A model generated the notes under the pieces. It saw nothing but the letters and a program-made list of their open reading frames with translations, did no database searches and was not told where the DNA came from. The translations under genes were made by a program, and so were the position numbers. From a virus, in the IMG/VR virus record IMGVR_UViG_3300009512_000068, positions 1-25,426 of that record: a stretch of DNA of 25,426 bases; one strand, 5' to 3'. The stretch's first letter is position 1. Every line of letters starts with the position of its first letter. Shown here piece by piece: positions 1 through 25,426 of this stretch.

Positions 1-463
1 AGCTGAATATACTTTTGATAAAGCTGATAGAGATATTTTAGAGCCATTTGGAATTAATCCAATTGTTTTCCAAAGAGGAGTTGGTTTAACTATTCTTGGA
101 AACAAAACAGCTCAACAATCTATTAAATCGGCATTAAGTTCTGCACATGTAAGAGAAGTACTTATTTACATACAGGATGGAATCAACGATATTCTTAAGG
201 ATTATGTATTTGAGTTTAACACAGTTCAAGCGAGACTAGAGATTAAAACTTTAGTTGACTCGTTCCTAGAATCAGTTAAACAAGACCAGGGAGTTTACGA
301 TTTCAAAAACATTATGGATTCTACTAATAATGACAGCGAGGTAATCGATAACAACATGGGAATTATAGATACTTACGTCGAGCCGGTTAAAGGTTTAGAG
401 ATTGTAGTTCACAGAACAACAGTTCTTAACACTGGAGAAATCGCAGCTGGAAGTTTCCTATAA
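1..463 (+). CDS. Contractile tail sheath protein, C-terminal part (gp18-like)
   Basis: The reading frame is open from base 2 to the TAA at 461-463, giving about 153 residues; the N-terminus is outside the window. The visible segment includes INPIVFQRGVGLTILGNKTA, then a helix-rich stretch, a DNNMGIIDTYVEP motif and a final strand EIVVHRTTVLNTG. This is the usual end of T4-like sheath proteins, where the C-terminal domain forms the conserved inner core that packs against the tube and links neighbouring subunits. The sheath contracts to drive the tube through the envelope. The gene immediately downstream is a tail tube gene, which is the standard sheath-tube order in myoviruses. Family assignment is from recognised sequence pattern and synteny. 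Confidence 0.88.
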   Translation, partial: AEYTFDKADRDILEPFGINPIVFQRGVGLTILGNKTAQQSIKSALSSAHVREVLIYIQDGINDILKDYVFEFNTVQARLEIKTLVDSFLESVKQDQGVYDFKNIMDSTNNDSEVIDNNMGIIDTYVEPVKGLEIVVHRTTVLNTGEIAAGSFL

Positions 464-501
464 AAAAACGAATATATATTAAAAATAAATAAATAAAAAT
501 T

Positions 502-1059
502 ATGGCATTACCGCATTATTCACAAGACCAAACTAGTAAGAAAGGTAAAAACTTTGAACCAATTCAAGCTAATTTGTTTGAGGTTACAATTTTACCTCCT
601 GCTGGTGTAAATGACTCAGGTCTTTTACTACAACATATCAACTCAATTAGTGGACTTGATTCATTATACAAAGAGGTTGCTGCAGTTGAGCAGAAATATA
701 AGTTTGCAACTCGTTCATATGCTGGTATGCCGGACGGTTCTGCAGCTGATGTTACTGTTAACTTCTCACTTAACCTAAACGACGCTAATCAAGCCTATCT
801 TTATAAAACTATAAGACAGTGGTATACTTCACAATACGATCCGCAAACTGGAGAAATGGGTCTTAAGAAAGATTATACTGGAACTATCGTAATCGTACAA
901 TTTAATAGAGCTGGAGATATTTACAGAACTATTACTTTAGAAGATTGCTTTATAACTTCTGGATTAGGAATTACTGCTGAACTAAGTTACGAATCAGCTG
1001 ATCCTCAAACTCTTGAAGTTGCTTGGAGATGCGATACTTGGAGAGAAGTTTTATCTTAA
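502..1059 (+). CDS. Tail tube protein (T4 gp19-like)
   Basis: This 185-residue protein forms the stacked hexameric rings of the inner tail tube through which DNA leaves the particle. It starts MALPHYSQDQ and contains the family's features: an early strand FEVTILPP, a central GMPDGSAADVTVNFSLNLND region, a WYTSQYDPQTGEMGLKKDY insertion, and a C-terminal LEDCFITSGLGI strand followed by LEVAWRCDTW. Length matches T4 gp19 (about 160-190 residues). The start at 502 sits behind an A-rich leader with no Shine-Dalgarno sequence, 38 nt after the sheath stop. A hairpin terminator follows the stop codon. Synteny with the sheath gene supports the call. Confidence 0.9.
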   Translation: MALPHYSQDQTSKKGKNFEPIQANLFEVTILPPAGVNDSGLLLQHINSISGLDSLYKEVAAVEQKYKFATRSYAGMPDGSAADVTVNFSLNLNDANQAYLYKTIRQWYTSQYDPQTGEMGLKKDYTGTIVIVQFNRAGDIYRTITLEDCFITSGLGITAELSYESADPQTLEVAWRCDTWREVLS

Positions 1060-1076
1060 ATAATTAAATAATTTAG

Positions 1077-1102
1077 AGGACGATAGAAATGTCGTCCTTT
1101 AT
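1077..1102 (+). terminator. Rho-independent-like terminator after tail tube gene
   Basis: AGGACGA (1077-1083) and TCGTCCT (1092-1098) form a perfect 7-bp stem around an 8-nt loop, followed by a short T-rich stretch (TTTATTTT). It lies 17 nt after the tail tube stop and would separate the abundant tube transcript from downstream genes. The U-tract is imperfect, so termination may be partial. Confidence 0.6.
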
Positions 1103-1147
1103 TTTGAAACAAAAATATAATATGTTATACTAATAATATAAAAGATC

Positions 1148-1366
1148 ATGACAAATAGATTAACAAAGAAATTACAGGTTCTATTGTCAGACGAAACGGT
1201 TACATTAATCAACAGAATAATATTAAACGATGCATTAGAAAACGAAGAAAGACCAGTATCAGTCTCAGCATTTATAAGAGATTTAATAGAAAAAGAAATT
1301 AAACATAGACCGTCCGCTGCAAAAGAATGGGACAAAACAAATATAAGTAAACTTAAAAACAAATAA
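1148..1366 (+). CDS. Small ribbon-helix-helix-like protein
   Basis: A 72-residue basic protein. The order is a short strand (KKLQVLLS), a helix (about residues 16-31), the turn ERPVSVS and a second helix SAFIRDLIEKEIK. This resembles the Arc/MetJ/CopG ribbon-helix-helix fold, in which a dimer inserts a beta ribbon into the major groove. Its C-terminal tail is lysine-rich. It lies between the tube terminator and the gp26-like gene, whose ATG follows its stop by 2 nt, so the two are probably co-transcribed. If the fold is right it could be a DNA-binding regulator, or a structural dimer. No target operator is evident, and I cannot name a specific family. Confidence 0.55.
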   Translation: MTNRLTKKLQVLLSDETVTLINRIILNDALENEERPVSVSAFIRDLIEKEIKHRPSAAKEWDKTNISKLKNK

Positions 1367-1368
1367 CA

Positions 1369-2331
1369 ATGGCTAAAAAAGACAAAAATACAGATTTGGA
1401 CAAAGATTATAAAAATCTTGTAGAATCTGCGGAAGGTTCTAATGAATCTCCACAAGAAGAAAGAGTAGAACAGGGCAGGGTTAACATGGATAAATTTAAG
1501 AGAGACGAGGCAGCACCTGCAGACTTTCACTTAGGTTTTCATGATATTCCAGTTGCTACGCTACCGTCAGGTGGCATGTTTTATCCTAATAAAACTCAAA
1601 TTTCAATAAGATCTGCAAAGGTTGCAGAGATTAGACATTTTTCAACAGTTGATGAACAAAATATATTGGATATTGACTCTAAATTAAATGATATATTAGA
1701 ATCATGTATCAGGGTTAAGTCTGGTAGTAAGATGATGTCATATAAAGACCTCTGTGAGGAGGATAGGTTTTATGTTATATTATCAATAAGAGACCTAACG
1801 TTCCCAGATCCAGAATCTAGGTTAGCCCTAGACCACAAGGATAAGAAAGGTAAGACTCATAACATTGTAATCGAAAAGAAATACTTTCAATATTTTAGTA
1901 TTCCAAAAGAACTGGATAAATATTATGATTCATCTGATAAAACCTTCTTAATTAAAACAAAATCATTTGGTACTATTACGATGAGACCGCCTTCAATCGG
2001 TATCATGCAACATATGACTGGATATATCAAAGAGAGACAGGCAGAAGGAGTCGAGATTGACTCATCAGTTATTCAAATCATTCCATATCTTGTAAGTGAA
2101 TGGAGAGGTTTTGATAAGAAGAAAATCTTTGAGTTTGAAATGGAAATGAACAATTGGTCAACAGCAAAATATAGCTTAATCTATAAATTAGCAGAAAAAA
2201 TGAAAGTTGGCGTGCAGCCCAACATGTTAGTTGCACTTGATGGTGGGGAGGACGTTGAGATCCCCATCAACTTTCGTGACGGAATCAAATCTCTATTCAT
2301 TATTCAAGATATCGCTGGAGAACTTCTTTAA
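1369..2331 (+). CDS. gp26-like baseplate/tail-assembly chaperone protein
   Basis: A 320-residue protein. After a charged, probably disordered N-terminus (residues 1-55) comes ATLPSGGMFYP, the signature near the start of T4 gp26-type 'T4 baseplate protein' family members. It continues with an alpha/beta core ending IPINFRDGIKSLFIIQDIAGELL. The gene sits just upstream of the tape measure gene, the position held in many tailed phages by the tail-assembly chaperone pair (G and G-T in lambda). The final codons are CTT CTT TAA, and an open +1 frame continues across the stop, so this protein may be the short product of a recoded pair. T4 gp26 itself is shorter (about 208 residues). Baseplate hub component versus tape-measure chaperone cannot be settled from sequence. 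Confidence 0.72.
   Translation: MAKKDKNTDLDKDYKNLVESAEGSNESPQEERVEQGRVNMDKFKRDEAAPADFHLGFHDIPVATLPSGGMFYPNKTQISIRSAKVAEIRHFSTVDEQNILDIDSKLNDILESCIRVKSGSKMMSYKDLCEEDRFYVILSIRDLTFPDPESRLALDHKDKKGKTHNIVIEKKYFQYFSIPKELDKYYDSSDKTFLIKTKSFGTITMRPPSIGIMQHMTGYIKERQAEGVEIDSSVIQIIPYLVSEWRGFDKKKIFEFEMEMNNWSTAKYSLIYKLAEKMKVGVQPNMLVALDGGEDVEIPINFRDGIKSLFIIQDIAGELL
2317..2331 (+). other. Candidate +1 programmed frameshift site CTT-TAA
   Basis: The upstream frame reads GAA CTT CTT TAA. At the stop, the leucine tRNA on CTT (2326-2328) can re-pair with TTT (2327-2329), after which decoding continues AAA ACG AAG in the +1 frame. This matches the logic of the bacterial RF2 gene shift (CUU UGA). A Shine-Dalgarno-like GGAG (2317-2320) lies 5 nt before the slip codon; the RF2 site has a purine block 3 nt before. 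Flavobacterial ribosomes use Shine-Dalgarno pairing weakly, so the stimulator role is uncertain. The shift is an inference from frame layout and motif. Confidence 0.5.
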
Positions 2332-2548
2332 AACGAAGTTTTACATATATTTTAAACTGCATATTCAACCGTCAGAGCTTGACAACATGGAATACTATGA
2401 ATTTCATTATTTAGTTAATGACCTTGTAGATCATATGAAAATGGAAAACAAGCAAAATGCCGGACAACAAGAACAGGCAAGTGAAATGACAGGCAGCATG
2501 AAAATGCCAAGCATGAAAATGCCAAGCATGAAAATGCCGAAAATGTAA
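2330..2548 (+). CDS. +1-frame extension of gp26-like protein (chaperone 'T' segment)
   Basis: This frame is open across the upstream stop and encodes KTKFYIYFKLHIQPSELDN, then MEYYEFHYLVNDLVDHM and a flexible tail ending in three MKMPS-type repeats. The aromatic 'psel..m.yyef..l...l' pattern resembles the second half of frameshifted tail-assembly chaperones, which recruit the tape measure protein. The segment before the first in-frame ATG (2387) already looks coding, so production by +1 frameshifting from the gp26-like gene is more attractive than independent initiation. The fused product would be about 392 residues. The alternative is a separate 53-residue protein starting at 2387. Confidence 0.6.
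   Translation, partial: KTKFYIYFKLHIQPSELDNMEYYEFHYLVNDLVDHMKMENKQNAGQQEQASEMTGSMKMPSMKMPSMKMPKM
2495..2539 (+). repeat. Three tandem 15-bp coding repeats (SMKMP)
   Basis: The unit AGCATGAAAATGCCA occurs at 2495-2509 and 2510-2524, and with one change (final G) at 2525-2539. It encodes the pentapeptide SMKMP three times at the C-terminus of the chaperone extension, followed by KM and stop. A methionine/lysine-rich tail could be a flexible binding tail. Copy number may vary by slippage. Confidence 0.9.
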
Positions 2549-2553
2549 CTTAG

Positions 2554-2583
2554 AATCCATCACTAATTAGTGGTGGATTTTTT
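2554..2583 (+). terminator. Terminator before tape measure gene
   Basis: AATCCATCAC (2554-2563) pairs with GTGGTGGATT (2570-2579), a 10-bp stem with one G-U pair and loop TAATTA, followed by a run of six T. It lies 6 nt after the stop of the chaperone extension. A TATATAG box at 2587-2593 then precedes the tape measure start, so a new transcript may begin there. Confidence 0.8.
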
Positions 2584-2622
2584 GGATATATAGAATAGGT
2601 AAAAAACACCATTATATAGTAT

Positions 2623-5600
2623 ATGAAAATTCCAATACTTTCAAAGTTATTTAATCCTTTGCATCGAATCGCAGCAGCATCGGAATCCAATAACGCACTA
2701 ACATCTCAGATACACACAGTACTTACGGTTGATTTAAAGAAAGCTGCAATTGAAACTCATAAGGAGTTAAAGAAACAGACAGCTATATTAGGAGATATTA
2801 GACAACTCCTAAAAACGACTAAAAAGGAAAATAAAGATAATAAGAAGGGAGCTAGTGGTGGAGTTAAGATGCCTGATATGATGGGCGTTGTCAAGGGTGG
2901 TTTTGCTGTTGTTCTAATGGCAGGAGCTCTTGTTGCAGCATCGGGCATACTTAGTTTCATGGTAGTACCCACTACAGAGCAACTACTATCTACTCTTGCG
3001 ATTGCTGCCGTTTTTGCTATATTGGCTCCAGTTTTCTCTAAAATATCAGCCTCGATTACTCAAGATGCTGGTGAATCTCTAACTGGTAAACTTACAGGAG
3101 TCGGACTTAAAGATATTTTAAAGTCTGCTGGTATTATGGTTTTGACTATGGTTGGAATGGCCACGGCAATAGCACTGTCTTCTTGGGTATTAAGTTTAGT
3201 TAAGGTGATATCGATGGAAACATTTCTTTCTGCACTAGCAATTGCAGCTGTTATGGTTCCTCTAGCAATTGCAGCAGCAAAGCTTATAGACGCAATGAAA
3301 GAGGGTGGAGTATCAATGGATATGGCTGGAGTTGGTATGGTCGCGATGATGCCATTAATTATGGTTGGAATGGCTGCTGGAATTGTTGCAGCTTCTTGGG
3401 TTTTAAGTTATACGAAAACTATTGATGATAAAACCTTTTGGGCTGCACTTATGGTAGGAATTATTATGATACCTCTAGGTATTGCCGCAGCAGCACTTAT
3501 GATAGGAATGAAAGAGGGTGGAATAGAAATGAACCTAAAGGGCGTCGGTAAGGTTTTGCTGTTGCCATTAGTAATGGGTGCGCTGGCACTTGGAATTGTA
3601 GCAGCAGCTTGGGCTATGCAATTACTACCTAGTAAATTTGTTGCACCAGATGTGCAGTGGTCGCTTGATGTTGGTTTAGCTTTATTTGTGTTTTCAGCAT
3701 CCTTCGCTTTGATTGCACATAGTGTTAAAGGATTAGGGGCTAAGGGTATGTTCGCTGCAGCTTTTGCTATCCCAATAATTGCATTAGGAATTGTAGCAGC
3801 CGCTTGGATTATGCAATTACTACCTGCCGTCTTTGTGGCACCCCCCGCAGAATGGTCATGGGACTCTGGACTTGCATTGGCAGTGTTTAGTATTAGTTTT
3901 GCTGTAATGGCTGTTGTTGCTAAACTAGTAGGAATAAAAGGACTTTTACTGGGTCTACTTGGTGTTGCAGCAGTTGCCATCGGTATATTAGCAGCTGCTT
4001 GGATTTTTAGTGTTCTGCCAAGCGACTTCGTTGCACCCGACTCAGATTGGGCCTTTAATGCTGCTCTTGCAATATTCATGTTTTCAATACCTCTTGGCGT
4101 TATCGGAGGACTTGCAATGTTATTAACTCCGGTTGGTTTATTATTAGGTGCAGTCGGTATGATACTTATTGCCGGTGTTATTTGGGTAGTTGCATGGATA
4201 TTTAGTAAATTACCAGATGTAAATGTATCAGCAATGGATAAAATGGCAAGAGGTCTTATGTCACCATTACACGCAATGATAGACGTATTAAAAAGATTTA
4301 AAGAAGAAATTGGTATTAAAAATATGCTAGGACTTGCTGGTGGTATTATGGCGATAGCAGCATCTTGGCTTATGTTGACTGCAGCTATTGTTGGACAGGC
4401 AATAGGTGGAGTTGGTTCAGCACTTGGTAATGCCGCTTCAGGATTTATTAATTGGGCGGCTGGAAATGAAGAAGAAACTCCATTTACTATATTAGACGGT
4501 TTAGCTAAAAGATCGAGGTCTATTATAAAATTAGGTAAACCTCTTGGTAACATAGCAAGAGCAATGAGTACTGCTGGTCTAGAACCGTTCATCAAAGCAA
4601 TACATTCTGTTAAGAAATTATCACATTACGACATTGAAAGCCCCGCAACCCAATTAGAAAGAGTTAGAGATGTATTTAAGGCTATTGGTTATTACGCAGG
4701 TGCTCTTAAATCTGCATTTATGCCGTTACATATTTTAATGAAAAAAACATCGACGATGATTAGCTTAGCAATTCATTTAAGAATAGTCGCAGCCGCTTAC
4801 GGTGAATTTGCTAAAAGTACACATCAAACTAATATACCTGCAGTTTGGGCTTCAGTAGCGATGTTTAATTCGCTATCAAGACTTGCTGGGATTGCGAATG
4901 CCATGGTTATGGTTCAAATGGCAGTTGCTAGTATATCTTCAAATTCTGACAGATTTATTTTGGCGCTAAGTCCTATATCTAATTTAACCCTAAGAGTAAG
5001 ACAACAGATACTTGAGCAATCCGCCAACTCGATTAAATCTATTTCAGATTCATTTCAAGCAATAATAGACACAGCAGGATCAATTGAGGATGACGATTTA
5101 TTTTTAACTTCTGAGTTATTTAAACAATTTAGAAAACTTGCAAGATTAGCAGAGCCTATTGAGCTTATATCTATTTCATTTACAAATATATCTAAAGAGG
5201 CTAGTAATGTAGCAGGTTCAATTAAACCACTTGAAGTATTCTTCAATATGAAAAATGCTTTAGCATTTCGACACAGCGCAAATTCACTCAATAAGATGCA
5301 AAAATCTTATGGTAAGTTTGCAAATCATACTAGAAAAATAAATATTGAGGCAGTAAACGCATCCACAAGAATGTTCACTGCTTTGTCTGATCTAGCAAAA
5401 GCTGATGGAGATAGCGTAATGAAGATATTAGCAGAGGAATTATTTAAAGCAACAAAAGAACTTAGTATTGTTGTAGAGAGGTTAGAAACTACAGTGCAAT
5501 CACAAGCAGAAGCTCAAAGAGGCAGCGGTAATCTTATTGAAGATGCGCTATCTGCGCTTAAAGGCGCAATTCAAGGAAGTACTGCACAGGCATCTGCAAC

Positions 5601-5727
5601 CGTTGACGCAATGGAAGGTACTCAAGAGGTTAGAGTTGTTAATTTCGATCAAGTTATACTAGCTCTTAATGAGGTTGAAGATAGACTAGGCCTTCCACTT
5701 ACGGTTAGCATGGAAGACGAGGCTTAA
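2623..5727 (+). CDS. Tail tape measure protein with tandem membrane-type repeats
   Basis: A 1034-residue protein, the largest in the window, placed right after the chaperone-like pair. Residues 1-80 are amphipathic and coiled-coil-like, with a lysine-rich linker (65-78). Residues 92-535 are very hydrophobic, made of about seven repeats of 65-80 residues, each with two potential membrane helices. A tryptophan recurs at 188, 259, 330, 395, 460 and 525, usually as AA(A/S)W, often followed by LLPsxFVAP. Residues 540-1034 are soluble and mostly helical. Tape measure proteins set tail length, sit inside the tube, and leave with the DNA; internal hydrophobic segments are thought to help cross the inner membrane. 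At roughly 0.15 nm per helical residue, 1034 residues suggests a tail near 150 nm (rule-of-thumb estimate). T4 gp29 is much shorter, about 590 residues. Confidence 0.82.
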   Translation: MKIPILSKLFNPLHRIAAASESNNALTSQIHTVLTVDLKKAAIETHKELKKQTAILGDIRQLLKTTKKENKDNKKGASGGVKMPDMMGVVKGGFAVVLMAGALVAASGILSFMVVPTTEQLLSTLAIAAVFAILAPVFSKISASITQDAGESLTGKLTGVGLKDILKSAGIMVLTMVGMATAIALSSWVLSLVKVISMETFLSALAIAAVMVPLAIAAAKLIDAMKEGGVSMDMAGVGMVAMMPLIMVGMAAGIVAASWVLSYTKTIDDKTFWAALMVGIIMIPLGIAAAALMIGMKEGGIEMNLKGVGKVLLLPLVMGALALGIVAAAWAMQLLPSKFVAPDVQWSLDVGLALFVFSASFALIAHSVKGLGAKGMFAAAFAIPIIALGIVAAAWIMQLLPAVFVAPPAEWSWDSGLALAVFSISFAVMAVVAKLVGIKGLLLGLLGVAAVAIGILAAAWIFSVLPSDFVAPDSDWAFNAALAIFMFSIPLGVIGGLAMLLTPVGLLLGAVGMILIAGVIWVVAWIFSKLPDVNVSAMDKMARGLMSPLHAMIDVLKRFKEEIGIKNMLGLAGGIMAIAASWLMLTAAIVGQAIGGVGSALGNAASGFINWAAGNEEETPFTILDGLAKRSRSIIKLGKPLGNIARAMSTAGLEPFIKAIHSVKKLSHYDIESPATQLERVRDVFKAIGYYAGALKSAFMPLHILMKKTSTMISLAIHLRIVAAAYGEFAKSTHQTNIPAVWASVAMFNSLSRLAGIANAMVMVQMAVASISSNSDRFILALSPISNLTLRVRQQILEQSANSIKSISDSFQAIIDTAGSIEDDDLFLTSELFKQFRKLARLAEPIELISISFTNISKEASNVAGSIKPLEVFFNMKNALAFRHSANSLNKMQKSYGKFANHTRKINIEAVNASTRMFTALSDLAKADGDSVMKILAEELFKATKELSIVVERLETTVQSQAEAQRGSGNLIEDALSALKGAIQGSTAQASATVDAMEGTQEVRVVNFDQVILALNEVEDRLGLPLTVSMEDEA
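2896..4227 (+). repeat. Protein-level tandem repeats in the tape measure
   Basis: Residues 92-535 contain about seven diverged copies of one unit. The first two full intervals (between tryptophans 188, 259 and 330) are 71 residues, the next three 65. Units 3-5 share 'GI(V/L)AAAW(A/I)..LP..FVAP...W....GLAL..FS'. The first unit (about 92-165) lacks the tryptophan. The repeats are visible in protein but poorly conserved in DNA, so the expansion is old. Confidence 0.8.
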
Positions 5728-5744
5728 ACATTTTTCATTTTACC

Positions 5745-5757
5745 TATATAATAATTG
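5745..5757 (+). promoter_or_regulatory. Candidate TATATAA-type promoter box
   Basis: TATATAATAATTG lies 20 nt upstream of the 5778 start and shortly after the tape measure stop. The same 13-mer recurs at 15751-15763, and related TATATAA boxes precede many other genes here. No clear -35 element is seen. This resembles the single-box late promoter architecture of T4-like phages (TATAAATA in T4). Confidence 0.4.
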
Positions 5758-5777
5758 TAAACACATAAAAACTTATT

Positions 5778-5987
5778 ATGAAAACAATTATGACGTTCTC
5801 GGGTGCTTTCGCCCTTGCATTTATTCTAATGGTATTTTGCACATACCCAGTTATGTTGCTTTGGAATGGATGTTTAGTTCCAGCAATAGAAACCGTTAAC
5901 CCAATTACATTTTGGCAATCATTGGGTATTTTAGTACTTTTGAATATTTTATTCAGCACGCCTTCTAAACCAAGCAATAATGAATAA
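5778..5987 (+). CDS. Small membrane protein, two predicted helices
   Basis: A 69-residue protein with a hydrophobic helix at about residues 6-28 and a second at about 45-60. Between them is LLWNGCLVPAIETVNPITFWQ, a 'WN...p.it(f/y)wqslgi..L..iLF' pattern seen in small membrane proteins of bacteria and phages whose role is unknown. It ends in a short polar tail. Its stop overlaps the start of the next small membrane gene by 8 nt, suggesting paired translation. Possible roles include lysis control or superinfection exclusion, but nothing in the sequence decides this. Confidence 0.6.
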   Translation: MKTIMTFSGAFALAFILMVFCTYPVMLLWNGCLVPAIETVNPITFWQSLGILVLLNILFSTPSKPSNNE

Positions 5988-6180
5988 CGTTCTTTTATAC
6001 ATTACAATAGGTTGCATATTCTCATTCATTTTCAAACTGATACAAGATTTATTATTTAATAAAGAGCCTAAACTTGAAAAATTATCTGGGTTTGATTTAA
6101 TAGTATTAACTGCAACTTGGCCGTATTGGTTTGTCAAATTCACATTTTCATATTTAAAGGGTATTTTTGAAACAAAATAA
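5980..6180 (+). CDS. Small membrane protein
   Basis: A 66-residue protein, starting MNNVLLYITI inside the end of the preceding gene. An N-terminal hydrophobic helix (about residues 4-20) is followed by a charged stretch NKEPKLEKLS and a second aromatic hydrophobic segment (about 38-60) containing TWPYWFVKFTFSYLKGIF. The topology matches its partner: short, two membrane segments, almost no soluble part. The 8-nt overlap implies translational coupling and possibly a shared role at the membrane. I do not recognise a family. Confidence 0.6.
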   Translation: MNNVLLYITIGCIFSFIFKLIQDLLFNKEPKLEKLSGFDLIVLTATWPYWFVKFTFSYLKGIFETK

Positions 6181-6188
6181 AAACCTAA

Positions 6189-6197
6189 TATATAATA
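6189..6197 (+). promoter_or_regulatory. Candidate TATATAA-type promoter box
   Basis: TATATAATA lies in the 33-nt gap before the kinase gene, 16 nt upstream of its ATG. It matches the recurring box seen before other transcription units in this window. Confidence 0.4.
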
Positions 6198-6213
6198 TCT
6201 TAAACAGTAATTA

Positions 6214-6699
6214 ATGTCGAGTAAAATAGTATTAGTTGGAAAAGCAGCCTCAGGAAAAGATTTCTTTAGAAAAAGAATGATGGATAAGGGCTTTACATTT
6301 GGAGTGTCTTGCACGACTAGACTGAAAAGAATCAAAGACAATGAGGTCGACGGCAAGGATTACCACTTTAAATCAGACAAAGAATTTGACACTTTAATAG
6401 AAGCTGGAGAATTCGTAGAATACCAATCATTTAATGGATGGAGATATGGTATAACAAAGGATGAATTTGATAATTCTGATGTTATGATTATGAACGCAGA
6501 AGCCGTTAAATTACTTCCTAGTGAATATGCTAAAAGATGCTTTATAATATACTTAGATATTCCGCTAGAGACCAGGATTGCTAGAATCACCGAAAGAAAC
6601 GATATACACGACAACGTAATGAGAAGAGTCAATGATGACGAAAAACAATATTTAAACTTTTCTCAATTCGATTGTAAAATAACTAACTCAGATTTTTAA
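6214..6699 (+). CDS. Guanylate kinase-like nucleoside monophosphate kinase
   Basis: A 161-residue P-loop kinase expected to phosphorylate GMP or dGMP with ATP, feeding dNTP supply. The Walker A motif is GKAASGKD (residues 9-16). It is followed by the guanylate kinase signature SCTTRLKR (32-39), the VDGKDYHF segment (45-52) and GEFVEYQSFNGWRYGI (65-80), which form the GMP-binding region. A lid-type segment RIARITERND follows, and the C-terminus ends CKITNSDF, matching the family's 'YD..i.N.d' ending. It is somewhat shorter than cellular guanylate kinases (about 200 residues) but core motifs are intact. T4 uses an unrelated dNMP kinase (gene 1); substrate range here is not proven. Confidence 0.85.
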   Translation: MSSKIVLVGKAASGKDFFRKRMMDKGFTFGVSCTTRLKRIKDNEVDGKDYHFKSDKEFDTLIEAGEFVEYQSFNGWRYGITKDEFDNSDVMIMNAEAVKLLPSEYAKRCFIIYLDIPLETRIARITERNDIHDNVMRRVNDDEKQYLNFSQFDCKITNSDF

Positions 6700-6717
6700 A
6701 CTAAATAACAAATAAAA

Positions 6718-7257
6718 ATGACTAAAATGAAAAAAGTGGAAAACACCGCAAAAACTCCGTTAACTCTAGAAGAGGTAACAGAAACAAGAGACAGTCTCGT
6801 GACTGAAGTTGAAACAAAGCAAAATGAATTAGCAGATGCCAAATACGGTATTACTTTCGACGATATTAAAGACATATCTAGAGTAATGAAGCATCTTGAT
6901 AAGAATACTTCTTGGACTATTAAAGATGCTGCTCTAGTTATAAATCTATATGATAATCTTAAGCTTGAAAAGGCTAGAATTAAGGCTGAAGGCGCAGAAC
7001 CTACTGTTAATTTAGGTGCTATTGATTTAAACTCATTGTACAAGTCTTTAACGACAGCAGACGGAAATGGTATTGAGGCTGCTAGAACTTTTATTACTCT
7101 ATTAACTAATATTGGTTCTCAGATTAGCGAAGCGATGCAGAAGATGGCAGAGGCCAACCAAGCAATCCAAGGCATGCATGTTGAATTAGCTGAACTTGAT
7201 GCTAAGATCGATGAGATGTCTACTGAAAAAGTTGAAGCTGATGAAATTATCGAGTAA
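6718..7257 (+). CDS. Hypothetical coiled-coil protein
   Basis: A 179-residue, mostly helical and acidic protein. Residues 15-42 (LEEVTETRDSLVTEVETKQN and on) and 125-179 (ending in alternating E/K/D and hydrophobic residues) look like coiled coils. A middle section (about 45-120) contains TSWTIKDAALVINLYDNLKL. The C-terminal coiled coil is acidic. The stop lies 17 nt inside the next gene, so it is translationally linked to the nuclease-like protein and, through it, to the inactive phosphoesterase-like protein. I do not recognise a family; a scaffold or partner role for the trio is inference only. Confidence 0.6.
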   Translation: MTKMKKVENTAKTPLTLEEVTETRDSLVTEVETKQNELADAKYGITFDDIKDISRVMKHLDKNTSWTIKDAALVINLYDNLKLEKARIKAEGAEPTVNLGAIDLNSLYKSLTTADGNGIEAARTFITLLTNIGSQISEAMQKMAEANQAIQGMHVELAELDAKIDEMSTEKVEADEIIE

Positions 7258-7777
7258 ATCTAAGAAAAGATTAGAACTTCTTGATGTTATAACTGAGGGT
7301 ATTACAAGTCATGAAATCTTTGAGACGATTGACTATAAGAACCAAAATGAAGATAAGATAAAGCAATTCATTTACCCAAACCTATTAAACGCTATAACTT
7401 CTTGGATTTCTGAAAAAAGAGGATTTGAACCTGGTCTGGCCCGTAAAAAGGCTAAGACCATGGTCAAATGGGAAGGTGATGTTAAGACTACTGTCAAGAA
7501 CATCCATTTCATGGGTACTGCAAACCGACCTGATATGACTGTAGAAACTAACGGTGTTAGAGTTGCTATAGAATTTAAGAGAGGTTCAAGTGGTTCAAGT
7601 CTTAGAGAAGGTTTTGGACAATCTACAATATACTCAACGGCATATGATTTCGTAATCTACATGTTTATTGATACTTCAGCAGAAAAGAAGATTGTAAATG
7701 GTGCAACGTCAGTAGCAGAACAGGCATATCTAAAGAAGTTATGGGACAATTTTAATATTAAATTTTTAGTAGTATAA
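7241..7777 (+). CDS. PD-(D/E)XK nuclease-like protein
   Basis: A 178-residue protein starting MKLSSKSKKR at 7241; a longer in-frame start at 7196 would overlap the upstream gene more deeply with low-complexity sequence and is less likely. A helical N-terminal half includes FIYPNLLNAITSWISEKRGF. Then comes NRPDMTVETNGVRVAIEFKRG, where D98, E111 and K113 fit the PD-(D/E)XK catalytic triad, followed by SSLREGFGQSTIY with a conserved-looking Gln and helix. This is the restriction-endonuclease-like fold used by many DNA-processing enzymes. It overlaps both neighbours (17 nt upstream, 1 nt downstream). The substrate is unknown. The catalytic residues are assigned by eye. Confidence 0.65.
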   Translation: MKLSSKSKKRLELLDVITEGITSHEIFETIDYKNQNEDKIKQFIYPNLLNAITSWISEKRGFEPGLARKKAKTMVKWEGDVKTTVKNIHFMGTANRPDMTVETNGVRVAIEFKRGSSGSSLREGFGQSTIYSTAYDFVIYMFIDTSAEKKIVNGATSVAEQAYLKKLWDNFNIKFLVV

Positions 7778-8295
7778 TGAAGATATTTGCAACAGGAAAT
7801 CAACAATTTGGAAGACATGGCGCTATAAAGAAATTTAAGCGCCATTTTTCTTGTGTTCAAGAAATGAACGAGGGCATGATAAGCGCTTGGAACTCTGTAG
7901 TATCAGACGACGACCTTGTTTATGTTTTAGGTAATTTTGCATGGGATCCAATCACAGCAGACGAAACAATCAGCCAGTTAAATGGAACTATTCTTCTAAT
8001 CAAGGGAGAGTTCGACGATGCTACTAACGATATTGTTGAAATACATAGGCACAAATTAAACGTGCTTGATTGCGATATTCAAGTTGATAACAAACATGAG
8101 ATCGTGATGTCGTACTGGCCACTTCGAGACTGGCACAATAAGAAGAAGGGCTATCATTCAGTTATTTCATTCCCAGGAGCTAAATACAAAAGTAACCATA
8201 AGCAAAGTCTTATAAACGTAAATTGTGATAGTTGGAGTTTTAAACCAGTAGAGCTTAAAAAGCTTAAGGATTTGTTTGCAGAGATTGAATCATAA
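7777..8295 (+). CDS. Degenerate calcineurin-like phosphoesterase (predicted inactive)
   Basis: A 172-residue protein whose framework matches small phage/bacterial metallophosphoesterases: MKIFATGNQQFG, then MNEGMISAWNSVV, LVYVLGNF, LNGTILLIKGEFD, an IVMSYWPLRDWH segment and INVNCDSW near the end. Each expected metal ligand is changed. The usual SD.HFG is GNQQFG (N8, Q10); LGDF is LGNF (N53); GNHD is GEFD (E78, F79); the H.PL histidine is Y113; and the HGH.H loop is replaced by FPGAKYKSNHK. It should therefore not bind the two metal ions needed for phosphodiester hydrolysis. The fold seems retained, suggesting a binding or structural role. It starts within TAATGA of the upstream nuclease-like gene. 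Confidence 0.75.
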   Translation: MKIFATGNQQFGRHGAIKKFKRHFSCVQEMNEGMISAWNSVVSDDDLVYVLGNFAWDPITADETISQLNGTILLIKGEFDDATNDIVEIHRHKLNVLDCDIQVDNKHEIVMSYWPLRDWHNKKKGYHSVISFPGAKYKSNHKQSLINVNCDSWSFKPVELKKLKDLFAEIES

Positions 8296-8372
8296 ATTGT
8301 TAATAACTTTAGTGAAAATAAGTGCACAAAAGTTTTTTATTTCGTGCTTTATTGATTATATTAAATTATAAC
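8294..8372 (+). promoter_or_regulatory. 79-bp repeated intergenic element, copy 1 (probable promoter)
   Basis: It begins AAATTGTTAATAAC directly at the stop of the phosphoesterase-like gene and ends TATATTAAATTATAAC, 19 nt before the next ATG. Copies at 9602-9679, 17112-17190 and 24531-24608 share the palindromic core GTTAATAAC, GAAAATAA, TTTTTTATTTCG, TATATT and the terminal TATAAC at fixed spacing. Strong conservation between unrelated genes, always just before a gene start, points to a promoter or operator, probably for one temporal class. AAATAA and TTATTT can also pair across the middle, so it may also act as a terminator of the preceding unit. Confidence 0.7.
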
Positions 8373-8391
8373 AAACAAAAACAAAAATACT

Positions 8392-9129
8392 ATGCCAAAA
8401 ATATTTGAAGTAGGAGGTTGCGTAAGAGATGAGATATTAAATGTTCATACGAACGATATAGATTTCACCTTTGTATTAGATGATCTGAATGGTACTGTTG
8501 AAGACGGTTTTAACTCTATGGTTTCTCATTTAGAAATTGAAGGTTTCAAAATCTTTTTGAAGACAGAAGACTGTTTTACAGTTCGAGCAAGGTTTCCAAA
8601 AGGACACCAGCATGACGGTCTTATTGCAGATTTTGTAATGGCAAGAAAAGAAGTTGGAGTTGTTGAAGGAACTAGACGACCAATCCTAGAATTAGGTACC
8701 TTAGAAGATGATTTAACCCGAAGAGACTTCACTGTTAATGCACTGGCTAAATCATTAGATGGTGAGGTGATTGATTTATTCAATGGAAAGAGAGACTTAA
8801 GCCTAGGTGTTCTGAGGACTCCGCTGGACCCAATCCAAACACTACTAGATGACCCTCTCCGATTGATCCGGGCATTGAGATTCTCAATCACCAAAAACTT
8901 CAAAATAGATGAGGAATTATGGAACGCTATGTTTACTCCAGGTCTATTAGATAAATTAGAGTCTGTAGTATCAATTGAAAGAATACAGGGTGAAGTAGGT
9001 AAAATGATGAAACATGATACCGTAGCTTCATTACGATTGTTTAACAGAATTGACCAAAACGAACCAAGGTTATTAGAGATAATGTTCCAAGGAGATATGT
9101 GGTTAACTCCAACTATGAAAAAGAAATAA
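8392..9129 (+). CDS. CCA-adding enzyme / poly(A) polymerase-like nucleotidyltransferase
   Basis: A 245-residue protein of the class II tRNA nucleotidyltransferase family. The head domain has the GGCVRD motif (residues 8-13) and NDIDFTF (21-27), where D22 and D24 are the metal-binding pair. Next come the RRDFTVNALA motif, DLFNGKRDL, and LRTPLDPIQTLLDDPLRLIR, which normally leads into ALRF and the neck region that selects CTP/ATP. Cellular enzymes are about 400 residues; this one stops after the neck and lacks the body and tail that grip the tRNA. It may repair 3' ends of tRNAs or add nucleotides to other RNA. It heads a chain of four coupled genes behind copy 1 of the 79-bp element. Confidence 0.85.
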   Translation: MPKIFEVGGCVRDEILNVHTNDIDFTFVLDDLNGTVEDGFNSMVSHLEIEGFKIFLKTEDCFTVRARFPKGHQHDGLIADFVMARKEVGVVEGTRRPILELGTLEDDLTRRDFTVNALAKSLDGEVIDLFNGKRDLSLGVLRTPLDPIQTLLDDPLRLIRALRFSITKNFKIDEELWNAMFTPGLLDKLESVVSIERIQGEVGKMMKHDTVASLRLFNRIDQNEPRLLEIMFQGDMWLTPTMKKK

Positions 9130-9133
9130 CGCC

Positions 9134-9310
9134 ATGTCAAAAATTGAAGATATACTATACAAGGCCCATGATGAGGGTATCACGGATGAGGTTTTTATCG
9201 AATCTAAAAAGCTAAGAGAATCTGATCCAGCAAAGTGGAAGCATAGAGAATACTCAGATGTGGTATCAGCAGCATATGATATAGTAATAAAACGAAATAA
9301 ATTAAAATGA
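9134..9310 (+). CDS. Small hypothetical protein (58 aa)
   Basis: It begins MSKIEDILYKAHDEGITDEV four nt after the nucleotidyltransferase stop and ends VIKRNKLK. The protein is helical and charged, with no signal or membrane segment. Its TGA overlaps the next gene's ATG as ATGA, typical of real coupled genes in this window. The pattern 'lykAhdeGi.dev..e...lre.dp' recalls small conserved phage proteins of unknown role; no function can be assigned. Confidence 0.55.
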   Translation: MSKIEDILYKAHDEGITDEVFIESKKLRESDPAKWKHREYSDVVSAAYDIVIKRNKLK

Positions 9311-9468
9311 ACAATCACGATCTACAACGTATGAACGATCATGACTACCACTCTAAGAAAAAGTGGAGCATAAATCTAACAACCAGACAGGAAAAATACA
9401 TTGCATCTGCTGTTTGGATCGCAGGCATATTAGCCATAATCGCAACATTAATAATCTTAATAAAATGA
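9307..9468 (+). CDS. Small single-pass membrane protein (53 aa)
   Basis: It starts MNNHDLQRMN with ATGA overlap to the upstream gene and ends LIILIK with ATGA overlap to the downstream gene. The N-terminal 30 residues are polar and histidine/lysine-rich; residues 32-52 (ASAVWIAGILAIIATLIILI) form a clear transmembrane helix at the very C-terminus. This is a tail-anchored topology. No function is recognised. Overlaps on both sides support it being real. Confidence 0.6.
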   Translation: MNNHDLQRMNDHDYHSKKKWSINLTTRQEKYIASAVWIAGILAIIATLIILIK

Positions 9469-9599
9469 GTAAATTTATACACCCAGATATAACTAAATTA
9501 AATCTGAAGAAGCAAAGAGAAGCAGAAGAGGCTTTAAAAATTAAAGAGTTAGAAGAAATAGAAGAAGAACTATTTATGATACTAACACAAGCACACTAA
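9465..9599 (+). CDS. Small charged helical protein (44 aa)
   Basis: It begins MSKFIHPDITKLNLKKQREA and continues as a Glu/Lys-rich helix (EEALKIKELEEIEEELFMIL) likely to form a coiled coil. The start at 9465 uses an ATGA overlap; the longer in-frame reading from 9363 would run antisense to the sense of the adjacent membrane gene's frame and is rejected. Fourth and last gene of the nucleotidyltransferase chain; the 79-bp element copy 2 begins 3 nt after it. Confidence 0.5.
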   Translation: MSKFIHPDITKLNLKKQREAEEALKIKELEEIEEELFMILTQAH

Positions 9600-9601
9600 A
9601 C

Positions 9602-9679
9602 AAATTGTTAATAACTTTGTGAAAATAAATCACCAATGATTTTTTATTTCGCACAAGATTGATTATATTAACATATAAC
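9602..9679 (+). promoter_or_regulatory. 79-bp repeated intergenic element, copy 2 (probable promoter)
   Basis: This is the most diverged copy: it retains AAATTGTTAATAACTTT, TTTTTTATTTCG, TTGATTATATTA and final TATAAC, but the GTGC blocks are altered (AATCACC, GCAC). In this copy GTG-AAAATAAA can pair with TTTATTT-GCAC with one bulge, so a stem is preserved despite base changes. It drives, by position, the sigma factor gene (ATG 9710). Confidence 0.65.
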
Positions 9680-9709
9680 AAATTACAAAAAATAACTAAA
9701 ACAAGGAAT

Positions 9710-10315
9710 ATGATTAAAAAGACCTATAAACAAATGACAGCCGATTATTTAACTACTAAAAGCCCAAAAGCTTTTGCAGTACTTTATAATAGAATTAAGC
9801 CAGGTTTAACAGCACATATTAACAAGATCGTTAATGACTGGGACACCGCTGAAGATTTAGCAGTTCAGTCGTTAACAAAACTATGGACTAAGTCAGATCT
9901 ATATAATCCTGAAAAGGCAATGGTAACTACATGGTTATATAAGATTGGTTTTAATGCTGCTCTTGGATATAAGAACGAGAGAAACAAAACAAAGTCATTA
10001 ACTGGCATGAAAGAATTTGGAATTGAGGTTAACTCTGAAGGAAATCTAGACGTTGGATCTGAGATCGATACTACCCCTTCATTTAATGAGATGATGGAAG
10101 AGGACAATGCACTTCAATTCAAATATGATTTAACAGTTGAGGCTATCAAAAACTTGAAGCCAATGTACAGAGACCTATTAGTAGACAGAATGTTAAATGG
10201 TATGAAATACAAGATTCTTGCTGAAAAGCACAATATGTCCCTACAGACTGTTAAGAATCGAGTAAGAAGAGGCAAGGTATTAATTGCAGACGCTGTTAAT
10301 AAAGAGATGGCATGA
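9710..10315 (+). CDS. RNA polymerase sigma factor, ECF-like
   Basis: A 201-residue protein with sigma region 2 (about residues 20-92: FAVLYNRIKP, DTAEDLAVQSLTKLWTK, TTWLYKIGFNAAL). A variable linker follows, then region 4 (about 140-195: LKPMYRDLLVDRMLNGMKYK, then the helix-turn-helix AEKHNMSLQTVKNRVRRGK). It should bind host core polymerase and direct it to phage promoters, in the manner of T4 gp55 for late genes. The start at 9710 is preferred over an upstream one at 9659 because the latter lies inside the promoter element; AAGGA lies 5 nt upstream, an unusual Shine-Dalgarno-like sequence for this genome. Which box it reads is unproven; the TATATAA class is the obvious candidate. Confidence 0.85.
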   Translation: MIKKTYKQMTADYLTTKSPKAFAVLYNRIKPGLTAHINKIVNDWDTAEDLAVQSLTKLWTKSDLYNPEKAMVTTWLYKIGFNAALGYKNERNKTKSLTGMKEFGIEVNSEGNLDVGSEIDTTPSFNEMMEEDNALQFKYDLTVEAIKNLKPMYRDLLVDRMLNGMKYKILAEKHNMSLQTVKNRVRRGKVLIADAVNKEMA

Positions 10316-10533
10316 TGGTAATTGTAGTCTATAAGAAAACTAAGAACTCAAAGATTCATACAATGGAGGTCTATCCAAACGAACAGACTACGGATAGAAT
10401 AAACAACGCGAATGCAAGAAAACCAATGATACCTAATAAGTATATTATAGAAGAACTTGGTATGGGAGGTGAGGACATGATAGCGATGTATAAGAGTAAG
10501 TATGGAATTAAGAACCATAAGACAATAAAATAA
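10312..10533 (+). CDS. Small hypothetical protein (73 aa)
   Basis: It starts at ATG 10312 or 10315 (ATGATGG), overlapping the sigma factor stop. It begins with a strand (VIVVYKKT), then a polar middle (EQTTDRINNANARKPMIPNK) and a helix (YIIEELGMGGEDMIAMYKSK), ending basic. No membrane segment or recognised family. Overlap with the sigma gene suggests co-expression; a role as a sigma partner is possible but unsupported by sequence. Confidence 0.55.
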   Translation: MMVIVVYKKTKNSKIHTMEVYPNEQTTDRINNANARKPMIPNKYIIEELGMGGEDMIAMYKSKYGIKNHKTIK

Positions 10534-10534
10534 C

Positions 10535-11155
10535 ATGAAAGATTCAGTAAAAACATTTTTGATTATAGCATTAATGCTATTTAGTGCCATCTTCGTAGCA
10601 ACAATATTAAAGTATGAAAATACAGTAGATACTTTAAGCTTTACGTTGAGTAACGAGATTCAGAAGAGTATTGAGACCGAAGAGAGATTAACATTTCTTA
10701 TAGATAGTCTCATATGCGAAATAGACACGATATCTTATGAGTCTATAGATACAACAGTAATTCATTGGCCATGGGGAAGAGAAGAGTTTTATTACTTCAA
10801 GTATGAGGTTAAAAATTTATTAGATGCTATTATACAAGTGGAGAGCAGTGATAATGATTCGGCATATCATAAAGGAGAAGACGCAGTTGGTTGTTTACAA
10901 ATAAGAAAGACCATGGTCAATGATGTCAATAGAATTCTAAAAAGACAAGGAAGCGATAAAAGATTTACATATTTTAATAGATGGAATAGAAATAAATCTA
11001 TAGAGATGTTTAATATCTACGTAGATTACTATAATTTAACTACAGCTGAAGAAATTGCAAGATGCTGGAATGGCGGACCAAGAGGTTTAAATAACGCAAA
11101 CACTGTAGGTTATTGGAACAAGGTTAAATCAGAACTAGAAGAAAACAACTCTTAA
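10535..11155 (+). CDS. Membrane-anchored lytic transglycosylase-like endolysin
   Basis: A 206-residue protein with an N-terminal membrane helix at about residues 7-25 (TFLIIALMLFSAIFVATIL), a coiled stalk (30-75), and a lysozyme-like C-terminal domain. LDAIIQVESSDNDSAYHKGE places the likely catalytic Glu at 103. AVGCLQI (117-123) corresponds to the 'A.GLmQI' motif, and ARCWNGGPRG corresponds to the 'YNgGpg' motif of SLT-type transglycosylases. It should cleave peptidoglycan between MurNAc and GlcNAc. The uncleaved N-terminal helix suggests signal-anchor export rather than holin-only release. It could instead be a virion-associated or baseplate muralytic protein. It shares TAATG with the next gene. 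Confidence 0.78.
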   Translation: MKDSVKTFLIIALMLFSAIFVATILKYENTVDTLSFTLSNEIQKSIETEERLTFLIDSLICEIDTISYESIDTTVIHWPWGREEFYYFKYEVKNLLDAIIQVESSDNDSAYHKGEDAVGCLQIRKTMVNDVNRILKRQGSDKRFTYFNRWNRNKSIEMFNIYVDYYNLTTAEEIARCWNGGPRGLNNANTVGYWNKVKSELEENNS

Positions 11156-11385
11156 TGCTAAAATTCAAACCAGACAGATCCGCAGCATACGAGAAAATTA
11201 TGAGAGTTATAGATAGCTGCGAAACTATAGACCACTTAGACGGCGCAAAAAATATGGTAAGAACTTTTGAAAAGACACTACCTAATACCCTGCTTACCTC
11301 AAACAACACATATCATCACAACAACATGATAATAAGAGACCTTTATTCTTATCTAAATATTAAAAAAGCTATCCTAATAGGGTAG
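11155..11385 (+). CDS. Small hypothetical protein (76 aa) ending inside a terminator
   Basis: It starts at the TAATG overlap with the transglycosylase stop. The protein is basic and helical (AAYEKIMRVIDSC, GAKNMVRTFEKTL, MIIRDLYSYLN). The last codons (IKKAILIG, TAG) lie inside a strong terminator hairpin, so the stem is both coding and regulatory. No family is recognised. Coupling to the lysin gene suggests a possible lysis accessory, but no membrane segment is seen. Confidence 0.55.
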   Translation: MLKFKPDRSAAYEKIMRVIDSCETIDHLDGAKNMVRTFEKTLPNTLLTSNNTYHHNNMIIRDLYSYLNIKKAILIG

Positions 11386-11392
11386 CTTTTTT
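11362..11392 (+). terminator. Strong terminator overlapping the end of a coding region
   Basis: AAAAAAGCTATCC (11362-11374) pairs with GGGTAGCTTTTTT (11380-11392), a 13-bp stem with one G-U pair and loop TAATA; the T-run forms the 3' end. The stop codon TAG (11383-11385) of the 76-residue gene is inside the 3' arm. It separates the lysis genes from the internal-head-protein cassette. Confidence 0.85.
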
Positions 11393-11398
11393 CTTTGA

Positions 11399-11407
11399 TA
11401 TATAAAG
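11399..11407 (+). promoter_or_regulatory. Candidate TATATAA-type promoter for the internal-head cassette
   Basis: TATATAAAG begins 7 nt after the terminator and ends 17 nt before the ATG at 11425. Position right after a terminator and before a capsid-cargo gene fits a late promoter. Confidence 0.45.
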
Positions 11408-11424
11408 AAAACAATAACACTAAT

Positions 11425-11862
11425 ATGAGAAATTTAAAAACATTAAATAATTGGCTCTATGAATATAAAATCAATGAAGCAGAAGTAAAAGATTTAGACA
11501 TGGAAGACATGAATCCTGGCATGGCAAAGACTTTATTAGGCTTGGCAAATAAAGAATATGAGGGTGAGTTTCAAGGATCCTATACTGTCAGCAAAGGAAG
11601 TAAAAAGTTGAGATTCGATACATCGCATGCTTTATTAGTTGCGTTTAAAGCCGCAGATGATGGTGGTAATTATGGACCTCCTTATGGTATTAATTTAGCA
11701 GCTGGAGGGAAACTAGAAGATTTTGAAAACAATGTTGTAGGTAAGTTAAATACTAAATCACTATCAGCTGCAATTGCAAGCGTGAAGAAGGCTATGAAAG
11801 CTGCAGAAAAAGAACATAATAAGTTGGGGAGCTTGGCCGCCGAAGCTGAAAAAAAAAAGTGA
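11425..11862 (+). CDS. Putative internal head protein with capsid-targeting leader
   Basis: A 145-residue protein. The start at 11425 (MRNLKTLNNWLYEYKINEAE) is chosen over 11395 because its leader matches two other genes of the cassette (MKNLKTFEAFINEA, MKNIKTIEDFLKEK) and resembles the T4 capsid-targeting sequence MKTYQEFIAEA. The motif I-N-E|A after residue 18 fits the T4-like prohead protease rule (hydrophobic-x-Glu). The mature part has a beta-rich section (GSYTVSKGSKKLRF) and an Ala/Lys-rich C-terminal helix. It ends in ten A residues encoding K-K-K before TGA, forming a possible slippery site. Targeting and cleavage are inferred by analogy. Confidence 0.6.
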   Translation: MRNLKTLNNWLYEYKINEAEVKDLDMEDMNPGMAKTLLGLANKEYEGEFQGSYTVSKGSKKLRFDTSHALLVAFKAADDGGNYGPPYGINLAAGGKLEDFENNVVGKLNTKSLSAAIASVKKAMKAAEKEHNKLGSLAAEAEKKK

Positions 11863-11884
11863 ATGATTCGGTAGAGATGAATCA
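11853..11884 (+). other. Possible -1 frameshift site A-AAA-AAG with short hairpin
   Basis: The gene ends GAA AAA AAA AAG TGA, so A-AAA-AAG (11853-11859) is in the correct phase for tandem -1 slippage as in dnaX. A -1 shift reads GTG AAT GAT and joins the next open frame without a stop. TGATTC (11864-11869) can pair with GAATCA (11879-11884), a 6-bp hairpin beginning 4 nt after the slip site. The hairpin is weak, and A-runs are common in this genome. Confidence 0.35.
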
Positions 11885-12104
11885 CGGTAATTTTATAAAC
11901 GAAGGCGATGATCCATTAGATAAAAATAAGGATGCCATCAGCGATGCAAAGGATAAGATTAAAGAAACTCAGCAAAAGATGTCAGATATTGAAGATGTCA
12001 AAAAAAGAAAATTGATGGCATTGAATTTGGAAGTGCTTAATGCTAAATTAGATATGCTTCAATCCCAAAAGAAAATGCTAAGATTCAAATCTAAAATGGA
12101 TTAA
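11877..12104 (+). CDS. Putative small internal head protein, coiled coil
   Basis: From ATG 11877 the 75-residue product begins MNHGNFINEGDDPLDKNK, with F-I-N-E|G as a very early candidate prohead-protease site. The rest is a charged helix (AKDKIKETQQKMSDIEDVKK, then LNAKLDMLQSQKKMLRFKSK), probably a coiled coil, ending basic. The frame is open back to GTG 11859, which lies in the -1 frame of the preceding gene's end, so it might also be made as a C-terminal fusion by frameshifting. DNA binding by the basic tail is possible. No named family is recognised. Confidence 0.55.
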   Translation: MNHGNFINEGDDPLDKNKDAISDAKDKIKETQQKMSDIEDVKKRKLMALNLEVLNAKLDMLQSQKKMLRFKSKMD

Positions 12105-12119
12105 ATAAAAAATAAAAAT

Positions 12120-12599
12120 ATGAAAAATCTAAAAACATTTGAAGCCTTTATAAATGAAGCTGCGTATAAGGTACCAGCATCAGACTTTGGTAAATCAATG
12201 TGGAAATATTACCAAGTAAATGGAGAAAAGACATGGAGAGTTCATTGTGAATATGCAATAGACCAGGTTAAGGGAGACAATGATCCTGAGGAGAGAGATG
12301 TAGTATTCTTTGAGGCAATGCCTATTAATAATGACATATACATTAAGATTGGTGGAATTAATAATCTAAAGAAGTCTAATGCTTCTACATACGGAAAGAA
12401 TTTTGCTACAACTCCTGAAGAATTTGGAGAAGACCCTGAATCAGTTTCATCAGAAGCTGCTAAATTTCTTACAGACAAGGACCATCTTAAGTGGATAAAT
12501 AAAAATGCAAAGTCTGAAGGTCAAAAGATTAAGTTTGCTATGAAGGATGACTACACTGAAGTAATTAAAACTCTTGTAAATAAAGCGCTAGGGCGATAG
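12120..12599 (+). CDS. Putative internal head protein with T4-like targeting leader
   Basis: A 159-residue protein beginning MKNLKTFEAFINEAAYKVPA. The leader closely resembles the T4 internal-protein leader MKTYQEFIAEA, and cleavage after I-N-E (residue 13) would release it. The mature part mixes strands (KTWRVHCEYAIDQ, DVVFFEAMPI, IYIKIGGI) and a helical C-terminus (AAKFLTDKDHLKWI, VIKTLVNKALG). The start sits behind an A-rich leader with no Shine-Dalgarno sequence, 15 nt after the coiled-coil gene. Its function after packaging is unknown; T4 internal proteins are injected with DNA and some inhibit host defences. Confidence 0.6.
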   Translation: MKNLKTFEAFINEAAYKVPASDFGKSMWKYYQVNGEKTWRVHCEYAIDQVKGDNDPEERDVVFFEAMPINNDIYIKIGGINNLKKSNASTYGKNFATTPEEFGEDPESVSSEAAKFLTDKDHLKWINKNAKSEGQKIKFAMKDDYTEVIKTLVNKALGR

Positions 12600-12603
12600 A
12601 GAT

Positions 12604-14022
12604 ATGAAAGGACTTGTAGCTGCAAAAAGCGAAATCGATAAATCATTTCAAATGTTCGTTATTTATTCTGAACATGAAAAATACGCAAGCGATTTTGCTC
12701 CTATATTCAAATCTCATGGTTTGGGTTTTTTAGTTCCAGGTAAAAAGCAAATATATATTGACGGAGAGTCTTTAGAAGATTTGACATATGATCATTTACT
12801 TGCTATTCAAGCTCATGAAATTTCGCACTATAGACTTAAGCACAAAGGCGATTATTCTGAAAAACAAGAATTAGAAGCTGATGTGGAAGGGTATAAAATA
12901 TTAGTTGACGGTAATTATACTAAAGCAGCTGTAATACTTAGACAAAGAATAAAGGACCACTACGGTAAAAGAGGCTTAAAAATGCTTGGCGAAAATAAAA
13001 TAAATAATAATATGAAAAATATAAAAACCATAGAAGATTTTCTAAAAGAGAAAAGAGGTCTTTGGGATAACGTTCATGCTAAAAGAAAAAGAGGAGAAAA
13101 GCCTGCAAAGCCAGGAGATGAAGATTATCCAGAAGAAGATGCATGGGAAGATGCTAAAAAAAAATCTAAAGTTACTGAGGCATCTAGAGGCAAAGTCCAT
13201 AGAGCTGTAAAGAAAGGAAGCTATCCTGTAACTCTTGTTGTAATTAGCAACGGAATGGTTGTCAAGCAGAAGTTGGTCGATACTCCAGAAGCAGTTCCTG
13301 CTCATTTTAATACATTACAGAAAGAATACCCAAACGCTAATATATCGGTTGAAGATAATACTGGCAAGAGATTATTTAGCGAATCAGTTAATGAAGGTAA
13401 AATGCCAGGCAAATATATTGGTAATGACGAGATAGTTTTTATTAAAACAAAAGAGGATTCAAGAGGAGCTCAATACAGCCTATATTACAAAGGTTATGAC
13501 ATTGATGCAGGCGGTCAATCATTTGGCAGCGAAAAGGAACTAAAAGCATTTGCCAGTAATTACATACTCTCAAATCAATGGTATAATAAACTAAAACATA
13601 AAGATGCTAAACCTTTACCAGAATCAGTTAATGAAGGATTACCACCTGGGTATTCTAAATTTTTAGTTAGCCTACAAACACTTATAGGGGATATAGCTCC
13701 AAATGCATGGGGAAATAAAAGCCAAATAACCCCATCATCGGTAAAGAGAGTTCATAATTCATTGAAAAAAAGGTATGGTGATGACTATGCAAAATTCAAT
13801 GACCTATTGAAAACTCAAAAAGGCCAATTCGGAAATTGGTATCTTAAAGAATCAGTTAATGAAGCAGCCTCTGTTATAAGCATGCCTGAGGCAGAGAAGG
13901 TATGGGATGCACTAGTGAAGAAGTTTTCAGATAATAAAAATGATTCTATAGAATATCTAAATAAAGATAAGTCATACAGAAATATGGCAATCATGGCTAT
14001 ATTTAGAGCAACAAAATTTTAA
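12604..14022 (+). CDS. Zinc-metallopeptidase-like domain fused to VNE-punctuated capsid-cargo polyprotein
   Basis: A 472-residue protein of two parts. Residues 1-130 carry HEISH (71-75) and downstream ELEADVEG (90-97), the HExxH plus E(x)AD pattern of M48-like gluzincins, so a zinc peptidase active site is plausible. At residue 137 (ATG 13012) a second leader begins, MKNIKTIEDFLKEKRG, matching the targeting leaders of neighbouring genes. The sequence just before it (GENKINNN) is what an A-rich intergenic leader would encode if translated, which suggests a lost stop codon and gene fusion, or a second internal start. Candidate prohead-protease sites follow at T-E|A (192), VNE|G (264), VNE|G (344) and VNE|A (420), giving segments of 72-80 residues. 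The start is 4 nt after the upstream stop. Confidence 0.65.
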   Translation: MKGLVAAKSEIDKSFQMFVIYSEHEKYASDFAPIFKSHGLGFLVPGKKQIYIDGESLEDLTYDHLLAIQAHEISHYRLKHKGDYSEKQELEADVEGYKILVDGNYTKAAVILRQRIKDHYGKRGLKMLGENKINNNMKNIKTIEDFLKEKRGLWDNVHAKRKRGEKPAKPGDEDYPEEDAWEDAKKKSKVTEASRGKVHRAVKKGSYPVTLVVISNGMVVKQKLVDTPEAVPAHFNTLQKEYPNANISVEDNTGKRLFSESVNEGKMPGKYIGNDEIVFIKTKEDSRGAQYSLYYKGYDIDAGGQSFGSEKELKAFASNYILSNQWYNKLKHKDAKPLPESVNEGLPPGYSKFLVSLQTLIGDIAPNAWGNKSQITPSSVKRVHNSLKKRYGDDYAKFNDLLKTQKGQFGNWYLKESVNEAASVISMPEAEKVWDALVKKFSDNKNDSIEYLNKDKSYRNMAIMAIFRATKF

Positions 14023-15240
14023 AAGATATATAGTAAAACAAACATAAATTTACAAAAATGAATAAATCAGAATTAAGAGCAATTATCTTAGAAGAGTTAG
14101 AGAAATCTAAGGCATCTCTTTTAACGGAAAAGTTTGCATCCTCAATTATTGGAGATATTAACAATAGACTTGATAACAGTACATCTAAAGATCTTTGGAA
14201 CTCAACTGCAAATACCTATGGTATAGCATGGGATAAAGTTAAAGACGAGCATGTTTCAACAGGCGCTAACCCAAGAAGAAATCAGTTAAACATCTTTTTT
14301 GTAGCAGCAGGAACTAGAAACCCTTATGCAGGGTCTCAATACAGGAGTTCATTTTATAGGGATGCTCTTTTAGGTATTTCAGTTGGTAAAAAAGTAATTG
14401 GATTTAGTGGAAATCATTTTTATAAAGACCCTGGCGCAACTAAAAAGAGTAAAAAAGTTAATACTGATGCAGATAATTATTCAAAAGCTGGAGTTGGAGT
14501 TGATGCAAAGGTTTGGAACTATAAAAGAATGTTAGAAGTTTCATCAGAAGTATTCTCTATTGATATAGATGCTATTCAGAACTGGAACAGAGAACTTCAA
14601 ACTCTTAGAGCTGAACAACGAGACGGAGCTACGGCAATGCAGCAGAACAATCAAATTCTTCAAGATAATAAAAATAGATACAAAGAAGCAATTAAAGTTA
14701 TTAAAGATGCTGGTGTTTCAGGTAAAGAATTTGAAATTGTAATGGAGCATTTAGCAGATGCTGAACAGATATTAACTAAAGAACTTAAACAAAAAATCAA
14801 AGACACTAGAAGAGGCATTGTTTATCCTGGATGGGATAACCCATTCCAACTAGCAGTCAATTTACATAGTGACATGGTTAAGAAGTTTGAAGACTTTCAA
14901 AGGTATGCTGTTGATGCAAAAAAAGAAGGCGGATCTTGGTATGCAAAGTATCTTACTCAAATTGCACATGACGTCAAGAAGATAAAAGTAGACTTCGATA
15001 GAAGACTCATAAAAGCAACATCACAAAAAGAACAATCAATTACTGAATCAGTAGTTAATGAAAAGAAAGCTGGGTTCGTTGCAATATATAAAGTTATGGG
15101 ACAGGAGTTTAAATTTGGTCCTTTAAAGACAGATGATAAAAAATCAATCATGGCAATGCTTAGTAATGCTATCCAAGGTGGATTTCAATTAGTAAGAGTT
15201 GTTCCTGCTGACCAAGTTAAAGAATCAGTAGTTAATGAAG
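13381..15240 (+). repeat. Dispersed repeats GAATCAGTTAATGAAG encoding ESVNE
   Basis: GAATCAGTTAATGAAG occurs exactly at 13381-13396, 13621-13636 and 13849-13864 in one gene. A version with an added GTA codon (GAATCAGTAGTTAATGAA) occurs at 15045 and 15222 in the next gene. All are in frame and encode ES(V)VNE. More diverged equivalents encode ESKINE (E465) and KAVNE (E502) of the second protein. Near-identity in DNA suggests recombination or duplication of whole segments at these junctions. Confidence 0.85.
14027..14035 (+). promoter_or_regulatory. Candidate TATATA promoter box
   Basis: TATATAGTA lies 5 nt after the stop of the polyprotein gene and 22 nt upstream of the next ATG, within a 35-nt A-rich gap. 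It is a weaker match to the recurring TATATAA box. Confidence 0.3.
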
Positions 15241-15737
15241 CTGCATCATTAGTAGATGAGGTAACAGGTAAAGCTGTTAAATTACCTTATAAGACTAAAG
15301 ATTTTAGAGGAGACCCTATTAAAGTTACCGGTTTTAGAGAACCTCATAAATCAAGTTCTTCTGGTAGAATACAGACAGATCGAGGTGAGTTTTTCCCAGG
15401 AGTAGCTGGAGTTAAGATCGTTGGACATCAATTTGAATCTAAAATAAATGAACGCAACGCTTTCTTAGGAGCAAGAGCTAAAGCAATTGAAGAAGATTTA
15501 GAAGAGTTTGAATTTAATGGTAAAACTTACCCAGTAACTAAATCTAAAAAAGCAGTTAACGAAGATTACATTGAAACAATTGATGGCAAGGGAGACATTG
15601 GAGCAGGTCTTGAACTTATTGAAGAAGCTTGGCTTGATTGGGGTAGAGGACCAATGACGGAGCCAGGTGATATAAAACCAGCAGCAAAAGAATTAATTGG
15701 TTATATTAATAATTGGTTAAAGAAAAACATTAAATAA
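14058..15737 (+). CDS. Large putative internal head polyprotein with VNE sites
   Basis: A 559-residue protein. It begins MNKSELRAIILEELEKSKAS followed by L-L-T-E|K (24), a second leader type of amphipathic helix ending in Glu. Residues 25-335 form one long segment with a beta region (NQLNIFFVAAG, ALLGISVGKK) and a coiled coil (about 180-260). Then come candidate sites VVNE|K (335), VVNE|A (394), KINE|R (465) and VNE|D (502), cutting the C-terminus into segments of about 59, 71 and 37 residues, plus a 57-residue end containing YINNWLKKNIK. Packaging with and cleavage by the prohead protease are inferred. No enzymatic motif is recognised. A terminator follows. Confidence 0.6.
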   Translation: MNKSELRAIILEELEKSKASLLTEKFASSIIGDINNRLDNSTSKDLWNSTANTYGIAWDKVKDEHVSTGANPRRNQLNIFFVAAGTRNPYAGSQYRSSFYRDALLGISVGKKVIGFSGNHFYKDPGATKKSKKVNTDADNYSKAGVGVDAKVWNYKRMLEVSSEVFSIDIDAIQNWNRELQTLRAEQRDGATAMQQNNQILQDNKNRYKEAIKVIKDAGVSGKEFEIVMEHLADAEQILTKELKQKIKDTRRGIVYPGWDNPFQLAVNLHSDMVKKFEDFQRYAVDAKKEGGSWYAKYLTQIAHDVKKIKVDFDRRLIKATSQKEQSITESVVNEKKAGFVAIYKVMGQEFKFGPLKTDDKKSIMAMLSNAIQGGFQLVRVVPADQVKESVVNEAASLVDEVTGKAVKLPYKTKDFRGDPIKVTGFREPHKSSSSGRIQTDRGEFFPGVAGVKIVGHQFESKINERNAFLGARAKAIEEDLEEFEFNGKTYPVTKSKKAVNEDYIETIDGKGDIGAGLELIEEAWLDWGRGPMTEPGDIKPAAKELIGYINNWLKKNIK

Positions 15738-15763
15738 TGTAGCAATACAATATATAATAATTG

Positions 15764-15792
15764 AAAGGTCTGAGAATTCTCAGGCCTTTTTT
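15764..15792 (+). terminator. Terminator after internal-head cassette
   Basis: AAAGGTCTGAG (15764-15774) pairs with CTCAGGCCTTT (15779-15789), an 11-bp stem with one G-U pair and loop AATT, then a six-T run. A TATATAATAATTG box abuts it on the 5' side (15751-15763), so any transcript begun there would be terminated at once. Confidence 0.88.
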
Positions 15793-15831
15793 GTCTAAAC
15801 ATACTTGCCAGTAAACAAAAGAAGAATTGGC

Positions 15832-15840
15832 TATATAAAT
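15832..15840 (+). promoter_or_regulatory. Candidate TATATAA-type promoter box
   Basis: TATATAAAT lies 18 nt upstream of the ATG at 15859, after the terminator. Same box class as at 6189, 11399, 18999 and 20974. Confidence 0.4.
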
Positions 15841-15858
15841 ATATAACAATTAAACGAT

Positions 15859-16119
15859 ATGCAAGACTTAAATGAACTGGTACAGGGCCAAAGGCCTTCT
15901 CTGTTAAACGACCAAGAATTCGAATTATTTATTGAAATATATGTAGATGCTTGCTATTCAGGAAGTCGTAAGGGTCAAGCATATATGAATGCGTTATCAC
16001 AAATAAGGCCTGATCTTTACGAAGAAGTTACGAGGTGTGATTTCAGAGATTGTTTCTACGTAGATGAAAATATATTAAATCTAATTAACTATTTAAACGG
16101 AAAAGCATGGAAAATATAA
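15859..16119 (+). CDS. Small hypothetical protein (86 aa)
   Basis: An acidic, mostly helical protein starting MQDLNELVQG, with EFELFIEIYVDACYSGSRKG and RCDFRDCFYVDENILNLINY as its most distinctive parts; three cysteines are present. No signal peptide, membrane segment or catalytic motif is evident. It overlaps the next small gene by 13 nt and begins a transcription unit leading to the glycosyltransferase. Function unknown. Confidence 0.6.
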   Translation: MQDLNELVQGQRPSLLNDQEFELFIEIYVDACYSGSRKGQAYMNALSQIRPDLYEEVTRCDFRDCFYVDENILNLINYLNGKAWKI

Positions 16120-16226
16120 ATAAACCAACAATAAAAGGAATCAAGGAGGCTATAAGGTTATTAAAGCTGGAACCTCAAACACCCGGAATTAAAATAATAA
16201 TTCAAAAACTTCAACAGTTAATATAA
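16107..16226 (+). CDS. Very small hypothetical protein (39 aa)
   Basis: It begins MENINKPTIKGIKEAIRLLK inside the end of the previous gene and ends QKLQQLI with TAA immediately before the glycosyltransferase ATG (no spacing). It is basic and helical. The tight tiling, filling exactly the space between two genes, argues that it is translated. Function unknown. Confidence 0.45.
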   Translation: MENINKPTIKGIKEAIRLLKLEPQTPGIKIIIQKLQQLI

Positions 16227-17096
16227 ATGAAATTATTCATAACACTATTGACTCACCACAATTTGCCATCTCTAAAAAGACTAGTAAATTCAGTAGAGAA
16301 TCAATACCCAGAAAGTTATCTTGATGTTGAAACAGTAATTGTAGTAAATACATTAAGCGATGATTATTATCAATCAGTACTTAATGAAAACTTTTCATTA
16401 AGGGTAATACGAACTGAAAGCAATGGTAAGTGTGGCCTAGGCAAAAATTCATGTAGAGATTTATTTTTGAAAAGTGATGCCGACTTCTTGTCTCAGATTG
16501 ATGGAGATGATATTATATACCCCACGTTCTTACAATCAATTGCTCAGCATATTAAGCATTACCCTAATATCGATGCGTTAGGTATAGCACCATCCGAGCT
16601 TCTTGCTACTTATGATACAGGAGGACATAGTTTTCGATGTGGTGAGAATGATGAGTTTTGGGGATGCGTGTGGGGAATATCTTTAGTTAAAAGGCCTGAT
16701 CATGGTCCAGGGAGAGGTAGCTGGATAGATCACCCAAAGCCAGAGGGATTTGATAGGATAATATTACAAAGTAAATTAAGCGCTGTCATCAGAATGGATG
16801 AAGATATCACAATAGGCGACGATTTCATATATTCTTACCAGCTACTAGCTGAGCACCAAAAAAGAAACCTAAGATATTTTATCACGATGTCCAGCGATCT
16901 TTATGTAACTGATCGTACTTTTACAAATACAATAATACACGAATACGGACATTTACCATACGCTGAGGAAATGAAAACAAAAGCGATGCAGCATGTAAAT
17001 ATCAACAGATCTAGTCTAGAAGAATTACCTGTTATCTTTAATGACCTTTTGATAACACATCAAGAAAAGGCAGAATTTCTAAAGAAAATCTTCTAA
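16227..17096 (+). CDS. Glycosyltransferase family 2-like protein
   Basis: A 289-residue GT-A fold protein. It opens with a strand MKLFITLLTHHN and a helix LKRLVNSVENQ; a second strand VETVIVVNT follows, then GLGKNSCRDLFLKSDADFLSQIDGDD. The DGDD gives the DxD nucleotide-sugar/metal motif. A later acidic EDITIGDDFIY could provide the catalytic base. Phage enzymes of this type may modify virion glycoproteins, host surface sugars or modified DNA bases; the sequence does not tell which. No membrane segment is seen. It is coupled to two tiny genes upstream and followed by the third 79-bp element. Confidence 0.75.
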   Translation: MKLFITLLTHHNLPSLKRLVNSVENQYPESYLDVETVIVVNTLSDDYYQSVLNENFSLRVIRTESNGKCGLGKNSCRDLFLKSDADFLSQIDGDDIIYPTFLQSIAQHIKHYPNIDALGIAPSELLATYDTGGHSFRCGENDEFWGCVWGISLVKRPDHGPGRGSWIDHPKPEGFDRIILQSKLSAVIRMDEDITIGDDFIYSYQLLAEHQKRNLRYFITMSSDLYVTDRTFTNTIIHEYGHLPYAEEMKTKAMQHVNINRSSLEELPVIFNDLLITHQEKAEFLKKIF

Positions 17097-17111
17097 GTAT
17101 CAGAAGCAATC

Positions 17112-17190
17112 AAATTGTTAATAACTTTTTGAAAATAAGTGCATCCGGATTTTTTATTTCGTGCATAAAGTGTTATATTTATACTATAAC
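17112..17190 (+). promoter_or_regulatory. 79-bp repeated intergenic element, copy 3 (probable promoter)
   Basis: Nearly identical to copy 4 over its first 53 bases (AAATTGTTAATAACTTTTTG through TTTTTTATTTCGTGC), then differs (ATAAAGTGTTATATTTATAC) before regaining ACTATAAC. It sits 15 nt after the glycosyltransferase stop and 15 nt before the ligase ATG. ATCCGGAT in its middle is a perfect palindrome in this copy only. Confidence 0.7.
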
Positions 17191-17205
17191 AAACAAACAA
17201 AAACT

Positions 17206-18492
17206 ATGCAAGAACCATTAAGAGACCTACAGTCGTTCGTAGATTTATCAAATCAATCTAACTCGAATACTGATAAAAAGCAAGCTATAGAATACTATGC
17301 CTCTAACGAAAACGTTAAATCACTACTAAGATATACTTACGATACATTTAAGCAATATGGAGTTTCATCTGCAAATTGCAAGAAGAATTCTGATCTACTT
17401 GGCCACTCAAATACTTATGGCAGTATTTTTACTCTATTGGATGACCTGGCAAATCGAGTTTGTACAGGACATACCGCAATTGCAAATGTTAACAGATTCA
17501 TCTTAGAGAATAGACAATATGAGGATCTCATTTGGAATATTATTGATAGAAACCTTAAGACAAGGTCAACTATCTCCATGATTAACAAGGTGATCCCAGG
17601 ACTTATACCTACGTTTGATGTAGCTTTAGCTTCTAAATATGAGCCTAAGAATTGTGATTTTGAAAACGAGGAATGGTTAGCATCTAGAAAATTAGATGGA
17701 GTACGATGTATTATTAGAAAGCGAGGCGGATATGTTAATGCATATTCAAGAGCAGGAAAAGAATTCCTAACTTTACAAAAAGTTTTAGACGACGTATCTA
17801 TGTTACCTGGTGACTTTGTTTTAGACGGAGAAATTTGCTTGATGGATAAAGATGGAAATGAAGATTTTCAAGGTATTATGAAGCAGATTAAAAAGAAAGA
17901 TTTTACTATGGATAATCCTAGATTTGTTATATTTGATTATTTAACATTAGATGAGTTTGATACTAAAAAAGGTACTACAAAACTAAATGATAGACATCAG
18001 AATCTTCAAGGATTTGATTTAGATTCTACTGCTACTTTAACACTATTAGAACAGCATCTAATAGAAGATGAACGACAATTATTAAGTATGATCGCAGATG
18101 CTGAATACCAAGGATATGAAGGAGTGATGTTAAGAAAGAATATTGGATATGAGGGTAAAAGAAGTAAGAATCTTCTAAAATGCAAAAAGTTCTTCGATGC
18201 AGAATATAAAGTAATTGATATAGAACATGATTTCAATAGAGTTATAGTAGATGGAGTAGAAGTAGAAGAGATGATGATGAGAAACGTAGTTATAGAACAT
18301 AAAGGTAATAGAGTTTCTGTAGGAAGCGGCTTTTCTCATGAACAAAAAAGAAAGTACAACGCAAACCCCCAAGATATTATGGGTAAGACTATCACTGTAC
18401 AATATTTTGAAGAAACTACAAACCAAAACGGAACCCATTCTTTAAGATTTCCTACGGTAAAAGCAGTTTATGAAGGCAAAAGAACAATTTAA
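17206..18492 (+). CDS. ATP-dependent DNA ligase
   Basis: A 428-residue ligase that seals nicks using ATP. The adenylation motif I is RKLDGVR with the lysine nucleophile at residue 162. Other nucleotidyltransferase motifs follow: FVLDGEI (motif III), FVIFDYL, YEGVMLRK (motif IV) and LLKCKKF (motif V). The C-terminal OB-like domain contains VSVGSGFSHEQKR and IMGKTITVQYFE. Residues 1-140 form the helical N-terminal DNA-binding region, as in T4-type ligases (T4 ligase is 487 residues). The start at 17206 is used because an earlier in-frame GTG (17161) lies inside the promoter element. It acts in replication, recombination and repair alongside the nucleases nearby. Confidence 0.92.
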   Translation: MQEPLRDLQSFVDLSNQSNSNTDKKQAIEYYASNENVKSLLRYTYDTFKQYGVSSANCKKNSDLLGHSNTYGSIFTLLDDLANRVCTGHTAIANVNRFILENRQYEDLIWNIIDRNLKTRSTISMINKVIPGLIPTFDVALASKYEPKNCDFENEEWLASRKLDGVRCIIRKRGGYVNAYSRAGKEFLTLQKVLDDVSMLPGDFVLDGEICLMDKDGNEDFQGIMKQIKKKDFTMDNPRFVIFDYLTLDEFDTKKGTTKLNDRHQNLQGFDLDSTATLTLLEQHLIEDERQLLSMIADAEYQGYEGVMLRKNIGYEGKRSKNLLKCKKFFDAEYKVIDIEHDFNRVIVDGVEVEEMMMRNVVIEHKGNRVSVGSGFSHEQKRKYNANPQDIMGKTITVQYFEETTNQNGTHSLRFPTVKAVYEGKRTI

Positions 18493-18505
18493 AAATAAAA
18501 TAGAT

Positions 18506-18718
18506 ATGACAAAACCAAGAATTTATGAAGCACTTTTAGCAAGGTGTAAGGCTGACAGAATTGAAGCACTAGCAACGTTAGATGTCTACATGAGTAATCC
18601 TGTAGGAATAGGAGAACATCCACAAATAGTCGAAGAGGCTATGAAGCAACTAGAAAAATTGGCTACAGCTGAAGGTAAACTAATCGAATTAGAAAAGCAA
18701 TACGGTAATGTCGGATAA
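18506..18718 (+). CDS. Conserved small phage protein (70 aa)
   Basis: Start chosen at 18506 (MTKPRIYEALLARCKADRIE), behind an A-rich leader, rather than 18470 within the ligase. It is a helical hairpin with the motif LDVYMSNPVGIGEHPQIVEE, which I recognise as a recurrent pattern in small T4-like and marine phage proteins of unknown role, followed by a coiled coil (AMKQLEKLATAEGKLIELEK). It overlaps the next gene by 11 nt. Confidence 0.65.
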   Translation: MTKPRIYEALLARCKADRIEALATLDVYMSNPVGIGEHPQIVEEAMKQLEKLATAEGKLIELEKQYGNVG

Positions 18719-18998
18719 AATACTAAAAACCAAACAGTATAAAAAGAAGGGTTCACCTAATATTTTAGTAATAGGACCAAATACCTGGATGAATGACCCC
18801 AAAGAATACCCAGACTGGTTCGTAGACATAACAAGTTATAGTAAAAAAAGTAAAAAACAAAAAGAATCTTCGACCATTATTAAGAAAGATTTAGAAAATT
18901 ATTTACGAATGTACCTTAATAAAGGATGGGAAGAACTAGACAAAAAAGAGTATGTTGATATTTCTTCCGAGGTTGGTGAAACAAAAAAGAAAAAGTAA
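18708..18998 (+). CDS. Hypothetical basic protein (96 aa)
   Basis: It begins MSDKILKTKQYKKKGSPNIL in overlap with the upstream gene. The middle has WMNDPKEYPDWFVDI and a very basic stretch SYSKKSKKQKES, and it ends VGETKKKK. Runs of lysine suggest nucleic acid binding or an intrinsically disordered region. No family recognised. It ends just before a TATATAA box and the ribonucleotide reductase gene. Confidence 0.5.
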   Translation: MSDKILKTKQYKKKGSPNILVIGPNTWMNDPKEYPDWFVDITSYSKKSKKQKESSTIIKKDLENYLRMYLNKGWEELDKKEYVDISSEVGETKKKK

Positions 18999-19007
18999 TA
19001 TATAATA
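18999..19007 (+). promoter_or_regulatory. Candidate TATATAA-type promoter box
   Basis: TATATAATA starts right at the stop of the preceding gene and lies 36 nt upstream of the reductase ATG, in the only gap available. Same box class as elsewhere. Confidence 0.4.
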
Positions 19008-19043
19008 CTCCACTACAAATTAAACAAAATAACAAAAGCACAT

Positions 19044-20906
19044 ATGAAATTATCGAGTGAGATACTATCAGATATTACAGTACATATGAAGTACGCTAAA
19101 TATCTACCAGAAGAGAATAGAAGAGAGACATGGAGTGAACTTGTTGACAGAAATAAAGCAATGCATGTCAAGAAGTTTCCAGAACTAAAAGAGCAGATCG
19201 ATAAAGCATATCAACTAGTATATGATAAGAAAATATTGCCATCAATGAGGTCACTGCAATTTGGCGGTAAACCAATTGAGATTAGTCCTAATAGATTATA
19301 TAATTGCGCTTATTTGCCAGTTGACCATATAGATTCTTTTAGTGAGTGTATGTTTCTATTGCTTTCAGGATGTGGTGTAGGATATAGTGTACAGAAGCAT
19401 CACGTAGAACAGCTACCTCATATACTTAAACCGTTTGAAAAGAGAGAAAGGCGTTTCGTGATTGGAGATTCAATTGAAGGATGGGCTGATGCAATTAAAG
19501 TATTGGTTAAATCATATATGGGATCCAAGAGAAATTCTAACATCAAATTTGACTATTCAGATATTAGACCTAAAGGAGCTTTATTGGTTACTTCTGGTGG
19601 AAAGGCTCCAGGACCTCAACCATTAAAAGAATGTTTGGTTAAGATTAAAGGAATCTTTGAGGCAAAGGGAGATGGCGACAGATTATCAACAATCGAAGTT
19701 CATGATATCGTCTGTCATATTGCAGATGCTGTTCTTGCTGGAGGTATTAGACGAGCTGCACTTATTAGCCTATTTAATGCAGACGACGACGAAATGATTA
19801 GTTGCAAGTCTGGTAACTGGTGGGAATTAAATCCACAAAGAGGTAGAGCAAATAATTCAGCAGTGTTGATGAGACATAAAGTAACTAAAGATTTCTTTAT
19901 TAATCTTTGGGAAAGAATTAAATTGAGTGGAGCAGGAGAACCTGGAATATATTTTAATAATGATAAAGATTGGGGAACAAATCCTTGTTGTGAAATAGCA
20001 TTAAGACCATATCAATTCTGTAATTTATGTGAGGTTAATGTTTCAAACATAGAATCACAGGATGATTTGAATGAAAGAGTTAAGATGGCTACATTTATTG
20101 GAACACTTCAAGCATCTTATACCGATTTTCATTATTTAAGAGAGGTTTGGAAAGAGACTACCGAGAAGGATGCTCTTATTGGGATCTCAATGACTGGTAT
20201 CGGTTCTGGAGTTGTTCTTGAATATGATATGAAAAAGGCAGTTGGTATTCTTAAAAGAGAAAACACAAGAGTTGCAAAGCTTATAGGTATTAATCCAGCA
20301 GCAAGAACTTCAACCGTGAAGCCAGCAGGAACTACTTCATTAGTTCTAGGTACTTCTTCAGGAATTCATGCATGGCATAATGATTATTATGTTAGAAGGT
20401 TAAGAGTTGGAAAGAATGAAGCAATTTATGGATATCTTAATGAATATCATAGTGAATTAATAGAAGATGATTATTTTAGACCACATGATACTGCAGTTAT
20501 TAGTATTCCTCAAATGGCTCCTGAAGGTTCTATATTGAGAACAGAATCTCCAATGGATTTATTAGAAAGAATCAAGAAAGTTGCTACGGAATGGGTAAGG
20601 CCTGGTCACAGGAAAGGAAGTAATGGACATAACGTTTCAGCTACTGTTTCATTAAAAGAAGAGGAATGGGAAAGCGTAGGAGAATGGATGTGGGATAACA
20701 GAAACCACTACAACGGGCTCTCAGTATTACCATATAATGGAGGTACTTATGTTCAAGCTCCATTTGAAGATATAGACGAGGCAAAATACAATGAGCTTCT
20801 GGAATCAATGCGATCTATAGACTTAACAAGAGTCGTGGAAACAGAAGACAACACAACACTGAGCGGAGAACTAGCATGTGCTGGAGGAGCCTGCGAAATT
20901 ACATAA
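19044..20906 (+). CDS. Class II (adenosylcobalamin-dependent) ribonucleoside-triphosphate reductase
   Basis: A 620-residue enzyme converting ribonucleoside triphosphates to deoxy forms. NPCCEIALRPYQFC (313-326) holds the thiyl radical Cys315, catalytic Glu317 and redox Cys326. This C-x-E and C+11 spacing equals C408/E410/C419 of the Lactobacillus leichmannii enzyme. The partner redox cysteine is Cys88 (RLYNCAYLP), and the C-terminal tail CAGGAC (612-617) has the C-x4-C pair that receives electrons from thioredoxin. STVKPAGTTSL is another conserved reductase loop. It is shorter than the L. leichmannii protein (739), probably lacking some N-terminal sequence. It needs no small subunit or oxygen but does need coenzyme B12 from the host. 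No intein or intron interrupts it. Confidence 0.9.
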   Translation: MKLSSEILSDITVHMKYAKYLPEENRRETWSELVDRNKAMHVKKFPELKEQIDKAYQLVYDKKILPSMRSLQFGGKPIEISPNRLYNCAYLPVDHIDSFSECMFLLLSGCGVGYSVQKHHVEQLPHILKPFEKRERRFVIGDSIEGWADAIKVLVKSYMGSKRNSNIKFDYSDIRPKGALLVTSGGKAPGPQPLKECLVKIKGIFEAKGDGDRLSTIEVHDIVCHIADAVLAGGIRRAALISLFNADDDEMISCKSGNWWELNPQRGRANNSAVLMRHKVTKDFFINLWERIKLSGAGEPGIYFNNDKDWGTNPCCEIALRPYQFCNLCEVNVSNIESQDDLNERVKMATFIGTLQASYTDFHYLREVWKETTEKDALIGISMTGIGSGVVLEYDMKKAVGILKRENTRVAKLIGINPAARTSTVKPAGTTSLVLGTSSGIHAWHNDYYVRRLRVGKNEAIYGYLNEYHSELIEDDYFRPHDTAVISIPQMAPEGSILRTESPMDLLERIKKVATEWVRPGHRKGSNGHNVSATVSLKEEEWESVGEWMWDNRNHYNGLSVLPYNGGTYVQAPFEDIDEAKYNELLESMRSIDLTRVVETEDNTTLSGELACAGGACEIT

Positions 20907-20956
20907 TGAGGAAAGACGATTGGATAACTCGACTATATTATGGATTCGCAATTTAA
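20906..20956 (+). CDS. Possible 16-residue peptide coupled to the reductase
   Basis: A TAATG overlap at the reductase stop opens MRKDDWITRLYYGFAI, ending TAA. It is too short for statistical support, but the TAATG junction is the same coupling used by clear genes here. It may be the remnant of a small gene. Low confidence. Confidence 0.2.
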   Translation: MRKDDWITRLYYGFAI

Positions 20957-20973
20957 ACAAAAATAAAGAACTG

Positions 20974-20984
20974 TATATAATAAT
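20974..20984 (+). promoter_or_regulatory. Candidate TATATAA-type promoter before Hc1-like gene
   Basis: TATATAATAAT lies about 23 nt upstream of the ATG at 21006 in an AT-rich gap of 100 nt without other clear features. It likely serves the single Hc1-like gene, which has its own terminator. Confidence 0.45.
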
Positions 20985-21005
20985 CTAACAATTAAAATAA
21001 TAAAA

Positions 21006-21197
21006 ATGGAAGACAACAAAGTTTATCAATTATTCGAAGAAGTAAAAACTGCTATCGAAGAAACACAAGTAGATGTTAACAAATTCGCTGAAAAGGGAAA
21101 TAATTCTGCTGGAACTAGAGTAAGAAAGGCTATGCAAACTTTAAAGAACCTTGCACAAGAGATTCGTAAAGAGATTTCTGCACAGAAGAGCGCGTAA
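21006..21197 (+). CDS. Histone H1-like nucleoid protein (Hc1 family)
   Basis: A 63-residue helical basic protein with NKFAEKGNNSAGTRVRKAMQ followed by TLKNLAQEIRKEISAQK. 'KGN.aAGTR.RK..q.LK.LAqeiR.ei' is the hallmark of the short Hc1-type proteins widespread in Bacteroidetes. They bind DNA and are thought to compact it. In a phage it could organise replicating DNA, coat DNA in the head, or alter host chromatin. It is monocistronic here, with its own promoter-like box and terminator, suggesting high expression. This gene is the best host-lineage clue in the window. Confidence 0.88.
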   Translation: MEDNKVYQLFEEVKTAIEETQVDVNKFAEKGNNSAGTRVRKAMQTLKNLAQEIRKEISAQKSA

Positions 21198-21224
21198 CTT
21201 AATCTGAAATATAAACAATTTAAG

Positions 21225-21252
21225 AATCCTTGATATAATATCGAGGATTTTT
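21225..21252 (+). terminator. Terminator after Hc1-like gene
   Basis: AATCCTTGATA (21225-21235) pairs with TATCGAGGATT (21239-21249), an 11-bp stem with one G-U pair and a TAA loop, followed by T-run to 21252. It isolates the Hc1-like transcript. Confidence 0.82.
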
Positions 21253-21265
21253 AATATAATAAGAT

Positions 21266-21502
21266 ATGATAACAAAAGCAATAAACATATACGACTCTTC
21301 GTTAGTGAGAGAATCTGTATATGAGTACGAGACAAAACTACTAACGATAACTTTTCCATCAGCAATATATCATTACCATGATGTTTCTGTTGAAGACTAT
21401 GAGGAGTTTGCAGAGTCTGATTCACAGGGAAAGGCCTTGAACAGTATTATCAAAAATAAATACGAATTCACAAAAATAGAAACGGAAGATGTCATTGATT
21501 AA
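21266..21502 (+). CDS. KTSC domain protein
   Basis: A 78-residue protein matching the KTSC domain: SSLVRESVYEYETKLLTITF, then an IYHYHDVSVEDYEEF segment and a helical ESDSQGKALNSIIKNKY end. The pattern is 'SS.i....Yd...l.v.F..g..Y.Y..V....y..f..a.S.G...n..Ik'. KTSC domains are short alpha/beta units found alone or fused to lysyl-tRNA synthetase and nucleases; their biochemical role is not established. It overlaps the next gene by 14 nt, so it heads an operon running to 24528. Confidence 0.8.
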   Translation: MITKAINIYDSSLVRESVYEYETKLLTITFPSAIYHYHDVSVEDYEEFAESDSQGKALNSIIKNKYEFTKIETEDVID

Positions 21503-21947
21503 AAATATAGCAACATTCTGGCCAAACTTTATAAGAGAGGCTCGGTTATTGTTTAAGTATGGAAAGGCAGTTAAGTCTATTCAACCTGAACTAGAAAAAG
21601 AAGGACTTAGAATTGACTGGCTTGGCCGTGTCTATACTGTAATTAATTTAGATGAAGAATATAAGAACCAGCCTGAGATGATGCAACAATCTATCGTCTT
21701 TAAAGAGTTGAAGCCAGTAAGCGATATTCTTATGAAATACGGTCTTTCAGATCATGCATATCCATTAATTGAAAAGATACAAGACGACCAGGCTGTTGCA
21801 TTTTTAGTGGTGTTATATCCAGAGACTGATTACTTTAACTTCTGGAGATTTTTATGGAATACCTTATTTTTATGCACATTTACGAAGTTAGTTTTATTGA
21901 GTATTAATTGGACGCCTCAAGTTATTGAGTGGTTCCAAAACCTATAA
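21489..21947 (+). CDS. Hypothetical protein with C-terminal membrane segment
   Basis: A 152-residue protein. The first 100 residues are soluble and helical (NFIREARLLFKYGKAVKSIQ, then LRIDWLGRVYTVINLDEEYK), with a helix-rich section ending KIQDDQAVAFLVVLYPETDY. Residues about 115-140 (FWRFLWNTLFLCTFTKLVLL) are a likely membrane helix, followed by NWTPQVIEWFQNL. The 'rIDwlgRvYtvinl' strand pair is distinctive, but I cannot tie it to a known function. Translation overlaps the KTSC gene, and the nuclease gene follows after 1 nt, so a membrane-linked role near DNA metabolism is possible. Confidence 0.6.
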   Translation: MSLIKNIATFWPNFIREARLLFKYGKAVKSIQPELEKEGLRIDWLGRVYTVINLDEEYKNQPEMMQQSIVFKELKPVSDILMKYGLSDHAYPLIEKIQDDQAVAFLVVLYPETDYFNFWRFLWNTLFLCTFTKLVLLSINWTPQVIEWFQNL

Positions 21948-21948
21948 T

Positions 21949-22689
21949 ATGACTGAAGATATTAAAAGAGTAGAAGTAAACGGACGAAGACATTACCAGA
22001 TTAAAGATGGTGAAAATACACATACATTTCCTTCAGTAACTACAATATTAAGCCATACTTCAGATAAGAGTGGTTTAGCTGCATGGAGAAAAAGAGTTGG
22101 AGAGGCCGAAGCAGACAGAATCTCAAGCCTCTCGATGAATCGTGGTACAGTCATGCATCGACTGATTGAATTATATAAACTTATAGACGGAAGCAACGAC
22201 GAGCGTCTGGATGAACTTAAGGTGCTTGCAAAAACAGATGAGGAGATAACTCAATTCGATATTGAATTTATTGATGCAGGATGGGTAATGTTTATGAAGT
22301 TTTGGGATAACCATGAACATTTTTTTGATAGAGTTGCAGAGGTATTAGAATCTGAAACATTTTTATGGAGTAGCATTGGATACGCTGGAACTGTAGATAA
22401 CATTAGCAAAATGTCAGACGGATCTATATTAGTTATAGATTACAAGAACAGCAGACGACCAAAGAGAGACAGATGGGTACAGGATTATTATCTTCAGCTT
22501 GCAAGTTATTATGTTGCATATTATCAAAGGTCAAGAACTATTCCAAACGGAGCTGAGATCTGGATTGCAAACGAAAATGACGAAATGCCCCAGATATTTA
22601 CATTAACAAAGTCAGATATTAAGTATTATTTTGAAAAATTTAGAAAGAGACTTAATATCTACAACAGCGAACTAAATTCAAATATATAA
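21949..22689 (+). CDS. RecB/Cas4-type PD-(D/E)XK exonuclease
   Basis: A 246-residue nuclease, start at 21949 one nt after the upstream stop. The motif order fits the RecB/AddB/Cas4 family: FPSVTTILS at residues 27-35, MNRGTVMHRLIELY (63-76, His70 metal ligand), GYAGTVDNI with Asp150, then LVIDYKNS with Asp164 and Lys166, and the QDYYLQLASYYVAYY motif (Gln/Tyr) that contacts DNA. No cysteine cluster for an Fe-S site is seen. Such phage nucleases process DNA ends in replication and recombination, sometimes paired with a single-strand annealing protein, which I do not see here. Confidence 0.85.
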   Translation: MTEDIKRVEVNGRRHYQIKDGENTHTFPSVTTILSHTSDKSGLAAWRKRVGEAEADRISSLSMNRGTVMHRLIELYKLIDGSNDERLDELKVLAKTDEEITQFDIEFIDAGWVMFMKFWDNHEHFFDRVAEVLESETFLWSSIGYAGTVDNISKMSDGSILVIDYKNSRRPKRDRWVQDYYLQLASYYVAYYQRSRTIPNGAEIWIANENDEMPQIFTLTKSDIKYYFEKFRKRLNIYNSELNSNI

Positions 22690-22691
22690 TT
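22683..22691 (+). promoter_or_regulatory. Candidate TATATAA-type promoter box
   Basis: TATATAATT overlaps the nuclease stop codon and ends 20 nt before the next ATG. A second TATATAAAT (22702-22710) is only 1 nt from that ATG, so is less likely to act as its promoter. Confidence 0.3.
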
Positions 22692-22711
22692 AACAAAACA
22701 ATATATAAATT

Positions 22712-22987
22712 ATGGACGTAATTAAACAAAACTACATTAACATTTCACTAATAATGCTGCTTATGTTATTATTAGGACAGTGTGGAAGTTGTAGTAAAGC
22801 AAACACTGTAACAAAAAAAGTTAAAGAATTAACGGTAGAGATTGATAGTCTTCAAGACGTTGTTGTAAATCAACAAGAGATGATAGAACTTATTAAAACA
22901 GTTCCAGCATGGAAGACATTGAGAATCGAAGAAATTTCTGATAAAGAAAGAATTTCGATCAATGCGTTAGAAGAAAAAGAAGACTAA
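22712..22987 (+). CDS. Small membrane-anchored coiled-coil protein
   Basis: A 91-residue protein. An N-terminal hydrophobic helix (about residues 10-24, ISLIMLLMLLLGQ) is followed by CGSCSKANTV, then a coiled coil (VTKKVKELTVEIDSLQDVVV) and an acidic C-terminus. The cysteines right after the helix recall a lipoprotein signal, but the residue before the first cysteine (Q) does not fit a standard lipobox, so anchoring by the helix alone is more likely. The layout (short helix plus periplasmic coiled coil) would suit an inner-membrane spanin subunit, but no partner outer-membrane lipoprotein is seen. The next gene starts 1 nt later. Confidence 0.6.
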   Translation: MDVIKQNYINISLIMLLMLLLGQCGSCSKANTVTKKVKELTVEIDSLQDVVVNQQEMIELIKTVPAWKTLRIEEISDKERISINALEEKED

Positions 22988-22988
22988 T

Positions 22989-23822
22989 ATGAAGGGAACA
23001 GTAAAAAACAAATGGGTGCATGGCTCTATAATAGCTACATTCGTCGTGTTATATTTTATGGTGTCTATTATTTCAACGATTCACGTAATAGATTTCTTTA
23101 AACTTTCTAACCCAACCTGGTTAGCTATATCGTTGGCTATTGCTTTTGAAATAGGAGCAGCAGCATCTCTTGCTGCTATAATTATACTTGAGAAGACTAG
23201 CAGATTTATGGTATGGTCGTTGTTCCTTATATTGACGGCAATGCAGGCAATGGGTAATACCTATTACGCGTTTATAAATTTAGTAGATTTTCAAGGATGG
23301 GTAGAGTTATTTGGATTAGTAGATGCAGAACCAATTGCTCAAAAAAGAATACTTTCAATTGTTAGTGGAGCAATACTTCCAATAGTAGCTCTTGGATTCA
23401 TTAAATCATTAGTAGATTATATTAGACCAGACGAGTTAAATAAAAAAGTAGAAGTCAAGGATAATGAAGATCTTGGATTTTTAGGAGAAGAGACTAAAAT
23501 CAGAGTAGAGAAGAAGGATATTGATGATACTGAAGAATTTCCTATCATCGATGCTGCATTAAAACAATACGTATCCGACGGGTATGATGATAATTATATT
23601 GATAAAGAACCTATAGAAGAACTTGAAGAAGAAGTAGAAGTTCCTTCACCTCATTATTCTCCACAGCCACCACTACCTCCAGTAGAAGTAGTAGAACCTC
23701 CAGTAGAAGTACCCGAACCTTTTGCAACAGAGGTTGAGCTACACAGGGATACAATAGAAAAGATACAACCACAGAGAGATTATAATTCACTTAAGAAAAT
23801 AGGGAAAGATTGGATAACTTAA
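22989..23822 (+). CDS. Four-helix membrane protein with acidic Pro-rich tail
   Basis: A 277-residue protein with predicted membrane helices at about residues 12-34, 43-67, 73-97 and 122-142. The loop WVELFGLVDAEPIAQKR lies between helices 3 and 4. Residues 145-277 form a long soluble tail rich in Glu, Asp and Pro, including PHYSPQPPLPPVEVVEPPVE, likely disordered. Motifs such as FEIGAAASLAAI and MQAMGNTYYAF look conserved in character. The even helix number would put both ends on the same side, probably the cytoplasm, so the tail could tether a cytosolic partner. Family not recognised. The end overlaps the next gene. Confidence 0.6.
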   Translation: MKGTVKNKWVHGSIIATFVVLYFMVSIISTIHVIDFFKLSNPTWLAISLAIAFEIGAAASLAAIIILEKTSRFMVWSLFLILTAMQAMGNTYYAFINLVDFQGWVELFGLVDAEPIAQKRILSIVSGAILPIVALGFIKSLVDYIRPDELNKKVEVKDNEDLGFLGEETKIRVEKKDIDDTEEFPIIDAALKQYVSDGYDDNYIDKEPIEELEEEVEVPSPHYSPQPPLPPVEVVEPPVEVPEPFATEVELHRDTIEKIQPQRDYNSLKKIGKDWIT

Positions 23823-24271
23823 TAGTTAGGAGAATTAGCGCAAAGCTTGAGTCTCCATATATCGCAAAACCTTTGCATAAGGACACTGTTTCTAAAATGC
23901 TTAAAGGCAATGATACTACAATTTACAGGTTGTATCAGATCTCAGATGGCAAGAAAGAACTTAATTATTTTGCAGAGATTGTAGGAGATAATACCTATTC
24001 TTTTTCTGCATATGTTAAGACTACTTTTGCCTTTGCTGGAGAAGCCAGAGAACAGATTAATAATATCGGTAAGTTTAGTAAACTCTTACTAAATACACCT
24101 AAATATGAGGTTAAATGCTCAATGACAGAACTTTATACAAATAAAACCATATTTAAGTACAGCCATGAGGTCTCTACTGAAGCCCTTGCGTACAACTCTA
24201 TGGAACAATGCATAAAAGAATTGAATAATAAGTTAAACAAAATACAAGAACCCTATATAACTATTAAATAA
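23810..24271 (+). CDS. Hypothetical protein (153 aa, TTG start possible)
   Basis: The frame opens with TTG at 23810 overlapping the upstream stop by 13 nt; the first in-frame ATG is 23897, which would drop 29 residues containing a coding-like DNLIVRRISAKLESPYIAK segment. I favour the longer version with an alternative start, but cannot prove it. The protein mixes strands (LNYFAEIVGDNTYSFSAYV, YEVKCSMTELY) and a C-terminal helix (QCIKELNNKLNKIQ), suggesting a small alpha/beta domain. No motif is recognised. Confidence 0.5.
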   Translation: MDNLIVRRISAKLESPYIAKPLHKDTVSKMLKGNDTTIYRLYQISDGKKELNYFAEIVGDNTYSFSAYVKTTFAFAGEAREQINNIGKFSKLLLNTPKYEVKCSMTELYTNKTIFKYSHEVSTEALAYNSMEQCIKELNNKLNKIQEPYITIK

Positions 24272-24279
24272 ACAATACT

Positions 24280-24528
24280 ATGACAAAAATGACAACAGTA
24301 AAAAGTGCCCCAGCTGAAGAAACAGTAGACGCTGCAACAGTTGAACCAACCCAAACAGAAAATACGGCAAAGCCAGTATTTGAAGAGATTGAAGGAATGG
24401 ACCAAAGCTCAGCTATTTCAGTTTTAATACAAACTGCTGAACTTGCTCAAAAGGCTGGAATACTTACGATGAGAGATTCAGTAGTACTTGCAAAAGCAAT
24501 ATCTTTATTCGTACCGGGCAAACTATAA
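24280..24528 (+). CDS. Small hypothetical protein (82 aa)
   Basis: It begins MTKMTTVKSA; the first 40 residues are Thr/Glu/Ala/Pro-rich and probably disordered. Residues 41-80 (DQSSAISVLIQTAELAQKAG and MRDSVVLAKAISLFV) form two helices resembling a small helical-bundle or oligomerisation motif. It follows the preceding gene by 8 nt with an A-rich leader and ends immediately before the fourth 79-bp element. Function unknown. Confidence 0.55.
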   Translation: MTKMTTVKSAPAEETVDAATVEPTQTENTAKPVFEEIEGMDQSSAISVLIQTAELAQKAGILTMRDSVVLAKAISLFVPGKL

Positions 24529-24530
24529 TC

Positions 24531-24608
24531 AAATTGTTAATAACTTTTTGAAAATAAGTGCATCCAGATTTTTTATTTCGTGCTTTATTGATTATATTAA
24601 ACTATAAC
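24531..24608 (+). promoter_or_regulatory. 79-bp repeated intergenic element, copy 4 (probable promoter)
   Basis: It begins 3 nt after the preceding stop and ends TATTAAACTATAAC. It is almost identical to copy 3 in the first two thirds and to copy 1 in the last third (TTTATTGATTATATTAAA), which helps define the conserved blocks. A 42-nt A-rich leader separates it from the ATG at 24651. Confidence 0.7.
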
Positions 24609-24650
24609 AAAAACAAACAAATATTTATTAATTAAAAACAATCAAAGACT

Positions 24651-25426
24651 ATGTCACAGATTACAACACTCAGCTCAGAGTTAATTGAGCACAAGCAAAA
24701 AGAAACTCTTGATGCACAATCTTTAAGAAAGATCGTACCATTTAGAGACATTAACATTGTCAATGAAAAGACCCTTGAATACAAAGGTCATAATTTAAAC
24801 ATGACAAAAGATGCATTCAAAAACCTATTAAATATCTTAGGTATGTCGCAGAACTTCTCAAACAGATTTGAAAGACTGTTTAATGCAGAAGCAAAAGCAC
24901 AATTCATTAATAGAATGAAAGATGCAATGACCTCTAATAGAGGCAGTCTAAACAACGTAACTTTAGTACTAAACCCAATCAGCAAAAGCGTTGTTGGTAT
25001 TAGTAAAAAAGAATCAGTTGGTATTTCAAATAGCCAATTCGTTCAGATGACAGATAATATCATCAACGAACAAGGTCTTGATGTTACAAATTGGTCTACG
25101 GATCCTAAGACTGGTATTATTACAGTTAATACATTTAATCCAAAGGCAAACTTTGAGATTGGAGGTCTAACAGATGAAGTATTTACTGGAGGAGTAACTT
25201 TCAAGAATACACCAACTGCTGGAATGCAAGTATTACCTTATGTAAACCGTATGTGGTGCGCAAATGGACTTACAACTTCAGTTTCTGAAGAATCTCATAT
25301 CCTTTACTCTTTAGATAAAGACAATATGGAGAAGTTTCATTCAAATTTAAATGATTTGCGTAAAAACAACTATGCTCCAATTGGTTTTGGTGATAGAGTA
25401 AGAACTGCTAATGATACAAGAGCATC
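24651..25426 (+). CDS. DUF932-like phage protein, N-terminal part (cut by window end)
   Basis: The frame is open from ATG 24651 to the window edge (258 full codons, no stop). It begins MSQITTLSSELIEHKQKETL. A YPxx-free alpha/beta region contains LNMTKDAFKNLLNILGMSQN, VTLVLNPISKSVVGISK, and later VLPYVNRMWCANGLTTSVSE. The 'W/VCaNGl' motif and overall order recall the DUF932/phage-plasmid-like family found in many large phages; function not established. The assignment is tentative because the C-terminus is missing. It is preceded by the fourth 79-bp element, placing it in the same regulatory class as the ligase and sigma factor. Confidence 0.6.
   Translation, partial: MSQITTLSSELIEHKQKETLDAQSLRKIVPFRDINIVNEKTLEYKGHNLNMTKDAFKNLLNILGMSQNFSNRFERLFNAEAKAQFINRMKDAMTSNRGSLNNVTLVLNPISKSVVGISKKESVGISNSQFVQMTDNIINEQGLDVTNWSTDPKTGIITVNTFNPKANFEIGGLTDEVFTGGVTFKNTPTAGMQVLPYVNRMWCANGLTTSVSEESHILYSLDKDNMEKFHSNLNDLRKNNYAPIGFGDRVRTANDTRA

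Follow-up and report, generated by a model that had tools for sequence, protein, structure and literature searches.

A putative capsid-cargo cassette in a T4-related phage, with protein modules joined by linkers conserved as DNA

Phage T4 injects the internal proteins IPI, IPII, and IPIII together with Alt, all of which are CTS-tagged and cleaved by gp21. Each begins with a short leader that has aromatics at P4 and P7 and is cut after hydrophobic-X-Glu, and hypervariable cargo stands behind the conserved leader. In T4 IPIII, mutants show that residues 4 and 7 serve targeting whereas residues 8 and 10 serve processing; gp21 cleaves after L/I-X-E (PMC9026906). Once injected, T4 Ip1–Ip3 block specific type IV restriction enzymes (PMC12373910). 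Many prohead-protease sites in one chain are known from T4 gp22 and gp67 (PMC9026906) and from propeptides of phiKZ and SPN3US (PMC10052503), where the pieces are scaffold or propeptide and are mostly expelled. The polyvalent proteins of phages and conjugative elements (Iyer et al. 2017) join several unrelated domains in a chain that is thought to be delivered at infection, and those of phages contain MPTase domains, for which a role in freeing the individual parts has been proposed (PMC5512222). A full-text literature search, confined to papers open without subscription, returned no description of a multi-cargo prohead polyprotein.

Here we describe positions 11425 to 15737 of a viral sequence of 25,426 nucleotides (hereafter, the window), where five adjacent genes carry T4-IP-type leaders, serial [VI]NE sites, or both. 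We conclude that this region is probably a cargo cassette of a T4-related phage, in which modules are joined by linkers that the prohead protease would cut and the linker DNA would mark points of exchange. As the preliminary description of this DNA held, multi-cargo polyproteins are not standard for T4: each T4 leader brings one cargo, whereas up to ~15 modules per chain are seen here.

Leaders and solo cargo genes

All features given below lie on the plus strand, and ↓ marks a predicted cut. The three leaders originally proposed are all present: at 11425 there is MRNLKTLNNWLYEYKINE↓A, at 12120 MKNLKTFEAFINE↓A, and at 13012, within an ORF that opens at 12604, MKNIKTIEDFLKE↓K. Solo cargo gene 1 (11425 to 11862) consists of the leader MRNLKTLNNWLYEYKINE (11425 to 11478) and a 127-aa cargo beginning AEVKDLDME. 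Solo cargo gene 2 (g11859; 11859 to 12104) has a fourth leader, MNHGNFINE↓GD, which had been overlooked; it runs from the ATG at 11877 to 11903 and precedes a 66-aa cargo (GDDPLDKNK...). In the close relative L001, the orthologue of this gene has the full leader MKNTLLFSDFINE↓GDDPLDKNK. Solo cargo gene 3 (g12120; 12120 to 12599) has the leader MKNLKTFEAFINE (12120 to 12158), followed by a 146-aa cargo (AAYKVPASDFG...).

Among 113 leaders, comprising that of g12120 and related ones, P7 is F or Y in 86%, P4 is F in 69%, and P3 is I, L, or V in 91%, the search pattern having required two aromatic-type positions and left the spacing to the cut variable. These leaders share with T4 the aromatics at P7 and P4 and the hydrophobic-X-Glu before the cut. 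The leaders at 11425 and 13012 match the aromatic P7/P4 anatomy less well than that of g12120.

Serial sites and modules in two large proteins

The claim that V/I-N-E recurs serially in the two large proteins was borne out, as they contain seven such sites against a shuffled mean of 0.87 and a maximum of 5 in 5,000 shuffles. The sites follow residues 264, 344, and 420 of the 12604 ORF (g12604) and residues 335, 394, 465, and 502 of the 14058 ORF (g14058), giving segments of 80, 76, and 52 aa and of 59, 71, 37, and 57 aa, respectively. As a few segments are very short (37 aa), some sites may go unused. The 18 other proteins of the window that were tested (5,173 aa) contain four [VIL]NE, all of them LNE, and zero VNE or INE.

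A longer motif, ES(V)VNE, had been missed; its codons are identical in five copies, GAATCAGT(AGT)TAATGAA, and the fuller form of the site is ES(V)V[N/T]E↓[A/G/S/K]. "VNE" as the definition of the site was too narrow, since P2 varies (N, T, D, S), but its Glu stood up well: P1 Glu is the best-kept residue in site-crossing alignments (84% identical, versus 36–68% elsewhere). Compared with the leaders, internal sites retain P3 and P1 but not P7 and P4, and the preference for A, G, S, or K at P1' is common to both. Modules are joined by repeated putative processing sites without the targeting aromatics, which differs from the T4 internal proteins. That short E-rich strings recur in unrelated proteins by chance or through composition can hardly explain this pattern: [VIL]xE strings are frequent, and the whole-genome count of the loose motif in relative G042 is at the shuffled level, but the window holds the excess of sites given above, module boundaries coincide with sites, and the linker DNA is near-identical.

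The ORF g12604 (12604 to 14022; 472 aa) carries an M48-like peptidase domain in frame with an internal leader and four to five cargo modules. Its first 136 aa form a separate M48-like (HEISH) domain, which the preliminary description had overlooked and which matches PHROG 87 metallo-protease (E 5.5e-5) and, below the Pfam cut-off, Pfam M48 (E 0.0039). The internal leader MKNIKTIEDFLKE↓K (13012 to 13050) is possibly an internal start or a remnant of gene fusion. Sequence comparison supports fusion, as L008 has three leader genes of L004 fused into one ORF, the same kind of fusion as in g12604. The module behind this leader (KRGLWDNVHAKRKRGEKPAKPGDEDYPEE...SKVTE; 13051 to 13179) has a short motif that recurs at varied positions in PHROGs 11180, 22379, 28131, and 11470 and in cyanophage hypothetical proteins. 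It ends in the candidate cleavage site KVTE↓ASRG (13171 to 13179), which was absent from the original list of sites and creates the 72-residue segment; the homologue of the module behind this site starts directly after xE↓ in L002, L076, and L109 and directly after a leader in L013.

That module, M1 (ASRGKVH...SESVNE; 13180 to 13395), is missing from L001 and ends in the linker and candidate cleavage site ESVNE↓G (GAATCAGTTAATGAA; 13381 to 13395). Module M2 (GKMPGKYIGND...YYKGYDID...PLPESVNE; 13396 to 13635) is internal in L001, L002, and L085 and lies directly behind the leader MKKVKLFEQYITE↓G in L004 and L008; its terminal linker ESVNE↓G (13621 to 13635) is the exact left end of a module swap relative to L001. 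Module M3 (GLPPGYSK...YLKESVNE; 13636 to 13863), for which L001 has an unrelated module, closes with ESVNE↓A (13849 to 13863) at the right end of the swap. The first 23 aa of M4 (AASVISMPEAEKVW...; 13864 to 14019) are identical in L001, whose contig ends there. AlphaFold gave good confidence (~80) for M1 and M2 only, falling modestly (to 66) where the two meet, whereas M3 and M4 were modeled with low confidence; the models suggest that not every segment is clearly a folded domain.

The ORF g14058 (14058 to 15737; 559 aa) comprises an N1 domain and four modules, N2 to N5. It opens with a candidate leader of a second type, MNKSELRAIILEELEKSKASLLTE↓K (14058 to 14129), whose previously overlooked site SLLTE↓KFASS corresponds to SLLNE↓KFASD in the L009 orthologue, an N/T change at the candidate P2. 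The N1 domain (14130 to 15062; 312 aa) belongs to a divergent family, 15 of whose 16 members form the C-terminal module of a polyprotein. Two linkers and candidate cleavage sites share GAATCAGTAGTTAATGAA, ESVVNE↓K (15045 to 15062) and ESVVNE↓A (15222 to 15239). The site ESKINE↓R (15435 to 15452) is followed by N4, a module (NAFLxARAKAIEED) preceded by xxE↓ in ~30 phage loci, and KAVNE↓D lies at 15549 to 15563.

PHROG and Pfam gave no name to the cargo modules, apart from the weak metallo-protease match and a KPGDxDYP motif. In tblastn searches against isolated phages, g12604 matched cyanophage proteins solely via KPGDxDYP, and g14058 and the L002 polyprotein had no match. Foldseek with the N1 and M1–M4 models, which are of moderate or low confidence, returned nothing at E < 0.001, and no function was drawn from it. 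Across relatives, modules have a median pI of 5.2, unlike the basic T4 internal proteins, while 11 of 14 pieces in the window have a pI of at least 7.

An in-frame peptidase-like domain raises the question of whether an embedded peptidase, here the HEISH domain of g12604, processes the polyproteins in the way suggested for polyvalent proteins (PMC5512222). We regard this as very improbable. The M48 match does not reach the Pfam cut-off, and behind the domain stands an entire leader that has its own Met, as if a separate gene had lost its stop. Solo leader proteins share the junction without a peptidase, and neither a peptidase match nor any known domain was found in g14058 or in the polyproteins of L002, L092, L025, L109, and L129. 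These chains, g12604 included, do not combine known enzymatic or effector domains with an MPTase-type peptidase. They resemble polyvalent proteins in joining unrelated domains and differ in that most have no embedded MPTase, their modules are small and match no known family, and the site is of prohead-protease type.

Module exchange and the linker as DNA

Comparison among relatives strongly supports the polyprotein reading of the preliminary description at the level of sequence: modules bounded by sites recur in other orders and as solo leader-plus-cargo proteins, and breakpoints fall on sites. Rather than one cargo per leader, serial modules are found in g12604, in g14058, and in dozens of their homologues; such bead-like cargo strings appear to be common to the window phage and at least dozens of environmental relatives. 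The cargo of g12120 (C3) is embedded in ~10 polyproteins of other phages, its start always just after [N/T]E↓A, and that of gene 1 (C1) lies inside the L091 polyprotein directly after ESIVTE↓N, with 66% identity. C3, C1, M1, and M2 occur both behind a leader, as separate proteins, and within polyproteins, with the same boundary at the site.

Modules are highly variable between close relatives. Between the window and the near-identical L001, one module is swapped and one is missing, and the DNA breakpoints lie in site codons with near-identical flanks. Across 272 proteins, 500 of 1,929 homology breaks fell no more than 4 aa from a site in each of the two partners, compared with 34 (maximum 59) for shifted sites; these proteins are related and the counts hence not independent, and a thinned set agrees, with 30 of 130 breaks at sites versus 2.0 expected from shifted sites (maximum 7). 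At the DNA level, 319 of 932 breaks lay within 9 nt of a site (versus 18, maximum 37). Most control motifs were near chance in this test, with [VILMFA][^NTSD]E about threefold over its own null; E[NTSD][VILMFA] was dropped because ESV itself contains it, and cleaner controls were used instead.

The canonical linker is also conserved as DNA, a feature that is new here and that the preliminary description did not see. The sequence GAATCAGTAGTTAMYGAAGC occurs in at least 119 viral stretches, compared with 5 for a synonymous control, and 58 of 58 copies of the linker core sequence are in the same open frame. Ser is encoded by TCA in 87% and 86% of canonical ESV(V)[N/T]E copies versus 33%, and in 44% of other variants. 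Averaged over all site variants in alignments, linker codons are slightly more conserved than the rest (0.69 versus 0.59); in the sequences compared, conservation as DNA is a property of the linker in its canonical form, ESV(V)[N/T]E. A site profile that included loci fetched by DNA pattern was left out of the reported numbers. The exact ESVV[N/T]E linker was missing in six tail-gene relatives, five cultured (PAU, PTm1, pT24, MA9V-1, and MaF61) and one metagenomic record. In lambdoid and T-even mosaic phages, short conserved DNA likewise lies at the joints of exchangeable pieces; the joints here differ in lying inside reading frames and encoding a putative protease site.

Recombination would be the cause of this conservation. 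On a rival account, the linkers are recombination joints only, their products uncut multidomain proteins, packaged or not, with a likeness to leader junctions inherited from fused leaders. This rival is unlikely in our view. It would explain why the canonical linker is conserved as DNA, and shuffling alone would account for the breakpoints, cleavage at the sites being predicted. However, variants that have drifted as DNA (Ser TCA near background) retain xE with a hydrophobic P3, conservation of P1 Glu far exceeds that of P2 or P3, and the P1' preference is the same in leaders and internal sites. Furthermore, [VI]NE↓ stands at matching places in the capsid proteins of the same phages and at the end of the protease domain. 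For a dual-purpose linker, that is, 20 nt of DNA (GAATCAGTAGTTAMYGAAGC) spread between phages as a recombination joint while also encoding a putative prohead-protease site, we see the case as evenly balanced. If this is true, new modules could be inserted in frame and released as individual virion proteins, and the phage would have a modular, exchangeable protein payload within one gene.

Head genes and the predicted fate of the cargo

The window, a 25-kb fragment, contains no protease gene and no capsid gene. Both are present in the syntenic relative G035 (tail tube 75% identical), which has a gp21-like S77 protease and a gp23 capsid protein starting ATLINE↓A. A search of related phages for the leader, as originally suggested, found leaders of the same type, including inside the G035 head cluster. 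The order there is portal, MKHIKLFEEFVSE protein, S77 protease-scaffold, MQYVKLFEQFINE cargo, MCP (MATLINE↓A), a glycosyltransferase-like gene, and a polyprotein with three ESVV[N/T]E↓A. The S77 protease was found in 12 of 29 and 9 of 22 related records, mostly fragments. These gp21-/gp23-type head genes in relatives are a further likeness to T4.

The repeat-rich G035 polyprotein, positioned just after the capsid gene, could also suggest that the polyproteins are prohead core or scaffold like T4 gp22, gp67, and gp68, with pieces that leave the head and are not host-delivered cargo; gp22 and gp67 receive many cuts and, for the most part, are expelled (PMC9026906). We consider this quite unlikely, as modules vary highly between close relatives, unlike core scaffold, and exist as solo leader proteins, like the internal proteins. 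The same phages already own an acidic protein resembling gp67/68, and their protease is fused to a scaffold region; M1 and M2 are modeled as compact domains.

On the reading of the region as a cargo cassette, the carrier would be a large T4-related (gp21/gp23-type) myovirus, whose characterized tail-gene relatives infect mostly Bacteroidota. Part of its cargo would be solo proteins with a T4-style capsid-targeting leader, and the rest polyproteins in which ES(V)V[N/T]E↓ linkers connect small modules. Through its aromatics at P7 and P4, the leader would bring the chain into the prohead core, where the S77 prohead protease would cut after P1 Glu of the leader and of every linker to yield many small proteins. 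These would stay associated with the DNA and probably reach the host during infection. The polyproteins may have originated by in-frame fusion of neighboring leader-plus-cargo genes, the linker retaining the half of the leader that serves processing (hydrophobic P3, Glu at P1) and losing the half that serves targeting, and its near-invariant DNA would mark where modules are exchanged. The sequences themselves show the leaders and sites, the modularity with shuffling at sites, the fusion, the protease and capsid genes of the syntenic relative, and the conservation of the linker as DNA; from these we infer packaging, cleavage in virions, injection, the function of each module, and recombination as the origin of the DNA conservation.

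T4 packs only a few internal proteins, and with a cassette of this kind a phage could load many more behind one leader and exchange them rapidly. As a simple handle for searches, the linker gives access to hundreds of uncharacterized small proteins, probably packaged in the head, which current family libraries miss; they are candidates for counter-defence or host take-over. For protein engineering, it suggests a naturally used multi-cargo format to try. Overall, the linker may let the phage build and change the set of proteins carried in its head.

Leaders and candidate cleavage sites in the window

The tail genes at 502 and 1369 of this 25,426-base viral fragment were most similar to those of large Bacteroidota phages and Sphingomonas phage PAU, with relatives in Tenacibaculum phages PTm1 and pT24, Prevotella Lak phages, Chryseobacterium phage MA9V-1, and Flavobacterium phage MaF61. 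An SLT-lysozyme-like gene (10535) precedes five tandem genes forming the proposed cargo cassette (11425-15737), and four of the five carry, N-terminally or internally, a leader resembling the capsid-targeting N-terminus of T4 internal proteins. Leader junctions, with arrows marking candidate cuts, were KINE↓A (gene at 11425), FINE↓G (11877), FINE↓A (12120), and FLKE↓K (13012). The 14058 gene starts with a candidate leader of a different type, SLLTE↓K, which reads SLLNE↓K in its counterpart in related locus L009.

Serial VNE/INE sites in the two large ORFs, proposed in the preliminary description, withstood a shuffling test, with seven [VI]NE motifs observed against 0.87 expected (5,000 shuffles, maximum 5); the remaining 18 window proteins tested had none (0/18). 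In full the motif reads ES(V)VNE, with identical codons, GAATCAGT(AGT)TAATGAA, in five copies. A further site, KVTE↓A (13171-13179), had been overlooked because its P2 residue, two before the cut, is T. AlphaFold gave compact alpha/beta folds for M1 and M2, two modules of the 12604 ORF (pLDDT about 80, lower at the linker joining them); models of M3 and M4 were poor, and N1, the 312-residue domain of the 14058 ORF, reached 67. A structure search returned no structural relatives of the N1 and M1-M4 models, and family searches returned no known family for the modules.

Shared modules and fused leader genes in related phages

We then compared the cassette with related loci taken from viral contigs. 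The earlier polyprotein reading was strongly supported, as the same modules recur both as solo leader proteins and within chains, in other orders. The L002 chain (1,315 residues) is divided, mostly by ESVVTE↓, into about 15 segments, among them M1, M2, and C3 in a different order. In the window C3, the cargo of the 12120 gene, stands alone behind its leader (MKNLKTFEAFINE↓AAYKVPASDFG...); in about ten other phages it is embedded in a polyprotein, where it always starts directly after [N/T]E↓A and in most cases stops just ahead of ES(V)xE↓. Similarly, C1 (cargo of the 11425 gene) lies within the chain of L091, and a leader directly precedes M1 in L013 and M2 in L004 and L008. Clustering of all segments yielded dozens of module families, many with several neighbour contexts. 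These comparisons indicate that the site-bounded segments are genuine modules. The N1 family (F0; about 310 aa, window 14130-15062 plus 16 homologues) is nearly always the final module of its chain, the most fixed position of any module; in most relatives its C-terminus reads ...FDYAW.

Three adjacent L004 genes, each with one leader, form a single ORF in L008 that keeps an inner leader (NENNMKYATTFEGFVTE↓SKK). The window 12604 ORF, where a 136-residue M48-like (HEISH) domain is followed by NKINNNMKNIKTIEDFLKE↓KRG, looks like the same type of fusion of neighbouring genes.

Leaders favoured F/Y at P7 (86%), F at P4 (69%), and I/L/V at P3 (91%), with E at P1. These positions correspond to residues 4, 7, 8, and 10 of T4 IPIII, where mutations assign targeting to residues 4 and 7 and processing to residues 8 and 10 (PMC9026906). 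Linkers retain P3 and P1 and lack both aromatics; they resemble a leader reduced to its processing half, with the targeting half gone. Separately, large F6-family proteins (L033, L046, L016, L018, and L092) carry a nucleotidyltransferase-like motif, FVGRFQPFTLGH, and have leader-like C-termini (EFLTFDDFIKNI, QVLTFAEFKK, and SVMTFQEYMNKLKS), possibly a capsid-targeting signal at the C-terminal end. In L025, an ORF at about 7880 encodes an AAA+-like ATPase domain behind a KKINE↓A leader and an ESMVNE↓A site, and is possibly a packaged ATPase.

Prohead protease and head genes in relatives

The search for a prohead protease found an S77 (gp21-type) protease in the longer related record G035 and in other related records, though none in the window, where head genes were also absent from the 25 kb. 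G035 (148.8 kb) is largely collinear with the window, with 75% identity in the tail tube and 59% in the ligase, and its SLT gene adjoins a cargo cassette holding C3 and M2. Its head cluster encodes, in order, a portal; a small protein starting MKHIKLFEEFVSE; the S77 protease, in one chain with an acidic scaffold-like region; MQYVKLFEQFINE↓A, a solo cargo; a gp23-type capsid protein starting MATLINE↓AEIR; a glycosyltransferase-like protein; and a polyprotein bearing three ESVV[N/T]E↓A sites, the portal and glycosyltransferase being named by sequence appearance and position rather than family search. S77 was detected in 12/29 and 9/22 related records, most of these records being fragments. In many relatives the S77 domain terminates in ELKRVNE↓S, and capsid proteins start with LINE↓A and GINE↓S; T4 gp21 cleaves after L/I-X-E (PMC9026906). 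Across linker-spanning alignments, P1 Glu was 84% identical and P2 and P3 46-50%, a difference suggesting that the residue at the cut is under selection.

Several further features were observed around these genes. In L056-L064 and L111-L118, the S77 protease and a scaffold-like region, acidic and rich in repeats, share one ORF (417-791 aa), resembling a merger of gp21 and gp22 into one gene. A second, short S77-like ORF (132 aa) occurs in L065 and L066, from the records of L008 and L004, and a short one coexists with the main protease in the 234-kb record G005. L004 encodes, from 13380, a tail-fibre-like protein with long collagen-like GFQGxQG repeats. A polyprotein gene shortly downstream of the capsid gene (L129 9066-10811; G035 29066-30814) has a long GTSGKDK/E repeat and a stretch, EDNTGNRLFSESVVTE, that resembles the tail end of M1, apparently a recombination scar.

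Module exchange and linker DNA

L001 is a near relative of the window, with flanking modules 95-100% identical in protein; it lacks M1 and has an unrelated module in place of M3. DNA identity between the two stops within GAATCAGTTA[A/C]TGAAG and returns within GTTA[A/C]TGA[A/G]GCAGC. For an unbiased test, we took homology breakpoints internal to both partners among 272 non-redundant proteins. In 500 of 1,929, both proteins had a [VILMFA][NTSD]E motif no more than 4 residues from the breakpoint, against a mean of 34 (maximum 59) for circularly shifted sites. Three control motifs were near or modestly above their own shifted means, and [VILMFA][^NTSD]E was about threefold over its own. Thinning to 130 dissimilar junctions left 30 at sites versus 2.0 (maximum 7), and for 319 of 932 DNA-level breakpoints both genes had a site no more than 9 nt away, versus 18 (maximum 37). 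These alignments show module swaps falling exactly at the candidate sites.

The linkers are also conserved as DNA. After removal of repeated contexts, canonical ESV(V)[N/T]E linkers used the Ser codon TCA in 59/68 and 24/28 cases, versus 33% in the remainder of these proteins (p values of about 4e-20 and 1e-8, for related sequences that are not fully independent); other linker variants used it in 44%. An exact scan found GAATCAGTAGTTAMYGAAGC in at least 119 viral stretches and its synonymous control GAATCTGTTGTTAMYGAAGC, expected to be about equally common from background codon usage, in 5. Of 88 distinct new linker copies, 86 lay well within an open frame, and 75 belonged to ORFs with at least two linkers. 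In 257 Gb of prokaryote genomes the linker DNA matched once, roughly chance level; this match, in an Alteromonadaceae MAG contig (WGGB01000205.1, L259), could represent either phage sequence assigned to the MAG during binning or a chance match. A translation- or RNA-level cause might also account for the conservation. Our preferred reading is recombination, in which linkers would spread as DNA joints whose codons then drift under a lasting protein constraint on P1 Glu.

Propeptides cut at multiple points are known from giant phages (PMC10052503), and polyvalent proteins have been described (PMC5512222). We found no description of a multi-cargo prohead polyprotein in literature outside subscription journals, and an earlier one may exist. 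Whereas T4 leaders carry a single cargo, the window and its relatives encode leader/linker polyproteins with serial modules, which we infer to be packaged, cut, and injected. T4 internal proteins block specific restriction enzymes following injection (PMC12373910), and by analogy the modules likely play the same role.
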